From: Nevskia sp.
Lineage (GTDB): Bacteria > Pseudomonadota > Gammaproteobacteria > Nevskiales > Nevskiaceae
Length of the DNA: 64,000 nt
Assembly: GCA_021732745.1 (NCBI GenBank)
Contig: JAKFUK010000002.1
Span: 434,001 to 498,000, forward strand
Reading direction: 5' to 3'
A program made the position numbers and the translations under genes. The notes below the pieces were generated by a model, which was not told the DNA's origin, did no database searches, and saw only the letters and a list, made by a program, of their open reading frames with translations. Below are positions 1 through 64,000 of the stretch, piece by piece; position 1 is the stretch's first letter, and each line of letters opens with the position of its first letter.

Positions 1-23
1 TCGACAAGCTGCACGGCGGCTGA
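1..23 (+). CDS. 3' end of an upstream gene (partial)
   Basis: In the third frame the window opens with codons for DKLHGG followed by TGA at 21-23. The A of this stop is the first base of the next gene's ATG at 23-25. Such a TGATG overlap is typical of translationally coupled genes, so an unidentified gene probably ends here. Only seven codons are visible, so neither family nor function can be inferred. Confidence 0.3.
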
Positions 24-484
24 TGACGCGCGGCCTGCTGCGCAGCGGGCTGCTGGCTGCGCTGATCGCGCTGCTTGCTGCGTGCAGCAGCGCGCCGGTC
101 ACCGACGCCCCCGGCATCCGCCAGCAAATCATCGAAACCGCGCTCGGCCAACTCGGTCGGCCGTATCGCTATGGCGGGCGTGATCCTTCCGGTTTCGATT
201 GCAGCGGGCTGGTGCAGTACGCCTACTCGGAAGCCGGCGTCATTGCGCCACGCGACACGAAATCGCAGCGCGACGCCGGCCGGCGCATCGACTTCGATCG
301 TGCCCAGCCGGGGGACCTTTTGTTCTACCGCTTCGAGCGCTCCGGCGGCCTGCATGTCGGCCTGTATCTCGGGGACGGGCGGATGATCCATGCGCCGGCC
401 AGCGGGAAGACGGTCAGCCTGGTCGCGGTCGAAGCTCCGGTCTGGAAGAAGCGCTATCTGGAGACGATCCGCTTGCTGCGCTGA
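23..484 (+). CDS. NlpC/P60 family lipoprotein, probable peptidoglycan endopeptidase
   Basis: A 153-residue protein with a lipoprotein signal peptide ending in LLAAC, so Cys21 is the predicted lipidated residue. The rest is a single NlpC/P60 cysteine-peptidase domain. The nucleophile is Cys60 in FDCSGLV, with His111 (LHVGLYLG) and His123 as the remaining catalytic residues. Members of this family (Spr/MepS, NlpC) cleave peptide crosslinks or stems in the periplasm. All catalytic residues are present and the length is normal for the family. The start overlaps the preceding stop, suggesting an operon with the gene to the left. The exact bond cleaved is not evident from the sequence. Confidence 0.9.
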   Translation: MTRGLLRSGLLAALIALLAACSSAPVTDAPGIRQQIIETALGQLGRPYRYGGRDPSGFDCSGLVQYAYSEAGVIAPRDTKSQRDAGRRIDFDRAQPGDLLFYRFERSGGLHVGLYLGDGRMIHAPASGKTVSLVAVEAPVWKKRYLETIRLLR

Positions 485-499
485 TCGCCGACGATGCAA

Positions 500-838
500 T
501 CAGTAGCAGGATTCGGCCGCCGCAAGAACTTCCTTGCTGACCCGGCTGCCGTCGTGCAGGCCATCACGCAGCACGATGTGGCGGCAGATTCGGTCGACCG
601 AGCAGACATCGCCGCAAGCGCCAAACGGGCGCAGGCGCGCGTCGCCTGTCAAAGGCAGGCGCAGCGATTCCAGCGCCGACACCATCTTCGTGTGCGGTGC
701 CAGCAACGCGAACTGAGCGATCACCGCCATCAGCGCCGCCGTCAGCACGGCAATCAGCGGCGTCAGCAACGAACTTCCACCGACGCGCCCCCGATGGCGG
801 AAAGCGCGCGGACTCGCCCTCAGGCGGCTGCACGACAT
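500..838 (-). CDS. Hypothetical small membrane protein
   Basis: A possible 112-residue protein with one strong hydrophobic segment near residues 25-45 (LLTPLIAVLTAALMAVIAQF) and a short Cys-containing tail. The frame stays open upstream to an ATG at 976, but the added residues look like translated GC-rich noise, so the ATG at 838 is preferred. No clear ribosome-binding site precedes it. It lies downstream of the htpG terminator and is convergent with the NlpC gene. I do not recognise a family. An overlapping plus-strand frame of similar length exists, so coding status is uncertain. Confidence 0.35.
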   Translation of the reverse strand: MSCSRLRASPRAFRHRGRVGGSSLLTPLIAVLTAALMAVIAQFALLAPHTKMVSALESLRLPLTGDARLRPFGACGDVCSVDRICRHIVLRDGLHDGSRVSKEVLAAAESCY

Positions 839-974
839 CGGCGGCGGTCGCGCGTCAAGCTGATTCACCCGGTTCTCCGATCGCGGTTCGGACGGTCTGT
901 TCCAAGTTCCGTTCCCGATCCGCAACCACCGGGCGGGCCGCCGCCTGCTTTCTTCAAAGCTCTGATTCTGAAAC

Positions 975-1013
975 AAAAAAAGCCGCTGGCCGGAATTCGG
1001 CAGCAGCGGCTTT
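975..1013 (-). terminator. Rho-independent terminator of htpG
   Basis: The arms AAAGCCGCTG (979-988) and CAGCGGCTTT (1004-1013) form a hairpin. On the minus strand it is followed by an uninterrupted T run (975-981). It lies about 85 bases beyond the htpG stop codon. Confidence 0.85.
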
Positions 1014-1096
1014 GAACGGCAGCGTCACAAACGCAGCCAGCAACCGTCACCAGGCACGACTGCGGTGACGGCTGTCTGACGCGGCTGCCGCCGCCC

Positions 1097-2986
1097 TCAG
1101 TCGACGATGATCCGGCCGGCTTCAGCGGCCGGGCGCGAGCCCGACAGGATCAGCGCATTGAGCCGACGCACGAAGGCCGCCGGATCGTCGAGCTGACCGC
1201 CTTCGGCGAGCACGCTCTGGTCGTAGAGATGCGCGGCCAGATCGTCGAACTCGGCATCACCGGCGGTCTTGAGCCGCTCGACCAGCGGATGATCCGGATT
1301 GATTTCCAGCACCGGCGGCATCGCCGGGGCGGCCTGCCCGGCCTGCTTGAGAATCTTTTCCAGTCGGCGGCTGAAACCGAAATCGCCGATCACGAGGCAA
1401 GCCGGCGATTCGACCAGCCGCGATGACAGCTTGGCGGACTCGATCTTGATGCCCAGCGATTTGCCGATGCGCTCCAGCAGCGGCGCGAACTCGGTTTCGG
1501 CCTTTTCCTTCTCGGGTGTGGCGATATCCGATTCCAGATCGGCACCACCGGCCGCGCAGGATTCCAGCCGCTTGCCGTCGAACTCGTTGAGGTGCATGAC
1601 CACCCATTCGTCGATGCGATCCGACAGCAGCAACACTTCCCAGCCCTTCTTCCGGAAGCCTTCGACATGCGGCACGGCGCGGGCGGCGGCGAGCGAATCG
1701 GCGGTGACGTAATAGATCTTGGTCTGGCCTTCCGGCATCCGGGCGACGTAATCGGCCAGCGACACCTTCGCCCCATCGACCGAAGCGGTCGAATCGAAGC
1801 GGCACAGCTTGGCAATGCGCTCGCGATTGGCCTGATCCTCGACCAGCCCTTCCTTGAGCACCGCACCGAAGATCTCGTAGAACTTGGCGTAGTCCTCTGG
1901 CTTGTTCTTGGCCATGTCGTCGAGCAGGTCGAGCACCCGTTTGGCGAGCGCGCTTTTGAGCTTTTCGACATTGCGATTGCCCTGCAGCAGCTCGCGCGAG
2001 ACGTTCAGCGGCAGGTCGTCGGAATCGACCAGACCTTTCACGAAGCGCAAGTAGGACGGCAGCAGCTCCGCGCCGTGATCCATGATGAACACGCGCTTCA
2101 CGTAGAGCTGCAGGCCGCGCGCCTTGTCGCGATCCCAGAGATCGAACGGGGCGGTGCCCGGGATGTAGAGCAGCGAGATGTAGCTCAGATTGCCTTCGAC
2201 GCGCTGGTGCGCCCAGGTCAGCGGCTTGCCGGGATCATGGGAGAGATGCGTGTAGAAGCCGGTGTAGTCGTCTTCGGTGAGTTCCGACTTCGGCCGGGTC
2301 CAGAGTGCTGCCGCCTTGTTCAGGGTTTCGACTTCGGCCTCATCGACCTTGAGCCGAACTGGCAGGCCAATGTGGTCGGAATACTTGCGAACCAGATGGC
2401 TCAGACGGCCGGATTCGAGGAATTCCTTCTCGTCTTCGCGCAGATGCAGCGTGATGTCAGTGCCGCGCGTGGCCTTTTCAGCGGGTTCCAGCGAATAGCT
2501 GCCCTCGCCGGTCGACTCCCAGACATGAGCTTCGGTTTCGCCGGCCTTGCGCGAGGTGACCGTGACCCGGTCGGCGACGATGAAGGCCGAGTAGAAGCCG
2601 ACGCCGAACTGGCCGATCAGCTGCGCATCCTTCTTGCCGTCCGCCGACAACTGCTCCATGAACGCCTTGGTGCCGGAACGGGCGATGGTGCCGAGGTTGT
2701 CGACCAGATCCTGACGGCTCATGCCGACGCCGTTGTCGCGGATGGTCAAGGTGCCAGCCGCCGTGTCGACCACCAGATCGACGCCCAGATCAGCATCGCC
2801 ATCGAGCAGGGCCGGGTTCTGGATGGCCAGGAAGCGCAGCTTGTCCGCCGCATCCGAAGCATTGGAAACCAGCTCGCGCAGGAAGATTTCCTTGTTCGAG
2901 TACAGCGAGTGGATCATCAGCTTCAGCAGCTGACGGGTCTCGGTCTGGAACTCGTGCTGCGTCGGTGCCGCGGTATCGGTGGTCAT
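1097..2986 (-). CDS. htpG: Molecular chaperone HtpG (bacterial Hsp90)
   Basis: A 629-residue protein matching full-length bacterial Hsp90. The N-terminal GHKL ATPase domain shows [31 protein letters not shown] and [11 protein letters not shown], which form the nucleotide pocket and lid. The middle domain carries the segment [15 protein letters not shown], and a C-terminal dimerisation domain follows. HtpG is a cytoplasmic ATP-dependent chaperone that remodels client proteins with DnaK. It is monocistronic here, with a sigma-32-like promoter at 3022-3049 and a strong terminator at 975-1013. Toxin-antitoxin genes sit immediately upstream on the same strand. Confidence 0.98.
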
Positions 2987-3021
2987 GGAGCGCTCTCGTT
3001 GAAGTGAACCTGCTTCGGCTT

Positions 3022-3049
3022 GTTGGGTTCAGGCCGGCGTGGTTTCAAG
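3022..3049 (-). promoter_or_regulatory. Sigma-32 (heat-shock) type promoter of htpG
   Basis: On the minus strand CTTGAAA (3043-3049) matches the sigma-32 -35 element. After 15 bases, CCCAAC (3022-3027) resembles the CCCCAT -10 element. It lies 35 bases before the htpG ATG, between htpG and the stop codon of the upstream toxin gene. Control of htpG by sigma-32 is well known in proteobacteria. Confidence 0.6.
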
Positions 3050-3055
3050 AGCCCG

Positions 3056-3349
3056 TCAAAGCCGGACGTAGCCGGCTTCGCGCTGGTGGCGCAGTGCGAG
3101 CACGAAAACGATATCGAGCGCGTCGATGTATCGGTACAGCGCGACATAGCCTCGCGCGTCCTTGCCGATGATCAGTTCGCGGTTGTCCCCAGCCGGCCTG
3201 CCGATCAGCGGGTTTCGTTCGAGCATGCCGATGGCGGCCATGATGTCGCGGATTCGCGAATCGCCATCCGTGATCTCGTACTGAGCGAGATGATCGAGGA
3301 TACGTTCGAAATCCTCGGCCAGCGCCGGCGCCAGCTCGATCCGGGACAC
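3056..3349 (-). CDS. RelE/ParE superfamily toxin
   Basis: A 97-residue protein of ParE/RelE type. It opens with RIELAPALAEDFERILDHLA, has the central IGRPAGDNRELIIGKDARGYVALYRY and a C-terminal LALRHQREAGY, the usual layout of this fold. ParE toxins act on DNA gyrase and RelE toxins cleave mRNA; sequence alone cannot choose between them. The GTG start follows the upstream antitoxin stop with one base between, so the two are co-translated. The final strand ends in the R-H-Q-R-E-A-G-Y motif often seen in ParE proteins. Confidence 0.85.
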   Translation of the reverse strand: MSRIELAPALAEDFERILDHLAQYEITDGDSRIRDIMAAIGMLERNPLIGRPAGDNRELIIGKDARGYVALYRYIDALDIVFVLALRHQREAGYVRL

Positions 3350-3350
3350 C

Positions 3351-3635
3351 TCAGGGCACCCATTTCCGCGCTCTTGGCTGCTCGGTGTTCTGACCTTCGA
3401 GCCGCTGTTCGAGATACAGCTTCATGTGCTCCCACTGGATCGTTTCGCCGCTGGCGACGATCCCGGCGTAGCGCTGGTTTGCGGCCTCGTGGAACGCATG
3501 ACGCAAGGTCTCGCTTTCCGCCTTCTCGGCGATCGCCTGAAGGATGAAACCGTGCGGCGTAATTCCGGCCCGTTCGGCCGCTTCACGCACCTTCTCGCGC
3601 AGGGTTTCCGGCATCCGGATGGTGGTGGTCGACAT
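3351..3635 (-). CDS. Ribbon-helix-helix antitoxin
   Basis: A 94-residue protein with an N-terminal ribbon-helix-helix DNA-binding region (TTTIRMPETLREKVREAAER, then GITPHGFILQAIAEKAE) and a polar C-terminal half that probably wraps the toxin. It is the partner of the ParE/RelE-type toxin immediately downstream. RHH antitoxins bind palindromes in their own promoter, and a perfect 11+2+11 palindrome lies 21 bases before this start codon at 3657-3680. The pair sits between htpG and vapBC on the same strand. The antitoxin class follows from the fold and context. Confidence 0.82.
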   Translation of the reverse strand: MSTTTIRMPETLREKVREAAERAGITPHGFILQAIAEKAESETLRHAFHEAANQRYAGIVASGETIQWEHMKLYLEQRLEGQNTEQPRARKWVP

Positions 3636-3656
3636 CGGTGTTCTCCGCTGGCAATC

Positions 3657-3680
3657 GCTGTAGCACTCAAGTGCTACAGC
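3657..3680 (-). promoter_or_regulatory. Perfect palindrome, probable operator of the RHH antitoxin
   Basis: Arms GCTGTAGCACT (3657-3667) and AGTGCTACAGC (3670-3680) are separated by two bases and match perfectly. The position just before the antitoxin ATG fits autorepression by an RHH protein. Confidence 0.65.
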
Positions 3681-3717
3681 ATCACCGGCTTCGCTGGCAC
3701 CTGTCCAGCTGGATTGA

Positions 3718-4134
3718 TCATCCCGGAACGCTGACCACAGGAATCAGGCCCAAACGCTTGGCCCGCCGGGCGAAGCGCCGGTCGTCGAAGCTCGCCATCG
3801 ACTGGCAGTCGCCGTAGCTGGCGTGGTGCAGGGCATCGGCGAAGTCGAGGCCCTTTGTGTAATGCGCCAAGGCACGCTCGACGTTGGCGCGGTCTTCAAT
3901 CGCAATGTGTGGCTGGGCCAGCAGGTGCCGGAGCACCGGCTGAATCTGCGCGGGCGAGAATTCGTAGTGCCCGCGCATGACCCATTCGAGTTCCAGCAGC
4001 ACCGTCTTGCACACCGAAAGCGGCTTGCCAGACTCGATCAGCCGCCGGGCTGCTTCGCGCTGCGCCTCGCTGTCGGCATCGCCGGCATCGGCAACGTAGT
4101 AGCGCGCCAGCACATTGGTATCGAGCCCGATCAC
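3718..4134 (-). CDS. vapC: PIN-domain ribonuclease toxin VapC
   Basis: A 138-residue PIN-domain protein. The acidic metal-binding residues expected of an active VapC are present: Asp5 in GLDTNVL, Glu48 in LLELEWVM, Asp97/Asp100 in GLDFADALHH, and Asp117 in SFDDRRF. VapC toxins are Mg-dependent endoribonucleases, often cutting tRNA or 23S rRNA; the target here is unknown. It starts with GTG five bases after the VapB stop, so the pair is translationally linked. The context and intact active site support a functional toxin-antitoxin pair. Confidence 0.9.
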   Translation of the reverse strand: MIGLDTNVLARYYVADAGDADSEAQREAARRLIESGKPLSVCKTVLLELEWVMRGHYEFSPAQIQPVLRHLLAQPHIAIEDRANVERALAHYTKGLDFADALHHASYGDCQSMASFDDRRFARRAKRLGLIPVVSVPG

Positions 4135-4139
4135 CGCTG

Positions 4140-4379
4140 CTACCGCTTGGGACCGAGCAAGCTGGCAGGGTCGAAATCCGCAGGCAGACTCTTGCGGCTG
4201 GACGTCAGCATGCCGAAGCCATCACCCACGACCTCCGCAGGATGATCCTGAACATGCAGTTCGGCATGACCATCGACCAGCCGGAACTCCACGCGGCTGC
4301 CCTGCCGTATCCCCAGTTGCCGACGCACGGCTTGCGGGATGGTGACCTGACCCTTGGAAGTGACGGCTGTCGAGTTCAT
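4140..4379 (-). CDS. vapB: AbrB/SpoVT-fold antitoxin VapB
   Basis: A 79-residue protein with the swapped-hairpin AbrB fold. The N-terminus TAVTSKGQVTIPQAVRRQLG, then QGSRVEFRLVDG, is the classic signature. The C-terminal half, which would bind and block VapC, is variable. It directly precedes vapC. A small palindrome, TTAC-TTG-GTAA, lies 21 bases upstream at 4400-4410 and could be part of an autoregulatory operator, though it is short. It is convergent with nothing and is followed by the ParE-type module further downstream. Confidence 0.88.
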   Translation of the reverse strand: MNSTAVTSKGQVTIPQAVRRQLGIRQGSRVEFRLVDGHAELHVQDHPAEVVGDGFGMLTSSRKSLPADFDPASLLGPKR

Positions 4380-4466
4380 GCGCTGATGCCCTGAAAGTAT
4401 TACTTGGTAAGGATGCTAGCGACGAGACCGGCGACTGACAAGCGCCATCGCCGATACGACAGCCAC

Positions 4467-4501
4467 AAAAAAGCCGACATCGTTTCCGACGCCGGCTTTT
4501 T
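4467..4501 (-). terminator. Rho-independent terminator of the rpsP-rplS operon
   Basis: AAAAAAGCCG (4467-4476) pairs with CGGCTTTTT (4493-4501). On the minus strand a GC-rich hairpin is followed by a T run, 38 bases past the rplS stop codon. The A tract on the other arm means it may also work on the plus strand. Confidence 0.85.
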
Positions 4502-4538
4502 GAAGACTGCGACGCGCCGGCAAGGCGCGCGGACGTCT

Positions 4539-4889
4539 TTAACCCAGCTTTTCCTTGATGCGCGCTGCCTTGCCCTGGCGGCCGCGCAGGTAGTACAGCT
4601 TGGCGCGGGCCACACTGCCGCGGCGCTTGATCAGGATTTCGGCGACCTGCGGGCTGTAGGTCTGGAAGACGCGCTCCACACCTTCGCCGTGGCTCAGCTT
4701 GCGCACGGTGAACGCGGAGTTGACGCCGCGCGAACGCTTGGCGATCACCACACCTTCATAGGCCTGAAGACGCTCGCGGTCGCCTTCCTTGACCTTGACC
4801 TTCACTTCGACGGTGTCTCCCGGGCGGAAGTCCGGGATGACCTTGCCGGCCATCGTTTCTGCATCCAGCGCTTGAATGATCTTGCTCAT
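4539..4889 (-). CDS. rplS: 50S ribosomal protein L19
   Basis: A 116-residue L19 protein with the typical N-terminus ([11 protein letters not shown]), the L19 signature [20 protein letters not shown] and the basic segment [20 protein letters not shown]. It ends with RLYYLRGR-type residues ([19 protein letters not shown]). L19 sits at the 30S-50S interface. The frame is open further upstream to 4982, but family length and the conserved MSK start fix the ATG at 4889. It is the last gene of the four-gene operon and is followed by a strong terminator. Confidence 0.98.
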
Positions 4890-4917
4890 GTCACTACACC
4901 TCGTTCCAAAGATGACG

Positions 4918-5676
4918 TCATTTCGACGCCTGGTTTTTCTCGCCTGAGTGTTCGGAAAGGAATTCCCGAAGCAGCTCGGCATGGGTACGACTCAGGTCCA
5001 GCTTTTCAATCAGGTCAGGTCGCTTCAGGAAAGTGGCCCCTAACGCATGTTTCAAACGCCAACGTGCGATTTTCGCATGGTCGCCGGACAGCAGCACGTC
5101 CGGTACCGGTGCATCGCGCCACAACGGCGGCCGCGTGTAGTGCGGATTATCGAGCAACCCGGCGCTGAAACTGTCGGCATCCGCCGACCCTTCATGCCCG
5201 AGCACGCCCGGCAACAGCCGCGCCACTGCATCCACCAGCACCATCGCGGCGAGTTCCCCGCCCGACAGCACGAAATCGCCCAGCGACACTTCGAGGTCGA
5301 TCTGCGGCGTGACCCGCTCGTCCAGCCCTTCGTAGCGCCCGCAGATCAGGATCAGTCCCGATTCTGCACACAACTGTTTCATCAGAGCCTGGGTCATCGG
5401 GATGCCCTGCGGGCTCATCGCGATGACCTTGGCGCCGCTGCCGATCGCCGTTTTCGCGGCGGCGATCGCATCACTCAACGGTCCCGGCTCCATGACCATC
5501 CCCGGACCACCGCCGTAGGGACGATCATCAACCCGCCGATCGGCCCCGTCGCTGTAATTGCGGAGATCGCGGGCGTTGAACTGCAACGCACCACAATCGA
5601 GCGCCTTGCGCGGAATACCGACCTTGACCACCTGCTCCACGAACTCGGGGAACAGGCTGATGACCTCGACCTTCAC
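4918..5676 (-). CDS. trmD: tRNA (guanine-N1)-methyltransferase TrmD
   Basis: A 252-residue SPOUT methyltransferase that methylates N1 of G37 in tRNAs reading CNN, Leu and Pro codons, preventing frameshifting. Typical segments are visible: [11 protein letters not shown] at the N-terminus, [11 protein letters not shown], the trefoil-knot SAM site [13 protein letters not shown], and [14 protein letters not shown]. The C-terminal domain has a normal length. It starts with GTG at 5676, immediately beside the rimM stop codon, and is followed by rplS after 28 bases. This is the conserved proteobacterial order. Confidence 0.98.
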
Positions 5677-6201
5677 TCAGTAATCCGGCGACCAGTCGGC
5701 GACGATGCGCCGCGCTTCCGTGTCCACGCTCAGGATGATCGGCCCCTGAACGAAGGGAATCAGTCTGTCGACCGTCCCGTCGTTCATCACCAGCACATCC
5801 TGCACGCCGTTTTCCATCATTCCGGTGACCGTGCCGAGCGGCTCGTCTTCCTTGGAGAAGACGCTCATGCCGATCAGGTCCGCCCAGTAGTAGCTGCCGG
5901 GTGCTGCCGGCGGCAGTTCCGTGCGGTCCACCGAGATGTCCTTACCGACCAGTCTCGCTGCGATATCGCGATCGGTGATCGGCAGGCCATCGCGTCCGGA
6001 AAGCTGGGCGATGATGCCGTTGACCTGCGCTTTCGCGTCGATCAGCTTGGCGAGGTAGCCCTCTTCAGCGCCCAGCCACCACTGCGGATACTTCAGGAGA
6101 TTGTCGACCGGGCGGGTGTTGGAAACGATCTTGACCCAGCCCTTGACGCCAAACACGCCGGCGACGCGACCGAGCGTCACCCGGCGGGAGGAATCCGGCA
6201 T
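5677..6201 (-). CDS. rimM: Ribosome maturation factor RimM
   Basis: A 174-residue RimM with the N-terminal beta-barrel (VTLGRVAGVFGVKGWVKI) and a C-terminal PRC-barrel. The barrel shows YYWADLIGMSVFSKEDEPLGTV and the segment DVLVMNDGTVDRLIPFVQG. RimM binds S19 in the 30S head and helps 16S rRNA maturation. Its ATG overlaps the rpsP stop by one base (TGATG), and its own stop abuts the trmD start, so the genes are tightly coupled. Confidence 0.97.
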   Translation of the reverse strand: MPDSSRRVTLGRVAGVFGVKGWVKIVSNTRPVDNLLKYPQWWLGAEEGYLAKLIDAKAQVNGIIAQLSGRDGLPITDRDIAARLVGKDISVDRTELPPAAPGSYYWADLIGMSVFSKEDEPLGTVTGMMENGVQDVLVMNDGTVDRLIPFVQGPIILSVDTEARRIVADWSPDY

Positions 6202-6455
6202 CAGGCGGCGACGGCTGCCGGCACGCCCTTGACCAGATAGGCGACGCGCTCCGACACCTGCGCGCCATTCGACTGCCAGTAGGCAATGCGGGCGCTGTCG
6301 ACGACCAGCTTCTGCTCCTGACCGCGGGCATTCGGGTTGTAGTAACCCAGGCGCTCGACGAACTTGCCGTCACGCGACGACCGGCTGTCGGTCGCAACGA
6401 CGTGATAGAACGGGCGCTTCTTGGCTCCGGCGCGGGCCAGACGAATCTTCATCAT
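6201..6455 (-). CDS. rpsP: 30S ribosomal protein S16
   Basis: An 84-residue S16 with the standard N-terminus [19 protein letters not shown], followed by [21 protein letters not shown]. The conserved C-terminal part ([16 protein letters not shown]) is also present. S16 is needed for 30S assembly. The first two codons are ATG-ATG, so translation may begin one codon downstream. It is the first gene of rpsP-rimM-trmD-rplS, with a likely sigma-70 promoter at 6509-6537. Confidence 0.98.
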
Positions 6456-6508
6456 GATCTTTTGAACTCTCGGGAAAAATGCTGCCGCAGGGTACGCGAA
6501 AGCGCGGG

Positions 6509-6537
6509 ATTGTAATGGCAGCCCCCCCGAATTGAAA
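6509..6537 (-). promoter_or_regulatory. Putative sigma-70 promoter of the rpsP operon
   Basis: On the minus strand TTTCAA (6532-6537), a 17-base spacer and TACAAT (6509-6514) stand 54 bases before the rpsP start. The -10 element is good and the -35 element is fair. Confidence 0.4.
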
Positions 6538-6668
6538 GACTGGGCGCATCCGGGGGTACCAATCCGGCTGCGATGACGTGGAAAATGCTCGGTGTTACCG
6601 ATCGTTCACACCACGGGTCATCATTTCCTTATGATGGCCGCCTTCCCCCGGCTTCAGGAGCCCATCCC

Positions 6669-7127
6669 ATGACCGAACTCTCCATCAATGGCGTCAAGAA
6701 GACGCACGACGGCGACCCCGCGATGCCACTGCTGTGGTTCATCCGCGACGAAGTCGGCCTGACCGGCACCAAGTTCGGCTGCGGTGTGGCCCAGTGCGGC
6801 GCCTGCACCGTGCATCTCGACGGCAACCCGATCCGCTCCTGCGTGACGCCGGTTGCGGCTGCTGCCGGCAAGAACATCACCACCATCGAAGCGGCGGTCG
6901 GCGACAAGGTCGGCGCCGCGGTCCAGGCCTCGTGGCGCAAGTTGGACGTGGTGCAGTGCGGCTACTGCCAGTCCGGCCAGATGATGTCGGCCGTCGCCCT
7001 GCTGGCAAAGAACAAGGCCCCGACCGACGAGGACATCGACGCCGCGATGAGCGGCAACGTCTGTCGCTGTGCCACTTATGTCCGCATTCGTGCGGCGATC
7101 CATGACGCCTCGAAGGCGCTGGCCTGA
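6669..7127 (+). CDS. iorA: Molybdenum hydroxylase [2Fe-2S] subunit (isoquinoline 1-oxidoreductase alpha type)
   Basis: A 152-residue two-cluster iron-sulfur protein of the xanthine oxidase family. The plant-ferredoxin-type cluster is bound by Cys38, Cys43, Cys46 and Cys58. The second cluster is bound by Cys97, Cys100, Cys132 and Cys134 (CGYC and CRC). It passes electrons from the molybdenum subunit encoded next. AGGAG at 6654-6658 selects the ATG at 6669 over an upstream in-frame ATG. Like other IorA-type enzymes, no separate FAD subunit is encoded here. The substrate is unknown; IorA-type proteins serve aldehyde and N-heterocycle oxidoreductases. Confidence 0.93.
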   Translation: MTELSINGVKKTHDGDPAMPLLWFIRDEVGLTGTKFGCGVAQCGACTVHLDGNPIRSCVTPVAAAAGKNITTIEAAVGDKVGAAVQASWRKLDVVQCGYCQSGQMMSAVALLAKNKAPTDEDIDAAMSGNVCRCATYVRIRAAIHDASKALA

Positions 7128-7146
7128 ACCCGACCGGAGCAATCAC

Positions 7147-9423
7147 ATGGGCATCTTGAATCGCATCACCGGGCAGGCTTCGAAGTCCGACGTCAACACC
7201 ACGGCCGCGCCGCTGATCAATGTCAGCCGCCGCGGCTTCCTTCAAGGCAGCGGCGGACTGGCCATCGGCATCTGCTTCGGGCCCGTGGCCTGCACCAGTG
7301 AAAAGGCCGCCGTGTCGGCCGCCGACATCGCGCCATTCGTGCCGAACGCCTTCCTGCGCATCGGGGCCGACAATTCGGTCACCGTGATCGCCAAGTTCCT
7401 GGAAATGGGCCAGGGCACGTTCACCGGGCTGGCCACCCTCGCAGCGGAAGAACTCGACGCCGACTGGGCACAGGTGTCGGTCGAAGCGGCACCGGCGGAC
7501 GCCTCGAAGTACGCCAACGCGATGCTCGGTGGTCAGGGCACCGGCGGTTCGACCGCAATGGCCGACGCCCATGTGCAGATGCGCATGGCCGGTGCTTCAG
7601 CGCGCGCCATGCTGGTATCGGCCGCCGCCGAACAATGGAAGGTGCCGGCGGCTGAAATCACCGTGTCCAAGGGCACGATTCGTCACGCAGCCTCGCGCAA
7701 GGAAGCGAGCTTCGGCCAGTTCGCCGAAAGTGCCGCGAAACAGACGGTGCCGACCGCCGAGTCGATCAAGCTCAAGGACCCCAAGGACTTCACCTTGATC
7801 GGCAGCACCCAGACGCCGCGCAAGGACTCGGCCGGCAAGACCGATGGCACGGCGATGTTCACCCAGGACGTGAAACTGCCGGGCATGCTGGTCGCCGTGC
7901 TCGCCCACTCGCCGAAGTTCGGCGGCGCGATCAAGACCGTCGACGACACCGCCGCACGCGCCGTGGCCGGTGTGATCGACGTGGTTCGTGTCGACGCAGT
8001 TCCGGGCGTCACCCGCGCGGCCGTCGCCGTGTTGGCGAAGAACACCTGGGTCGCCAAGCAGGGCCGCGATGCCCTCGTCATCGAATGGGATGACAGCGCC
8101 GCGTTCGCCAAGAGCAGCGTCGATATAGCCAAGGAATTCAAGGCACTGGCTGCCAAGCCCGGCCCGGTGGCCGGTACCCGCGGCGATGCCGCTGCCGCCC
8201 TCAAGAAGCCAGCCAAGAAGATTGAAGCGGTCTACGAGTTCCCGTATCTGGCGCATGCCGCGATGGAGCCGCTGAACTGCGTGGTTGATCTCAAGGCCGA
8301 CCGCTGCGAAATCTGGAACGGCGAGCAGTTCACTACTGCCGATCAGGCCTCCGCCGCCGCCGTGCTCGGCTTCAAGCCTGAGCAGGTGACGATCAAGCAG
8401 CTCTACGCCGGTGGCAGCTTTGGCCGCCGCGCCTCGTCGAAATCCGACTTCATCGTCGAAGCGACCGCGCTGGCCAAGGCCGCACGCGCCAAGGGTGTTG
8501 AAGCGCCGATCAAGATGATCTGGACCCGCGAGGACGACATGCGCGGCGGCTATTACCGCGCCGGCTTCGTGCACGCCATCAAGGCCGGGCTCGATGGCGA
8601 CGGCAACATCGCCGGCTGGCAGAGCCGGCTGGTCGGCCAGTCGATCGCCAAGGGCTCCCCGATGGAGCCGTTCATGATCCACAACGGCATCGACCACAGC
8701 TCGGTCGAAGGCACATCGGATACCCGCTACGACATCGCCAACCTGCAGGTTGAACTGCACACCGTCGAGTACCCGCTGCCGGTGCTCTGGTGGCGTTCGG
8801 TCGGCCACACCCACACCGCCTACGCGATGGAAACCATGATCGACGAACTGGCGCATGCAGCGGCCAAGGACCCGATCGAGTTTCGCAAGACCCTGCTGGC
8901 CAAGCAGCCGCGTCATCTCGGCGTGCTGGCGCTGGCCGCCGAAAAGTCTGGCTGGGGCAAGCCGCTGGCGGAGGTGGCCGGCAAGAAGCGCGGTCGCGGC
9001 ATCGCCGTGCACGAGTCGTTCAACACCTTCGTCGCCGAAGTCGCCGAAGTGTCGATCGACGAAGAGGGCCTGCTGACGGTGGACCGCGTGGTCTGCGCCG
9101 TCGACTGCGGCCTGGCCATCAACCCGGACGTGATCAAGGCGCAGATGGAAGGCGGCATCGGCTTCGGCTTGACCGCGATCCTCAAGTCCGAGATCAGCTT
9201 CGACAAGGGCGCGGTCGTGCAGGGCAACTTCGGCGACTACCCGATGCTGCGCATCAACGAGATGCCGAAGATCGAGGTGTACATCGTGCCGTCGGCGGAA
9301 AAGCCGACCGGCGTCGGCGAACCCGGCACGCCGCCGATTGGCCCGGCGGTCGCCAACGCGGTGTTCGCGGCAGTCGGCAAGCGGATTCGCAAGCTGCCGT
9401 TTGGTGATCAGCTGAGTGCTTGA
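7147..9423 (+). CDS. iorB: Molybdenum-cofactor-binding hydroxylase subunit (isoquinoline 1-oxidoreductase beta type), Tat-exported
   Basis: A 758-residue catalytic subunit carrying the molybdopterin cytosine dinucleotide cofactor. A twin-arginine motif (SRRGFLQGSGG, residues 28-37) with a hydrophobic stretch predicts export of the folded, cofactor-loaded complex. Later segments include EFPYLAHAAMEPLNC, GGSFGRRA and the near-C-terminal GVGEPGTPPIGPAVANA, whose Glu is the expected catalytic base. GGAG at 7136-7139 supports the ATG at 7147. It is 19 bases after iorA and is followed by xdhC and mocA, which mature this enzyme class. IorB-type enzymes use quinones or cytochromes as acceptors. Confidence 0.93.
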   Translation: MGILNRITGQASKSDVNTTAAPLINVSRRGFLQGSGGLAIGICFGPVACTSEKAAVSAADIAPFVPNAFLRIGADNSVTVIAKFLEMGQGTFTGLATLAAEELDADWAQVSVEAAPADASKYANAMLGGQGTGGSTAMADAHVQMRMAGASARAMLVSAAAEQWKVPAAEITVSKGTIRHAASRKEASFGQFAESAAKQTVPTAESIKLKDPKDFTLIGSTQTPRKDSAGKTDGTAMFTQDVKLPGMLVAVLAHSPKFGGAIKTVDDTAARAVAGVIDVVRVDAVPGVTRAAVAVLAKNTWVAKQGRDALVIEWDDSAAFAKSSVDIAKEFKALAAKPGPVAGTRGDAAAALKKPAKKIEAVYEFPYLAHAAMEPLNCVVDLKADRCEIWNGEQFTTADQASAAAVLGFKPEQVTIKQLYAGGSFGRRASSKSDFIVEATALAKAARAKGVEAPIKMIWTREDDMRGGYYRAGFVHAIKAGLDGDGNIAGWQSRLVGQSIAKGSPMEPFMIHNGIDHSSVEGTSDTRYDIANLQVELHTVEYPLPVLWWRSVGHTHTAYAMETMIDELAHAAAKDPIEFRKTLLAKQPRHLGVLALAAEKSGWGKPLAEVAGKKRGRGIAVHESFNTFVAEVAEVSIDEEGLLTVDRVVCAVDCGLAINPDVIKAQMEGGIGFGLTAILKSEISFDKGAVVQGNFGDYPMLRINEMPKIEVYIVPSAEKPTGVGEPGTPPIGPAVANAVFAAVGKRIRKLPFGDQLSA

Positions 9424-9442
9424 TTGGGCTGCAAACAGCGTT

Positions 9443-9523
9443 TCGCACGAAGTACACGAAGATCACGAAGGAAAGCGTCCAAGGATTTTGTTGTTCTTGG
9501 TGTCCTTTGTGACCTTCGTGCGA
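9443..9523 (+). repeat. Inverted array of 9-bp units (class D, copy 1)
   Basis: The left arm has three 9-bp steps beginning CACGAAG. The right arm is the inverted counterpart ending TTCGTGCGA (9515-9523), which pairs exactly with TCGCACGAA (9443-9451). It fills most of the iorB-xdhC gap. It resembles five other intergenic elements in this window. Confidence 0.7.
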
Positions 9524-9569
9524 CATCGCTTTTGCTGTTGACCTCAACCTGTCCGGCTGAATCCAGTCT

Positions 9570-10676
9570 TTGAACACCCCCCAGGAATTCGGCAGCCTGC
9601 TGACCGGCTTGCGCGCGCTTGCTGACAGCGGCTTCGCGCACGGCGGCGGCGCGCTGGCCACCTTGACGCAAACCAAAGGCTCGACTTTCCGCCGCCCCGG
9701 CGCACGGATGCTGGTCTGTGGCGACGGCAGCGTGGTGCGCGGTCTGTCCGGCGGCTGTCCGGAAGCCGACATCATCGGCCGCGCCCGTGAAGTGATCGCA
9801 GTCGGTGAAGCGCGCATCGTCCGCTACGACCGCGAATCCGGCCTCGATGCCCTGCTCGAACTCGGCTGCGGCGGCGAACTGGAAGTGCTGATCGAACCGC
9901 TGACGAAAGTGCGCGACCTCGCTTTCATCGAAGCGGCCGCAAGCTGTCTCGACGCCCGCCGCAGCGGCGTGCTGGCCACCGTGTATCGCCGAGACGGCAG
10001 CGTGATGGGGCCGAAGCCGCGGCGCATGGTCATCGACGAAGGCCGGATCATGGTCAACGAGTTCGGCGCTGGCCTGATCAGCGGCGTGCTCGCCGATCTG
10101 GCGGTGGAACGCACGCCCGCCAACCCGGCCGTCGAGCGCTTCACGCATGGCGGCAACGATTACGAAGTGCTGCTCGAAGCGCTGATTGCGCCGTACGCGC
10201 TGTTCATCGTCGGTATCAATGCCGCCGCCGTGGCGCTGGCGCGGATTGCCGCTGTGCTCGGCTGGCAGGTGACCTTGGTCGACGATCGCGATGACCGCGT
10301 GCCGCCCGGCCTGCTGCCGGACGGCGTGCGCCGCGTCACGGCAACGGCGGCAACCATCACCGAAAAGCTCGAATTCGACGCCCGCAGCTTCGCCGTGGTG
10401 ATGACCCACAATCTTGGTCGCGATGTCGATTACCTGCGCGCGCTGGGCAAGGCACCGCTGGCCTACCTCGGCTCGCTGGGCTCGCGCAGCCGGGCGCAGC
10501 GGCTGTACGAGGGCTCGGGCCTGTCGCCTGCACAACTGCGAGCGCCGGCCGGACTCGACCTCGGTTCAGAAACACCGGAAGAAATCGCCCTGGCGATCAG
10601 CGCTGAAATCCTCGCCATGACCAGCGGCCGACGGGCAGAATCACTCAGTCAAACGACTGGACCGATCCACGCATGA
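9570..10676 (+). CDS. xdhC: XdhC/CoxI family molybdenum-enzyme maturation factor
   Basis: A 368-residue XdhC-family protein. The N-terminal XdhC/CoxI domain shows GGALATLTQTKGSTFRRPGARML and GGCPEAD. A Rossmann-type C-terminal domain follows (PYALFIVGINAAAVALARIAAVLGW, then LVDDRDDR). XdhC proteins bind molybdenum cofactor and insert it, after sulfuration, into xanthine-dehydrogenase-like enzymes, here most likely IorAB. The start is TTG at 9570, as no ATG lies nearby in frame. It overlaps mocA by four bases. Confidence 0.88.
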   Translation: MNTPQEFGSLLTGLRALADSGFAHGGGALATLTQTKGSTFRRPGARMLVCGDGSVVRGLSGGCPEADIIGRAREVIAVGEARIVRYDRESGLDALLELGCGGELEVLIEPLTKVRDLAFIEAAASCLDARRSGVLATVYRRDGSVMGPKPRRMVIDEGRIMVNEFGAGLISGVLADLAVERTPANPAVERFTHGGNDYEVLLEALIAPYALFIVGINAAAVALARIAAVLGWQVTLVDDRDDRVPPGLLPDGVRRVTATAATITEKLEFDARSFAVVMTHNLGRDVDYLRALGKAPLAYLGSLGSRSRAQRLYEGSGLSPAQLRAPAGLDLGSETPEEIALAISAEILAMTSGRRAESLSQTTGPIHA

Positions 10677-11272
10677 GTCATTCAAACGCCGCTCCCGTAG
10701 TCATGGTCATGGCGGCGGGCGCGTCGACGCGCTACGGCAGCGCCAAACAGCTGGCCCGCCTGCCGAGCGGCTGCACCCTGGTTCGCCACGCCGCCGTCAC
10801 TGCCCTCGAAACCGGCCTGCCGGTGCAGATGGTGATTGGCTCCCACGGCGAACTGGTGCGCGCCGAACTGGTCGGGCTGGATATCGAGATCGTCGACGCC
10901 ACGGAATGGTGGCGCGGCATCGGCCGCTCGATTGCGCAGGGCGTCGATGCGGTCCTGGCGCGAGCCGCCCCGTCCGGCCTGCTGCTGACCCTGGCCGATC
11001 TGCCGCAAGTCACCTCCGAAGACCTGATGCGGATGGCCGATCTGCATCGCCAGTCACCGGATCGCCTGCTGGTCTCCGGCTTTGGCGACAACCGAGGCCC
11101 GCCCTGCCTGTTTCCGGCTGATTGCTTGCCGGCGCTGCAAGCACTGATCGGTGACGACGGCGCGCGCGGCATCGTCAAGATGAATGCGGCGCGGGTGGTG
11201 GTGGTGCCACTGGCAGCGGCCGGCTTCGATATTGACCGACCGGCGGATCTGCTGAAGATGCCCCGCACGTAG
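10673..11272 (+). CDS. mocA: MobA/MocA-like nucleotidyltransferase (molybdenum cofactor cytidylyltransferase)
   Basis: A 199-residue NTP-transferase with the signature VMAAGASTRYGSAKQLARL and the metal-binding TLADLPQV segment. MocA adds CMP to molybdopterin, giving the cytosine dinucleotide used by hydroxylases such as IorB, so this gene completes an enzyme-plus-maturation operon. The ATG overlaps the xdhC stop (ATGA). Its TAG stop is part of the GTAG head of the REPIN that begins at 11268. A glycosyl-nucleotide pyrophosphorylase role is less likely given the context. Confidence 0.85.
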   Translation: MSHSNAAPVVMVMAAGASTRYGSAKQLARLPSGCTLVRHAAVTALETGLPVQMVIGSHGELVRAELVGLDIEIVDATEWWRGIGRSIAQGVDAVLARAAPSGLLLTLADLPQVTSEDLMRMADLHRQSPDRLLVSGFGDNRGPPCLFPADCLPALQALIGDDGARGIVKMNAARVVVVPLAAAGFDIDRPADLLKMPRT

Positions 11273-11357
11273 GGTGGGCAGGCTTCACCTGCCCACGCGG
11301 GCGCTGCGGTTCGAACGGTGGCGAATCGGTGGGCAGATGAGGCCTGCCCACCCTACG
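11268..11357. repeat. REPIN-like element, family A
   Basis: Two inverted hairpins headed by GTAGG. The left hairpin is TGGGCAGG-CTTCA-CCTGCCCA; the right one ends TGCCCACCCTACG. A 40-base linker separates them. GTAG-headed paired palindromes are the hallmark of REP sequences mobilised by RAYT transposases. The left GTAG provides the mocA stop codon. It separates mocA from the convergent ffh. Confidence 0.8.
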
Positions 11358-11366
11358 AAATAGTGA

Positions 11367-12737
11367 TCAGCGCCCTGGCGGCGGCCCGAAGCCCGGCGGC
11401 ATGCGTCCGGCCAGCGCCCGCATCATCTTGGCCATGCCGCCGCCCTGGAGCTTCTTCATCATCTCCTTGGTCTGGTCGAACTGGCGCATCAGCTTGTTGA
11501 CTTCCTGGACCTCGACACCAGCGCCGGTGGCGATGCGCTTCTTGCGCGAAGCCTTGATCAGGTCTGGATAGCGGCGCTCCTGCTTGGTCATCGAATTGAT
11601 GATCGCCACCGCGCGCTTGATCTCCTTTTCCGGCTTCACGTTCTTCATCTGCGCCTGCAGCTTCGCACCACCCGGCAGCTTCTCGAGCATCGAGGCCATG
11701 TCGCCCATCTGCTCCATCTGCGCCATCTGCTGGCGGAAATCTTCCAGATCGAAGCTTTTCTTGTTCTTGAGCTTGTTGGCGAGCTTGGCGGCGGCTTCGT
11801 TGTCGACCTTGCGGGTCGCTTCCTCGATGAGCCCGAGCATGTCGCCCTGGCCGAGGATGCGCGCCGCGATGCGGTCCGGGTGGAACACTTCGAGTGCGCC
11901 GCTCTTTTCGCCGACGCCGATGAACTTGACCGGCTTGCCGGTGACATGGCGCACGGAGAGTGCTGCACCGCCGCGCGAATCGCCGTCGGTCTTGGTCAGG
12001 ATCACGCCGGTCAGCGGCAGGCGATCGGCGAAGGCCTTGGCGGTGTTGGCGGCGTCCTGACCGGTCATCGAGTCGACGACGAACAGGGTTTCGATCGGGT
12101 TCAGCACCGCGTGCAGTGCCGCGACCTCCAGCATCATTTCCTCGTCGATGCCGAGACGGCCGGCGGTGTCGACGATCAGCACATCGGCGAACTGGAGCTT
12201 GGCGTGTGCCAATGCGGCCTTGGCGATGTCGACCGGCTTGTCGGCACCCGACGACGGGAAGAACTCGACCTCGACCTGGCCGGCGACCACGCGCAGCTGC
12301 TCGATCGCCGCCGGGCGGTAGACGTCGCAGGACACGACGATGACCTTCTTCTTGTCGACTTCGCGCAGCCGCAGCGCCAGCTTGCCGGTGGACGTGGTCT
12401 TGCCGGAGCCCTGAAGGCCGGCCATCAGGATCACGGCTGGCGGCTGGGTGCGCAGGTTCAGCGGCTCGGCGGTGCCGCCGAGCGTTGCCGTCAGTTCCTG
12501 CTGGACGACGCGCAGCATCGCCTGACCCGGCGTCAGGCTTTCGGTGACTTCGGCACCGACCGCGCGCGCCTTGACCTTGTCGATGAAATCGCGAACCACC
12601 GGCAGTGCGACATCGGCTTCGAGCAGCGCCATGCGCAGCTCGCGCGCGGCGGTCGACACCTGGTCTTCGGTCAGACGGCCCTGGCCGCGAAGGGCGTCGA
12701 GCGTGCGGGTCAGGCGGGAGCTTAAATTTTCAAACAT
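11367..12737 (-). CDS. ffh: Signal recognition particle protein Ffh
   Basis: A 456-residue SRP54 GTPase. The N domain is followed by the G domain with GLQGSGKTTSTGKLA (P-loop), DTAGRLGID and TKTDGDSRGG. The Met-rich M domain follows (MAQMEQMGDMASMLEKLPGG, and KLMRQFDQTKEMMKKLQGGGMAKMM) and binds 4.5S RNA and signal sequences. Ffh directs nascent membrane proteins to FtsY. Its RNA partner gene ffs is also in this window at about 39.4 kb. It is divergent from the ypjD-type gene, as the neighbourhood is in enterobacteria, but separated by a phosphodiesterase gene. Confidence 0.98.
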   Translation of the reverse strand: MFENLSSRLTRTLDALRGQGRLTEDQVSTAARELRMALLEADVALPVVRDFIDKVKARAVGAEVTESLTPGQAMLRVVQQELTATLGGTAEPLNLRTQPPAVILMAGLQGSGKTTSTGKLALRLREVDKKKVIVVSCDVYRPAAIEQLRVVAGQVEVEFFPSSGADKPVDIAKAALAHAKLQFADVLIVDTAGRLGIDEEMMLEVAALHAVLNPIETLFVVDSMTGQDAANTAKAFADRLPLTGVILTKTDGDSRGGAALSVRHVTGKPVKFIGVGEKSGALEVFHPDRIAARILGQGDMLGLIEEATRKVDNEAAAKLANKLKNKKSFDLEDFRQQMAQMEQMGDMASMLEKLPGGAKLQAQMKNVKPEKEIKRAVAIINSMTKQERRYPDLIKASRKKRIATGAGVEVQEVNKLMRQFDQTKEMMKKLQGGGMAKMMRALAGRMPPGFGPPPGR

Positions 12738-12808
12738 GGGATCAGCGCTGCCGTGGGTCGTTGCGGGGCGCGGCGATTATGCCGGAGCGCGTTGCCTTGA
12801 CAGCTTTA

Positions 12809-13023
12809 TCTCACGCGGAGAACGCGGAGCACGCAGAGAAAAGCAACAACGAGAGAATCAAAAGCTCCGGGGCACAAAGGCACAAAGAACAGCGAAAGCA
12901 AGGGCACAGAAGAAAACATCAGGCTTTACTTTGTGCCCTTGCTTTTTCCCTTTGTGCCTTTGTGCTCCGGAATGCTTTTCAGCTTTGGCTTTTCTCTGCG
13001 TCCTTTGCGTTCTCTGCGTGAGA
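12809..13023. repeat. Inverted array of 9-bp units (class D, copy 2)
   Basis: The left end starts TCTCACGCGGAGAACGCGG and runs in 9-bp steps. The right end mirrors it, ending TTCTCTGCGTGAGA. An inner pair of arms is also symmetrical (CACAAAGGCACAAAG against CTTTGTGCCTTTGTG). It fills most of the 307-base gap between ffh and the convergent hydrolase gene. I see no gene here. Confidence 0.75.
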
Positions 13024-13044
13024 CAGGCTTTTTGAACCAGGCAG

Positions 13045-13809
13045 CTAAACAACGATCTCGTCCCCGGTCCTCAGATGCCGGTACTGCCAGCCGGCCAGCG
13101 CCACCGCGCACTGCGCGGCGATCAGCGCTTCGGCACCGGGCTTGGCGTGGGTCAGGTGCAGCATCGGCCGGTGACGCAGCTTGCTCAGCTCGTCGCGCAG
13201 GCCTTTTGGCGTGAAATGTCGCGAACGGTCGGCGAGCAGGTTTTCCTGGTTCGGGAAGGCGACTTCGATCATCAGGTGATCAAGCCGGTCCAGCGCGTTC
13301 AGCGCCGTCCAGATGCGGTCGGTGGCGCAGGTGTCGCCGGTGAAGGCGAAGACGCCGCTGCCGGCGTCGAGGATGTAGCCCACCGCCGGCACCGTGTGCG
13401 ACACGCGAAACGCGGTGGCCGTGACGGCACCGATCACCAGCGGCGCGCCGGCCGCCAGCGGCTTGAGCACGACCAGCGGGTTTTCGGCATCCGGCAGCAC
13501 GGTGAAGTCCGGCCATAGCTGCCAGTTGAAGACGTGCTCGCGCAGCACCGCGAGGGTGTCGGGAATGGCGTGGACGACCAGCGGGTGGTCGATCTCGCCG
13601 AACAGGTTGTCGGCCATGAAAGCGAGGCCGCATACGTGGTCGAGGTGGCTGTGGGTCAGCAGCACCGTGTGGATGGCGGCCAGTTCGACGGCATGAAGGT
13701 CGCCGACGCCGGTGCCGGCGTCGATCAGCAGGCGGCCATCGACCAGCAGGCTGGTGGTACGCAAGCCGGGGCCGATCCCGCCGCTGCATCCGAGAATCCT
13801 GATCTGCAT
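13045..13809 (-). CDS. Metallo-beta-lactamase-fold hydrolase, class II cyclic-nucleotide phosphodiesterase-like
   Basis: A 254-residue MBL-fold protein. The metal-binding motif is THSHLDH, preceded by LLIDAGTGVGDL and followed by FTGDTCATDRIW and HLTHAKPG. It begins MQIRILGCSGGIGPGLRTTS, the pattern of the PDEase_II/CpdP family, which hydrolyses 3',5'-cyclic nucleotides. The frame stays open upstream to 14601 through the opposite gene, but the ATG at 13809 gives the normal family start. Substrate assignment is by resemblance only; an RNase Z-like role is less likely. Confidence 0.8.
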   Translation of the reverse strand: MQIRILGCSGGIGPGLRTTSLLVDGRLLIDAGTGVGDLHAVELAAIHTVLLTHSHLDHVCGLAFMADNLFGEIDHPLVVHAIPDTLAVLREHVFNWQLWPDFTVLPDAENPLVVLKPLAAGAPLVIGAVTATAFRVSHTVPAVGYILDAGSGVFAFTGDTCATDRIWTALNALDRLDHLMIEVAFPNQENLLADRSRHFTPKGLRDELSKLRHRPMLHLTHAKPGAEALIAAQCAVALAGWQYRHLRTGDEIVV

Positions 13810-13932
13810 GGCCGTCAGCAGTTCGTGCGAGCCCGGAATGTAGCACGGGGTTTTCTCCGTCCTGCCCGGCGACAGGGCCCGAGGAATCGCCCTTGGCGAT
13901 GCTATCGTTCGGTATCTTTCCGTGACCCGCCC

Positions 13933-14718
13933 ATGTCTCTCGCCCTGAGCCTGATCGCTGCTGCCCTGTACGCCTTCGCCGGTTGGCGAGCGCTGCGCGC
14001 GAAGTTCGACCACGAGCATCTGGTGCTGACGCTGGCGCTGCTGGCGCATGCCGCTGCGCTGAGCCAGCAGGTGATCTCGGGGCCGAATCTGATCATCGGC
14101 GTTGCCGAGTTTCCGTCGATGCTCGGATTCCTGTCGTCGCTGATGCTCTGGGTGTTCTGCTTCCGCGAACCGCTGCGCGCGCTCGGCGTGGTGCACTACC
14201 CGATCACCGCGATCTGGGCGCTGGCACCCGCGCTGTTCCAGGATTCCGGCCATCCGATCTCGATGGCGAACTGGAAGATCGGCCTGCACATCATCTTTTC
14301 GCTGCTCAGCGCCGGCTTGCTGACCCTGGCAGCGATCCAGGCCATTGCGACCTGGCGCATGGAAAAGGTCCTGCGCAAGCCCGGCAGCATGCGGCTGGCG
14401 GGGCGGCTGCCGCCCTTGCAGACCATGGAACGCCTGCTGTTCCAGCTGATCTTCTTCGGCTTCTTCCTGCTGTCGCTGACCCTGGTCAGCGGCCTGCTGT
14501 TCGTCGACAACCTGTTCGCCCAGCATCTGGTGCACAAGACGGTCTTGAGCTTCTGCGCCTGGCTGACTTTCGGCTTCCTGCTCTACGGCCGCATCCGCCA
14601 CGGCTGGCGCGGCCGCACGGCGGTGCGCTGGGCGCTGTCCGGCTACATCGTGCTGGTGCTCGCCTATTTCGGCTCCAAGCTGATCCTCGAACAGGTGCTC
14701 GGCCGCAGCTGGTACTGA
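13933..14718 (+). CDS. ypjD: CcsA/YpjD-like inner-membrane protein (cytochrome c assembly family)
   Basis: A 261-residue polytopic protein with about eight hydrophobic segments. It matches the small cytochrome c assembly protein family, with WVFCFREPLRALG in the middle and the conserved HLVHKTVLSFCAWLTFGFLL near the end. In Escherichia coli the homologue sits beside ffh and the CorB-like gene, as here, and is linked by annotation to CorB/C-type magnesium or cobalt resistance (CorE). It starts at the ATG at 13933. The next gene begins after 83 bases. The biochemical role is uncertain. Confidence 0.82.
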   Translation: MSLALSLIAAALYAFAGWRALRAKFDHEHLVLTLALLAHAAALSQQVISGPNLIIGVAEFPSMLGFLSSLMLWVFCFREPLRALGVVHYPITAIWALAPALFQDSGHPISMANWKIGLHIIFSLLSAGLLTLAAIQAIATWRMEKVLRKPGSMRLAGRLPPLQTMERLLFQLIFFGFFLLSLTLVSGLLFVDNLFAQHLVHKTVLSFCAWLTFGFLLYGRIRHGWRGRTAVRWALSGYIVLVLAYFGSKLILEQVLGRSWY

Positions 14719-14801
14719 GTCCGCAACAGTGCAGGGGTTGACACGCCACCCTGCCCGTCCGCTTTAATGCCCCGACGAGGGGTCACGGGGTCGGTTTCCA
14801 G

Positions 14802-16070
14802 TTGGATGACAAAACACTAGTCGGGCTGTTGTTGCTGCTGGTCTTCCTGCTTCTGCTGTCGGCGTTCTTCGCCGGTTCGGAAACGGCGCTGATGGCGCTC
14901 AACCGCTATCGGCTGCGCCACATGGCGAAGTCCGGACATCGCGGTGCCAAGCTTGCGGAGAAGCTGCTGGAACGCCCGGACCGGCTGATCGGCATGATCC
15001 TGCTCGGCAATATCGCCGTGCATTCGGCATCGACCGCGATCGCCACCATCATCACTCTGGAGCTGTACGGCAGCCCGTGGATCGCCGCGACCACCGGCGT
15101 GCTGACCATCTTCATCCTGATCTTCGGCGAGATCGCCCCGAAAACGCTCAGCGCACTGCATCCGGAAAAAGTCGCGATTCCCTCGGCCTACATCTACACC
15201 ACGCTGCAATGGGTGGTGTACCCGGTGGTCTACGTGGTCAATGTGCTGTCCAACGGCGTGCTGCGGATGTTCGGCGTCAGCCCGGAAGATGCGGCGGCGC
15301 ACAGCCTGTCGAGCGAGGAACTGCGCTCGGTGGTCGCGGAAGCCGGGGCGATGATTCCCGAGCGCCATCAGCGGATGCTGCTGTCGATCCTCGATCTGGA
15401 GAAGGCCACGGTCGAGGACATCATGATTCCGCGCAACGAAATCGTCGGCATCGACATCTCCGAGCCCTGGGAAACGATCCGCGAAGTGATCATCGCCTCC
15501 AGCCACACGCGGCTGCCGGTGTTCGACGGCTCGATCGACGACCTGAAAGGCATCGTCCATCTGCGCAAGGTGCTGCGCCTGACCGTGCAGGACAATCTCG
15601 CCCTCGACACCTTGATGACCCTGGTCCGGGACCCCTACTACATCCCCGAAGGCACACCGCTGAACCAGCAGCTGCTGAACTTCCAGGACCAGAAGCGGCG
15701 CATCGGTTTCGTGGTCGACGAATACGGCGACATCCAGGGGCTGGTGACGCTCGAAGACATCCTCGAAGAAGTGGTCGGCGAGTTCACGTCGGACCCGGCA
15801 ACCAGAATCAAGAACGTCTATCTCGATGCCGACGGCAGCGTGCTGGTGCACGGCTCGGTGACCATCCGCAGCCTGAATCGGTCCTTGAGCTGGAAGCTGC
15901 CGACCGGCGGGCCGAAAACCCTCAACGGCCTGGTCATGGAGCAGTTGCAGGAGCTGCCGAAGCCGGGACGGAGGCTTGCGATCGGCGACTACCAGATCGA
16001 GATCACCGATGTCCGCGCCAATGCCATCAAAAGTGCTCGCGTTCGGCCGGCAACGCTGACGACAAGCTGA
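14802..16070 (+). CDS. corB: CNNM/CBS-domain transporter of the CorB/CorC family
   Basis: A 422-residue protein. An N-terminal CNNM membrane domain (LLLLLVFLLLLSAFFAGSETALMALN, then three more hydrophobic segments to about 150) is followed by a CBS pair with IMIPRNEIVGIDI and FVVDEYGDIQGLVTLEDILEE. A C-terminal CorC/HlyC domain lies at about residues 340-415. Members take part in magnesium or cobalt efflux. The start is TTG at 14802; the nearby ATG is out of frame. The pairing with the YpjD-like gene is conserved in gammaproteobacteria. It is convergent with the permease gene. Confidence 0.9.
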   Translation: MDDKTLVGLLLLLVFLLLLSAFFAGSETALMALNRYRLRHMAKSGHRGAKLAEKLLERPDRLIGMILLGNIAVHSASTAIATIITLELYGSPWIAATTGVLTIFILIFGEIAPKTLSALHPEKVAIPSAYIYTTLQWVVYPVVYVVNVLSNGVLRMFGVSPEDAAAHSLSSEELRSVVAEAGAMIPERHQRMLLSILDLEKATVEDIMIPRNEIVGIDISEPWETIREVIIASSHTRLPVFDGSIDDLKGIVHLRKVLRLTVQDNLALDTLMTLVRDPYYIPEGTPLNQQLLNFQDQKRRIGFVVDEYGDIQGLVTLEDILEEVVGEFTSDPATRIKNVYLDADGSVLVHGSVTIRSLNRSLSWKLPTGGPKTLNGLVMEQLQELPKPGRRLAIGDYQIEITDVRANAIKSARVRPATLTTS

Positions 16071-16091
16071 GCGCCACGATCATCGCCGCGA

Positions 16092-17396
16092 TCAAGTGCC
16101 CGCCAGCGTCGCGCGCCGCGCGACCAGCGGGTACAGCACGGCGGTAATCGCCAGCGCCCCGGCCGACCAGATCAGCAGCCCGCCGCCGGACTTCGCGATC
16201 ACCCACAGGCAGAAACCGATCGCCAGTCCCGCGATTACCTGATGGCGATTGAAGCCGCGCGGCGGCTGCGCGTGGCGGTCGTAATGCCAGATCGCGAGTG
16301 CTGCGTAGACATAGACCAGCAGGCAGAAGATCACCGAAATCTCGATCAGCTTGCCGAACTGCTGCCCGAGCGTCGGCGATGCGGTGGCGAACACGACCAC
16401 GGTCATGATCACCGCCATGATCAGCAGGTTCGGCACCGCGATGCCATGACGATCGACCCGACCGAACACCGCCGGGAACAAACCGCGATCGGCGCCGGCC
16501 TTGCCGGTCTGCGCCGTCAGCAGGATCCAGCCGCCGAGCGTGCCGGCGGCCTTGATGAGTGCCATCAGCGCCACCAGCGCGCCGGCAAACGGTCCGAGCA
16601 TCAGGCGCATGGCATCGGCAAACGGGGCCGATGATGTCGCCAGTTCGCCCGCCGGAATCAGCCCCATGATCACCGTGGTCGAGGCGATGTAGACCACGGC
16701 GGCCAGCAGCACGCCGGCGATCGTCGCGATCGGCACGTTGCGCTGCGGATTCTCGATGACGCTGGCCGCCACCGAAGCACTTTCGAGCCCGGTGAACGCC
16801 CAGAACACCAGCACCAGTGATTCCGGAATGACCGTCATCGCCGGCAGCTCCCGCACGTTCCAGGAGGCGAGGAACAGTCCGCTGTCGAAGTAGCGCCAGC
16901 CTAGCGTGGCAATCAGCAGGATCGGGATCAGGCCGAGCACGATCGCGACCGATTCCAGCTTGCAGACCAGCCGCGCGCCATAGATGTTGGTCAGGGTCAG
17001 CAGCCAGATCAGCGCAACCGTCGCGAACGAGCCGGCCAGCGGCGCGGACAAGCCAGTGACGAAGCTCGCCAGGTAGCCGGTCGCGGCCACGGCGATCGCG
17101 ATATTGCCGGTCCAGCACGACAGCCAGTAGATCGTCGTCGACTGGAAACCCATATAGCGGCCGAGCGCTTCATCGGCGTAGGCGCAGGGTCCGCCGGCCT
17201 GCGGCGAAACCTGACCGAGCCGGGCCAATGTCGAGGCCACGAGCAACGCGCCGATGGTCGCGATCAGCCAGCCGAACAAGGTGATGCTGCCGACGGCGGC
17301 CAGCGTGGCTGGCAGCAGAAAGAGGCCGGAGCCGACCATGTTGCTGGCGACCAGTGCCGTAGCCAGCACGGGCCCGATCTTGCGGTTGCGAATCAT
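16092..17396 (-). CDS. APC superfamily amino-acid permease or antiporter (AdiC/CadB type)
   Basis: A 434-residue protein with about twelve membrane segments. The first has the glycine-rich signature VASNMVGSGLFLLPATLA, the substrate-binding unwound helix of APC transporters. Helix 6 carries VFWAFTGLESASVAASVIENP, typical of the basic amino acid/polyamine antiporter group (AdiC, CadB, PotE). Short overall length and closeness to arginine/agmatine antiporters suggest exchange of an amino acid for its amine, but no decarboxylase gene is adjacent, so the substrate is open. It is divergent from the Rieske oxygenase gene. Confidence 0.85.
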   Translation of the reverse strand: MIRNRKIGPVLATALVASNMVGSGLFLLPATLAAVGSITLFGWLIATIGALLVASTLARLGQVSPQAGGPCAYADEALGRYMGFQSTTIYWLSCWTGNIAIAVAATGYLASFVTGLSAPLAGSFATVALIWLLTLTNIYGARLVCKLESVAIVLGLIPILLIATLGWRYFDSGLFLASWNVRELPAMTVIPESLVLVFWAFTGLESASVAASVIENPQRNVPIATIAGVLLAAVVYIASTTVIMGLIPAGELATSSAPFADAMRLMLGPFAGALVALMALIKAAGTLGGWILLTAQTGKAGADRGLFPAVFGRVDRHGIAVPNLLIMAVIMTVVVFATASPTLGQQFGKLIEISVIFCLLVYVYAALAIWHYDRHAQPPRGFNRHQVIAGLAIGFCLWVIAKSGGGLLIWSAGALAITAVLYPLVARRATLAGT

Positions 17397-17549
17397 CGCT
17401 GGCCCTGAGTGAATCGACGGGAATGGCGGCCGGTTCGGGCCGACGTTGCCGGTTTACCATGCGCCACGGACTCGGGCCTTGTCGATCCGCCATTCCGGTA
17501 TCCCTCGCCCACTGTCGCGCTTCCCGTTCGACCTGCCCCGCCCCCTGCC

Positions 17550-18731
17550 ATGAGCCCCGACGCTTCGCCCGCCCGATCAGCTGCGCCCGCCCCGACGGCC
17601 GACGCTGCCCTGAGCCTGCCAGCGTGGACTTATCGCGATCCGGATTACTTCGCCGAAGAAGTCCGCGCCGTGTTCCGGCCGAGCTGGCAGGTGGTCTGCC
17701 ATGTCAGCGACATTCCCGCCGTCGGCGATTACCACACGCTGGAATTCCTCGATGAATCGCTGCTGGTCGTCCGTGGCGATGACGGCGCGGTGCGCGGCTT
17801 CCACAACGTGTGCCGGCATCGCGCGTCACGCCTGGTCGAACCCGGCAAGGGCCATTGTGGCCGGCGGCTGACCTGCCCCTACCACCACTGGACTTACGCG
17901 CTGGATGGCCAGCTCGCCGCGCTGCCGCAGCGACGGAGCTTCGCCGGTCTGGACCTCGCTGCGCACGGACTGGCGCCGGTCGATCTCGAAATCTTCATGG
18001 GCTTCGTCTTCGTGCGGCTGGAACCGGGCCTGCCGAGCGTGCGCGAGATGATGACGCCGTATCTCGATGAGCTGGCGCTCTACCAGCTTGACGCTTTGCA
18101 GCCGCAGGGCAAGGTCCGGCTGAGGCCGCGCCCGGTCAACTGGAAGAACATCAGCGACAACTACTCCGACGGCCTGCACATCCCGGTTGCCCATCCGGGG
18201 CTGAGCCGGCTGTTCGGCGGCAGCTACGCGATCGAGGCCCAGCCCTGGGTCGACCGGATGGTCGGCACGATCGTCGACGCGCCATCGAAGAACTGGTGCG
18301 AGCGCGGCTACCAGCATTTCCTGCCGCTCAGCACCCATCTGCCGGCGAGTCATCAGCGCCAGTGGACCTACTTCAAGTTGTGGCCGAACGTGGCCTTCGA
18401 TCTCTATCCGGATCAGGTCGACTTCATGCAGTTCCTGCCGATCTCGCCGACCGAGACGCTGATCCGCGAGATCGCCTATGTGCACCCGGACGCGCGCCGC
18501 GAGATGCGCGCCGCGCGCTATCTGAACTGGCGCATCAACCGGCAAGTCAACCGCGAGGACACCACGCTGATTGCCCGCGTGCAGGCCGGCATGGCGTCGT
18601 CGAGCTACAGCACCGGGCCGCTCGGCAATGGCGAGGTCTGCATGCGCAGCTTCGCGCGGCGGCTGCGCGATCTGATTCCGGAAAGCCGCCTGCCGGTGGC
18701 GCCGATCGCCGGCTGGAGTCGCCGCGCCTGA
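17550..18731 (+). CDS. Rieske non-heme iron oxygenase, alpha subunit
   Basis: A 393-residue ring-hydroxylating-type oxygenase. The Rieske cluster ligands are Cys88 and His90 (NVCRHRAS) and Cys109 and His112 (CPYHHW). The catalytic iron ligands His210 and His215 lie in NYSDGLHIPVAHPG, preceded by the bridging Asp206. It most resembles the group with carnitine, choline and glycine-betaine monooxygenases, in which demethylation or hydroxylation needs a separate reductase. No reductase or beta subunit is adjacent. The ATG at 17550 gives the family length; the frame is open 47 codons further. Substrate unknown. Confidence 0.85.
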   Translation: MSPDASPARSAAPAPTADAALSLPAWTYRDPDYFAEEVRAVFRPSWQVVCHVSDIPAVGDYHTLEFLDESLLVVRGDDGAVRGFHNVCRHRASRLVEPGKGHCGRRLTCPYHHWTYALDGQLAALPQRRSFAGLDLAAHGLAPVDLEIFMGFVFVRLEPGLPSVREMMTPYLDELALYQLDALQPQGKVRLRPRPVNWKNISDNYSDGLHIPVAHPGLSRLFGGSYAIEAQPWVDRMVGTIVDAPSKNWCERGYQHFLPLSTHLPASHQRQWTYFKLWPNVAFDLYPDQVDFMQFLPISPTETLIREIAYVHPDARREMRAARYLNWRINRQVNREDTTLIARVQAGMASSSYSTGPLGNGEVCMRSFARRLRDLIPESRLPVAPIAGWSRRA

Positions 18732-18858
18732 CGCGCTCGGCCATGTTCAGCCCACACGCCAGTCGATAGACTTGGCGCAGGGTTTTCGCAGACACCCTGT
18801 GGATCGACGCGCCGCGTCCAAGTTCTGCTCCAGGCGGGGCCGTGCCCCACAGGAGCGC

Positions 18859-20247
18859 ATGAACACGAAATCCTCCAATACCCTCGATATCGCTTCGGCC
18901 GATCCAGCGGCCAACCGGCCTGCGCCGGTGCCGTTTGCGACTGCGCTGCGCTTCTGGTTCTGGCTCGGCTGCGTCAGCTTCGGCGGCCCGGCCGGCCAGA
19001 TCGCGGTGATGCATGCCGAACTGGTTGATCGCCGCCGCTGGATTTCCGAGAAGCGCTTCCTGCACGCGCTGAACTACTGCATGGTGCTGCCCGGTCCGGA
19101 AGCACAGCAGCTGGCGACCTACATCGGCTGGCTGCTGCATGGCACCCGCGGCGGCATCGCGGCCGGGGCGCTGTTCGTGCTGCCATCGCTGGCGATCCTG
19201 ATGGCGCTCACCTGGGCTTATCTCGCCTTCGGGCAGGTACCGGTGATCGCCGGAATTCTCTACGGCATCAAGCCGGCGGTGACCGCGATCGTCGTCCACG
19301 CCGCGTGGCGCATCGGCAAGCGGGCGCTGAACAATGCCGCACTCTGGGCGATTGCGACGGCGGCCTTCGTGGCGATCTTCGCGCTGCATCTGCCGTTTCC
19401 GCTGATCGTGATCGGTGCTGCGATGCTCGGCTACATCGGCGGGCGGGTTGCCCCCGAACGCTTCCGCACCGGCAGCAGCCACGGCAAGTCGAAGGCCAGC
19501 AGCGCGCCGAGCCTGATCGACGATGACACCGTTGTCGCTCACGCCAGCTATCGCAGCGCGCGGCTGGTCTCGGTGCTGCTGATCGGCCTCGCGCTGTGGG
19601 CCGCCGTCTACTTCGCGCTGGTCGCAAGCCTCGGCTTCGACAACCCGATTACCAGGATGGCCGGCTTCTTCTCCGGTGCCGCGCTGGTGACCTTCGGCGG
19701 TGCCTACGCGGTGCTCCCCTACGTCTTCGAATCGGCCGTCAACCAGTTCCGCTGGCTGAGCGCGCCGCAGATGATCGACGGCCTGGCGCTCGGCGAAACC
19801 ACACCGGGGCCGCTGATCATGATCGTCGCCTTCGTCGGCTTCGTTGGCGGCTGGCAGACCGATGCGCTGGCCGGCGCGCTCGGCCCGGGGCATCTGTTTG
19901 CTTCCGCCGCGCTGGCCGCCAGCGTCGCAACCTGGTTCACCTTCCTGCCGTCGTTCGTGTTCATCCTCGCTGGCGGGCCGCTGGTCGAAGCCACCCGCGA
20001 CGACCTGCGCCTGACCGCCCCGCTCACTGGCATCACGGCGGCGGTCGTGGGCGTGATCCTGAATCTGGCGCTGTTCTTCGCCTTTCATGTGCTGTGGCCA
20101 GCCGGCTTCGGCGGCACCTTCGAGTGGCCAGCGGCGCTGATCGGCACGGCGGCCCTGATCGCGCTGCTGAAGTACGGCGTCAGCGTGCCGAAGCTGATCG
20201 GCGTCTGCGCATTGCTGGGTCTGGCGATCCAGTTCGGCCTGCGTTGA
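18859..20247 (+). CDS. chrA: Chromate transporter ChrA (long-chain, two-domain)
   Basis: A 462-residue CHR-family membrane protein. Both homologous halves are visible. The first has FWLGCVSFGGPAGQIAVMH and NYCMVLPGPEAQQLATYIGW. The second has FFSGAALVTFGGAYAVLPYV and GLALGETTPGPLIMIVAFVG. ChrA exports chromate across the inner membrane, or in some bacteria takes part in sulfate-linked transport. The polar linker between the halves is near residues 205-235. AGGAG at 18851-18855 supports the ATG at 18859. No chrB regulator lies beside it. It is followed by a thioredoxin-like gene after 73 bases. Confidence 0.92.
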   Translation: MNTKSSNTLDIASADPAANRPAPVPFATALRFWFWLGCVSFGGPAGQIAVMHAELVDRRRWISEKRFLHALNYCMVLPGPEAQQLATYIGWLLHGTRGGIAAGALFVLPSLAILMALTWAYLAFGQVPVIAGILYGIKPAVTAIVVHAAWRIGKRALNNAALWAIATAAFVAIFALHLPFPLIVIGAAMLGYIGGRVAPERFRTGSSHGKSKASSAPSLIDDDTVVAHASYRSARLVSVLLIGLALWAAVYFALVASLGFDNPITRMAGFFSGAALVTFGGAYAVLPYVFESAVNQFRWLSAPQMIDGLALGETTPGPLIMIVAFVGFVGGWQTDALAGALGPGHLFASAALAASVATWFTFLPSFVFILAGGPLVEATRDDLRLTAPLTGITAAVVGVILNLALFFAFHVLWPAGFGGTFEWPAALIGTAALIALLKYGVSVPKLIGVCALLGLAIQFGLR

Positions 20248-20320
20248 TCGGCATCAAGCGGCGGCTGGCAGCAACGCCAGCGCCGCCTATCCTTTGATCA
20301 AATCGAATGAGGACAAACCG

Positions 20321-20902
20321 ATGTCGAGTGCACTGCGCTGGCTGCCGATCGCGGCCTTGATCGTCGGTTACGGCGTCTGGTCGCTGCTCAGCCAGCAGCC
20401 GTTCCCGCAGCCGATCGCCGTGGCCCATGCCGCGTCCGACGCGAAGCCCGCACCGCGTTTCAGCCAGACCGCCGAGGCCGACTGGCTGAACTCGAAGCCG
20501 CTGACCTGGCCTGATCTCAAGGGCAAGGTGGTGCTGGTCAACTTCTGGACCTTCGACTGCTGGAACTGCTACCGCTCGTTTCCATGGCTGGCGACCGTTG
20601 AAGCGAAGTACGCCGGCCGCGGCCTGCAACTGCTCGGCGTGCACACGCCGGAACTGCCGCAGGAATATGTCCGCGCCAACGTCGTCGCCAAGGTCGAGAA
20701 ATTCAAGCTCACCCACCCGGTGATGATCGACAACGACTACCGCTACTGGAACGCCTTCGGCAATCGCTACTGGCCGGCCTGGTATCTGGTCGACAAGCAG
20801 GGCAACGTGCGCGCCGCGTTTGCCGGCGAGACGCATGAGGGCGATGCCAATGCCAAGCAGATCGAGGCGGCGGTGGAGCGTCTGCTGGCGGAAGCGCTAT
20901 AG
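20321..20902 (+). CDS. Membrane-anchored or exported thioredoxin-like protein (CWNC)
   Basis: A 193-residue protein with an N-terminal signal or anchor (residues 5-22) and a thioredoxin-fold domain. The redox motif is Cys-Trp-Asn-Cys in FWTFDCWNCYRSFPW, followed by LLGVHTPELPQE and the cis-Pro region NRYWPAWYLVDKQG. The sequence resembles the C-terminal periplasmic domain of DipZ/CcdA-fused thioredoxins, here on its own. GAGGA at 20309-20313 selects the ATG at 20321. It is probably a periplasmic disulfide reductant or peroxide-linked protein. It follows chrA on the same strand, which does not by itself prove a shared role. Confidence 0.82.
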   Translation: MSSALRWLPIAALIVGYGVWSLLSQQPFPQPIAVAHAASDAKPAPRFSQTAEADWLNSKPLTWPDLKGKVVLVNFWTFDCWNCYRSFPWLATVEAKYAGRGLQLLGVHTPELPQEYVRANVVAKVEKFKLTHPVMIDNDYRYWNAFGNRYWPAWYLVDKQGNVRAAFAGETHEGDANAKQIEAAVERLLAEAL

Positions 20903-20924
20903 CGATCGTCATTCCGACTAAAGC

Positions 20925-20992
20925 CGTAGGGCGGCAATCCTTTGCCGCCAAATTCGGCGCTGAAGCCCGGCGGCAAAGGATTGCCGCCCTAC
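20925..20992. repeat. REPIN-like element, family B, copy 1
   Basis: Two facing hairpins headed by GTAGG. The repeated hairpin is GGCGGCAA-TCC-TTTGCCGCC; the inverted copy ends TTGCCGCCCTAC. The linker is about 17 bases. It lies between the thioredoxin-like gene and radA, which converge. Confidence 0.8.
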
Positions 20993-21013
20993 TTCTGGCA
21001 GAAGCCCCGCAGG

Positions 21014-22384
21014 TCAGACCGCATCCAGCGCCTGCGTCAGCCGCTGAACCGCGATCACTTCCAGATCGAGCTTCACGCTTTTCCGCGGCTTGTTGGCCTC
21101 CGGCACGATCGCCCGCTTGAAGCCGTGCTTGGCCGCTTCCAGCAGGCGTTCCTCGCCGTTCTGCACCGGGCGGATTTCACCGGCCAGACCGACTTCGCCA
21201 AACACCACGGTGTCGTTCGGCACCGGCTTGCCACGGAAACTTGAGAGTGCGGCCAGCAGCAACGGCAGATCGGCCGCCGTTTCCTGAATCCGCATGCCGC
21301 CGACGACATTGGCGAACACGTCCTGATCGCCGAGCGCAATGCCGGCATGGCGATGCAGCACCGCCAGCAGCATCGCCAGACGGTTACCTTCCAGCCCCAG
21401 CGCCACACGCCGGGGATTGCTGCCCTGCGTGGCATCGACCAGCGCCTGCACCTCGACCAACAAGGGACGCGAACCCTGTCGGGTCACGGTGATGACCGAG
21501 CCCGGCACCGGCTGCTCGTGCCGTGACAGGAACAGCGCCGAGGGATTGCTGACCTCTTTCAGCCCCACATCGGTCATCGCGAACACGCCCATCTCGTTGA
21601 CCGCGCCGAAACGGTTCTTGACCGCACGGACGATGCGATAACGCGAGCCGACGTCCTGCTCGAAATACAGCACGGTATCGACCATGTGCTCCAGCACGCG
21701 CGGGCCAGCGATTGCGCCTTCCTTGGTGACATGGCCGACCAGCACAATCGTGCAGCTCTTGGCCTTCGCGTAGCGCACCAGTTGCGCGGCGCATTCGCGC
21801 AGCTGCGACACCGAGCCGGGCGCGGCATCCAGTGCATCCGTATACAGCGTCTGGATCGAATCGAGCACCACGAAGCCGGGCGTGGTCCGGCTCAGGGTGT
21901 CGAGGATGGTTTCAAGTCCAGTCTCGGCCAGCACCGGCAGATCGAGACGCGGCAGGCCCAGGCGGCGCGCGCGCAAGGACACCTGAGTCAGCGATTCCTC
22001 ACCGGTCACGTACAGCGTGTTGACCCGGCCTTCGAGTGCCGCGAGCGCCTGCAACAGCAGGGTCGACTTGCCGATGCCGGGCTCGCCGCCGATCAGGATC
22101 ACTGCGCCCGGCACCATGCCGCCGCCGAGCACGCGGTCGAGTTCGGAAAGACCGGTCGGAACCCGCTCGCTGTCCTCGCCGCTGATCTCGTCGAGCCGAC
22201 GCACCGCGCTGCGTTCGACCGAAAAGCTGCCGGCGCGCGCCTTGGGCTTGGCGCTGGTGGTTTCGATCAGCGTGTTCCACTCGCCGCAATCGGCGCACTG
22301 GCCCTGCCACTTCGGCGCATCGGCACCGCAGTTGTTGCAGACGTAGCGCAGCTTGGCGGCACCGGGATTCAGGGACTTGGCCAT
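21014..22384 (-). CDS. radA: DNA repair protein RadA
   Basis: A 456-residue RadA (Sms). The N-terminal zinc finger has CNNCGADAPKWQGQCADCGEWN. The RecA-like core has the Walker A GEPGIGKSTLLLQA and the RadA-specific KNRFG motif (VKNRFGAVNEMG). The C-terminal Lon-protease-like domain ends the protein. RadA is a hexameric helicase promoting branch migration during recombination. All motifs are intact. It lies 16 bases downstream of the isomerase-like membrane gene on the same strand, so the two are probably co-transcribed. Confidence 0.97.
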   Translation of the reverse strand: MAKSLNPGAAKLRYVCNNCGADAPKWQGQCADCGEWNTLIETTSAKPKARAGSFSVERSAVRRLDEISGEDSERVPTGLSELDRVLGGGMVPGAVILIGGEPGIGKSTLLLQALAALEGRVNTLYVTGEESLTQVSLRARRLGLPRLDLPVLAETGLETILDTLSRTTPGFVVLDSIQTLYTDALDAAPGSVSQLRECAAQLVRYAKAKSCTIVLVGHVTKEGAIAGPRVLEHMVDTVLYFEQDVGSRYRIVRAVKNRFGAVNEMGVFAMTDVGLKEVSNPSALFLSRHEQPVPGSVITVTRQGSRPLLVEVQALVDATQGSNPRRVALGLEGNRLAMLLAVLHRHAGIALGDQDVFANVVGGMRIQETAADLPLLLAALSSFRGKPVPNDTVVFGEVGLAGEIRPVQNGEERLLEAAKHGFKRAIVPEANKPRKSVKLDLEVIAVQRLTQALDAV

Positions 22385-22400
22385 CGCGGAACGTCGCGGA

Positions 22401-22883
22401 TCAGTTGGAGGCGGATTTCAACGGCGCGCGCAGCAGCACGATCACGGCGGTGATCAGGGTCACTGCGCCGACCACGGCCGGGATGAACGCCGCCGCACCC
22501 GCCCAGTTGCCTTCGCCGAGCCGGTTCGCGCCCAGAGTCAGGCCGTGGTTGTAGCCGAACATGCTGAACAGGTAGAAGCAGAAATTGCCCCAGACCGCGA
22601 CCAGCACGCACCAGCGCACGGTATTGGCGCTGCCATCCTTGAGCACGAACAGGCGCACCACCATGCCGAGCACGATCGCCATCATGCCGTTCATCAGCAT
22701 GCCCAGATGCACGGCGCGCCAGCCGCCAACCGAGCCTGGCAACTCATACTCGATGAACAGCGGTACCGGCGAGAACGAGATGCCGCCAAGCATCTTGAAG
22801 GTCAACATGAAGCCGGCGATCAGGGCCACCAGCAGTGCCGCGAGTCCGTGCTTGATCAATGCTGCCGAAGTGATGCTGGTCAT
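22401..22883 (-). CDS. Styrene-oxide-isomerase-like heme membrane protein
   Basis: A 160-residue protein with four hydrophobic segments. From memory of StyC of Pseudomonas, the segments GSVGGWRAVHLGMLMNGMM and FYLFSMFGYNHGLTLGANRLG correspond to its conserved blocks. The His and Asn six residues apart match the heme-ligand His and active-site Asn of StyC, and the Tyr of the FYLF block is also kept. The acidic residue before the conserved Trp in StyC appears to be Ala here. StyC isomerises styrene oxide to phenylacetaldehyde. No styrene monooxygenase genes are nearby, so the natural substrate is open. Confidence 0.65.
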   Translation of the reverse strand: MTSITSAALIKHGLAALLVALIAGFMLTFKMLGGISFSPVPLFIEYELPGSVGGWRAVHLGMLMNGMMAIVLGMVVRLFVLKDGSANTVRWCVLVAVWGNFCFYLFSMFGYNHGLTLGANRLGEGNWAGAAAFIPAVVGAVTLITAVIVLLRAPLKSASN

Positions 22884-22963
22884 GTCCTTTCCCCTGGTTG
22901 TTGGTTTGTGCGTCAGTTTGCCCTAGGCTCCGCCACGAGGAGACAAAACAATCGAGGCGCGCC

Positions 22964-23884
22964 ATGGCACAGCTCTCACAACATCCGATGGACGATTTCC
23001 CGGTTCGGGCGTTCCGCTTTCCGCTCGGCGCCGACCAGTCGGTCGACGTGGTCTGGAGCCGCACCAAGCCCGAGTTCGCGGTGTTCCTGAACGCGCTGGC
23101 CATGCACGTGCCGCACTTCGAGCGCTATCTGGTTGCCACACTGCGCAAGGCGCGCGAAGACATCTGCGATCCCAAGCTCAAGCGCGATGTCACCGCGATC
23201 ATCGGTCAGGAAGCCAATCACGCGCACAACCTGACGGCCTTCAATCAGCACCTGCGCGCCCGCTATCCGGACATCAAGGCCATCGACGACGCCTCGATCG
23301 CCTGGTTCGTGAAGCATGCCGCCGAAGATGACGCCAAGACGCGGATCGGCTTCACCGCCGGCTACGAGACCTTCACCTTTCTGGCCGGGATGATCATCCT
23401 CGAGAATCACGAGCGCTGGTTCGCCGAGGCCGATCCGCTGATGAAAGCGGTCTGGGTCTGGCACCAGGTCGAAGAGATCGAGCACGGCGCGGTCGCTTTC
23501 GAGGTCTGGCAGCACCTGTACGGCAAGCACGAGTGGTATCGGAAGTGGATGGTGCTGAAGGCCGCCCTGCACATCGCCACCGAAACGCTGCGCCTGTATC
23601 CGCGCATGGCCCGCCACGAAGGCTGGCTGCGCAAGCCCTGGCAGGCGGTGAAGACCCTGGCCTTCTGTGGCGAGATGCTCGGCCGGCTGTTCATCGCTGC
23701 AATTCCGGTGTTCAAGCGCAGCTATCACCCACGCAAGCACCCGATCGCGACCACTGCGCAGAACCCGATCCAGATTGCCTGGCGTCGCTTCGAGGCCGAT
23801 GGCGGCGACCTGCTGTCGATCGACCACGCCAAGATGGCCACCCTGCTGCGGGTGCCGGAACCGGAAGCAGCTCACGCAGGCTGA
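22964..23884 (+). CDS. Predicted metal-dependent hydrolase (PF10118 family)
   Basis: A 306-residue, mainly helical, cytoplasmic protein of the family annotated as predicted metal-dependent hydrolase. Likely metal ligands occur in two motifs: GQEANHAHNL (E-x3-H-x2-H) and EEIEHGAVAF (E-x2-E-H). These resemble the carboxylate and histidine ligands of a diiron helical bundle. The central segment AGYETFTFLAGMIILENHERWF is conserved in the family. The reaction is not established. The ATG at 22964 is preferred over an upstream frame extension. It is divergent from the isomerase-like gene by 80 bases, so the two may share regulation. Confidence 0.75.
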   Translation: MAQLSQHPMDDFPVRAFRFPLGADQSVDVVWSRTKPEFAVFLNALAMHVPHFERYLVATLRKAREDICDPKLKRDVTAIIGQEANHAHNLTAFNQHLRARYPDIKAIDDASIAWFVKHAAEDDAKTRIGFTAGYETFTFLAGMIILENHERWFAEADPLMKAVWVWHQVEEIEHGAVAFEVWQHLYGKHEWYRKWMVLKAALHIATETLRLYPRMARHEGWLRKPWQAVKTLAFCGEMLGRLFIAAIPVFKRSYHPRKHPIATTAQNPIQIAWRRFEADGGDLLSIDHAKMATLLRVPEPEAAHAG

Positions 23885-23918
23885 CATCACGGCCGGGCGC
23901 GGCCATAATCCGCGCCCC

Positions 23919-26900
23919 TTGAGCACGCAGCCCACCCTGCCGATCCTGCTGTCGCCGCCGCTGCCTGCGGAGGCCGGATCGCGCCTGCACTGGACCGGTT
24001 TGCCGGGCGCATCTGCCGCACTGGCGATCGCCGAAGCCGCCGCCCGTCATGATGGCCTGGTGATCGCGGTCACCAATGGCGAGCAGCACGCCTACAAGCT
24101 CGAAGAAGAACTGCGCTTCTTCGCCCATCCGTCGTTGCCGGTGATGCACTTCCCGGACGCGGAAACCCTGCCCTACGACCCGTTCTCGCCGCATCAGGAG
24201 ATCCTGTCGGACCGGCTGGCCGCGCTCTATCTCCTGCCCTCGCAGACCCGTGGCGTGATGATCGTCACCGCCGGCACTCTGCTGGAACGGTTGCCGCCCA
24301 GAAGCTGGCTCGATGGCCGTGCGCTGCTGCTGAAAGCCGGCGACAAATTGCCCCCGCACGCCTTCCGCGAACGCCTGATCGCCGCCGGCTACCAGAGCGT
24401 GTCCGAGGTGCAGACGCAGGGCGAGTTCGCGGTGCGGGGTGCTTTGATCGACGTGTTCCCGATGGGTGCCTCGGACGCTTATCGGCTCGACCTGTTCGAC
24501 GACGAAGTCGAAACCATCCGCGTCTTCGACCCGGACACCCAGCGTTCGACGACCAAGGTCAGCGAAATCCGGCTCTTGCCAGCGCGCGAATTCCCGACCG
24601 ACAAGGCCGGCATCGAAACCTTCCGCCGCCGCTACCGCGAGTATTTTCCCGGCGATCCGGCACGTTCACGCATCTACTCGGAAGTGTCGAAGAGCCTGAT
24701 GCCGGGTGGCGTGGAAGCCTATCTGCCACTGTTCTTCTCGCCGGATACCGCCGCTGCCGCGACGATCTACGACTACCTGCCGGTGCACGCGCTGATCATC
24801 GCCACCGATGATCTGGACTTGGCACTCGCCGCCGAGTGGAAGCAGATCGAGGAGCGCTTCGAGCGCTATTCGGGGAATCTCGAGCGGCCGTTGATGCGGC
24901 CGGCGGATCTGTTCGTGACGCCTGCGACGGCGCTCGAAGAACTGGGCTATTACCCGCAGGTGCGGATCGCCGACGGAACCGCCACGGCGGACTTCGCCTG
25001 CACCCCGATCGCCGGCACCGCCGACGAACTCAAAGCCTTGCTCAAGGCCTCGACCAGCCGCGCGCTGTTCGTCGCCGAATCGGCCGGCCGCCGCGAAGCG
25101 CTGATCGGCTGGCTGAAAGGCCTCGGCATCCTGCCGCGCCAGTACGAGCGCTGGGCGGCGTTCGCGGCCGATGGCAACCGCTATGGCATCGTCCTCGGCC
25201 CGCTGCAGGACGGCCTCAATCTGCCGACCGCCAAGGTCGCGCTGATCGCCGAAGCGCAGGTGTTCGGCGCCCGCGCGCCGGTGTCGATGCGCAAGCGCGG
25301 CAAGGTGCGCGACCCGGAAACCATCCTGCGCGATCTGAACGATCTGAAGCTCGGCGCGCCGGTGGTGCATGTCGAGCATGGCGTCGGCCGTTATCGCGGG
25401 CTGATCCGGCTCGATGCCGGTGGCGTCGAAGCCGAATACCTGGTGCTGGAGTACGCCGACGCCGACAAGCTCTACGTGCCGGTCGCCAGCCTCAACCAGA
25501 TCCACCGCTACACCGGGGCCGAGGAACAGGCGGCGCCGCTGCACAACCTCGGCTCGGATCGCTGGTCGAAGGCGCGCGCCAAGGCCAAGGAGCGGGCGGC
25601 CGATGTCGCCGCCGAGCTGTTGCAGATCCAGGCCCGCCGGGCAGCGCGCGAAGGCATGGCGCTGCCGGTCAATGAAGACGCCTTCGCGGTGTTCAACGAA
25701 GGCTTCCGCTTCCTGACCACGCCGGACCAGCAGAAAGCGATCGACGCCGTGCTCGCCGACATGGCGCTGCCGAAGCCGATGGATCGCGTGGTCTGCGGCG
25801 ATGTCGGCTTCGGCAAGACCGAAGTGGCTTTGCGTGCCGCGTTCGCCGCTGCAGCCAACGGCAAGCAGGTCTGCGTGCTGGCGCCGACCACCCTGCTGGT
25901 GCAGCAGCACGAAAAGAACTTCCGCGACCGCTTCGCGCAGTACTGCGAAGCGATTGGCGAACCGGCCGGCACCCCGTCGATCCGCATCGCCGGCCTGTCG
26001 CGCCTGCGCACGGCCAAGGAGCAGAAAACCCTGCTCGACGACCTCGCCAAGGGTCAGGTCGACATCGTCATCGGCACCCATCGTCTGATCCAGGACGATG
26101 TCCGCTTCGCCGATCTGGGCCTCGTCATCGTCGACGAGGAACACCGCTTCGGCGTCCGTCACAAGGAAAAGCTCAAGAACCTGCGTGCCGAGGTTCATCT
26201 GCTGACCCTGACCGCCACGCCGATCCCGCGCACCCTCAACATGAGCATGGCCGGCCTGCGTGATCTGTCGATCATCGCGACACCGCCGAGCTCGCGTCTG
26301 GCGATCCGCACCTTCGTTTCCGAGTGGGATTCAGCACTCGTATACGAGGCCTGCTTGCGCGAACTGCGACGCGGCGGCCAGGTGTATTTCCTGCACAACG
26401 AAGTCAAGGACATCGAGCGTTTCGCCGCCGAAATCCAGACCCTGGTGCCCGAAGGCAAGGTCCGCGTCGCGCACGGCCAGATGCGCGCCAGCGAGCTTGA
26501 GCAGGTGATGCTCGATTTCTATCACGCGCGCTTCAACATCCTGGTCTGCACGACGATCATCGAATCCGGCATCGACGTGCCGACCGCCAACACCATCCTG
26601 ATCGACCGCGCCGATCATCTCGGCCTTGCCCAGCTGCATCAGCTCCGTGGTCGCGTCGGCCGCAGCCATCACCGCGCCTACGCCTATCTGCTGGTGCCGT
26701 CGCGTCGTTCCTTGAGCGACGATGCCAACAAGCGCTTGCAGGCGATCGAGGAACTGGGCGAGCTCGGTTCCGGCTTTGCACTCGCCACTCAAGACTTGGA
26801 AATTCGCGGTGCCGGCGAGCTGCTGGGCGAGAACCAGAGCGGCCAGATCGAGGAAATCGGCTTCACGCTGTATGCGGAAATGCTCGCCAATGCGGTCCGC

Positions 26901-27398
26901 GCGCTGCGTCATGGCCGGATCGCCGATGCTCCGTTCGGGCAAGCGCCCTGCGAAGTCGATCTCGGCTCCTCCGCGCTGATTCCGGACGACTACGTCCCCG
27001 ATGTCCACACCCGTCTGGTGCTCTACAAGCGCATTTCGGAGACCAAGACCGAGGACGCGCTGGAAGAGCTGAAGGTCGAGCTGATCGACCGCTTTGGTCT
27101 CTTGCCGCCGCAGGCCGAACGCCTGTGCGAAGCAGCCTTGCTGCGCCAGTTGGGCGAGTCGGCTGGCTTCATCAAGATTCGCGCCGGCGCCAAGACCGCG
27201 ATGCTCGACTTCGGGCCCCAGCCTGCCATCGAGCCGATCAAGCTGATCAAGCTGATCCAGACCCAGCCGCGGGTCTACAAGCTCGAAGGCCAGAAGCGGC
27301 TGACCATCACCGCACCGGAACTCGAAGATGCAAGCAAGCGCGCACCGCTGCTGACGGCACTGCTCGGGCGGCTGGTTGCGGCCCCGGCAAAACCGTAG
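23919..27398 (+). CDS. mfd: Transcription-repair coupling factor Mfd
   Basis: An 1159-residue Mfd, close to the 1148 residues of the E. coli protein. The N-terminal UvrB-homology region is followed by the RNA-polymerase-interacting domain (GAPVVHVEHGVGRYRGLIRL). The RecG-like translocase has the Walker A GDVGFGKTEVALRAAFAA, DEEHRFGVRHKEKLK and LTATPIPRTLNMSM. A C-terminal UvrA-binding domain closes the protein. Mfd removes stalled RNA polymerase and recruits UvrA. The start is TTG at 23919. The stop (CCGTAGGG) resembles the REPIN head seen elsewhere. It is convergent with recR with three bases between. Confidence 0.97.
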   Translation: MSTQPTLPILLSPPLPAEAGSRLHWTGLPGASAALAIAEAAARHDGLVIAVTNGEQHAYKLEEELRFFAHPSLPVMHFPDAETLPYDPFSPHQEILSDRLAALYLLPSQTRGVMIVTAGTLLERLPPRSWLDGRALLLKAGDKLPPHAFRERLIAAGYQSVSEVQTQGEFAVRGALIDVFPMGASDAYRLDLFDDEVETIRVFDPDTQRSTTKVSEIRLLPAREFPTDKAGIETFRRRYREYFPGDPARSRIYSEVSKSLMPGGVEAYLPLFFSPDTAAAATIYDYLPVHALIIATDDLDLALAAEWKQIEERFERYSGNLERPLMRPADLFVTPATALEELGYYPQVRIADGTATADFACTPIAGTADELKALLKASTSRALFVAESAGRREALIGWLKGLGILPRQYERWAAFAADGNRYGIVLGPLQDGLNLPTAKVALIAEAQVFGARAPVSMRKRGKVRDPETILRDLNDLKLGAPVVHVEHGVGRYRGLIRLDAGGVEAEYLVLEYADADKLYVPVASLNQIHRYTGAEEQAAPLHNLGSDRWSKARAKAKERAADVAAELLQIQARRAAREGMALPVNEDAFAVFNEGFRFLTTPDQQKAIDAVLADMALPKPMDRVVCGDVGFGKTEVALRAAFAAAANGKQVCVLAPTTLLVQQHEKNFRDRFAQYCEAIGEPAGTPSIRIAGLSRLRTAKEQKTLLDDLAKGQVDIVIGTHRLIQDDVRFADLGLVIVDEEHRFGVRHKEKLKNLRAEVHLLTLTATPIPRTLNMSMAGLRDLSIIATPPSSRLAIRTFVSEWDSALVYEACLRELRRGGQVYFLHNEVKDIERFAAEIQTLVPEGKVRVAHGQMRASELEQVMLDFYHARFNILVCTTIIESGIDVPTANTILIDRADHLGLAQLHQLRGRVGRSHHRAYAYLLVPSRRSLSDDANKRLQAIEELGELGSGFALATQDLEIRGAGELLGENQSGQIEEIGFTLYAEMLANAVRALRHGRIADAPFGQAPCEVDLGSSALIPDDYVPDVHTRLVLYKRISETKTEDALEELKVELIDRFGLLPPQAERLCEAALLRQLGESAGFIKIRAGAKTAMLDFGPQPAIEPIKLIKLIQTQPRVYKLEGQKRLTITAPELEDASKRAPLLTALLGRLVAAPAKP

Positions 27399-27401
27399 GG
27401 A

Positions 27402-28001
27402 TTAAACCGGCAAGCGGCCGCTCAAGGCGCGCGCCAGCGTGCCGCCATCGACGTACTCCAGCTCGCCACCCATCGGCACGCCGTGGGCGATGCGGGTCAC
27501 GGCAACACCCTTCGAGCGCGCGAGCTCGGCCAGGTAGTACGCGGTGGCTTCGCCTTCCACGGTCGGATTGATGGCGATGATCAGCTCGCGCACCGCACCG
27601 TCGGCAAGCTGGGCGGCGAGATTGTCGAGTCCGAGTTCGGCAGGACCGATCCCGTCGAGCGGCGAAAGTTTCCCCATCAGCACGAAATAGCGGCCGCGAT
27701 AGCCGCCGGTGTTCTCGACCGCGATCAGATCGGCCGGATGCTCGACCACGCAGAGCTGGCCGGTCGCCACCCGGGCATCGCCGCAGTACGTGCAGCGCGC
27801 GTCCTCGCGAAACATCCGGCAGCTCGGGCAGCGTTCGATGCCGGTCAGCGCTTCGGCGAGCGTGGTGGTCAGGAACGCAGCACCTTCCCGATCGCGATCG
27901 AGCAAGTGGAAGGCCATGCGCTGTGCCGACTTGGGGCCGACACCGGGCAGCCGGCGCAGGGCGTCGATCAATCGGGTCAGGCGCGGCGTGTAGGTGGCCA
28001 T
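27402..28001 (-). CDS. recR: Recombination protein RecR
   Basis: A 199-residue RecR. It has a helix-hairpin-helix N-terminus ([24 protein letters not shown]), a four-cysteine zinc site ([16 protein letters not shown]) and a Toprim domain ([28 protein letters not shown], with the later [12 protein letters not shown]). With RecO and RecF it loads RecA on gapped DNA. It is the third gene of the conserved dnaX-ebfC-recR set, although here a class D repeat of about 160 bases separates it from ebfC. Confidence 0.97.
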
Positions 28002-28032
28002 CGGGGGCTGCTGTTTGTTCGGAGGAAGCGAT

Positions 28033-28196
28033 TCTCACGCGGAGAACGCGGAGATCGCAGAGAAAAGCCAAGGCGTTTCACACGAAAGAACCGCAAAGAA
28101 CCTTGCTTGCCGGTGACGTGCTTTCTTTGTGTACTTCGTGAGAAAGCTGTTCTCGCTGTTGCCTTTCTCTGCGATCTCCACGTTCTCTGCGTGAGA
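28033..28196. repeat. Inverted array of 9-bp units (class D, copy 3)
   Basis: The left arm begins TCTCACGCGGAGAACGCGG. The right arm ends CGTTCTCTGCGTGAGA. Inner arms based on CACGAAAGAA and TTCTTTGTG are also roughly symmetrical. It splits the otherwise compact ebfC-recR junction. Confidence 0.75.
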
Positions 28197-28218
28197 AACG
28201 CTGTTCGCGATAAAAAGC

Positions 28219-28536
28219 TCAGAAGCTCATGCCCGGCGGCAGGTTCATGCCGGCGGTGACCTTACTCATTTTTTCCGCCGAGTGACGCTCCAGCTTCTGC
28301 GAGGCGTCGTTGATCGCGGCGGCGATCAGGTCTTCGAGGAATTCCTTGTCTTCCTTCATCGCTTCCGGGTCGATCACCACGCGACGCGCTTCGTGCTTGC
28401 CGTTCAGCGTTATCTTGACCATGCCGGCGCCGGACTCGCCAGTGATTTCGGTGGCGGCGATCTCGGCCTGCACCTGCTTCATCGTTTCCTGCGCCTTCTG
28501 CGCCTGTTGCATCAACTGCGCGAGCGGACCTTTCAT
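28219..28536 (-). CDS. ebfC: YbaB/EbfC family nucleoid-associated protein
   Basis: A 105-residue YbaB/EbfC protein: MKGPLAQLMQQAQKAQETMKQVQAEIAATEITGE, then VKITLNGKHEARRVVIDPEAM and a C-terminal helix with AAINDASQKLE. Proteins of this family bind DNA as dimers and coat the nucleoid. The position between dnaX and recR is conserved in most bacteria. A good Shine-Dalgarno-like GGAGAG lies just upstream. Confidence 0.95.
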   Translation of the reverse strand: MKGPLAQLMQQAQKAQETMKQVQAEIAATEITGESGAGMVKITLNGKHEARRVVIDPEAMKEDKEFLEDLIAAAINDASQKLERHSAEKMSKVTAGMNLPPGMSF

Positions 28537-28603
28537 GCGGCTCTCCTGATTCGGGTTGGGGTGGGCGTTCGCCAGACGATGGGGCGTGTCGCCACGGGTT
28601 CAA

Positions 28604-30355
28604 TCAATGCTGGGTCGGGTCGATCGGCTGGATCGAGCCGGCGCGCACCGTGGCACCGAACAGCGTGCGGAAGCTGGCGACCACCGGGTCTTGCTCGATG
28701 GCCTTTTCGGCATCGCGCTGGCGGTCGACGACTTTCTGATCGTCCAGTGCCGCCGGATGCAGATGGCCGGGTACGGCGACCGGCTCGACTTCGAGCTTCA
28801 GCACGCCCAGCTTGGCCGTCAGCGCCGCTTCGACCGCCGCGCGGCGTTCTTCGGTCTGCAAGTGCTTGGCTCGCGGATCGAGCGCGAAACGCAGTACGCC
28901 GCCTTCATGCGACAGCCAGGCGCAGTGACGGGCGAACTGGCGGGTCATGCCGTCGAGGCCGAGGGTGTCGACCAGCGCGTGCCACATCTCGGCGTTGCCG
29001 GCGGGTGCCGCCGGCGTTGGTGTTGCAGCGGCTTGCGGCAGTACTGCAATGCTGGCGGAGTCCCTCACCCCTGCCCCTCTCCTGAGGGGAGAGGGGTTGG
29101 CCGCCGCTGAGACGACAGGAGTGGGCACGATGATGTCGGCGGCGCGCGTCGGCGGCGCTGGTGCGGCTGTCGCCCAGGGCAGATCTGCAGCCGCAGCACG
29201 GGACGGCGCTGCCGATGACGTCGGCGCAACCGTCCGTCCACCGCCACCACCGGCAGGTGCAGCCGGCGCACTGTCATCGAGCCTCAGCGCGAACATCCGC
29301 AGCACGGTCATCTCGAAACCGAGACGCGGATCCGGCGCGTACGGCAGGTCGCGACGGCCGAGGACGGCGGTCTGGTACCAGAGCTGGACGTCGTCGACGG
29401 CGAGTTTCCCGGCCAGCGGCGCCAGACGCGGATCGTCATCGTCCTCGCCCGATCCGGGCAGCAGTTGCAGCATCGCGATGCGCTGCAGCGCAGCGGCGAG
29501 ATCGTTGAGCAGGGCCTGGAAATCGGGGGCCGATTCGTCGAGGCGGCGCAGCGCTGCCAAGAGTGCGGCGGCGTCGTGGGCAGCCAGCGCGTCGATGACA
29601 TCGAGCAGGTTGCGCCGACCGCCGGTGCCGAGCATCTCCTCGATCGCCACCGCTTCGAGTCTGGCACCGCCGGCAAACACCAGCGCCTGATCGAGCAGCG
29701 ACAGACCATCGCGCATCGAGCCATCGGCGGCGCGGGCGAGTTCGGTGATCGCCGCCGTTTCGAATTCGACTGATTCGTCCTTGAGGATGTCGGCGAGGTT
29801 GTCGCGGATCATCGCGACACTGAGGCGCTTCAGGTTGAACTGAAGGCAGCGGCTCAAGACGGTGATCGGCAGCTTCTGCGGGTCGGTCGTCGCCAGGATG
29901 AACTTCACGTGCGGCGGCGGCTCCTCCAGCGTCTTCAGCAGCGCATTGAATGCGCCCTTCGACAGCATGTGGACTTCGTCGATCAGGTAGACCTTGTAGC
30001 GGCCTCTAGCCGGCGAGTACTGGGCGTTGTCGATCAGCTCGCGGATGTTGTCGACGCCGGTGTTCGACGCGGCGTCGATTTCCAGCAGGTCGACGAAACG
30101 GCCGTCGTTGACTTCCTTGCAGGCCGAGCAGATGCCGCAGGGATGGGCGCTGACGCCGGTCTGGCAGTTCAGGCCCTTGGCGATGATGCGGGCAAGTGTC
30201 GTCTTGCCGACACCACGGGTGCCGGTCAGCAGGATCGCCGGGTGCAATTTGTCGCCGTCGAGCGCATGGGTCAGCGCCTTGACCACATGGCCCTGGCCGC
30301 GCACGTCCTCGAAGCGGCGCGGACGCCATTTGCGCGCAAGCGCGAGGTAGCTCAT
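28604..30355 (-). CDS. dnaX: DNA polymerase III tau subunit
   Basis: A 583-residue clamp-loader protein. It has MSYLALARKWRPRRFEDVRGQ at the start, the Walker A GTRGVGKTTLARIIAKGLNC, a four-cysteine zinc module (with CGICSACKEV), DEVHMLSKGAFNALLKTLEEPP, and clamp-loader domain III. A Pro/Ala-rich linker (about residues 375-465) precedes the C-terminal polymerase-binding domain. I saw no A-rich slippery site of the E. coli type, so a gamma form by frameshifting is not evident. The linker contains a translated palindromic repeat (29074-29096). The ATG at 30355 fits the family start. Confidence 0.96.
   Translation of the reverse strand: MSYLALARKWRPRRFEDVRGQGHVVKALTHALDGDKLHPAILLTGTRGVGKTTLARIIAKGLNCQTGVSAHPCGICSACKEVNDGRFVDLLEIDAASNTGVDNIRELIDNAQYSPARGRYKVYLIDEVHMLSKGAFNALLKTLEEPPPHVKFILATTDPQKLPITVLSRCLQFNLKRLSVAMIRDNLADILKDESVEFETAAITELARAADGSMRDGLSLLDQALVFAGGARLEAVAIEEMLGTGGRRNLLDVIDALAAHDAAALLAALRRLDESAPDFQALLNDLAAALQRIAMLQLLPGSGEDDDDPRLAPLAGKLAVDDVQLWYQTAVLGRRDLPYAPDPRLGFEMTVLRMFALRLDDSAPAAPAGGGGGRTVAPTSSAAPSRAAAADLPWATAAPAPPTRAADIIVPTPVVSAAANPSPLRRGAGVRDSASIAVLPQAAATPTPAAPAGNAEMWHALVDTLGLDGMTRQFARHCAWLSHEGGVLRFALDPRAKHLQTEERRAAVEAALTAKLGVLKLEVEPVAVPGHLHPAALDDQKVVDRQRDAEKAIEQDPVVASFRTLFGATVRAGSIQPIDPTQH
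29074..29096. repeat. Palindromic repeat inside dnaX coding sequence
   Basis: CCCCTCTCC (29074-29082) and GGAGAGGGG (29088-29096) form a perfect 9-bp stem with a five-base loop, preceded by CTCACCCCTG. This form is typical of dispersed intergenic palindromes in proteobacteria. Here it is read in frame as NPSPLRRGAGVRD in the tau linker. Confidence 0.65.
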
Positions 30356-30436
30356 CGGGATCGGAGGTTCGATGCGGGGGAGCCGCATTGTCGCGGATGG
30401 TGGCGAGGCGCGCCAAGCGGCGGCGCATGAAGCCTG

Positions 30437-30571
30437 TCTCACGCGGAGAACGCGGAGAGACGCAGAGAACAGCGAAAGGCGATCTCAAGCAAAGACGCTA
30501 AAGACGCGGAGAACATCAAACGCATTTCTCTCTGGCGCTTTTCTCTGCGTTCTCCGCGTTCTCTGCGTGAG
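30437..30571. repeat. Inverted array of 9-bp units (class D, copy 4)
   Basis: The left arm starts TCTCACGCGGAGAACGCGG and the right arm ends TTCTCTGCGTGAG, both in 9-bp steps. It lies in the 290-base gap between divergent dnaX and the epimerase gene. Nothing else is evident in the gap apart from expected promoters. Confidence 0.75.
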
Positions 30572-30645
30572 CTCGCTTTTCCCAACCCAGCCGCTGCCCA
30601 AGACCGACCGCGTAAACTCCGGCCTCCGCCACTGGAGTGCATTTC

Positions 30646-31638
30646 GTGACTGCTTCGCTACCTGCTCCGCTCGCCCCTGGACATGCGCTGGTCACCGGCG
30701 GCGCCGGCTTCATCGGCAGCCATCTGGTCGATGGCCTGCTCGCCGACGGCTGGCAGGTGACGGTGATCGACAACTTCGATCCCTACTATCCAGAAAGCGT
30801 GAAGCGCCGCCATATCGCCGCGCATCTCGATCACCCGCGCTACCGGCTGGTCGAGGCTGACATCCGCGAGGGTGCCAAGCTGAATTCGCTGCTCAACGAT
30901 CAGTACACGGTGATCGTCCATCTGGCCGCCAAGGCCGGCGTGCGCAACAGCTTGAGCGATCCGCTCGGCTACCAGATGACCAATGTCATCGGCACCCAGA
31001 ACCTGCTGAGCTTTGCGCACCAGCGCGGCATCAAGCCGTTCGTGTTCGGTTCATCGAGCAGCGTCTATGGCAACTGCCCGCGACTGCCGTGGAGCGAGTC
31101 GGACTTGGGTCTCACGCCGATCAACCCCTACGCCTCGACGAAGCTGGCCAACGAGCAGATGGGCTACGTGTATGCCGAAACCTTCGGGCTGCGCTTCGTG
31201 GGCCTGCGTTTCTTCACTGTGTTCGGCGAGCGCCAGCGGCCGGATCTGGCGATCCACAAGTTCGCGCGGCTGATGCTGAAAGGACAGTCGATCCCGGTCT
31301 ACGGCGACGGCTCGTCCGAGCGTGATTTCACTTATTGGGGCGACATCGTCGCTGGCGTGCGCGCGGCGATGGCATTCGCTTCCGACAAAGCGCAAGCGAC
31401 GTACGAGGTGTTCAACCTCGGCAATAACCGCACGATCGGCCTGCTGGAGATGATCCGGCTGATGGAAAAGGTGCTCGGCGTCACCGCGAAGATCGACTGG
31501 CAGGACTGGCAGCCGGGCGAGATGCGCCGGACTTGGGCGGATATCAGCAAGTCTCGCGCGCTGCTGGGCTACGAACCGGCGACCGACTTCGAGACCGGGC
31601 TGCGGCGCTTCGCCGACTGGCTGGCGCAGCAGCCGTAG
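30646..31638 (+). CDS. NAD-dependent sugar-nucleotide epimerase (UDP-glucuronate 4-epimerase-like)
   Basis: A 330-residue extended short-chain dehydrogenase. It has the NAD-binding motif VTGGAGFIGSHLVDGL, the Ser-rich catalytic strand FGSSSSVYG and the Tyr-x3-Lys pair in NPYASTKLANE. The pattern DNFDPYYPESVKRRH is typical of the UDP-glucuronate 4-epimerase branch, so a UDP-sugar substrate for surface polysaccharide is likely. GGAG at 30634-30637 suits the GTG at 30646; another GTG at 30637 is possible. The TAG stop lies in the GTAG head of a family A REPIN. A flippase-like gene follows. Confidence 0.88.
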   Translation: MTASLPAPLAPGHALVTGGAGFIGSHLVDGLLADGWQVTVIDNFDPYYPESVKRRHIAAHLDHPRYRLVEADIREGAKLNSLLNDQYTVIVHLAAKAGVRNSLSDPLGYQMTNVIGTQNLLSFAHQRGIKPFVFGSSSSVYGNCPRLPWSESDLGLTPINPYASTKLANEQMGYVYAETFGLRFVGLRFFTVFGERQRPDLAIHKFARLMLKGQSIPVYGDGSSERDFTYWGDIVAGVRAAMAFASDKAQATYEVFNLGNNRTIGLLEMIRLMEKVLGVTAKIDWQDWQPGEMRRTWADISKSRALLGYEPATDFETGLRRFADWLAQQP

Positions 31639-31791
31639 GGTGGGCAGGTTTCATCTGCCCACGCGGGTGCACGGCTTGGGCAGCCGCGAATCGGTCGTCT
31701 TTCGTAGGGTGGGCAAGCTTTATCTGCCCACGCGGGTGCAAGGATCGGGCAGCCGCGAATCGGTGGGCAGATGAGGCTTGCCCACCCTACG
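31634..31791. repeat. REPIN-like elements, family A, tandem pair
   Basis: Two left-hand units, each headed by GTAGGGTGGGCA, start at 31634 and 31703. They form a direct repeat of about 69 bases. Only the second has the inverted right hairpin (to CCCACCCTACG at 31791). The first GTAG supplies the epimerase stop. An ATG at 31771 inside the right hairpin is the apparent start of the next gene. Confidence 0.8.
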
Positions 31792-32739
31792 GTCACGGCC
31801 TGGTTGCTGAACCTAGGCGTCCTCGCGGCATTTGGCTTCGTTGTCGAGCATTTCTGGGGCTGGGGCCGGCTGCTGGCGCCCTGGGGGCTGATTGCCCCGA
31901 CGACGATCCTGCTCGCGATCGCCGGCATGCTCGCCAGCTACGCGCTGCGCGGTACCCGTATCTATCTGGCGGAAAAGGCGATTCCGCGCAACGCCTGGTT
32001 CACCTGCCTGCGGCTGATCCTGATCAACAACGCGCTGAACCTGATCCTGCCGGCGCGCGCCGGCGAGGTCAGTTTCCCGGTGCTGATGCAGCGCTGGTTC
32101 GGAATTGACCTCGCACAGGCCGCCGGCACGCTGTTCTGGCTGCGGCTGCTCGATTTGCATGTGCTGGCCACCGTCGCCGCCGCCTGCGCGGCCTCGGGCT
32201 TTCTGGCGCGGGTCGATGGCTTGTCGCATGTGGTCTGGCTCGGAGCTGCGGCCGCTGCGGTCTCGCCATTGATCCTGTCCGCGCTGCGCGCCCCCTTGCA
32301 GCGCCGGTTTGCGGCGCGCAGCGGCAAGCTCGCCGGCCTGATCGCGAAAGCACTGGCCGGGCTGCCCAACCAGCCGTCGGCCCTGGCGCTGGACCTGACG
32401 CTGACCTGGGCCGCCTGGGGCGTGAAGCTGGCCGCGCTCGGCGCGGTGCTTGGCCTGCTGGCGAATGTTTCATCGCTGGCCGGCACGCTCGGTGCCATCG
32501 GCGGCGATCTGTCGACGGTGCTGCCGCTGCACGCGCCGGGCGGCTTCGGCACCTATGAAGCTGGGGCGATGGCGCTGCTGGCACCGGCGTCGGGCGTTGC
32601 CGAACTTGGCCCGCTGCTGGCGGCGGCGGTCAACCTGCATCTGCTGGTGCTGACCACGGCGCTGATTGCCGGGGCGCTCGCTTGGCTACTGGGCGGTCGA
32701 TCAGCCCGTGCGCACGACGAATCGAACGTCAACCGTTAA
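31771..32739 (+). CDS. Lysylphosphatidylglycerol synthase TM-region-like flippase family membrane protein
   Basis: A 322-residue polytopic protein of the PF03706/AglD-like family: about eight membrane segments, with LRLILINNALNLILPARAGEVSFPVLMQRWF near residue 90 and LHAPGGFGTYEAGAMALL in the second half. Family members move or modify lipids, or partner with glycosyltransferases. It follows the epimerase in the same direction, consistent with envelope glycan work. The only nearby ATG lies inside the REPIN; a TTG at 31804 is the alternative start, and neither has a strong ribosome-binding site. Substrate unknown. Confidence 0.78.
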   Translation: MRLAHPTVTAWLLNLGVLAAFGFVVEHFWGWGRLLAPWGLIAPTTILLAIAGMLASYALRGTRIYLAEKAIPRNAWFTCLRLILINNALNLILPARAGEVSFPVLMQRWFGIDLAQAAGTLFWLRLLDLHVLATVAAACAASGFLARVDGLSHVVWLGAAAAAVSPLILSALRAPLQRRFAARSGKLAGLIAKALAGLPNQPSALALDLTLTWAAWGVKLAALGAVLGLLANVSSLAGTLGAIGGDLSTVLPLHAPGGFGTYEAGAMALLAPASGVAELGPLLAAAVNLHLLVLTTALIAGALAWLLGGRSARAHDESNVNR

Positions 32740-32862
32740 ACGCAAAGGCGCGAAGGCAACAGAAAGGACGCAAAGGAACAGCAAACCATGTCGGTGCGAT
32801 CTTGATGGCACGCCGCTTTATCGCTCGTTCTGTTCTCTGCGCCTCTGCGTTCTTTGCGTGAG
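32738..32862. repeat. Inverted array of 9-bp units (class D, copy 5, weak)
   Basis: The left half has ACGCAAAGG-type steps and the right half TTCTCTGCGCCTCTGCGTTCTTTGCGTGAGG. Symmetry is poorer than in other copies, suggesting decay. It occupies the gap between two convergent genes. Confidence 0.55.
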
Positions 32863-32882
32863 GCTCTGGCCTTAGCCCCAAC

Positions 32883-33524
32883 CTACCCCGCCATCGCCGC
32901 CGCCAGCATCTGGCCTGCCCGCTCGCGCGTCGCCGCATCAGCCAACTCCGGCCGCCCGGTGCCGAAGGGCGGCTCCGGCGCGTATTCGAGGATCAGTTCC
33001 AGCGTCTTGCCAACATCCTCGCCGGCCCAGTGCCCGGCCACGGTCAGGCCGAAGTCGATGCCGGAGGTGATGCCGCCGCCGCTCAGGCGGTTGCGGTCGA
33101 TGCAGACGCGCTCATCCGAGCGGATCGCCCCGAAGCTTTCGAGCTGCTCCCGCGCGCCCCAATGGCAGGCGGCGCGGTAGCCGCGCAGCAGGCCCGCAGC
33201 ACCGAGGATCAGCGAGCCGGTGCAAACGCTGGTCACCCACTTGGCGCGCTCGCCGCGGGCGGCGACGAAGGCCAGTACGTCCGGCTGGCCGAGCAGCGCG
33301 ATCGTCGCGTAGGCACCACCGCCGACGAACAGCACGTCCGGGTTCGCTTCGGCATCCGAAAAATCATGGGTGGCGACCACCGGCAAACCGCAGTCGGTGG
33401 TCACCGGGCCTTTCTCGCGCCAGACGTACTGGATTTCGACATCGGGCAGGAAACTCCAGACCTGCATCGGGCCGACGAGGTCGAGCAGGGTCATTTGCGG
33501 GTACAGCAGGGCCGCGATTTTCAT
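32883..33524 (-). CDS. DJ-1/PfpI family protein, isocyanide hydratase-like
   Basis: A 213-residue class I glutamine-amidotransferase-like protein. The nucleophile elbow is VTSVCTGSLILGAAGLL with Cys in the usual position, and an Asp near the N-terminus lies in LLDLVGPMQVW. This matches the isocyanide hydratase (InhA) branch of the DJ-1 superfamily, which converts isonitriles to N-formamides. The ATG at 33524 is chosen because residues upstream lack conservation. It lies 16 bases after the GST gene on the same strand and should share the TetR-type control region at 34.2 kb. Confidence 0.82.
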   Translation of the reverse strand: MKIAALLYPQMTLLDLVGPMQVWSFLPDVEIQYVWREKGPVTTDCGLPVVATHDFSDAEANPDVLFVGGGAYATIALLGQPDVLAFVAARGERAKWVTSVCTGSLILGAAGLLRGYRAACHWGAREQLESFGAIRSDERVCIDRNRLSGGGITSGIDFGLTVAGHWAGEDVGKTLELILEYAPEPPFGTGRPELADAATRERAGQMLAAAMAG

Positions 33525-33540
33525 GCTTGGTTTTCCGGAT

Positions 33541-34164
33541 TCAGGCAGCAGCGCGCAGCGCGAATTCCTCGCCGACCGCACGGGCGACGGCAGGGCGTTT
33601 CAGTTGTTCGGCATGCCAGTTGGCCAGCACCGGCCAGAGTTTCAGGTCCAGTCCGGCAGGTGCGACCCAATTGAGCGCCGTGACCAGGTAGGCGTCGGCC
33701 ACGGTGAACTGGTCGCCGACCAGATAGGCGCGGTCCTTCAGCTGCGCCGACAGATGATCGAAGCGCGCCGGCAGTGCCACCTCTCGCGCGAAAGTCTTGG
33801 CTTCGACCGGAATCATGGGGTTGAACAGCGTGTAGAACACCTGCTTGTGCACTTCGGATGCGATGTAGTTCAGCCATTGCTGCAAGCGATACCGGGCGAA
33901 GTCGCCGGCTGGCGGGGCAAGGCCCGAAGCCGGCGCGCGATCGGCGACGTACTGCAAGATGGCCACGCCCTCGGTCAGAATTTCGCCGTCGTCGCAGACC
34001 AGCGCCGGCACCTGGCCTTTCGGGTTTATAGCGAGATAGTCAGCACCGGCCTTCGTCTTCTTGGTCGACAGCAGCACTTCATGGAAGCCGGCCGCCTGCC
34101 CGCTTTCGTACAGCGCGATGCGGGTGGCCAGCGAACAGGACAGCGGGGCGAAATACAGGTCCAT
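33541..34164 (-). CDS. Glutathione S-transferase
   Basis: A 207-residue GST. The thioredoxin-like N-terminal domain has MDLYFAPLSCSLATRIALYESG and the cis-Pro NPKGQVPALVCDDGEILTEGVAI with the glutathione-binding Glu/Ser-like pair. The helical C-terminal domain ends with the usual FTVADAYL hinge. It most resembles the bacterial beta class. GGAG lies just before the ATG at 34164. It forms an apparent operon with the DJ-1 gene and is divergent from a TetR regulator, a layout common for electrophile detoxification. The true substrate is unknown. Confidence 0.9.
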   Translation of the reverse strand: MDLYFAPLSCSLATRIALYESGQAAGFHEVLLSTKKTKAGADYLAINPKGQVPALVCDDGEILTEGVAILQYVADRAPASGLAPPAGDFARYRLQQWLNYIASEVHKQVFYTLFNPMIPVEAKTFAREVALPARFDHLSAQLKDRAYLVGDQFTVADAYLVTALNWVAPAGLDLKLWPVLANWHAEQLKRPAVARAVGEEFALRAAA

Positions 34165-34214
34165 CGGATTCTCCTCGGCGGCGGTAGCGATTAGCAGTCG
34201 CGAAATGACTGCGG

Positions 34215-34277
34215 TTTTTGTACTGTCTCGCAATAAATTATCCGGATTCAGAAATTAAATGCAAGACGGTACAAAAA
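34215..34277. promoter_or_regulatory. Divergent promoter with inverted repeat, probable TetR operator
   Basis: TTTTTGTACTGTCTCGC (34215-34231) faces GCAAGACGGTACAAAAA (34261-34277), with two mismatches between the arms. Between and under them is a minus-strand promoter: TTGCAT (34259-34264), an 18-base spacer and TAATTT (34235-34240). The right arm covers the first codons of the TetR gene, so binding could block both directions. Confidence 0.6.
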
Positions 34278-34891
34278 TATCGACACCGCGCCCTCGCGGC
34301 CGCCCCCGGCGCTTCGAGCCGGAGGAAGCGCTCGATCGCGCCCTCGATGCGTTCTGGACCGGCGGCTACACCGGCACCTCGCTCGACGAGCTGAGCGCAG
34401 CCACCGGCATGAATAGGCCGAGCCTGTACGCGGCGTTTGGCGACAAGCGGCGGCTGTACCTGAGCGTGCTCGACCGCTTCGCGCAGATGATGGAAGCGGC
34501 GGTCAGCACCGCGATGGCCGATGCCCCGACCCTGGCCGATGCCCTCGCCCGCTTCTACGGCGGCGCGCTGACCGTCTATCTCGGTGGCGAAGGCATCGCC
34601 CGCGGCTGCTTCGTGATCTGCACGGCGACGGTCGATGCGACGGAGGAGCCGCTGATCCGGGACGCGCTGCACGCGGTGCTGCGGCTGATCGACGCCAAGC
34701 TCGCGGCGCGCTTCCGGCAAGCCGTCGAAGCCGGCGAACTGCCCGGCGACACCGATGTCGACACGCTCGCCGCGCTCGCCGCCGCCACCTTGCACAGCCT
34801 CGCCATCCGCGCTCGCGCCGGCACGTCGCGCGGCGCTCTGGAAGCACTGGCGGCGGCGTCGATCGCGCAACTACTGCGCCCGGCGCGCTGA
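34259..34891 (+). CDS. TetR/AcrR family transcriptional regulator
   Basis: A 210-residue TetR-family repressor. The helix-turn-helix is in ALDRALDAFWTGGYTGTSLDELSAATGMNRPSLYAAFGDKR with the standard Y-x-x-F segment. The C-terminal ligand-binding domain (from about 85) contains ARGCFVICTATVDATEEP, typical of the subgroup related to AcrR/TetR_C_33 proteins. It is divergent from the GST/DJ-1 pair and probably controls it through the inverted repeat at 34215-34277. The ligand is likely an electrophile or aromatic compound, but this is inference from context. Confidence 0.9.
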   Translation: MQDGTKISTPRPRGRPRRFEPEEALDRALDAFWTGGYTGTSLDELSAATGMNRPSLYAAFGDKRRLYLSVLDRFAQMMEAAVSTAMADAPTLADALARFYGGALTVYLGGEGIARGCFVICTATVDATEEPLIRDALHAVLRLIDAKLAARFRQAVEAGELPGDTDVDTLAALAAATLHSLAIRARAGTSRGALEALAAASIAQLLRPAR

Positions 34892-34967
34892 GCGCGGCGC
34901 AGGCGGTCCGTACGGAGCCGGATGCTAAGATTCTGGCTCTTCCCGCACTGCAACACATCGAAAAATC

Positions 34968-36011
34968 ATGGCGCACAGCCTGTCGATCGTCATTCCGATG
35001 TACCGCGAGCAGGACAACGTGGGGCCGATGCTGGCGCGGGTCCATGAAGGCCTCGCCGCCTATCCCGGCCCCTGGGAACTGATTTGCGTCGATGACGGCA
35101 GCCTCGATGACACCGGCCGCCGCCTGCTCGCCGAAGGGGCCAAGTACGGCCCGCATGTCCGGGTCATCCGTTTTGCCCGCAACAACGGCCAGACCACGGC
35201 GATGCAGGCCGGCATCGATGCCGCCCGCGGCGATGTCATCGCCACCCTCGACGGTGACCTGCAGAACGATCCGGCCGACATCCCGCGCATGGTCGAGGAG
35301 ATGTATGCCCGCGATCTGGATCTGCTGACCGGCTACCGCGCCAATCGCCAAGACGCCTGGATGAGCCGCAAGCTGCCGTCCAAGCTCGCCAATCGGCTGA
35401 TCGCGCGGGTCACCGGCGTGAAGATTCGCGACTACGGTTGCAGCCTCAAGGTCTACCGCGCCAGCGTCATCAAGCAGGTGCGCCTGTACGGCGAGATGCA
35501 TCGCTTCATTCCAGTCTGGGCGGCGATGGTCACCAGCCCGACGCGGATCGGCGAAACCGCCGTCGGCCATTCGGCGCGCCAGTTCGGCGAAAGCAAATAC
35601 GGCATTTCGCGCACCTTCCGGGTGGTGCTGGATCTGCTGACCGTCTTTTTCTTTTTACGCTTCCGCGCTCGGCCGGGACATTTCTTCGGCTCGATCGGTC
35701 TCGCGCTGGGCTTCGTCGGCACCGCAGCAATGAGCTGGCTCGGCGTGGTCAAGTTCGTGCTCGGCGAGCCGATCGGCGGCCGACCGCTGTTCCTGATCGC
35801 CGTGCTGCTGCTGGTGTTCTCGATCCAGTTCCTGACCACCGGCCTGATCGCCGAAATGCTGTCGCGGGTGTTCTACCAGCGCACCGAAGGGCCGTTGACG
35901 GTCGCCGATGGTGCCGCTGGCCTTGCGGATGACAGCTGGCGGCAGCTTCGCGATCTGCAACAGCCTCCGACGATGCTGGCTAGCGAAGAGGCAGAACGCA
36001 GTCGTGCTTGA
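34968..36011 (+). CDS. Membrane-anchored family 2 glycosyltransferase (ArnC/DPM1-like)
   Basis: A 347-residue polyprenyl-phosphate glycosyltransferase. The catalytic domain has LSIVIPMYREQDNVG, the nucleotide-binding VDDGSLDDT, and DGDLQNDPADIP with the metal-binding DGD and the QNDP motif. RQFGESKYG follows. Two C-terminal membrane helices anchor it (about 236-265 and 270-298). Such enzymes make undecaprenyl-phosphate sugars, such as the aminoarabinose carrier used by ArnT. The gene overlaps the next one, an ArnT-like transferase, by eight bases, which strongly suggests that the two work together. The sugar is not identifiable. Confidence 0.92.
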   Translation: MAHSLSIVIPMYREQDNVGPMLARVHEGLAAYPGPWELICVDDGSLDDTGRRLLAEGAKYGPHVRVIRFARNNGQTTAMQAGIDAARGDVIATLDGDLQNDPADIPRMVEEMYARDLDLLTGYRANRQDAWMSRKLPSKLANRLIARVTGVKIRDYGCSLKVYRASVIKQVRLYGEMHRFIPVWAAMVTSPTRIGETAVGHSARQFGESKYGISRTFRVVLDLLTVFFFLRFRARPGHFFGSIGLALGFVGTAAMSWLGVVKFVLGEPIGGRPLFLIAVLLLVFSIQFLTTGLIAEMLSRVFYQRTEGPLTVADGAAGLADDSWRQLRDLQQPPTMLASEEAERSRA

Positions 36012-37569
36012 GCAGGATCGACTGACCTCGGGCCAGATCGGCTTCCTGTTCGCGGCGATCCTGATCGGCTTCTGGTCGAATCTCTGGGCGGTGCCGCTGT
36101 TCGATCTCGACGAAGGCGCGTTCAGCCAGGCGACCAGCGAAATGCTCGCTTCCGGCCAGTGGCTGACCACCACACTCAACGGCGAACCGCGCTACGACAA
36201 GCCGATCCTCATCTACTGGGCGCAGTCGCTATCGGTGATGGTGTTCGGCAAGACCGAACTGGGTTTCCGCTTCCCGTCGGCGCTGTGCGCCACCCTGTGG
36301 TTCTTCGCGGTGTTCCGCGCCACCTTCGCGCTGACCAGTTCGCACAAGGCGGCGATGGTCGCAGCGGGTGCCGTTGCGGTCAGCGTGATGTCCAGCGTCA
36401 TCGGCCACGCCGCGATTGCCGACGCGATGCTGAACCTGTGGATAGCACTGTCGATGCTCGACATCTACCGCCACTGGCAGGAACCGACGCGCGGCCGGCT
36501 GCTGCGCGTCTACCTGTGGATGGGCCTCGGATTTCTCACCAAGGGGCCGATCGCAGTCGCCCTGCCGGTGATCGTGAGCCTGGCGTTCTACCTGAGCCAG
36601 CGGCAGCCGCTGCGCTGGCTCAAGGCGGTGTTCGATCCGTTCGGCTGGCTGGTGTTCCTGGCCACGGTTGCCGTCTGGATGGTGCCACTGGCCCTCACCG
36701 GCCAGACTGATTTCTTCTTCCACTTCCTGTTCGATCACAACCTGACCCGCTACGGCTCAACCCTTCAGGGCCACGGCGGCAAGCTCTGGTACTACGCCGC
36801 CGCGCTGCCGCTGATCGTCATGCCGTTCACCGCACTCTTGCCGGGTGCCTTCGCAAGGCTGCGCAAGCCGGACCCGCTCGATATCTACCTGCTGCTCTGG
36901 TTCGGCTTCGTGTTCGCATTCTTCTCGTTCTCAGGCACCCAGCTGCCGCATTACCTCTTGTACGGCTGCACGCCGCTGTTCGTGCTGTTCGGCCGCGCCT
37001 GGGACCGCCTGCCGGCCAAATTCTGGACCCTGCTGCCGGTGCTGCTGTTCACCGCGCTGCTGGCCAGCCTGCCCTGGGTGCTGCCGCTGGTGCCGATCGA
37101 CACCAATCGCCCCTACGAGGCCGGCATCGTCAGCCTGGCGGCCAGCTCGTTCACGCTGGACTACACGATCCTCAGCGGCCTGGTGCTGGCCGCAATCCTG
37201 GTGCTGCTGTTCAAGAAGTCGATCGCCGCCTGGCAGGCGCTGCTGGGCTCGGGTCTGGCACTGGCGATGCTGGTCTGGTTCGGCGTCATCCCGGTGCTCG
37301 CCGCTGCTCAGCAGGTGCCGGTGCAGGAAGCCGCTCAGCGAGCGAAGGAGATCGGCGCGCCAGTGGTCAGCTATCGCACCTACCTGCCGACCTTCAGCGT
37401 CTATCGCGGCGAAGTCACCCCGAACCGGCTGCCGGAACCGGGCGAACTGGTGTTCGTGAAGCTCGATCGGATTCCGGATTTGCAGCGCGAACTCGGCGCG
37501 ACGGTGACCTTGATTCCGGAGTTCAAGAAGGGGGGCGTGGCTTTGTTGTTGAGGCAGGGTGGCGGTTAG
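36004..37569 (+). CDS. ArnT-like (GT83/PMT family) lipid-linked sugar transferase
   Basis: A 521-residue integral membrane glycosyltransferase. It has about twelve membrane segments and the first-loop acidic motif PLFDLDEGAFSQATSEML, then PRYDKPILIYW, as in ArnT and other dolichyl/undecaprenyl-phosphate mannosyltransferase relatives. A soluble periplasmic C-terminal part follows (from about 430). ArnT moves a sugar from undecaprenyl phosphate to lipid A. The GTG at 36004 fits the length and the overlap with the GT2 gene. The recipient could be lipid A, another glycan or a protein; no other LPS gene adjoins. Confidence 0.85.
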   Translation: MLEQDRLTSGQIGFLFAAILIGFWSNLWAVPLFDLDEGAFSQATSEMLASGQWLTTTLNGEPRYDKPILIYWAQSLSVMVFGKTELGFRFPSALCATLWFFAVFRATFALTSSHKAAMVAAGAVAVSVMSSVIGHAAIADAMLNLWIALSMLDIYRHWQEPTRGRLLRVYLWMGLGFLTKGPIAVALPVIVSLAFYLSQRQPLRWLKAVFDPFGWLVFLATVAVWMVPLALTGQTDFFFHFLFDHNLTRYGSTLQGHGGKLWYYAAALPLIVMPFTALLPGAFARLRKPDPLDIYLLLWFGFVFAFFSFSGTQLPHYLLYGCTPLFVLFGRAWDRLPAKFWTLLPVLLFTALLASLPWVLPLVPIDTNRPYEAGIVSLAASSFTLDYTILSGLVLAAILVLLFKKSIAAWQALLGSGLALAMLVWFGVIPVLAAAQQVPVQEAAQRAKEIGAPVVSYRTYLPTFSVYRGEVTPNRLPEPGELVFVKLDRIPDLQRELGATVTLIPEFKKGGVALLLRQGGG

Positions 37570-37596
37570 GCTGACGACACCGCCATAGAGAAAGAG

Positions 37597-38193
37597 ATGT
37601 TTTCCCGGACTGTCCGCCGAATTGCCCCACTCTTCGCAATCCTGTCGCTCATCAGCCTGTGTATCTACGCGGGCGCGCTTTGGTTTCTGCTCCAAACAAA
37701 TGCTGCGATTCCGGTACTTGCGTACACCACCGACGATAGTTATCCGTGGGTACCTAGATCGCTGGCGCTCTACTACTTCAAACGCTCTGGCTACAAACCT
37801 GACTTGGACCTTGTCCGCGGAAAACCTGTCCTCCACTTTGTAATCAACGGCTACGGTCTGACCGCTTCGAGTCACGAAGCAGACACCGAGAAAGCAAGAG
37901 TCTCAAGGCTTGCAGCGGTACTGCTGGACCGCTGCGCCAATCCTGATCTTTCTTCAGACGGCCTGACGCCCCTGCATCTGGCCGTCCTCGGCAATGCCTC
38001 TGCAATCGCCGATTTGCTGATCGAGAACGGTGCGAACCTGGACATCCGGATTTCCAGACCGGCAAGCCCCTTCGACGGCATGACTGCACGAGAACTGGCG
38101 GATCGATTGGCGCAGCGAGGCAAAGATATGCAGGCGATTCGGGCCGTTCTGTCATCACCTTTCCGCGCGGGAAATCAGCGGGCCTGCCATTAG
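37597..38193 (+). CDS. Membrane-anchored ankyrin-repeat protein
   Basis: A 198-residue protein with an N-terminal membrane segment (residues 9-34) and, from about residue 105, at least one clear ankyrin repeat: DGLTPLHLAVLGNASAIADLLIENGANLDI. Another weaker repeat precedes it (PVLHFVINGYGLTASSHEADTEKARVSRLAAVLLDRCANPD). Ankyrin repeats bind proteins, and such anchored forms often sit beside effector or immunity genes; no such partner is clear here. Base composition looks less GC-rich than neighbours, hinting at a transferred gene. Confidence 0.7.
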   Translation: MFSRTVRRIAPLFAILSLISLCIYAGALWFLLQTNAAIPVLAYTTDDSYPWVPRSLALYYFKRSGYKPDLDLVRGKPVLHFVINGYGLTASSHEADTEKARVSRLAAVLLDRCANPDLSSDGLTPLHLAVLGNASAIADLLIENGANLDIRISRPASPFDGMTARELADRLAQRGKDMQAIRAVLSSPFRAGNQRACH

Positions 38194-38222
38194 CAAACAC
38201 GGCAGATTGCAAGCAGTTCTGC

Positions 38223-38639
38223 TCACTCCAGAAACACATCCGCCGACACCCTGAATCGCTTCGCCAGTGCCGCAATCTGCCGCGCATTCAGACTGCGCTT
38301 GCCGGACAGCACCTCGGAAACCACGCCCTGCGTGCCGATTTCCGGAACATCGCACTGCTTGATCCCCTGCTCGGCCATCAGCGAGCGCAGAAACTCGCGA
38401 CCACTCAGGACCGGGACCGGATGGGCGCGGGACTCCCAGTGCTCGATCTCCTGTGCGAGCCAGCGAATGCCGGCGTGCAGCGGATGGCGATCAGCGCCGC
38501 GTACCTCGTCGATCATGGCTTCGATCAGGGCAAGCGCATGGTCGTACTGCCGCTCGTCGGTGATTTCGAGAAAGCCGACCGCGCTTTCAACAGCCAGCCA
38601 CGCAACTTCGAGTTCCGTCGTGCGTGTTGAAGCTCTCAT
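38223..38639 (-). CDS. HigA-type helix-turn-helix regulator without adjacent toxin (orphan antitoxin-like)
   Basis: A 138-residue protein. The C-terminal half is an Xre-type helix-turn-helix in which LRSLMAEQGIKQCDVPEIGT, then VVSEVLSGKRSLNARQIAALAKRFRVSADVF, is the COG5499 pattern. The N-terminal half has the acidic helical region usual for HigA antitoxins that pair with HigB-type mRNA interferases. AGGAGG just upstream supports the ATG at 38639. No HigB-type toxin lies beside it on the same strand. It is divergent from a different HigBA-like pair, with 73 bases between. Confidence 0.75.
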   Translation of the reverse strand: MRASTRTTELEVAWLAVESAVGFLEITDERQYDHALALIEAMIDEVRGADRHPLHAGIRWLAQEIEHWESRAHPVPVLSGREFLRSLMAEQGIKQCDVPEIGTQGVVSEVLSGKRSLNARQIAALAKRFRVSADVFLE

Positions 38640-38712
38640 TCCCCCTCCTGGCCGACCACGGAATGACGCAAATGCCAGATGACTAAATGTCGTCCTTAAA
38701 CTACAGTGTCGC

Positions 38713-39009
38713 ATGCTGGAGCTCAAACAGACCGAGACGTTCCGCAAGTGGCGCAGCGGACTCAAGGATGAGCGGGCACGGGCGCTGATTGCGTCGCGGC
38801 TCGATCGGCTCGCTTGGGGCCACGCCGGCGATGCCGAGCCGGTCGGCGATGGCGTCTCGGAACTGCGCATTCATCACGGGCCGGGTTACCGCGTGTATTT
38901 CACGCGTCGGGGCCAGCAGATCGTTGTCTTGCTGTGCGGCGGTGACAAGGGCAGCCAGCAACGCGATGTTTCCTTGGCAAAACGGCTGGCCACAGATTGG
39001 AAGGAATGA
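38713..39009 (+). CDS. RelE/HigB-type toxin (phage Gp49-like addiction-module killer)
   Basis: A 98-residue toxin of the RelE superfamily: ELKQTETFRKWRSGLKDERARALIASRLDRLAWGHAGDAEPVGDGVSELRIHHGPGYRVYF, then GQQIVVLLCGGDKGSQQRDVSLAK. This is the COG3657/Gp49-like subfamily annotated as addiction-module killer protein. Most relatives are ribosome-dependent mRNA interferases. The adjoining downstream gene, one base after the stop, is its HTH antitoxin, so the order is toxin first, as in HigBA modules. Confidence 0.87.
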   Translation: MLELKQTETFRKWRSGLKDERARALIASRLDRLAWGHAGDAEPVGDGVSELRIHHGPGYRVYFTRRGQQIVVLLCGGDKGSQQRDVSLAKRLATDWKE

Positions 39010-39010
39010 C

Positions 39011-39298
39011 ATGAGCGAAAAACTGAGCACCTACGACCCTGCCGAAGATCTGGCGTCCGACGAAGCGATCACCGTCTTCATGTCCGAGGCTTTCGCGACC
39101 GGTGACGCCGGTTACATCGCGCACGCGCTCGGCGTGGTTGCGCGCGCGCAGGGGATGGCGCAGATCGCCGGCAAGACCGGCCTGTCGCGAGAGCAGCTTT
39201 ACCGTTCGTTCAGCGAACACGGCAATCCGACTCTGAAAACCACCTTGGCGGTGATGAAAGCGCTGGGGATCGAGCTGACGGCAAAACGAGCGGCCTGA
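39011..39298 (+). CDS. HigA-like helix-turn-helix antitoxin (addiction-module antidote)
   Basis: A 95-residue DNA-binding protein of the COG3636 prophage-type antidote family. The N-terminal region EKLSTYDPAEDLASDEAITVFMSEAFATGDAGYIAHALGVVARAQGMAQIA is characteristic of antidotes paired with Gp49-like toxins. The HTH follows in KTGLSREQLYRSFSEHGNPTLKTTLAVMKALG. The ATG at 39011 follows the toxin stop with a one-base gap. It completes the toxin-antitoxin pair. Confidence 0.87.
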   Translation: MSEKLSTYDPAEDLASDEAITVFMSEAFATGDAGYIAHALGVVARAQGMAQIAGKTGLSREQLYRSFSEHGNPTLKTTLAVMKALGIELTAKRAA

Positions 39299-39323
39299 TT
39301 GGCGCACGAGCACGAGCCCCCAA

Positions 39324-39350
39324 CAAAAACGGCCCGCCAAAGGCGAGCCG
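39324..39350 (-). terminator. Rho-independent terminator of ffs
   Basis: On the minus strand the stem CGGCTCGCC (39350-39342) and GGCGGGCCG (39338-39330), with one G-T mismatch, has a three-base loop and a TTTTT tail (39325-39329). It sits 22 bases beyond the mature 3' end of the 4.5S RNA. Confidence 0.8.
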
Positions 39351-39371
39351 ATCGTCACAACCAGATAAGGT

Positions 39372-39477
39372 GGCCCGCGCTAGCGACACCCCGGCGCCCG
39401 ACTGCACCGCTGCCGTTGCTCCCTTCCGGGCCTGGCGGGGTTCACGGCTTGTCGTCGCGGGGGCACCAGCGCGGACC
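39372..39477 (-). ncRNA. ffs: 4.5S RNA, signal recognition particle RNA
   Basis: On the minus strand the conserved SRP core AGGCCCGGAAGGGAGCAA (part of helix 8, with its GGAA tetraloop) is preceded by GTGAACCCCGCC. The ends pair perfectly over ten positions, GGTCCGCGCT with AGCGCGGGCC (39468-39477 and 39372-39381), giving a single hairpin RNA of about 106 nt like the bacterial small SRP RNA. It is the RNA partner of Ffh encoded at 11.4 kb. It is flanked by its own promoter and terminator. Confidence 0.93.
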
Positions 39478-39484
39478 GGCGCGG

Positions 39485-39513
39485 ATTGTCCCCTCTGACG
39501 GCCTCAAGCTCAA
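39485..39513 (-). promoter_or_regulatory. Promoter of ffs
   Basis: On the minus strand TTGAGC (39508-39513), a 17-base spacer and GACAAT (39485-39490) precede the predicted RNA 5' end at 39477 by seven bases, the expected distance. Confidence 0.6.
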
Positions 39514-39650
39514 GCATAATTTCGCCACCGGATGTCCGGGACTCCTCCTGATGCTGGCACGGCGGTCGCCGTCGGACCCCGACGGACCTTTCGCAGGCTT
39601 GCTTCCGCGCTGCGACCTACGCCCGCCTCATCAATAAAACAACTGAAACC

Positions 39651-41006
39651 ATGACTCGGCATCTCCCCTGCTTCAAGGCTTACGACATCCGTGGCCGCGT
39701 GCCCGATGAACTGAATGTCGATGTCGCCTACCGGCTCGGGCTCGCCTACGCCGCTGCGTTCTCGCCGAAACGTGTCGCGCTTGGTCGCGACGTGCGCCTG
39801 TCCAGCGGCGAATTGCTGAATGCGTTGGCCCACGGTCTGGTCGAAGGTGGTGTCGAAGTCGTCGACATCGGTCTTGGCGGCACCGAAGAGGTCTATTTCG
39901 CGTCGTTCCAGCCCGGCATCGACGGCGGCATCATGGTCACCGCCAGCCATAACCCGATGGATTACAACGGCATGAAGCTGGTCAAGGGCGGTGCGATCCC
40001 GATTTCGGGCGATACCGGCCTGCGGGCGCTGGAAGCAGCCACCGCCGCCTCGACCGCCACCGCGCCGACCGGCATCGCGGCGCGCACTCACCACGACTAC
40101 CGGCCGGACTATGTCCAGCATCTGCTCGGCTATGTCGATCCCAAAGCATTGAAAAAGCTCAAGATCGTCGTCGACGCCGGCAATGGCTCGGCCGGTCTGG
40201 TGATCGACGCGCTGGAGAAGCATCTGCCGTTCGAGTTCATCAAGATCCATCACGAGCCGGATGGCACGTTCCCGAACGGCATCCCCAACCCGCTGCTGCC
40301 GGAGATGCGTTCGGCGACTTCCGCTGCGGTGATCGAGCACCAGGCGGACTTTGGTGTGGCATGGGATGGTGATTTCGACCGCTGCTTCCTGTTCGATGAA
40401 AAGGGCGGCTTCATCGAGGGCTACTACATCGTGGGTCTCCTGGCCGAAGCGCTGCTGAAGCTGGAGCCGGGCGCGAAGATCATCCACGACCCGCGCCTGA
40501 CCTGGAATACGGTCGACATGGTCGAAACGGCGGGCGGACGGCCGATCCAGTCGAAGACCGGCCACGCCTTCATCAAGGAGCGCATGCGCCTGGAAAACGC
40601 GATCTACGGTGGCGAGATGAGCGCCCACCACTACTTCCGCGATTTCGCCTACTGCGACAACGGCAACATTCCGTGGCTGCTGGTCGCCGGCCTGATTTCG
40701 GCCAGCGGCAAGCGGCTTTCGCAACTGGTCGAAGACCGGCAGGCGAAATTCCCTGCGAGCGGCGAGATCAACCGCAAGGTCGCCGACGTGAAGGGCACGA
40801 TCGCGAAGATCGAAGCGGTTTATGCAACGGCGGATGCGAAGGTCGAAAAGGTCGACGGCCTGTCGGTGGAATTCGCCGAATGGCGGTTCAACTTGCGGGG
40901 CTCGAACACCGAGCCGGTGCTGCGCCTGAACGTCGAGTCGCGCGCCAATCCGGCACTGATGCAAGCGAAGACCGCCGAGCTGCTGGCGCTGATCGACGCC
41001 GCATGA
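39651..41006 (+). CDS. manB: Phosphomannomutase/phosphoglucomutase
   Basis: A 451-residue alpha-D-phosphohexomutase. The active-site phosphoserine loop is [16 protein letters not shown], the magnesium loop [10 protein letters not shown], the sugar-binding loop [10 protein letters not shown], and the phosphate-binding loop [11 protein letters not shown]. It interconverts mannose or glucose 1- and 6-phosphates for GDP-mannose and polysaccharide precursors. In Pseudomonas the equivalent is AlgC. The start is the ATG at 39651. It shares the region with a second mutase (pgm) of the glucose-specific type at 44.1 kb. Confidence 0.95.
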
Positions 41007-41061
41007 GCGTCCATCGCGACGCAAGGCCCGGCAGCGCCGGAATTCGAGCCGCCACACCTCG

Positions 41062-42783
41062 ATGAGCACCCCGAAGTCGCGCGCGACCAGCGTCGCGCGC
41101 GTGGGTCTGGCGACCCTGCGCATCGCGCTGATCGCCGCTGCCGTGTGGGTGTCGCTGATCGACAGCGCCGATGCGCTCTGCGGCCTGATCAACCTGAGTC
41201 TGGTGCTGCTGCCGTTTTCGCTGCTGCTGGCGATTACCGGCCGCTGGGTCTGGAGCCTGTCCGGAGCGGCAGCGTTCGCGCTGTTCATCTACGGCATGGG
41301 CGAGCTGAAGTTCGTCTACTTCTACTCGCGGCTGATCCTCGCCGACTGGGCCTTCGTCGCCGAACCGGCGAACTGGACCATCGTCCGCCAGTACCCGCGC
41401 ATCTACGGCGTGCTGGGGGCATTCATCATCGGGGCCAGCCTGCTGACGATCGACGCCATCTGGGCGACCCATCGTCATCGCGCTGCCAATCGCTGGCAGC
41501 GGCTCAGCGCCGTGCTGGTCTTCCTGGCGCTGTCGGCCACGCTGGTCGGCGCGCGCAAGCACCACACCTGGGAGGTGTTCACCGACGATGCCGACTGCGG
41601 CAACGCCCATCGCTGCGGCGTGGCAGCGCGGCTGCTGTACTCGGTGCAGATGTTCGAGTTCGACCTGCCGACCCACGCCGGCGACCCCACCCTGTTCCTG
41701 CAACGCGAAGTGTCCCTGCCCGCGCTGCCGGAATCGACCCTCGCAACACCGCCCGACATCCTGCTCTGGCTGCACGAATCCACGTTTGATCCTCGCCAGT
41801 TCAGGCTGCCGGGAGCGAAGCTGCCGAAGCTTCCGATGTTCGATCCGGCAGCGAACACCAAGGCGATCGGGCCTTTGCGCGTTCATACCTTCGGCGGCAA
41901 GACCTGGTTGTCGGAGTTCTCGGTGCTCAGCGGTCTGGTGCCGGACGATTTCGGCGTGCAGCGCACCCTGGTCTTCAATAGCGTGGGTCCCGACACCCGC
42001 AGCAACCTGTTCCGCCTGCTCAAGGCCAACGGTTATCGCAGCGTGGTGCTGATGCCGACTTTCAAGCGCTTCTACGGGGCCGGCCGCACCTACGACGGCA
42101 TGGGTGCCGATGAAATCCTGACCCTGCGCGATTTCCCCGAGTACGACCGCTTTCCGGGCGACGAATGGGACATCGCCGAAACCCCGCGCATGGCCGAAGC
42201 GGCGCTGAAGATCGTCGCCCGCCACCGCGCTGGGCCGAATGCCGCGCAGCCGCTGTTCCTGTACTTCCTGTCGGTCAAGGAACACGCACCCTACGACCGC
42301 TTCACCAAGGTCGACTTCAAGCTCGCCGACGCCGGTATTCCGAAAAGCCTGGCCGGCCGGCTGACGGATTACGTGCAGCGCCTGCAAACGCTCGATGCAG
42401 CGGTGGCGACCATCGACAAGGCGCTGCTGTCTGGCGAAGGGCGGCCAACGCTGTTCACCTGGTTCGGCGATCACCAGGCCTATTACGAACACGATTCGCC
42501 GCCGTACCGGTTCAGCTTCGCGGAGCCGAAGCACATCACCCAGTTCCAGATCCGCAGCAACTACGCGGTTGCGCGGCAGCCCGCGCTGCCGCTGACCGAC
42601 ATCGCCCTGCTGCCCGGGCTGATCGTCGATCTGGCCGGTGTCGATCGCAACCAGCATTTCCAGACCCAGTCGGCGATGCGCCGGCTGTGCGCCGGTGCGC
42701 TCGAAGACTGCGCAGACCGCGCGCTGCTTGATAGCTACAGGGCGCGACTGTTCGGGCGCGAGGTTGGGCTATTCGCCCCGTAG
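41062..42783 (+). CDS. Alkaline-phosphatase-superfamily membrane enzyme (LTA synthase/sulfatase-like)
   Basis: A 573-residue protein. The N-terminal quarter has about five membrane segments (residues 10-160). A sulfatase-fold domain follows. The first-metal motif is in LLWLHESTFDP with the Thr/Ser nucleophile site in GGKTWLSEFSVLSG, and TWFGDHQAYYE carries the second pair of metal ligands near residue 480. This is the layout of lipoteichoic-acid-synthase or phosphoethanolamine-transferase relatives, which move phospho-groups from lipids to envelope glycans. It follows manB. Its TAG stop comes from a family C REPIN. Donor and acceptor are unknown. Confidence 0.82.
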   Translation: MSTPKSRATSVARVGLATLRIALIAAAVWVSLIDSADALCGLINLSLVLLPFSLLLAITGRWVWSLSGAAAFALFIYGMGELKFVYFYSRLILADWAFVAEPANWTIVRQYPRIYGVLGAFIIGASLLTIDAIWATHRHRAANRWQRLSAVLVFLALSATLVGARKHHTWEVFTDDADCGNAHRCGVAARLLYSVQMFEFDLPTHAGDPTLFLQREVSLPALPESTLATPPDILLWLHESTFDPRQFRLPGAKLPKLPMFDPAANTKAIGPLRVHTFGGKTWLSEFSVLSGLVPDDFGVQRTLVFNSVGPDTRSNLFRLLKANGYRSVVLMPTFKRFYGAGRTYDGMGADEILTLRDFPEYDRFPGDEWDIAETPRMAEAALKIVARHRAGPNAAQPLFLYFLSVKEHAPYDRFTKVDFKLADAGIPKSLAGRLTDYVQRLQTLDAAVATIDKALLSGEGRPTLFTWFGDHQAYYEHDSPPYRFSFAEPKHITQFQIRSNYAVARQPALPLTDIALLPGLIVDLAGVDRNQHFQTQSAMRRLCAGALEDCADRALLDSYRARLFGREVGLFAP

Positions 42784-42850
42784 GTCCGGATTCATCCGGA
42801 CTGCGCCCTCGTCGATCAAGGAAAGCGTCCGGATGAATCCGGACCTACGG
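42779..42850. repeat. REPIN-like element, family C, copy 1
   Basis: Two copies of the hairpin GTCCGGAT-TC-ATCCGGAC face each other, headed by GTAGG and closed by CCTACGG, with a linker of about 25 bases. The left GTAG ends the upstream reading frame. Confidence 0.82.
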
Positions 42851-42887
42851 CGTCGCGGGTTATCGCCGTAATGGAGGTGCGTCGAAA

Positions 42888-43427
42888 TCAGCGGCCCGGC
42901 AGCATCCGCTTCAGCGTGTTGTCGCGGCGAAAATAATGGTGGTAGAGCCCAGCCACCGCATGCAGACCGATCAGCCAGTAGCCGATGGTGCCGCCCAGCT
43001 CGTGCAGTTCCTCGACGGTTTCGGCATAGCCGTCGTTGGCGCTCAGCAGCGGCCCGATCTCGAACAGGCCGAAGAACGGAATCGCCTCGCCTTCAAAGCT
43101 CAAGATCAACATGCCGCCGATCGGCATGCCGATCATGAAACCGTACAGCGCCAGATGCGCCATCTTGCCGACCCGGTGCTGGATCGGGTTCGGAGCCGGC
43201 GTGATCGCCGGTGCCGGGCCACCCGCCAGCCGCGCCGCGATGCGCACCCAGACCAGCGCGAAGATCGTCACGCCGATCGAGAAGTGCAGCATCTTGACCA
43301 GCGCCCGAGGCTCGCTGCCCTTGGGGAACTCGGTGCGGATCAGGATGAAGGTGTAGCTGGCAACGATCAGCAGCAGCATCAGCCAATGCAGGGCGATGGT
43401 GATCGGGCGGTAGCGTTGAGGCGTCAT
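42888..43427 (-). CDS. Cytochrome b561 family protein
   Basis: A 179-residue protein with four membrane helices. Histidines suited for heme b are seen in ITIALHWLMLLL (His14), KMLHFSIGVTIFALVWVRI, and the C-terminal IGYWLIGLHAVAGLYHHYF. This matches bacterial cytochrome b561 (CybB/YodB type), a diheme quinol-dependent electron carrier of the inner membrane, possibly a superoxide:ubiquinone oxidoreductase. The frame is open upstream to 43823, but the ATG at 43427 (MTPQRYRPITIALHW) matches family starts. It is followed by a REPIN and preceded by a class D repeat. Confidence 0.9.
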   Translation of the reverse strand: MTPQRYRPITIALHWLMLLLIVASYTFILIRTEFPKGSEPRALVKMLHFSIGVTIFALVWVRIAARLAGGPAPAITPAPNPIQHRVGKMAHLALYGFMIGMPIGGMLILSFEGEAIPFFGLFEIGPLLSANDGYAETVEELHELGGTIGYWLIGLHAVAGLYHHYFRRDNTLKRMLPGR

Positions 43428-43465
43428 GGGGCTGGTCGAGTCGTCGGCAGGGAAAGCAACGGCGA

Positions 43466-43552
43466 TCTCACGCGGAGAACGCGGAGGCCGCAGAGAAAAG
43501 CTTAGACGAAGCGGTTGCTGTTCTCCGCGTTCTTTGCGTTCTCCGCGTGAGA
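43466..43552. repeat. Inverted array of 9-bp units (class D, copy 6)
   Basis: The left arm starts TCTCACGCGGAGAACGCGG and the right arm ends GTTCTCCGCGTGAGA. At 87 bases it is the shortest clean copy. It lies between yqiB-like and cytochrome b561 genes, both on the minus strand. Confidence 0.8.
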
Positions 43553-43575
43553 TTGCCGTCGGCGGCGATCGCCGA

Positions 43576-44061
43576 CTACTGCGGCATCCGCGGCCGGGCA
43601 GCGATGGCGAAACCGTGACCGTGATCGAGCAGGTATTCGAGCCACTTGGCCAGCATGTGATTGCGGCCCCATTGATCGTGCAGGTAGTCGCGGGCCTGTA
43701 CGTCGCCGAAGATCTTCGCCAGCCAGGTCGGCCGCTGGCCGCAGTCCAGGGCTTCGGCGACGCGGGCATCGCGATAGACCTTGATCCACATGTCCGGCGT
43801 AAGTACACGCTCGCCATTGGCATCGCGGAACTCGTAGGTCAGGCGCAGCTCGGCGGTGTACGGCGCGCGTTCGACCACGGTCAGCACCAGCGGCAGGTCG
43901 GTGCCGGACTTGGACACCACTCGCTCGAAAGGCAGATTCAGCTCCGGAATCAGCCGTTCCAGCAAGCGGTAACTGCGCTCGTAAAGATCGACCAGATGCG
44001 CGATGCGGCGCGGCTGGCCGCAGCAGGGGCAGTGGTGGGAAGTGGTGGTGTCGGGGTGCAT
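43576..44061 (-). CDS. yqiB: DUF1249 family protein (YqiB-like)
   Basis: A 161-residue cytoplasmic protein of the DUF1249 family. The segments LIPELNLPFERVVSKSGTDLPLVLTVVERAPYTAELRLTYEF and MWIKVYRDARVAEALDC, with the C-terminal NHMLAKWLEYLLDHGHGF, align by eye with E. coli YqiB. It carries an extra N-terminal CPCCGQPRR that could bind zinc, not present in the E. coli protein as I remember it. In E. coli yqiB lies near cpdA and nudF, not as here. Function is unknown. Confidence 0.85.
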   Translation of the reverse strand: MHPDTTTSHHCPCCGQPRRIAHLVDLYERSYRLLERLIPELNLPFERVVSKSGTDLPLVLTVVERAPYTAELRLTYEFRDANGERVLTPDMWIKVYRDARVAEALDCGQRPTWLAKIFGDVQARDYLHDQWGRNHMLAKWLEYLLDHGHGFAIAARPRMPQ

Positions 44062-44132
44062 GAGCCGGACTATAAGATACCGCTGCGGGCTGTCACAGCC
44101 TTGCTTTTCCAACCATTTTGAGAACGAGCCTG

Positions 44133-45764
44133 ATGCCTGTCCGCGTGTTGCCGACCCAGCCCTACCCCGACCAGAAATCCGGCACCGCTGGCCTGCGCAA
44201 GAAGGTCACAGTGTTCCAGCAGCCGCATTACCTGGAAAATTTCCTGCAGGCGATCTTCGATGTCGAAACCACCCTGCACGGCTGCACGCTGATCATTGGC
44301 GGCGACGGCCGCTATCACAACCGGGTGGCGATCCGGACGGCGGTGGCGATGGCCGCCGGCAACGGTATCGCCAAGGTCATCGTTGGCCAGGGCGGCATCC
44401 TGTCGACACCGGCGGCCTCGAACCTGATCCGTATCCACGACGCTGCCGGCGGCCTGCTGCTGACCGCCAGCCACAACCCGGCCGGCCCGGACGGCGACTT
44501 CGGTATCAAGTTCAACATCGCCGGTGGCGGCCAGGCCCCGGAAGCGCTGACCGGACGGATTTTCGACGCCAGCAAGACCCTCAGCCGCTATCGCATATTT
44601 GAAGGCGCAGCCGTCGATCTCGACCGGCTCGGCAGCCAAACCCTCGGCGACACGGTGATCGAGGTCATCGACAGCGTCGACGACTACGCGAAGCTGCAGC
44701 AAAGCCTCTTCGACTTCGAGCAGATCCGCGACTGGTTCACGCGCGGCGGCCGCATCTGCTTCGACGCCATGCACGCGGTCACCGGCCCCTACGCCCGGCG
44801 CATCCTGATCGAGCAGCTCGGCGCGCCGGAAAGCAGCGTCATCAACGCCATACCCCTGGAAGACTTCGGCGGCGGCCATCCCGATCCGAACCTGATCTAC
44901 GCCAAACATCTGCTCGAGCTGGCGATGACTCCGGACGCCCCGGACCTGATCGCCGCCAGCGATGGCGATGGCGATCGCAACATGATTCTCGGCCGCGGCC
45001 TGTTCATCTCGCCCGGCGATTCGCTGGCGATGCTCGCCGCCCATCTCGACCGGCTGCCCGGCTACAAGAGCGGCCTGAAAGGCCTGGCCCGTTCGATGCC
45101 GACCTGCCGCGCGGTCGACGTGGTCGCCAAGGCGCGCGGGCTGGAATGCCACGAGACACCGACCGGCTGGAAGTTCTTCGCCAACCTGCTCGACGCCAAC
45201 CGCCTGACCCTGTGCGGCGAGGAAAGCTTCGGCACTTCATCGAGCCACACCCGCGAGAAGGACGGCCTCTGGGCGGTGCTCGCCTGGGCGAACGTGCTGG
45301 CGGTGACCGGCAAGAGCGTGCAGCAGATCGCCTCCGAACACTGGGCGCAGTACGGCCGCCACTACTACGTGCGCCACGACTACGACGAACTGCCGACCGC
45401 CACCGCCAACGGCATCGTCGACCGCTTGCGGAACACGCTGCCGTCGCTGGTCGGCGGCCAATTTGGTGACTGGACGGTGACCCAGGCCGACGAGTTCTCG
45501 TACACCGATCCGGTCGACGGCAGTGTCGCCACGGCGCAGGGCCTGCGCATCGTCTTCGGCGACGCCGCGCGGATCATCCTGCGCCTGTCCGGCACCGGCA
45601 CCGAGGGCGCGACGATCCGGCTTTATCTCGAACGCTACGAGCGTGCGGCCGACCGCCTCGGCTGGACTACCACTGACGCCCTCGCGCCGCTGGCCGCGAT
45701 TGCCGACCAGCTCATTCGCATCAATGAGTTGAGCGGGCGCGAAGGGCCGAGCGTGGTGACCTGA
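44133..45764 (+). CDS. pgm: Alpha-D-glucose phosphoglucomutase
   Basis: A 543-residue glucose-specific phosphoglucomutase. It has LPTQPYPDQKSGTAGLRKK at the start, the active-site serine loop LTASHNPAGPDGDFGIKFN, the metal loop ASDGDGDRNMILG and the substrate loop GEESFGTSSSHTREKDG, with the phosphate loop RLSGTGTEGATIRLY. It links glucose 6-phosphate with glucose 1-phosphate for glycogen, UDP-glucose and envelope sugar synthesis. The ATG at 44133 is preferred over an upstream TTG at 44118 because it matches family starts. It is distinct from the manB mutase at 39.7 kb. Confidence 0.95.
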   Translation: MPVRVLPTQPYPDQKSGTAGLRKKVTVFQQPHYLENFLQAIFDVETTLHGCTLIIGGDGRYHNRVAIRTAVAMAAGNGIAKVIVGQGGILSTPAASNLIRIHDAAGGLLLTASHNPAGPDGDFGIKFNIAGGGQAPEALTGRIFDASKTLSRYRIFEGAAVDLDRLGSQTLGDTVIEVIDSVDDYAKLQQSLFDFEQIRDWFTRGGRICFDAMHAVTGPYARRILIEQLGAPESSVINAIPLEDFGGGHPDPNLIYAKHLLELAMTPDAPDLIAASDGDGDRNMILGRGLFISPGDSLAMLAAHLDRLPGYKSGLKGLARSMPTCRAVDVVAKARGLECHETPTGWKFFANLLDANRLTLCGEESFGTSSSHTREKDGLWAVLAWANVLAVTGKSVQQIASEHWAQYGRHYYVRHDYDELPTATANGIVDRLRNTLPSLVGGQFGDWTVTQADEFSYTDPVDGSVATAQGLRIVFGDAARIILRLSGTGTEGATIRLYLERYERAADRLGWTTTDALAPLAAIADQLIRINELSGREGPSVVT

Positions 45765-45767
45765 GTC

Positions 45768-45980
45768 TCAGGCGTGAACCTCGACGAACTCGCTGTGCGA
45801 GTGCGGTTGAGGAATCAAGCCGCCGTCTTCCTTGAGGCCTTCGAGATGAAACTCGATGGCTTCCTGGATCAGTTCCAGCACCTCGTCCTTCGTGTCCCCG
45901 ACTGCGACGCAGCCCGGAAGATCAGGAACATAGGCACCGAAACTGCTCGGCCCCTGCTCGATGACGACCATGAAACGCAT
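45768..45980 (-). CDS. hicB: HicB-type antitoxin
   Basis: A 70-residue HicB antitoxin in the short form: FMVVIEQGPSSFGAYVPDLPGCVAVGDTKDEVLELIQEAIEFHLEGLKEDG. This partial RNase H-like fold binds the HicA toxin. The family usually has a C-terminal DNA-binding domain, which is absent or very short here. The ATG at 45980 has AGGAGG just upstream. It follows hicA after 26 bases and precedes nothing on the same strand, ending near the pgm stop with convergent transcription. Confidence 0.88.
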   Translation of the reverse strand: MRFMVVIEQGPSSFGAYVPDLPGCVAVGDTKDEVLELIQEAIEFHLEGLKEDGGLIPQPHSHSEFVEVHA

Positions 45981-46006
45981 GCTGCCCTCCTGCGGGGAGT
46001 TTTCGA

Positions 46007-46192
46007 TCACTTCAAGCCTGCCTGCTTCAGAACGCTATTGAGCGTGCCGGGCGGAACATCAACGCTGGATTTTCCCGAAACCGTGACGGTTCCGGGCTTG
46101 TCCTGATGATGAAACTGACGATGACTCCCTTTCTGACGCACTTCGCGCCAACCGTCAGCCTCGATCAATGCGATCAGATCCTTGACCTTCAT
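46007..46192 (-). CDS. hicA: HicA-type mRNA interferase toxin
   Basis: A 61-residue double-stranded-RNA-binding-fold toxin. The conserved active-site His24 lies in the motif KGSHRQFHH. The N-terminal VKDLIALIEADGWREVRQ and the C-terminal PPGTLNSVLKQAGL fit HicA/YcfA. HicA cleaves mRNA independently of ribosomes. It is the first gene of hicAB. Its upstream neighbour on the same strand is pncC, ending 28 bases before. Confidence 0.9.
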   Translation of the reverse strand: MKVKDLIALIEADGWREVRQKGSHRQFHHQDKPGTVTVSGKSSVDVPPGTLNSVLKQAGLK

Positions 46193-46219
46193 GTCTGAAG
46201 GATTGCACAGCGCAAGGAT

Positions 46220-46732
46220 TCACGCGCGACGGTCCGGCGCCGCTTCCAGCGCCTCGATCAGCAATGCCAGCGTGGCCGCCGCAAACGCCTGCATGTTCGC
46301 GAAACGATCGGCGCGGCCGGTCCGCAAGCTTCGAACCAGGGTGACCGGCCCGGATACCGCGAAGCAGGTGTGCCCGGCCGGATCGCCGTAGCGGTTGCCG
46401 TCCGGCCCGGCGGCGCCGGTTTCAGACAGGCCCCAGATCACCTTGTCGCCGTGCCTCTCGCGGATGGTCTTGGCCAGCAGCGCGGCATAGGGCTCGGAGC
46501 TGGAGCGGATGCCGGCGGCTTGCAGATCATCGAGCGTCAGGCCGGCCAGCGCCCGGATCGAGCGCGCCGAATAGGTGATGGCACCGCCGACGAAGAAGGT
46601 GGACGCGCCCGGCACCGCCAGCAAGCCTGCGGAAATCAAGCCTCCGGCCGAAGTTTCGGCCACCGCGATGCGCTCGCCGCGCGCTTTCAGCAGAACGGCA
46701 GCGCGCGCGCCGAGTTCGAGGATGGGTTGCAT
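46220..46732 (-). CDS. pncC: Nicotinamide-nucleotide amidase (CinA C-terminal domain protein)
   Basis: A 170-residue stand-alone CinA C-terminal domain protein. The segment AVAETSAGGLISAGLLAVPGASTFFVGGAITYS, then GLSETGAAGPDGNRYGDPAGHTCFAVSGP, is the PncC signature. PncC deamidates nicotinamide mononucleotide to nicotinate mononucleotide in NAD recycling. The frame runs upstream to 46822 through the REPIN, but the ATG at 46732 begins the conserved domain. It is followed on the same strand by hicAB. Confidence 0.9.
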   Translation of the reverse strand: MQPILELGARAAVLLKARGERIAVAETSAGGLISAGLLAVPGASTFFVGGAITYSARSIRALAGLTLDDLQAAGIRSSSEPYAALLAKTIRERHGDKVIWGLSETGAAGPDGNRYGDPAGHTCFAVSGPVTLVRSLRTGRADRFANMQAFAAATLALLIEALEAAPDRRA

Positions 46733-46765
46733 GTTGTTGTCGGTTTCCGAGGGCGTCGTCGGAAT

Positions 46766-46840
46766 TGTAGGTCGGCAATCCCTTGCCGCCGCGCGATCGC
46801 GGTCGAACCGGGTTGTCGGCAAGGGATTGCCGACCTACGG
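46766..46840. repeat. REPIN-like element, family B, copy 2 (variant)
   Basis: The hairpins use GTCGGCAATCCCTTGCCG and face each other, with GTAGG heads at both ends. Compared with copy 1 the hairpin stem differs by a G-to-T change near the head. The right GTAG, read on the minus strand, is the stop of the MFS gene. Confidence 0.8.
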
Positions 46841-48073
46841 CTTTTGCCAGACCGCTTCGAGGCGCGCCGGACCGCGGCCGCGATCCAGCGCCACCACCAG
46901 CAAGGCGCAGCCGATCATCGCAGCAACGAAGCCCACCGCGAACGCCGGCACATAGCCGTGGGCATCGCCAATCGCCGCTGCCGCGAACGCGGCCAGGCCT
47001 TGTGCGACGACCACGGCGCAGGCCAGCAAGGTGTAGTCGGTGCCGGCATGTTCGGGGTCCGCGGCGTCCATCATCAGGGTGAACAGGGCGACGGTGGCCA
47101 TGCCGCCGAACAGGTGTTCGGCGATGCAGGCGGTCCAGACCAGCGCGCGATCAGCCGGCATGCCGGCGGCGGCGACATACAGCAGCAGGCTCAAGGCCTG
47201 GGCGATGCCGCAGCCGAGCAGCGCCCGCCGCCGCCCGAGCCGGAACGCCAGCCAGCCGCCGGCAGCCGCACCGACCATCCCCATGATCGAGCCCAGCGTG
47301 CCCTTGACCACCGCGATCTCCGCTGTCGGCCACTGCGCATCCTTCAGCATCGGGCCGACCAGCGACGCGGTCATCGCATCGCCGAACTTGTAGGCGCAGA
47401 CCAGCGCCAGCAGCAGGCTCATGCCGGGCAGCCGCAGGCGCGGCCACCAGCCGGCGGCGAGCTTGGCGATCGGCGGCCGGACTTTTCGCGTCGACGCGTC
47501 TTCCTGCGCGGCGCGATGCAGCAGCACCGGCAGGCAGGTGAAGGCCAGCAGCGCCGACATGCCGAGACACATCGGCACCCAGCCAAAGCGCGCATAGACC
47601 CAGAGCAGCAGCCCGCCGCCGAGCACCATGCCGATGCGGTAAGCGCCGACCTGAATGCCGTTGCCCAAGCCCCGCGCCTGCGCATCGAGCAGGCGCACGG
47701 CGAGGCCATCGGTGGCCACGTCCTGGATCGCGGCCAGCGCGTTGAAGGCGAATACGGCAACGAACACCGCCGTGAAACCCTGCGCCGGGTCGATCAGCGC
47801 AAGTGCTGCGGCAGCCAGCGCGGCGATGAACTGGATCGGCAGGATCCAGCCGCGCCGGGTGCCGATCTGGTCGACCATCGGTGCCCAGAGAAACTTGAGT
47901 GCCCAGGGCAGGAACAGCAGGCTGGTGGCACTGATCGCCTTGAGGCTCGCGCCGTGCTCGCGCATCAGCACCGGCAACGCCTGGGTGAAAAAGCCGTACG
48001 GCAAGCCCTGGGCGATGTACAGGCTGGTCAGCAGCAGGAGCGGCGCTGCGGCCGGTTGGCGGGCGATGGTCAT
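46835..48073 (-). CDS. AmpG-like MFS transporter
   Basis: A 412-residue MFS protein with about twelve membrane segments. The first helix, LLLLTSLYIAQGLPYGFFTQALPVLMREHG, and FLPWALKFLWAPMVDQIG are typical of the AmpG/acetyl-CoA-transporter branch that carries anhydro-muropeptides into the cytosol for recycling. DVATDGLAVRLL is also conserved in that branch. True AmpG proteins of enterobacteria are longer, so this may be a paralogue with another substrate. The TAG stop is the GTAG of the REPIN at 46766-46840, on the minus strand. It is divergent from the DUF1801 gene. Confidence 0.82.
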   Translation of the reverse strand: MTIARQPAAAPLLLLTSLYIAQGLPYGFFTQALPVLMREHGASLKAISATSLLFLPWALKFLWAPMVDQIGTRRGWILPIQFIAALAAAALALIDPAQGFTAVFVAVFAFNALAAIQDVATDGLAVRLLDAQARGLGNGIQVGAYRIGMVLGGGLLLWVYARFGWVPMCLGMSALLAFTCLPVLLHRAAQEDASTRKVRPPIAKLAAGWWPRLRLPGMSLLLALVCAYKFGDAMTASLVGPMLKDAQWPTAEIAVVKGTLGSIMGMVGAAAGGWLAFRLGRRRALLGCGIAQALSLLLYVAAAGMPADRALVWTACIAEHLFGGMATVALFTLMMDAADPEHAGTDYTLLACAVVVAQGLAAFAAAAIGDAHGYVPAFAVGFVAAMIGCALLVVALDRGRGPARLEAVWQKP

Positions 48074-48165
48074 CGGCCAAGACTACGCGAGCGGCGGCCG
48101 ATTTCGCTGGCGCGGCCAGCGCCGAAACGACAAGCTGCGCGTCCACCTCCAGCGGAACCAGCACG

Positions 48166-48576
48166 ATGGCGAACGCCGCGAAACTGCCGACCCCGGAAGC
48201 CGGAGCAGCGGCAGTCACCGCCTTCATGGCGACGCTCGATCACCCGCAGAAAGCTGCGCTGGCCGCGCTGCGGGCGCTGATCCTGAGCGTCGACCCGACG
48301 ATCGCCGAAGGCATCAAGTGGAACGCGCCGAGTTTCCGCACCACCGACTGGTTCGCCACCTTCAACCTGCGCGCGAAGACCGGCATCGAGCTGATCCTGC
48401 ATTTCGGTGCCAAAGCGAAGGGCCTTGGCGATGTCGCGATCGCCGATCCGGACGGCCTGCTGAAATGGCTGGCCAAGGATCGCGCGATGCTGCGCATAGC
48501 CGACGCCGCTGCGCTGGATCGGCATCAGGCGGCGATCAGCGCGATCCTTCGGCAGTGGATCGCGGTGCTGCCCTAG
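48166..48576 (+). CDS. DUF1801 family protein
   Basis: A 136-residue protein of the DUF1801 (YdhG/YdeI-like) family, with KAALAALRALILSVDPTIAEGIKWNAPSFRTTDWFATFNLRAKTGIELILHFGAKAKG. These small proteins share a conserved E-x-I-K-W core, kept here as EGIKWNAP. They occur in many bacteria; some link to copper or iron stress, but no reaction is known. It starts at the ATG at 48166. It is convergent with the phosphatase gene, which ends only seven bases past its stop. Confidence 0.85.
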   Translation: MANAAKLPTPEAGAAAVTAFMATLDHPQKAALAALRALILSVDPTIAEGIKWNAPSFRTTDWFATFNLRAKTGIELILHFGAKAKGLGDVAIADPDGLLKWLAKDRAMLRIADAAALDRHQAAISAILRQWIAVLP

Positions 48577-48582
48577 CGGTGA

Positions 48583-49560
48583 CTAGGGCTTCAGCGTGAT
48601 CGCGTAGGGAACCCGATTTTCGGCATCAACCAGTTCCACATTGAGCGCCGTCGGCGTCAGCGCAAAGGCCATGAAACCGGCGCTGGCCACCGCGAACAGG
48701 CGGCCATCCTTGGCATCCGGCACGCCCAGCGGGCGGGTTTCCGAGCCGGCCCCAGACACCAGATAGGTCACCGTGCCGCCGGGGCGGCGGATCACTTGCA
48801 GATCGTGCTCGTGGCCGGCGATGTAGGCCTGCACCCGGTACTTCTCGAACAGCGGCACCAGGGCTTTTTCCAGTTCCTTCTGGATGCCGCCGCCGGCCGC
48901 TTTCTTGCGCTTGCCGACCGTGTACACCGGATGGTGGCCGATGACGATCTTCCAGCGCGCGGTCGATTTCTTCAGCGCCTCCTCCAACCAGCGCAGTTGC
49001 GCAGCCACGTCCTGATCGGCCACGGCGTACTTGTCCGGATGCTGCTGGTAGTCCTCGATCATCGGTGAGGTGTCGATGAAGAAGAACTGCGCTTGCGCGT
49101 CCGCCTTGTCGCCGATGTCGACGGTCTTCGTGTAGTAGCGCGCCGGCAACTGCCAGCGGCGGCTGATCTTCGAATAGTCGATTTCCGCCTGCGGGTTGCC
49201 GCGATAGTCGTGGTTGCCGAGCACCACGTACCACTCGGCGTGCAGCGCGTGATCGCTGTAGATGTCCTCGAACGAGGTCTTCCACGAGGGATCGTCAACG
49301 CTGGCCACCCCGACCGGATAGAAGTTGTCGCCAGTGGAAATCACGAACGCCGGATCGAGCTTGCGCGCCGCCGCCGCCAGCCGGCCGGCGGTTTCGCTCT
49401 GCCCTTCCTGTCCGTGACGCCCCCAGTCGCCGATGACCAGGAAATGCAGCGCCTCGGCGACCGGCGTCACTGGCGAGGTCGGCGGCGTCACCGGGCCGGC
49501 GAGGAGCGGGGCGATGAAGCCCAGGGCAAGGGCGGCGACAGCAGCGCGGAAACGGTTCAT
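48583..49560 (-). CDS. Secreted calcineurin-like metallophosphatase (purple acid phosphatase-like)
   Basis: A 325-residue protein with an N-terminal signal peptide (cleavage near residue 22) and a metallophosphoesterase domain. Metal ligands lie in IGDWGRHGQ, STGDNFYPVG, VLGNHDYRG, IGHHPVYT and AGHEHDLQV, so all five motifs are present. The pattern resembles bacterial purple-acid-type phosphatases. It should act on phosphate esters in the periplasm or outside. It lies 26 bases after the TonB-dependent receptor gene and is likely transcribed with it under a Pho-box promoter. Confidence 0.88.
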   Translation of the reverse strand: MNRFRAAVAALALGFIAPLLAGPVTPPTSPVTPVAEALHFLVIGDWGRHGQEGQSETAGRLAAAARKLDPAFVISTGDNFYPVGVASVDDPSWKTSFEDIYSDHALHAEWYVVLGNHDYRGNPQAEIDYSKISRRWQLPARYYTKTVDIGDKADAQAQFFFIDTSPMIEDYQQHPDKYAVADQDVAAQLRWLEEALKKSTARWKIVIGHHPVYTVGKRKKAAGGGIQKELEKALVPLFEKYRVQAYIAGHEHDLQVIRRPGGTVTYLVSGAGSETRPLGVPDAKDGRLFAVASAGFMAFALTPTALNVELVDAENRVPYAITLKP

Positions 49561-49586
49561 GGCGAGCAGGGAATCGAAGGCGAATT

Positions 49587-52394
49587 TCAGAAGTTCAGCT
49601 TAACGCCAAGCTCGCCGGTGAAGCCGTACTGCTCGTATTGCGAGTTGAAGCGCTTCGAGCCGAAGTAGGCGTAGAACGGCTCGTCGTTGATGTTGATGAG
49701 GTTCAGGTACAGGCGCGCGTAGTCGGTGAGCTGGACGCTGCCGGTGAAGTCGATCTGCAGATTGCTGTCGGCGCTGCGGTCGAAGCGCGGGTCGTCGAGT
49801 TCCTCGATGGAATCCAGGTAGGCGCTGCGATAGGTTGCCGACACGCGGGCGCTGAAGCCGTATTTTTCGTAGCCGAGTGCCAGGTTGCCGACCCGGTCCG
49901 ACTGGCGCGGCAGCGACACTTTCTCGTCCCGGAACGGCAGGCTGGCGGAGCTGTCGACAAACGTCGCATTGGCCGACACCAGCAGGCCATCGAACGGCGA
50001 TGGCAGAAAGCGCAGCGATTGCGTGTAACCGAGTTCGATGCCCATCACTTCGGCGGTGTTGCCGTTGACGGCCTGGAACACTTCGTCGAACGCCTCGAAG
50101 CCCGCACTTCCCGCCACATCGGCGATGACGATGAAATTGCGGATGCGCTTGTAGAAAGCACCGGCGGACAGCACGCCGACGCCGCCCGGGTAGTACTCGA
50201 AGGCGAGATCGACGTTCTGCGCCTTGAGCGGCTTGAGATCGGGATTGCCGGCTTCGGCCACGCGCTCGATTTCGCCTTCGTCCTCAGCGACTTCGATGTT
50301 CAGTCGCGGTGCGGCATCCTCGTAACCAGGCCGCGCCAGCGCCTGCGTGTAGGCCAGACGGCCGATGAGGCGCTTGGAGAAGCGGTAGCGGAAATGCAGG
50401 CTCGGCAGCACGTCGGTGTAGCTGCGCGAGCCGGTGAACGGCGCGAAGGCCGGATCGCCATCGCCGGTCGCTTCGTCGATGGTCACCTGGGTGCCGACCG
50501 CTTGATAGTCGGTGTGCTCGATGCGCACGCCGCCGAGCACCCGCAGCGCGCCGAAATCGACGGCGGACAGCGCGTAGCCGGCGTAGATGTCCTCGTCGAT
50601 GCGGTAATCGCTGCCGCGCGAGCCGATCGCCGATTCGGCGGCGTCGATGTCGAAGCCGGCGCGGTTGGCGTCGAAGAACGGCACGAAGCGATCGGTGTCG
50701 AGGCCCGGGCCGAAATTGCCGAGCGGATAGCGGATGTTGTTGTTGGCGAACGAGGACAGCAGCAGGTCGTCATCGCCGAAGCCGTCGTAGAGCGTCAGCT
50801 CGATTTCGTTGGTCTTCTTGCGCAAACGGGCCTTGCCGCCGATCTGGACATGGCCCGCGTAGCCGCCGAAGTCGATATCGCGACGCAGGTTCAGCGCAAA
50901 GCTCGACTCGCGTTCCTCGGTCTTGGTCGATTCGAATTCGATCTCGTCGAGCGCGTAGTTGTCGGCATCGAGCACGGCGTCGTCGAGGCCGAACAGCAGC
51001 GGCGTGCGGCGGCGGTCGAGCGTGTAGCCCAGATCGAAACCTTCCCCGGCAAACACGCTGGTGACGCTGTCCGGGTTCTTCTCGTTGGCAACGCTCTGGG
51101 CCACGACGTAGTCCAGATGCCAGGGGCCGAAATGATGCTTGGCACCAAGGGCGGCGGTGAAGATGCGCTGGGTTTCGACTCGGAAGCTCGCTTCCCGGAC
51201 CAGTTCCGCGCCGGTGAATTCGCCGCCGTTGTCGTCGAGCGAGGCAACATCGCCCTGGTCGAAGGCGAAAGTCGCGGTCTGCTGGACTTCGTCGTCCTCG
51301 AAGCTGGAATACAAGGTGCGCAGATAGAATTCGTGATCGCGGCTCGGCCGCCAGTCGAAGTTCAGGGTGGTCGACAGGCGCTCGCGGGTGATCGTGTAGT
51401 CGCGCTGCTCGGCCTCTTCCAGCCCCGGCTGCTCCTCGCCATCCGGGCCTTCGATCAGCGGGAAACCGGCGGCTTCGACGTTGTCGGAGCCGAAGCGGCG
51501 CAGGAAATAGCTGACGCCGGCCGACACGCCGAAATCGTCCTTGCCGCCGACCGAGAACAGCCGCGTCGCCGTCGCCGCCAGACGCGGGCTGGCGATTTCG
51601 CGCTGGTCGTTGTAGCTCGCTTCGCTGCGCAAGCTGACCGAGTTGCCGCGATCGAAGGCGGTGGCGGTCTTGATCTCGATATTGCCGCCGATGCCGTCGC
51701 CATCGAGGTCCGGCGTCAGGGTCTTGGTGACTTCCAGGCCTTCGAGCAGATCGGTGGCGATGACATCGAGATTGACAGCGCGGGTGTCGTTTTCAGGGCT
51801 GCCGATGCGCACGCCGTTGACGGTGGCCGCGTTCAGCGAGGGATCGAGCCCGCGGACCACGACGAAGCGGCCTTCGCCCTGATCGCGCGCCACCGACAGG
51901 CCCGGCAGGCGTTGCAGGGATTCGGCGACGTTCTGGTCCGGATACTGGTTGATGGCGTCGAAATCGACGACGGTCTTGAGGTTGTCCGCTGCCCGCTGGC
52001 GATTCAAGGCACCAGCCTGACCGGCGAGCTGGCCGACGATCAGCACCTGCTTGAGCTTGACCGCCGCGTCGCCGAGCACGAAATCCTGCGTCGCTTCGGC
52101 GTTGTCGGTCACGGTGACCGTCTGCACCACTTCGCCGGCACCGAGGTACTGCGCCGCCAGCGTGTAGGTGCCGGCCGGCACGCCGGAAAAGCGGAAGCGG
52201 CCATCGCGATCAGCCGCAGCTTCGCGACCGAGTTCCTGGATGCGCACCAGCGTGCCCTGCAAGGCGCTGCCGGCATCGCCGGCAACACTGATGCGACCGC
52301 TGATGGTGCCGTCCGCCTCGGCCGCAGCAGCAGCGAAAAGAAAAGCCGCCATCACGACCCTGCGCGCCAATGGCGCGCCGCGCATGCCCGTCAT
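49587..52394 (-). CDS. TonB-dependent outer-membrane receptor, Pho-controlled
   Basis: A 935-residue receptor. A signal peptide is followed by a carboxypeptidase-regulatory-like domain (about 28-105) that often marks signal-transducing or large-substrate receptors. A plug domain (about 130-250) contains VVRGLDPSLNAATVNGVRIGSP and DLDGDGIGGNIEIKTA, typical of the TonB-Xanth-Caul receptor class. The beta-barrel ends in Phe (GELGVKLNF). Promoter elements at 52481-52514 resemble a Pho box. With the downstream phosphatase and upstream PhoD gene, a phosphorylated organic substrate seems likely. Confidence 0.93.
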   Translation of the reverse strand: MTGMRGAPLARRVVMAAFLFAAAAAEADGTISGRISVAGDAGSALQGTLVRIQELGREAAADRDGRFRFSGVPAGTYTLAAQYLGAGEVVQTVTVTDNAEATQDFVLGDAAVKLKQVLIVGQLAGQAGALNRQRAADNLKTVVDFDAINQYPDQNVAESLQRLPGLSVARDQGEGRFVVVRGLDPSLNAATVNGVRIGSPENDTRAVNLDVIATDLLEGLEVTKTLTPDLDGDGIGGNIEIKTATAFDRGNSVSLRSEASYNDQREIASPRLAATATRLFSVGGKDDFGVSAGVSYFLRRFGSDNVEAAGFPLIEGPDGEEQPGLEEAEQRDYTITRERLSTTLNFDWRPSRDHEFYLRTLYSSFEDDEVQQTATFAFDQGDVASLDDNGGEFTGAELVREASFRVETQRIFTAALGAKHHFGPWHLDYVVAQSVANEKNPDSVTSVFAGEGFDLGYTLDRRRTPLLFGLDDAVLDADNYALDEIEFESTKTEERESSFALNLRRDIDFGGYAGHVQIGGKARLRKKTNEIELTLYDGFGDDDLLLSSFANNNIRYPLGNFGPGLDTDRFVPFFDANRAGFDIDAAESAIGSRGSDYRIDEDIYAGYALSAVDFGALRVLGGVRIEHTDYQAVGTQVTIDEATGDGDPAFAPFTGSRSYTDVLPSLHFRYRFSKRLIGRLAYTQALARPGYEDAAPRLNIEVAEDEGEIERVAEAGNPDLKPLKAQNVDLAFEYYPGGVGVLSAGAFYKRIRNFIVIADVAGSAGFEAFDEVFQAVNGNTAEVMGIELGYTQSLRFLPSPFDGLLVSANATFVDSSASLPFRDEKVSLPRQSDRVGNLALGYEKYGFSARVSATYRSAYLDSIEELDDPRFDRSADSNLQIDFTGSVQLTDYARLYLNLININDEPFYAYFGSKRFNSQYEQYGFTGELGVKLNF

Positions 52395-52480
52395 CGAAAA
52401 TCCCCAGTGAACTCGAATTGGAAAGCCGCATCGCGGTCGTCGCCGGCTGCAAGCCGGTCGACGCCCGATGACTGGGCGGC

Positions 52481-52514
52481 AATCTATTGAGGGGGCGTGA
52501 CGGTTATGTGACCT
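52481..52514 (-). promoter_or_regulatory. Pho-box-like promoter of the TonB receptor operon
   Basis: On the minus strand AGGTCAC-ATAA-CCGTCAC (52497-52514) repeats with an 11-base period and matches the PhoB box pattern CTGTCAT-AWAW-CTGTCAY. The spacer matches fully and the second unit in six of seven positions. TAGATT (52481-52486) follows after ten bases, the distance expected for a PhoB-dependent -10 element. Confidence 0.6.
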
Positions 52515-52537
52515 TCGTGATTTCCTCTATCGAACCC

Positions 52538-52609
52538 CGTAGGGCGGCAATCCCTTGCCGCCGCGCAGGCGACGCCAGAAGCTGGCGGCAAGGGATTGCC
52601 GCCCTACGG
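52538..52609. repeat. REPIN-like element, family B, copy 3
   Basis: Facing hairpins of the family B type (GGCGGCAA-TCC-CTTGCCGCC form) with GTAGG heads at both ends. It lies 24 bases before the family C element, so two different REPINs occur in tandem between phoD and the receptor. Confidence 0.82.
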
Positions 52610-52633
52610 CTCTCACCGGACGACTCGAACATC

Positions 52634-52703
52634 CGTAGGTCCGGATTCATCCGGACGGCGCTGCCTTCGCAAGGGCAGCGTCCGGATGAATCCGGACCTA
52701 CGG
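52634..52703. repeat. REPIN-like element, family C, copy 2
   Basis: Hairpins identical in sequence to family C copy 1 (GTCCGGAT-TC-ATCCGGAC) facing each other, with GTAGG heads. It ends one base from the phoD stop codon. Confidence 0.82.
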
Positions 52704-52704
52704 G

Positions 52705-54402
52705 TTACGGGGCTGGCAGCGGAGCGACGGCCTTCGGTGCGCTCTGCGTGCCGCGCCGCAGGCGGTTCTCGTTGCGGCGGTTCTCGAAGGCGATCGCGAA
52801 GCTCTGGCCGGCATCGCGACGGTCGATGGTGTCGACGTACCACCATTCGTTCGACACCCGCTCCGGCGTGATGTCGAGCAGCATGTAACCGCGCTGGTTC
52901 AGGTTGATGTACTTGAAATGCGGGTTGTTGGCGCGAATCACCGGCACCAGGGCCTGCAGGTTGTCGAGCCCGGCGGAGGTGATCGAGGTGCAGACGAATT
53001 CCACGGCGCGCGAACCGGCACCGGTCAGGCCGTTGTAGCCGCCGAAGCGCGGGCCAAGCAGCCGGTTCGGGTCCGGCGTGATGTCGGCGGCCCAGGAGCA
53101 GTGGATGTCGCCGGTCAGCACCACGACATTGTCGACGGCGTCGTTCTGCTCGTTGCCGGTGAGGGCGTCGAAGATGCGATCGCGGCGCGGGTTGTAGCCA
53201 TCCCATTGATCGACATTGAGAAACTGGCTCAAGCGAGTGGCATTCGGCAGGCCCACCACTTTCAGCTGGGCAAACATCACGCCCTGGCCGATCAGCTTCC
53301 ACTTCGCTTGCGGCGCGCTGCGCAGGCCGGTGATCAGCCAGTCTTCCTGGGTGACGCCAAGCAACTGGCGCGCCGGATCGGTGAATTCACCGGTCTGCCG
53401 GAACACGCCGAGGCCGGCTTCCGGCAGCAGGGCCACCTGCGGCTCCAGCTGCACGTCGCGGGCACCGACGCGCTCTTCCAGCATGTACAGATCGGCCAGA
53501 TTGCCGATCGAGAAATTGCGCCAGTTGCGACGCAGGTCATTGGCGTCCGGCACTCGAGTCGGCATCCACTCGTAGTAGGCCTGCAGGGCGAAGGCGACGC
53601 GCGTCGCCCAGTCGCCTTCGGTATCCGGCGAGTGATTCTCGGCACCGCCGGTCCAGGCGTTGTTGGCGAACTCGTGGTCGTCCCAGATGGCGACGATCGG
53701 GTGCTGGCGATGCAGTTCCTGCAACTCCGGCTCGCGCTTGTACTGGCCGTGGCGCTGGCGGTAGTCGGCCAGCGTCAGGATTTCGTGCGCCGGCTCGTAG
53801 GTGCGCGCAGCGCCGAAATCGCCGTTGCCGTATTCATAGATGTAATCGCCCAGGTGCAGCACCAGATCAAGATCGGCGCGCTCGGCGATCCGCGCGTAGG
53901 CGTTGAAGAAGCCATGCGCAAGGCTTGAGCAGGACGCCACCGCGATGCGCAGGCGATCGACATTGCCCACCGGCAGCGTCTTGGTACGGCCGATCGGCGA
54001 CAGCACGGTGCCGACGTTGAAGCGGTAGTAATAGGTGCGTCCGGCTTCGAGGCCGGCGGCGTCGATCTTCACCGTGTGATCACTGCTGGCGTCGGCGATC
54101 GTCGAGCCGGTCTGGACGATGGTGAGCAGCGCCGGATCGGTGGCGATCACGTAGCCGACCGTGACCGGACCTGCGCCCGGCACCGTGACCCGAGTCCACA
54201 GGATCACCCGGTCCTGCAGCGGGTCGCCGCTGGCGACACCGTGCACGAAGGACAGCGTCGCCGCCTGCGCCTGGGCGGCGTTGCCACCTTCGGGCAGCAG
54301 CGGCAGGGTGCTGGCGGCAAGGCCGGCAGCGGCAGATTTCAGGAAATTGCGGCGATCCAGACCTTCGCGCTTCGGCTTGCGGCGGCTGCGTTGCTGTCCC
54401 AT
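52705..54402 (-). CDS. phoD: PhoD-family alkaline phosphatase/phosphodiesterase, Tat-exported
   Basis: A 565-residue PhoD protein with a twin-arginine signal (LDRRNFLKSAAAGLAAS, residues 15-31). Metal-binding motifs of the family are seen: VASCSS, HLGDYIYEYG, WDDHEFANNAW and VVLTGDIHCSWAADI. PhoD enzymes hydrolyse phosphodiesters and monoesters outside the cytoplasm using Ca and Fe. The ATG at 54402 begins the signal; the frame extends further upstream without one. It is preceded by a Pho-box-like promoter at 54450-54483 and followed by two REPINs and the receptor gene. Confidence 0.94.
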   Translation of the reverse strand: MGQQRSRRKPKREGLDRRNFLKSAAAGLAASTLPLLPEGGNAAQAQAATLSFVHGVASGDPLQDRVILWTRVTVPGAGPVTVGYVIATDPALLTIVQTGSTIADASSDHTVKIDAAGLEAGRTYYYRFNVGTVLSPIGRTKTLPVGNVDRLRIAVASCSSLAHGFFNAYARIAERADLDLVLHLGDYIYEYGNGDFGAARTYEPAHEILTLADYRQRHGQYKREPELQELHRQHPIVAIWDDHEFANNAWTGGAENHSPDTEGDWATRVAFALQAYYEWMPTRVPDANDLRRNWRNFSIGNLADLYMLEERVGARDVQLEPQVALLPEAGLGVFRQTGEFTDPARQLLGVTQEDWLITGLRSAPQAKWKLIGQGVMFAQLKVVGLPNATRLSQFLNVDQWDGYNPRRDRIFDALTGNEQNDAVDNVVVLTGDIHCSWAADITPDPNRLLGPRFGGYNGLTGAGSRAVEFVCTSITSAGLDNLQALVPVIRANNPHFKYINLNQRGYMLLDITPERVSNEWWYVDTIDRRDAGQSFAIAFENRRNENRLRRGTQSAPKAVAPLPAP

Positions 54403-54449
54403 GGTGATTCCTCTCTCTCGATTGGTTCGATTCGTGTGCGTCGAACGTG

Positions 54450-54483
54450 ATTGTTCCGCGTCGTGGTGACGTCGGCATGACGC
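54450..54483 (-). promoter_or_regulatory. Pho-box-like promoter of phoD
   Basis: On the minus strand GCGTCAT-GCCG-ACGTCAC (54466-54483) has the 11-base periodicity of a Pho box, with five of seven matches in each unit. AACAAT (54450-54455) follows after exactly ten bases. The box lies 64 bases before the phoD ATG. Confidence 0.5.
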
Positions 54484-54512
54484 CGATGTTGCGCCTGCAA
54501 GCCCGCCGACAG

Positions 54513-55334
54513 CTACCGCCTGAGCCCTTTTTCCTGCATCACCATCGCCGCAATCTCCTCGATCGACATGTTCGCCGAGTTCAGATGCGGGACATTGCTG
54601 CGCCGGTAAAGCTGCTCGGCCTGGCGCAACTCGTAGGCGCATTGCGCCAGCGAGGCGTATTTCGAGCCCGGACGGCGCTCGCTGCGCACCTGTTGCAGGC
54701 GTTCCGGATCGGAGGTCAGACCAAAAAGCTTGGCCTCGAAGCCGCGCAGCGCTTTCGGCAGCTTGAGGTTTTCGAGATCGTCCTCGGTCAGCGGGAAATT
54801 GGTGGCGAACACTGCGTGCTGCAGCGCCAGATACAGCGTGGTCGGCGTCTTTCCGCAGCGCGACGGGGCGATCAGGATCACGTCCGCGCGGGCCAGATCG
54901 CGGACGCTCTGACCGTCGTCGTGCTCCATCGCGAAATTCATCGCCTCGATGCGGGCGTTGTAACGGCCGTGATCGCTCATGCCGTGGGCGCGGCCCTGGG
55001 CGTGGGTGGATTTCACCCCGAGTTCCGCCTCGATCGGCGCGATGTAGGTGTCGAACAGATCGAGAAACTGCGCGCTGGCGGTGCGCAGGATCGCCCGCAC
55101 TTCCTCGTTGACGGTGGTGGAAAACACGATCGGCCTGGGCGTTTCCGTGCTCGATACGTGGTTGATATAGTTCAGGGTCACACGCGCTTTTTCGACGGTG
55201 TTGATGAACGGCAGCGTGAGCTTGCGGAATTCCACCCCTTCGAACTGGGTCAGCAATGTGCCGCCGAGCGTTTCGGCCGTGATGCCGGTGCCGTCGGACA
55301 CAAAAAACACGACGCGTTGCGCGCTGTCCGTCAC
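54513..55334 (-). CDS. ppsR: Phosphoenolpyruvate synthase regulatory protein (kinase/pyrophosphorylase)
   Basis: A 273-residue DUF299 protein. It has RVVFFVSDGTGITAETLG at the start and the nucleotide-binding loop IAPSRCGKTPTTLYLA in the C-terminal half. It switches PEP synthase off by ADP-dependent threonine phosphorylation and on by phosphate-dependent removal of that phosphate. The start is GTG at 55334. Its target ppsA is encoded 400 bases away in the opposite direction, with a small transporter gene between. Confidence 0.96.
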   Translation of the reverse strand: MTDSAQRVVFFVSDGTGITAETLGGTLLTQFEGVEFRKLTLPFINTVEKARVTLNYINHVSSTETPRPIVFSTTVNEEVRAILRTASAQFLDLFDTYIAPIEAELGVKSTHAQGRAHGMSDHGRYNARIEAMNFAMEHDDGQSVRDLARADVILIAPSRCGKTPTTLYLALQHAVFATNFPLTEDDLENLKLPKALRGFEAKLFGLTSDPERLQQVRSERRPGSKYASLAQCAYELRQAEQLYRRSNVPHLNSANMSIEEIAAMVMQEKGLRR

Positions 55335-55370
55335 GCCCCGCCCCCGATTTCTGAACGCCTGTTTTCTGCC

Positions 55371-55691
55371 ATGTCCTGGATTTTTCTGGTGCTCGCCGGT
55401 CTGCTCGAGATCGGCTTCACGACAGCCCTGAAGCTGTCGAACGGTTTTTCGCTGGATCGGCCGAAATATATCCTCGTTTTCGGTGCTTTCGCGCTGGCCA
55501 GCTTCTTCTTTCTGAATCTGGCGATGCGCGGCATTTCCCTGGGCACCGCTTACGCAGTGTGGACCGGCATCGGCGCCGCAGGCACGGTGCTGGTTGGGGT
55601 GCTGTATTTCGGCGAAACCCTGAGTGCCGCCCAGATCGGCTTCCTCGGACTTTTGATTGGGTCGATCATCGGTCTCAAGTTGGTATCCTGA
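55371..55691 (+). CDS. gdx: Small multidrug resistance family transporter (Gdx/SugE type)
   Basis: A 106-residue SMR protein with four membrane helices. The key Glu13 of the first helix is in [21 protein letters not shown], as in Gdx proteins, and helix 2 has the SMR signature region near [15 protein letters not shown]. Gdx exports guanidinium in exchange for protons as an antiparallel dimer. I saw no room for a guanidine riboswitch in the 36-base gap upstream. It lies between ppsR and ppsA; the ATG is at 55371. Confidence 0.88.
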
Positions 55692-55732
55692 ATCTCCCCT
55701 TCGTTACCTCTCACAAGCAGGAATTCCCGTTC

Positions 55733-58108
55733 ATGGCGACACCGACGGTACTGTGGTTCAAGCAGCTGGGCATGCACGACGTGGAACTGGTCGGCGGCAA
55801 GAATTCCTCGCTCGGGGAGATGATCCAGCACCTGACCAAGCTGGGCGTGTCGGTGCCCGACGGCTTCGCGACCACGGCCGAGGCCTATCGCGAATTCCTC
55901 GCTCACGAAGGCCTGGCGGATCGCATCAACGCTCAGCTCGATGCGCTGGATGTCGACGATGTGGTCAAGCTGGCCAAGGTCGGCAAGGGCATTCGCGAAG
56001 CAGTGATGCAGGCTCCCTTCCCGTCGGCGCTGGAAGCGGAAATCCGCACCGCCTACAAGCAGTTGCTCGATGAAGCCGGCGTCGAGATCTCGGTCGCCGT
56101 GCGTTCCTCGGCCACTGCCGAAGACTTGCCCGACGCCTCCTTCGCCGGCCAGCAGGAAACCTTCCTCAACGTCCGCGGCATCGAGGACGTGCTGGCCAAG
56201 ATGAAGGAAGTGTTCGCCTCACTCTTCAACGACCGCGCCATCGCCTATCGCGTGCACAAGAACTTCGATCACTCGAAGGTCGCGCTGTCGGCTGGCGTGC
56301 AGCGCATGGTCCGCTCGGACCTCGGTTCCTCCGGCGTGCTGTTCACGATGGACACCGAATCGGGTTTTCGCGACGCGGTGTTCATCACCTCCAGCTACGG
56401 GCTGGGTGAAGCCGTGGTCCAGGGCGCGGTCAACCCGGACGAGTTCTACGTCTACAAGCCTTCGCTGGCGGCCAAGCGCCCGGCGATCCTGAAGCGAGGC
56501 CTCGGCGAAAAGGCCAAGAAGATGGTCTACGCCGACCCGAGCGGCGGCAAGGCCGTGGAATTCACTTCGGTGGCCGATGCCGATCGCCGCAAGTTCTCGC
56601 TGAACGATGCGCAGATCACGGCACTCGCCGAACAGGCGCTGATCATCGAGAAGCATTACCAGCGTCCGATGGACATCGAATGGGGCCTCGATGGCACCGA
56701 CGGCAAGCTGTACATCCTGCAAGCCCGCCCGGAAACCGTGCAGTCGCGCGCTGGCGGCAGCCGCCTGCGCCGCTACAAGCTCAAATCCAAGGGCAAGGTG
56801 CTGATCGAGGGCCGCGCCATCGGCCAGAAGATCGGCGCTGGCCGCGTCCGCTTCCTGAACTCGATCGACCAGATGGAGCGCGTGCAGCCGGGCGACGTGC
56901 TGGTCACCGACATGACCGATCCCGATTGGGAGCCGGTGATGAAGCGCGCCAGCGCCATCGTCACCAATCGCGGTGGCCGCACCTGCCACGCGGCGATCAT
57001 CGCCCGCGAACTCGGCATTCCGGCCGTGGTCGGCACCGGCAACGCGACCAAGGTGCTCAAGGACGGCACCGATGTCACCGTCAGCTGCGCCGAAGGTGAT
57101 ACCGGCTTCGTCTACGAAGGCCACGTCGATTACGCCGTCGACGAGATCGAGCTGGACAAGATGCCGGACATCCCGGTCAAGATCATGATGAACGTCGGCA
57201 CGCCGGAGCAGGCCTTCGACTTCGCCAGCCTGCCGCACAAGGGTGTGGGTCTGGCCCGCCTGGAATTCATCGTCAACCGCCAGATCGGCATCCATCCGCA
57301 GGCCCTGCTCGAACTCGACAAGCAGCCGCCGGACGTGCGCCGGATCATCGACACGATGATTTCCGCCTACCCGTCGCCGGTCGATTACTTCTGGATGCGC
57401 ATGGCCGAAGGCATCGCCATGATCGCTGCCGCCTTTGCACCCGAGCCGGTGATCGTGCGCCTGTCCGATTTCAAGTCGAACGAGTACGCGAATCTGGTGG
57501 CCGGTTCGCGCTACGAACCGCACGAAGAAAATCCGATGCTGGGTTTTCGCGGTGCCTCGCGCTACATCTCCAAGGACTTCCGTCCCTGCTTCGATCTCGA
57601 ATGCAAGGCGCTGAAGTACGTGCGTGACGAGATGGGCCTGACCAACGTGCAGGTCATGGTGCCGTTCGTGCGCACGCTGGCCGAAGCCAAGGGCGTGTCC
57701 GACATCCTTGCCGCCAACGGCATGGCGCGCGGCGTCAACGGCCTGAAGCTGATCATGATGTGCGAGCTGCCCAGCAACGCCGTGATGGCCGACGAGTTCC
57801 TCGAATACTTCGACGGCTTTTCGATCGGCTCCAACGACATGACCCAGCTGACCCTGGGGCTGGACCGCGATTCCGGCCTCGTTGCCGCCGGCTTCGACGA
57901 GCGCGACCCGGCAGTCAAGAAGATGCTGAGCATGGCGATCAGCGCCTGCAAGCGCGCCAACAAGTACGTCGGCATTTGCGGTCAGGGGCCGAGCGACCAC
58001 CCCGATCTCGCCAAGTGGCTGCTCGATCAGGGTATCGAGTCGATGAGTCTCAACCCGGACACGGTGGTCGAGACCTGGCTGTTCCTGGCGGGTCAGAAAG
58101 TCCAGTAG
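55733..58108 (+). CDS. ppsA: Phosphoenolpyruvate synthase
   Basis: A 791-residue PEP synthase, one residue shorter than in E. coli. It has the N-terminal ATP-grasp domain ([31 protein letters not shown]), the swivelling histidine domain with the catalytic His in [17 protein letters not shown], and the C-terminal PEP/pyruvate barrel with [17 protein letters not shown] and the catalytic Cys in [11 protein letters not shown]. It converts pyruvate and ATP to PEP, AMP and phosphate in gluconeogenesis. AGGA lies ten bases before the ATG at 55733. Its regulator is ppsR. Confidence 0.97.
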
Positions 58109-58122
58109 CGGATCGTCAAGCA

Positions 58123-58150
58123 GCCGCGTGCTTTTGCTCGCACGCGGCTT
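58123..58150 (+). terminator. Hairpin after ppsA, probable terminator
   Basis: GCCGCGTGC (58123-58131) pairs perfectly with GCACGCGGC (58140-58148). Only two T residues follow, so it may need Rho or simply stabilise the 3' end. Confidence 0.5.
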
Positions 58151-58408
58151 CCGCCATATCGGATGCAGGCGCAGCTCGGGCTCGCGTGACGTCGTTCACA
58201 GCGGACCTGCGCAATGTGCGCAGCATCGCAACAGTGCCTGCGACGCCAACCCTAAGGTCCGAGTCATCGGATTCGTCGATGGCGTGGATGCAGCGCTGCC
58301 TGATTCCTTCACTCCCGCACTGTCGCCGAGCCGTTCGTCCCTGCGTGATCGTCCATCCCGGACGGTGCCAGTCGGCGGCACATCAAGCCCGACAATGGAG
58401 AGTGAACG
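58151..58408 (+). other. Intergenic region without evident gene
   Basis: This gap between ppsA and the uncharacterised gene holds a short perfect palindrome, TGCGCA-ATG-TGCGCA at 58208-58222, and the ribosome-binding GGAG at 58397-58400. No RNA gene, repeat copy or strong promoter was recognised. Confidence 0.5.
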
Positions 58409-60109
58409 GTGAACAACATCAATCAGTTTCTGCTCGAACAATCCGTCCCTGACGCCATCCGCGCCCGCCTGGCGGAGCACCTGATCAAGATTCGATGGGG
58501 CAGCCATGTCCGCATTCTCGTGGTGGTCGACGAGGACATTTCCACCAGCCCCGGCGTAGGATTCGGCATCAATCGAGTCATCGACCTGATCGACGGCGGC
58601 TCGGTCGGCTGCATGAGTTTCAACATCGACGTCGGCCTGCGCTCGCCCGGCACACCGACCATCATCGCCAGCCCTGCGGCTTTCCAGCCGAAATACACCG
58701 CCTTCCGTTTCGACATGAAGGACAGCGATGGCATCACGCCGGTGCTGGACCGGTATCAGCAGGTCTGGTGTTTCGGCTTCAACCCGGACAACTCGGGCGG
58801 GCCCGACAGCAACATCACCCAGGCTGGAGCCTTGCCGGCGACCAACGGCGAACTGAGTGCTTTGAGTCGCTGGATGGATGAAAAGAAAGGCGGCGTCTTT
58901 GCGACCGGAGATCACGATTACCTCGGCGCGTCGATGTGCCATCGCATCCCGCGGGTGCGCAACATGCGGCGCTGGACCAATGCGGATGGCGTGCCGCCGA
59001 TCGGCAGCCCGGATCGCATCGATACCTTGCGGCCGGGCACGCCGCCGCTGTCCAACAATATGCATCAGGGCGATGCCATCCCGCAGCCGATCCAGTGGAC
59101 GACCTGGGCCTCGGCCCGCACCGGCTGGTTCAGCCGCCGCCGCCGGCCTCATCCGGTGCTTTGCCACCCCGAACTGGGACCGATCGACGTGATGCCCGAT
59201 CACGCCCACGAGGGTCTGTGCTTCGATACTGACGAAGTCCGGCTCGATCGCAGCTACAACTGGACTGCCGCCGGCGGCTTCAGCGATAGCGGTGCAAAAC
59301 CTGAATTTCCGCCGACACCGGAAGGTCAGCCAACCCGGCCGCTGGTAATCGCCTATGGCAGCACCCTCGGCGACCCGCCGCAGGATTTCGCCAAGGGGCC
59401 GCAGCCGGCGCGCGCCAAGTTCCCGATGATCAGCGTCTATGACGGGCACGCCGCTCATGTTGGACGCGTGGCGGTGGATTCGACCTGGCACCACTGGATG
59501 AACGTCAACCTCGATGGCCTCGCGGCGGCTGGCGGCAGCAACTGGGAAAAGATCAGGCGCTACTTCCTCAATCTGGCGGTCTGGCTGTCACCGCCGGGCT
59601 ACTCGACGAAGTGCCTTTTCGATCATCTGGTGACCACGCAGCTCGGTTACGCCGGATTGCAGGAATACTCCGAGCGCCTGTCGACCATCGAACTGGGGGC
59701 CACTGCGCGCCCGGTGCTGCAGGCGATCTACGGCCCCTGCTGGGTGACGCAGTTCGTTCACGATCTGATGGTCGAGCTGAATCCGAAGCTGCGCGCGGAA
59801 CTGCTTGATCGCTATCTGGTGCCCGTCGGCGGCAAATCTCCGTGGCCGCCGCTGCCCGATCCCTGCCTGACCTGCCCGCCGCTGGACCTGATCGAAGATG
59901 CCGTGCTCGGCGGCCTCATCAAGGCCACGCGACCGGCCGTCCGCGAGTTTCGCGTGGCGATGAGCGGAGGCAAGGCGGTGCGCGGCAGCGGTCTGGAAGC
60001 CGTCCGCAAGCTGGCCGGACAAGGGGTCCGCAGCGGCATGGCCGAGCTGGGAGCGTTGTGGCAGGAATCGCTGAAGCATAGTCAGGCGACGGTCAAGCAT
60101 CTGCTGTAA
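58409..60109 (+). CDS. Large uncharacterised protein
   Basis: A 566-residue protein with no signal peptide or membrane segment. GGAG eight bases before supports the GTG start. The N-terminus reads RWGSHVRILVVVDEDIST, an alpha/beta-fold beginning. Middle blocks look conserved and catalytic: GGVFATGDHDYLGASMCHRIPRVRNMRRW and IDVMPDHAHEGLCFD, the latter rich in His, Asp and Glu. Later, SVYDGHAAHVGRVAVDSTWHHW also resembles a ligand-binding segment. The fold may be class I glutamine-amidotransferase or ThuA-like, but I do not recognise the family and propose no function. It stands alone between terminator-like hairpins. Confidence 0.85.
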   Translation: MNNINQFLLEQSVPDAIRARLAEHLIKIRWGSHVRILVVVDEDISTSPGVGFGINRVIDLIDGGSVGCMSFNIDVGLRSPGTPTIIASPAAFQPKYTAFRFDMKDSDGITPVLDRYQQVWCFGFNPDNSGGPDSNITQAGALPATNGELSALSRWMDEKKGGVFATGDHDYLGASMCHRIPRVRNMRRWTNADGVPPIGSPDRIDTLRPGTPPLSNNMHQGDAIPQPIQWTTWASARTGWFSRRRRPHPVLCHPELGPIDVMPDHAHEGLCFDTDEVRLDRSYNWTAAGGFSDSGAKPEFPPTPEGQPTRPLVIAYGSTLGDPPQDFAKGPQPARAKFPMISVYDGHAAHVGRVAVDSTWHHWMNVNLDGLAAAGGSNWEKIRRYFLNLAVWLSPPGYSTKCLFDHLVTTQLGYAGLQEYSERLSTIELGATARPVLQAIYGPCWVTQFVHDLMVELNPKLRAELLDRYLVPVGGKSPWPPLPDPCLTCPPLDLIEDAVLGGLIKATRPAVREFRVAMSGGKAVRGSGLEAVRKLAGQGVRSGMAELGALWQESLKHSQATVKHLL

Positions 60110-60114
60110 TCATT

Positions 60115-60149
60115 CATCCGGCGTTGCCCGCGATGGGCAGCGCCGGATG
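60115..60149 (+). terminator. Strong hairpin between genes
   Basis: CATCCGGCGTTGCCC (60115-60129) pairs with GGGCAGCGCCGGATG (60135-60149), with one G-T pair or mismatch at the centre and a five-base loop. It follows the unknown gene's stop by five bases. No T tract follows, so it may be Rho-assisted. Confidence 0.5.
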
Positions 60150-60213
60150 GCTGCGGATCGGTTTACGCTGCCGCTGTCGTTTTCTGTAACTCCACTCATC
60201 GACGAGTTCCCCG

Positions 60214-60702
60214 ATGCCAGCAAAAGCCCTGCGTGAGGCGCGTTCCTGTGGTCTGGCCTGCCTGCTGATCGTCTCGCCTGCGCAGGCCGCCGATATCCAC
60301 GATCTGCGTTGGCTGGCCGGCTGCTGGTCCGCGATCGGCGGCGATCCGGGCAGCGGCGAGCAATGGACCCTGCCCGCCGCCAACACCATGTTCGGCGTCA
60401 GCCGAACCGTCCGCAACGGCACGCTGCGCGAATTCGAGTACAGCCGTATCGCGCCACTCGAGGACGGGCGGCTGGCATTTCACGCCCAGCCCTCGGGGCA
60501 GCCGCCAACCGTGTTCCCGGTGCTGCGCCTGAGCGCCGATGAAGTCGTGTTCGAAGCGCTGGACCACGATTTTCCGCAGCGCGTGATCTACCGACAAACG
60601 CCGGAAGGGCTGCTCGCGGCGCGCATCGAAGGCCTGGTCGACGGCAGGCTCAAGGGCATCGACTTTCCGCTGCAAAGAGCACGTTGCGAGGCAAGCCCAT
60701 GA
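60214..60702 (+). CDS. DUF6265 family exported protein
   Basis: A 162-residue protein with a signal peptide cut after PAQA (about residue 25). The mature part is one lipocalin-like domain of the DUF6265 kind: LRWLAGCWSAIGGDPGSGEQWTLPAANTMFGVSRTVRNGTLREFEYSRI, followed by FHAQPSGQPPTVF. This family has many members in proteobacteria and bacteroidetes, but no function is established. The stop overlaps the start of the RNase gene (ATGA), so the two are co-translated. Confidence 0.82.
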   Translation: MPAKALREARSCGLACLLIVSPAQAADIHDLRWLAGCWSAIGGDPGSGEQWTLPAANTMFGVSRTVRNGTLREFEYSRIAPLEDGRLAFHAQPSGQPPTVFPVLRLSADEVVFEALDHDFPQRVIYRQTPEGLLAARIEGLVDGRLKGIDFPLQRARCEASP

Positions 60703-61334
60703 TCCGCACCGGTCTGCTGGTGGCGCTGCTGTCGCTTCTCGGCACAGCGCAGGCGAAAAACGATGCGCCGCGCGGCACGGCCGGCGTGTTCGATTACTAC
60801 GTGCTGAGCCTGTCCTGGTCGCCGGAATACTGCGCGACCACAAGGCGCGATGACGAACCGCAGTGCGCCCGGCCCTACGCCTTTGTCGCTCACGGCCTGT
60901 GGCCGCAGAACGAGCGCGGCTGGCCGGCGGATTGCACCAGCCGCGAGCGGGTGTCGGACGCGACCATCCAGCGCCTGCTGCCGATCATGCCGAGCAAGGG
61001 CCTGATCATTCACGAATGGCGCAAGCACGGCACTTGCAGCGGGCTCGGTGCCGATGCCTATTTCGCGGCACTGGAGCGCAGCTACCGCGCGATCCGCATT
61101 CCGGAACGCTTTCGCCTGCTGTCGGAAACGCTGTCAGTGCCCGCCAGCGACTTGCGCCGTGACCTGCTGGCGGCGAATCCTTCGATCACGGCCGAAGGGC
61201 TGGTGCTGCAATGCAGCGGCCGCTATCTGCAGGAAGTTCGCATTTGTCTGGATCGCCGTTTCGCGCCGCGCGCCTGCGGTGCCGATCTGCGCAACCGCTG
61301 CGGCGATCGGGTGGCGCTGAGGCCGGTGCGCTAG
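60699..61334 (+). CDS. Ribonuclease T2 family enzyme (RNase I-like), exported
   Basis: A 211-residue protein with an N-terminal signal peptide ending near AQA at residue 19. The two catalytic RNase T2 segments are present: HGLWPQ with His65, and HEWRKHGTC with His105, Glu106 and His110. Several cysteines flank them, as expected of a periplasmic enzyme. It would cleave single-stranded RNA without base preference via a 2',3'-cyclic phosphate, as E. coli RNase I does. It overlaps the DUF6265 gene by four bases. Phosphate scavenging is a possible role but no Pho box was seen here. Confidence 0.93.
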   Translation: MIRTGLLVALLSLLGTAQAKNDAPRGTAGVFDYYVLSLSWSPEYCATTRRDDEPQCARPYAFVAHGLWPQNERGWPADCTSRERVSDATIQRLLPIMPSKGLIIHEWRKHGTCSGLGADAYFAALERSYRAIRIPERFRLLSETLSVPASDLRRDLLAANPSITAEGLVLQCSGRYLQEVRICLDRRFAPRACGADLRNRCGDRVALRPVR

Positions 61335-61344
61335 ACGCGGCGCG

Positions 61345-62541
61345 TCAGACCCGGTGCAGCTCGGCGACGGCAGTCGGCGCGCGCTGCTTCGGCACGGTGA
61401 CCGGCAGACGTAGCTGGAATTGCGTGCCGCTGTCGTCGGAGGTCGCGTGGATGGTGCCGCCGTGGTATTCGGCGATCTTGCGGCAGATCGCCAGACCGAT
61501 GCCGGTGCCGTCGTAATCGTCCGGGCCGTGCAGGCGGCGGAAGATCGCGAACACGGCGTCGAGCTGGTCCGCCGGAATGCCGATGCCGTTGTCGGCCATG
61601 GTCAGTTGCCAGAAATCGCCGTCGCGGTCGATGTCGATGCGAACTTTGGGACGCTCGCCGGGCTTCTGGAACTTGATGGCGTTGTCGAGCAGGTTGTGCA
61701 GCAATTGCACCAGCAGGCCGTGGTTGGCTTCGACTTCCGGCAAGGTGCCGAACGCGATTTCGGCGCCGGTCTTGTCGATGCTCGTCTTCAGACCCTTGAT
61801 CGCCTTGGTCAGGGTTTCCGCCAGCGGTTTGCGCTCCACACTCGCCGCATCGCTGCGCCCGACGCGGGACAGGGCCAAGAGATCCTGGATCAGCTGCTGC
61901 ATCTGCCGCGCGCCCTTGTCGATGTAGTCGAGAAACTCCAGCGCGTCGCCGTCCAGCTTGTCGCGATGGCGGCGGTTGAGCAGTTGCGAAAAGCCGGAAA
62001 TGGTACGCAACGGGGCTTGCAGATCGTGCGAGGTGATATAGGCGAACTGTTCCAGTTCCTTGACCGCGCGGTTCATGTTGGCCAGCGAGCGGCGCATCTC
62101 TTCCTCCGCCAGCTCGCGTGACGTGATTTCCTCGCGCAGCCGCTGGTTGGCTTCGGCCAGTTCTTCCGGCGAACGCATCGCCAGCAGCTTCGGCACCAGC
62201 GGAATGATGGCGATGGCGGTGGCCAGCGATACCCCGGCGGTGATCGCTTTTTCGATGCCCTGCAGGTAGTAGATCGGCAGCCAGACGGTGATGATGCCGA
62301 CGATGTGGCTCAGGCCGCAGAGCACGATGAACGCGGCGAACAGGCCCACGGCCCAGCCGAACGACAGCGGCTGGCGGCGGCGGCGAATGAAGTACAGCAA
62401 GGCCGCCGGAATCATGAAGTACGCGATCGCGATGACCGCGTCGGAGGCGACGTGCAGCCAGATCAGGTCCGGCCGCAGCTGGAAGCACACCCCGTGGGGC
62501 AGCAAGCCGGCCCCGGCACCAGAGAACAGGTTGGCGAACAT
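61345..62541 (-). CDS. Sensor histidine kinase with ethylene-receptor-like membrane sensor domain
   Basis: A 398-residue kinase. The N-terminal domain has three membrane helices (about 28-52, 63-85 and 92-118). It carries DAVIAIAYFMIP with Asp34, Tyr41 and Pro45, and FIVLCGLSHI with Cys75 and His79. In plant ETR1 the matching Asp25, Tyr32, Pro36, Cys65 and His69 bind copper and ethylene. A linker coiled coil precedes the kinase core: H-box FAYITSHDLQAPLR (His172), N-box HNLLDNAIKF, DNGIGIP and GTGIGLAICRK. The ATG at 62541 lies eight bases after the upstream regulator gene, so they share an operon. No receiver domain is attached. Confidence 0.9.
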   Translation of the reverse strand: MFANLFSGAGAGLLPHGVCFQLRPDLIWLHVASDAVIAIAYFMIPAALLYFIRRRRQPLSFGWAVGLFAAFIVLCGLSHIVGIITVWLPIYYLQGIEKAITAGVSLATAIAIIPLVPKLLAMRSPEELAEANQRLREEITSRELAEEEMRRSLANMNRAVKELEQFAYITSHDLQAPLRTISGFSQLLNRRHRDKLDGDALEFLDYIDKGARQMQQLIQDLLALSRVGRSDAASVERKPLAETLTKAIKGLKTSIDKTGAEIAFGTLPEVEANHGLLVQLLHNLLDNAIKFQKPGERPKVRIDIDRDGDFWQLTMADNGIGIPADQLDAVFAIFRRLHGPDDYDGTGIGLAICRKIAEYHGGTIHATSDDSGTQFQLRLPVTVPKQRAPTAVAELHRV

Positions 62542-62549
62542 CGCCGCAT

Positions 62550-64000
62550 TCAACCGTCGGCGCGCAGGCCTTGCGGCCAGAACGCCTGAAGCTCGGCGGC
62601 CGTCAATGCCGGACACAGCGCATCGCCTTGCAGGTAGCGGGCACCGAGGGTGATCAGCAGATCGCGCCGGGCGCTGTCATCGACGCCGCAGGCGATCAGA
62701 TCGAGACTCAGATTCATCGCCACGCCGATGGCGGCGATCACCGAGCGGCGCAGACTGCCGCCGACCCGGTCGACCGGCAGCATCGCGATCGACTGCCGGC
62801 CGAGCTTCACGGCATCGAGCGGCACGGCGGTGACGGCCAGCAGGCTGTCCGCAGCAGTGAGGAAATCGTCGAGCGTGATGCCATAGCCTTCGTCGCGAAG
62901 CTGGCGCAGGCGCGCGAGCAGGTCCGGCGTGGCATCAGCCAGCTCGGCAGCGCTGATTTCCAGACGCAGATCGCGCGGCTCGATATGGCGAGCCGCCAGT
63001 TCGCGGCCAAGAAAGGACAGCAGATCCGGCTGATCGAGCAATACCTGATCGAGCTTCAGTCCCAGCGACGGCACGCGCAACCCCGCCGCGCGCCAGCCGC
63101 TGAAGCGTTGCAGGGCGACGCTGATCATGGCGAATCCAGCTTCGCGGCGACTTTCCGGGCCGGTGCCGCGCCAGGCGATCAGATCATCCCGCGACCACTG
63201 CGCCGTGACGCCGATCGGCAGGCTTTCGCGGGCGTCGTACCAAGGCTGGTAAAGCAGTTCGATGCGGTCCAGCGGCGTGCCCTGCCAGCGCTCGGCAAGG
63301 TCGGCGGCGGACAGCGCCGGCAGCAACTCGCGGCCTTCGTACTGGCAGACGCCGCCGCCGACGCGATGCGCGCGGAACATCGCCTGCTCGGCGTGTTCGA
63401 GCAGTTCGCCCAGCGCATCGCCATCGCGCGGATAGATGGCGATGCCGATATGCGGCGTCAGGCGGGTGCCGGGCACTTCGAGGCTGCGCAGCATTTCATC
63501 GAAGCGACGGGCAACGGTCATGGCGTCGAAGCTGGCATCGGTCGGTGCCAGCAGCACCGAAAACTCGCCGCGCGCCATCGCCGCCACGGTGTCCGATTTG
63601 CGCAGGCATTCGTCGAGTGCGGTGCCGATGCGGCGCAGGGCGATGTCCATTTCCAGACTGCTGGCACCGCTCAAGGCGGCCGGCAGGCCGTCGAAACCGA
63701 TCGACAGGATGCCGACGCCGACACCGCTGCGTTCGGCCTGGGCCAAGGCCCGCGCAGCGCGATCCTCGAACAGCGGACGGTTGGGCAAGCCGCTGACCGG
63801 ATCGTGGCTGGCGCGAACAAAAGATTCCGCTTTCGCGGCATTGAGCTGCGCAAGCTGGCGATGATGCTGCACTGCAAAGCGGATGCGGCGCAGCAACAGG
63901 CCTGCGTCATAGCGGCCCTTGACCAGATAGTCCTGCACGCCGAGCCGCATGGTCTGCTGCGCCATGTCGTCGCTGTCGTGGCCGGTGAGCACGATCATCG
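62550..64000 (-). CDS. REC-GGDEF-EAL domain protein, degenerate (5' end outside the window)
   Basis: The 5' part of this minus-strand gene lies beyond the window edge. Visible residues begin inside a receiver domain (TGHDSDDMAQQTMRLGVQDYLVKG, including the conserved Lys) and miss the phosphorylated Asp. A GGDEF domain follows with ARGEFSVLL in place of GGDEF. An EAL-type domain has YQPW but no EAL motif (AQWSRDDL instead) and only parts of the catalytic set (LEISAAEL, TLDDF). Both enzymatic sites therefore look inactive, suggesting c-di-GMP binding or protein-protein control. It is encoded just before the ethylene-receptor-like kinase and is its likely partner. Confidence 0.87.
   Translation of the reverse strand, partial: MIVLTGHDSDDMAQQTMRLGVQDYLVKGRYDAGLLLRRIRFAVQHHRQLAQLNAAKAESFVRASHDPVSGLPNRPLFEDRAARALAQAERSGVGVGILSIGFDGLPAALSGASSLEMDIALRRIGTALDECLRKSDTVAAMARGEFSVLLAPTDASFDAMTVARRFDEMLRSLEVPGTRLTPHIGIAIYPRDGDALGELLEHAEQAMFRAHRVGGGVCQYEGRELLPALSAADLAERWQGTPLDRIELLYQPWYDARESLPIGVTAQWSRDDLIAWRGTGPESRREAGFAMISVALQRFSGWRAAGLRVPSLGLKLDQVLLDQPDLLSFLGRELAARHIEPRDLRLEISAAELADATPDLLARLRQLRDEGYGITLDDFLTAADSLLAVTAVPLDAVKLGRQSIAMLPVDRVGGSLRRSVIAAIGVAMNLSLDLIACGVDDSARRDLLITLGARYLQGDALCPALTAAELQAFWPQGLRADG

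Follow-up and report, generated by a model that had tools for sequence, protein, structure and literature searches.

An ethylene-receptor-type histidine kinase of Nevskia sp. and the gene neighbourhood of its relatives

The stretch of Nevskia sp. DNA analysed here, 64,000 nucleotides long and referred to as the window (C2:434001-498000 of a 4.0 Mb genome in six contigs that is 91% complete), encodes a histidine kinase that is a bacterial member of the known ethylene receptor family and a good further example of it (Table 1). Judged from its sequence, this protein is probably a copper-dependent ethylene sensor. The mode of action that we consider likely is one in which Cu(I) and ethylene, or a similar small alkene, would be bound by the N-terminal ethylene-binding domain (EBD) and phosphate would pass to a free receiver protein encoded close by. 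The gene converges with one for a Ribonuclease T2 family protein (Pfam; 60684-61334, plus strand). Further along, a 566-residue protein that has no Pfam match at E <= 0.001 (58409-60109, plus strand) is encoded between a gene with PEP-synthase/PPDK-type domains and a DUF6265 gene.

Table 1. Features of the EBD-kinase gene, its product and the adjoining partner gene, in window coordinates
Feature	Position	Strand	Basis
EBD-histidine kinase, 398 aa	61345..62541	-	ORF translated from ATG; start 8 bases past the stop codon of the upstream gene
Ethylene-binding domain (EBD), residues 26-122	62176..62466	-	Pfam PF25487 ETR1_N, E 4.4e-35
HisKA dimerisation and phospho-acceptor domain, residues 163-227	61861..62055	-	Pfam
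HATPase_c domain, residues 276-382	61396..61716	-	Pfam
Copper-ligand pair Cys75 and His79 (CGLSH)	62305..62319	-	Aligned with C75/H79 of AzoEtr1 and with relatives
PHGxC motif, Pro15-His16-Gly17-Val18-Cys19	62485..62499	-	Opens the short predicted helix 15-22, ahead of the first long helix
Upstream partner gene: half receiver (second half), degenerate GGDEF (ARGEF), degenerate EAL	62550..64000, past window end	-	Pfam GGDEF and EAL; frames; motifs

The preliminary description of this DNA had interpreted the protein as a sensor kinase of the ethylene receptor type, and the present sequence analysis supports that interpretation. Specifically, a profile search with residues 1-120 returned the ethylene receptor family; the ETR1_N match scores 120.3 bits against a cut-off of 27 and spans profile positions 2-97 of 97, which is the whole domain. 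This match rules out a chance resemblance of residues as well as membership of another membrane sensor family. In an AlphaFold2 model of sensor residues 1-130 (mean pLDDT 81.7), long helices are predicted at 24-54, 62-87 and 91-120 and a short one at 15-22, and by this model the kinase would have the three transmembrane helices of the ETR1_N family. The sensor is connected to the HisKA and HATPase_c part through a short linker. When the sensor domain was searched against solved structures, no match appeared at E <= 10, and a Foldseek comparison of the predicted sensor model with the PDB gave none among 112 hits at E <= 0.001. Plant ethylene receptors contain a GAF domain. The window kinase has no Pfam match to GAF or PAS at E <= 0.001, and it thus lacks the GAF between sensor and kinase that marks the plant-type (ETR1/ERS1) subfamily.

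Six residues had been named as shared with ETR1 (Asp34, Tyr41, Ile44, Pro45, Cys75 and His79), and all are present in the translated reading frame and in the alignment exactly as numbered, with the proposed distance of 30 from Pro45 to Cys75. Two more are kept, Ile72 (ETR1 Ile62) and Lys98 (ETR1 Lys91). All seven ethylene-binding residues of ETR1 are thereby matched (D34, Y41, I44, P45, I72, C75 and H79), where Tyr32 of ETR1 is presumably the counterpart of Tyr41. For the others, D25, C65, H69 and K91 of ETR1 correspond to D35, C75, H79 and K98 of AzoEtr1 from Azospirillum (PMC11819568), and I35, P36 and I62 follow published ETR1 numbering (PMC6586836). Modelling work that is cited in the former source predicts that Lys91 of ETR1 pairs with Asp25 (PMC11819568).

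The preliminary description was thus right about residues and family, and its title overstated the novelty that it implied, because predicted ethylene receptors of proteobacteria are already in print (PMC11819568; PMC7700396). These publications, together with our genome surveys, rule out that the EBD is rare or new in proteobacteria. PF25487 exceeded its cut-off in 40 of 61 genomes comprising the source genome and its relatives, in 55 of 85 genomes of the order, in 12 of 369 genomes spread over the class (16 at E <= 0.001) and in 31 of 397 spread over the phylum (33 at E <= 0.001); none of the 14 control genomes in each of the four surveys had it. Among the best 80 of 317 loci, which were retained as relatives, EBDs occur, for example, in Solimonas, Hydrocarboniphaga, Panacagrimonas, Novosphingobium, Bradyrhizobium, many cyanobacteria and one Terriglobia bacterium. 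A literature search for ethylene with Nevskia gave no receptor title among the matches listed.

To compare these domains we used an alignment of 35 of the 43 EBDs then available, the window's own counted (A1), and one of 73 rows (A3) that holds the window and 72 of the 80 loci (without L093, L095, L098, L099, L104, L108, L110 and L111). Residues were tabulated for 155 distinct EBDs, obtained from 191 hits by removing duplicates and leaving aside G048 (locus L005) and the fragment G029:C169; L196 was skipped since its wider copy L205 was included. Output and neighbour domains were called with locally built profiles and not with Pfam, and for this reason the 18 rows listed as 'none' are uncalled rather than domainless. 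Within the order, 59 of 61 EBD places were examined, yielding 28 distinct EBD-kinases, 28 EBD-GGDEF proteins and three uncalled cases.

The EBD-GGDEF fusions are the second large class in the order (28 of 59 places), and in them the counterpart of ETR1 Asp25 is often Asn or His while Cys75 and His79 are kept. They include L028, L030, L034, L035, L038, L040, L047, L050-L053, L055-L058, L061, L063, L064, L188 and L189, the last two being part of the 28; the L034 fusion also matches PAS and GAF in Pfam. We make no claim that such fusions are new to the literature. Asp34 is kept in 99 of 103 EBDs of the histidine kinase type and in 11 of 34 fused to GGDEF, where the remaining residues are Asn (10), His (9), Ser (3) and Glu (1). 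When a conserved Asp of the ETR1 membrane domain is changed to Asn, the receptor still works and binding is about 100-fold weaker, according to a review (PMC13012798) that gives this Asp no number and in which we take it to be Asp25. The family supplies natural variants of an affinity-setting Asp, and of the copper site described below, that are ready for assay.

Asp34 also varies together with Lys98. With one row gapped at position 34 set aside, an acid at 34 and Lys or Arg at 98 occur together in 123 EBDs, the acid alone in 5, the base alone in 4 and neither in 22; within the GGDEF class the corresponding counts are 10, 2, 4 and 18. Column 98 ranks first in a test of Lys/Arg against Asp34, with columns 92 and 55 nearly as strong, and column 30 stands above it in a test of majority residues. 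Because these columns rival column 98, a background from relatedness is visible. On the tree, six supported independent pairs bear on Asp34 and Lys98, of which three change both and none in the opposite sense, a result that is not significant given relatedness. Output class (histidine kinase or GGDEF) has two supported pairs with Asp34 and gains no support from them (median p 1). We therefore reject the association of Asp34, and likewise that of Cys19 discussed next, as proven, since neither is significant once relatedness is allowed for on the tree. The covariation fits the proposed Asp-Lys pair and does not prove it.

The PHGxC motif ahead of the first long helix shows roughly the same degree of conservation as the copper ligands. 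In the 73-row alignment there is no variation at P15 or H16, and G17 and C19 are at least 90% conserved; AzoEtr1 also carries the motif, as PHGVC. Among 153 EBDs, two rows gapped at position 19 having been omitted, 145 have both Cys19 and the Cys75/His79 pair, six have neither, one has Cys19 alone and one the copper pair alone; expressed otherwise, six of the seven EBDs without Cys19 also lack Cys75 or His79. Counted on the tree from Cys19, five pairs are informative, three changing both and two changing Cys19 alone; counted from the copper pair there are three, about three of which change both. Neither count includes an opposite case, and p is about 0.25. Among the matches listed in a literature search, those on bacterial ethylene receptors contained no 'PHG', and we do not claim that PHGxC is unreported. 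An altered copper site, with His79 replaced by Tyr or Arg or Cys75 by Ser or Ala, is seen in L037, L042 (genus g9), L064, L170, L171, L179 and L180, all of which except L170 also lack the Cys of PHGxC. These EBDs may belong to ethylene-blind paralogues or to sensors of something else.

We infer that PHGxC lies on the periplasmic side and may help to load copper. The copper of plant receptors comes from the pump RAN1 (PMC12586476). In the source genome, at 91% completeness, no copper P-type ATPase exceeds the cut-off (one partial match, 29 bits against 397), and no E1-E2 ATPase domain was matched there, a domain that all 14 control genomes have. A 4 Mb proteobacterium without an E1-E2 P-type ATPase is odd, or else reflects an assembly gap. 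Three further EBD-bearing genomes of the order (G032, G042 and G045) have no match to the copper pump family. The missing pumps are in keeping with copper loading through PHGxC, and incompleteness of the genomes could explain them; the pump exceeds its cut-off in 69 of 85 genomes of the order, which counts against pump-free loading by the motif.

The same observations bear on the strongest alternative to ethylene sensing, that the domain responds to Cu(I) as its signal and binds ethylene incidentally or not at all. Such a copper sensor would account for the near invariance of the ligands (Cys75 and His79 are both present in 146 of 153 EBDs), for the variation among GGDEF fusions of Asp34, the determinant of ethylene affinity in ETR1 (PMC13012798), and for the absence of a CopA-type pump over the cut-off from the source genome. 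We nevertheless regard it as unlikely. The window kinase keeps Asp34 and Lys98, which are not obviously needed for sensing copper alone; no copper-handling protein was found among those neighbouring proteins that were scanned with Pfam; and the related AzoEtr1 both binds and responds to ethylene (PMC11819568).

The genes beside the kinase suggest where its signal may go. It had been noted earlier that the protein contains no GAF or receiver domain, and this holds for the protein itself (E <= 0.001), but a free receiver gene and a REC-GGDEF-EAL gene lie directly upstream. The GGDEF-EAL partner gene stops 8 bases ahead of the kinase start on the same minus strand. The first half of its receiver, and the free receiver protein (L002:8288-8791; a full receiver match, Pfam Response_reg E 1e-18), are encoded just past the window end, so that the HisKA and HATPase_c domains and a receiver are all encoded here for a putative phosphotransfer. 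Within the receiver half, the coding sequence of the partner gene is distributed over two frames (window 63966-64000 and beyond, L002:7967-8063), and the break falls somewhere from about 64001 to 64012, where the window ends. The partner gene also reads ARGEF for GGDEF, VTAQ for the EAL motif and DDFLTA for DDFGTG, and hence lacks the motifs of an active diguanylate cyclase or c-di-GMP phosphodiesterase.

This arrangement, an apparent operon that ends with the kinase gene, recurs. The gene order receiver, REC-(GGDEF-)EAL, kinase is found in 20 of the 28 distinct EBD-kinases of the order (19 and L191/L207), a receiver alone lies upstream in six, and two (L026 and L059) have neither gene. The middle gene encodes REC-GGDEF-EAL in 18 of the 20 and REC-EAL in two. 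Eleven of the 20 have an intact GGDEF signature (among them those of Solimonas fluminis, Hydrocarboniphaga effusa and H. daqingensis, which are culturable), in seven it is altered (the window's among them) and in two it is missing with its domain, and the DDFGTG motif of EAL is intact in none of the 20. For this reason the middle gene, in just over half of the 20, resembles by its signature motifs a diguanylate cyclase of the response-regulator type whose EAL domain is dead. Outside the order, where neighbour counts are lower bounds because many loci have short flanks, a same-strand receiver-type gene lies within 300 bases of at least 27 of 75 EBD-kinases, and at least four of the 75 have a gene with GGDEF or EAL no more than 2.5 kb away; a receiver-type neighbour is present in 20 of the 42 that are flanked on either side by more than 1 kb of sequence. 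In 23 of those 27 the receiver gene is downstream, as in Azospirillum. Elsewhere, the EBD genes of L045 and L060 adjoin a receiver gene and two kinase genes, and the product of L045:5980-7194 has an EBD followed by about 270 residues that have no Pfam match.

Within the genus the operon is less complete, and a second alternative is that the receptor is decaying, the operon degenerating and the kinase being left without an output. Nine EBD-kinases of the genus were compared. Three keep the middle gene (the window's, L029 and L033), all with an altered GGDEF motif, and of the remaining six, five have a receiver only (L041, L043, L046, L048 and L049) and one has neither gene (L059). These losses, with the broken receiver frame and the altered GGDEF and EAL motifs of the window's partner gene, are what decay would produce. 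The kinase gene itself is intact, however, with HisKA, HATPase_c and every sensor residue in place, and the free receiver is complete. Furthermore, the frame break may be either a mutation or an assembly error; L029 and L033 are open across the same stretch. Decay of the receptor thus seems improbable to us, slightly more so than a copper sensor.

A third alternative is another small ligand in the same site, such as CO, acetylene, another alkene, or oxygen acting through Cu(I); CO and alkenes other than ethylene are ligands of Cu(I) sites, and such ligands are indistinguishable from an alignment. This is the least probable of the three, since the bacterial members whose published tests we consulted were tested with ethylene and bound it or answered it (PMC11819568; PMC6682694).

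For the likely reading, ethylene sensing by a receptor-family kinase with a free receiver as its partner, the steps would be as follows. The sensor domain would form a dimer in the inner membrane, its N-terminus facing outwards, Cys75 and His79 would hold Cu(I) with Asp34 adjacent, and ethylene or a similar small alkene would bind there. The altered copper coordination, aided by an Asp34-Lys98 pair joining helix 1 to helix 3, would change the kinase, with the signal passing via helix 3, and the free receiver protein would accept the phosphate. Where relatives have retained the middle gene (20 of 28), the receiver that it encodes would offer a second phosphate target, and where the GGDEF signature of that gene is intact (11 of 20), ethylene could set c-di-GMP levels. 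In the lineage of the window the c-di-GMP branch looks eroded, and for this reason the output still at work there is probably the free receiver. Against this explanation stand the lack of a good match among solved structures and the lack, in the source genome, of a copper pump over the cut-off, of an E1-E2 ATPase domain match and of a match to ACC deaminase; the plant receptors have RAN1 as their copper supply.

For the Nevskiales as a whole, we put forward a tentative and less probable extension. The operon (kinase to REC-GGDEF with a dead EAL) and the EBD-GGDEF fusions, often with Asn or His at position 34, might together form a direct ethylene-to-c-di-GMP circuit with two sensitivities, in which PHGxC might capture periplasmic copper and load Cys75 and His79 without a RAN1-like pump. 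Taken alone, the window kinase adds one further member to the predicted ethylene receptors of bacteria; its genomic context is more useful, and what most deserves to be followed up is the operon that recurs in the order, together with the variants at Asp34.

The plant receptors ETR1 and ERS1 have the seven ethylene-binding residues and the Asp-Lys pair in common with the window kinase. They differ in that their N-terminal Cys4 and Cys6 form dimer disulfides in a model (PMC6586836), where bacterial EBDs have PHGxC, in that they signal through CTR1 (PMC7700396) and in that RAN1 supplies their copper (PMC12586476). SynEtr1 of Synechocystis and GeiEtr1 and GeiEtr2 of Geitlerinema likewise have an N-terminal EBD and a C-terminal kinase; unlike the window kinase, they carry GAF or cyanobacteriochrome domains (PMC6682694). 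The gene for GeiEtr2 is grouped with one for a diguanylate cyclase (PMC6682694).

The closest characterised relative that we found is AzoEtr1, which is 47% identical to the window kinase over 136 residues. We take the 525-residue protein encoded at locus L218 of Azospirillum brasilense Sp7 to be AzoEtr1 because its D35, C75, H79 and K98 match the residue numbers in the paper (PMC11819568). Both proteins have ETR1_N with the same seven residues, K98, a PHGVC sequence, HisKA and HATPase_c, and an adjoining receiver gene. AzoEtr1 differs in that a PAS domain separates its sensor from its kinase and its receiver gene lies downstream, whereas the window kinase has no PAS match and has the receiver and REC-GGDEF-EAL genes upstream. 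Residues 1-130 of AzoEtr1 bind labelled ethylene in yeast, and disruption of its gene leaves cells with little or no ethylene binding (PMC11819568). In Azospirillum, ethylene lowers c-di-GMP, an effect that the same study recorded and could not explain (PMC11819568). The recurring operon fits both this drop and the cyclase gene grouped with GeiEtr2. Together with the EBD-GGDEF fusions, it suggests a route from ethylene receptor to c-di-GMP, and the direct circuit, if it exists, would supply the link left open in Azospirillum.
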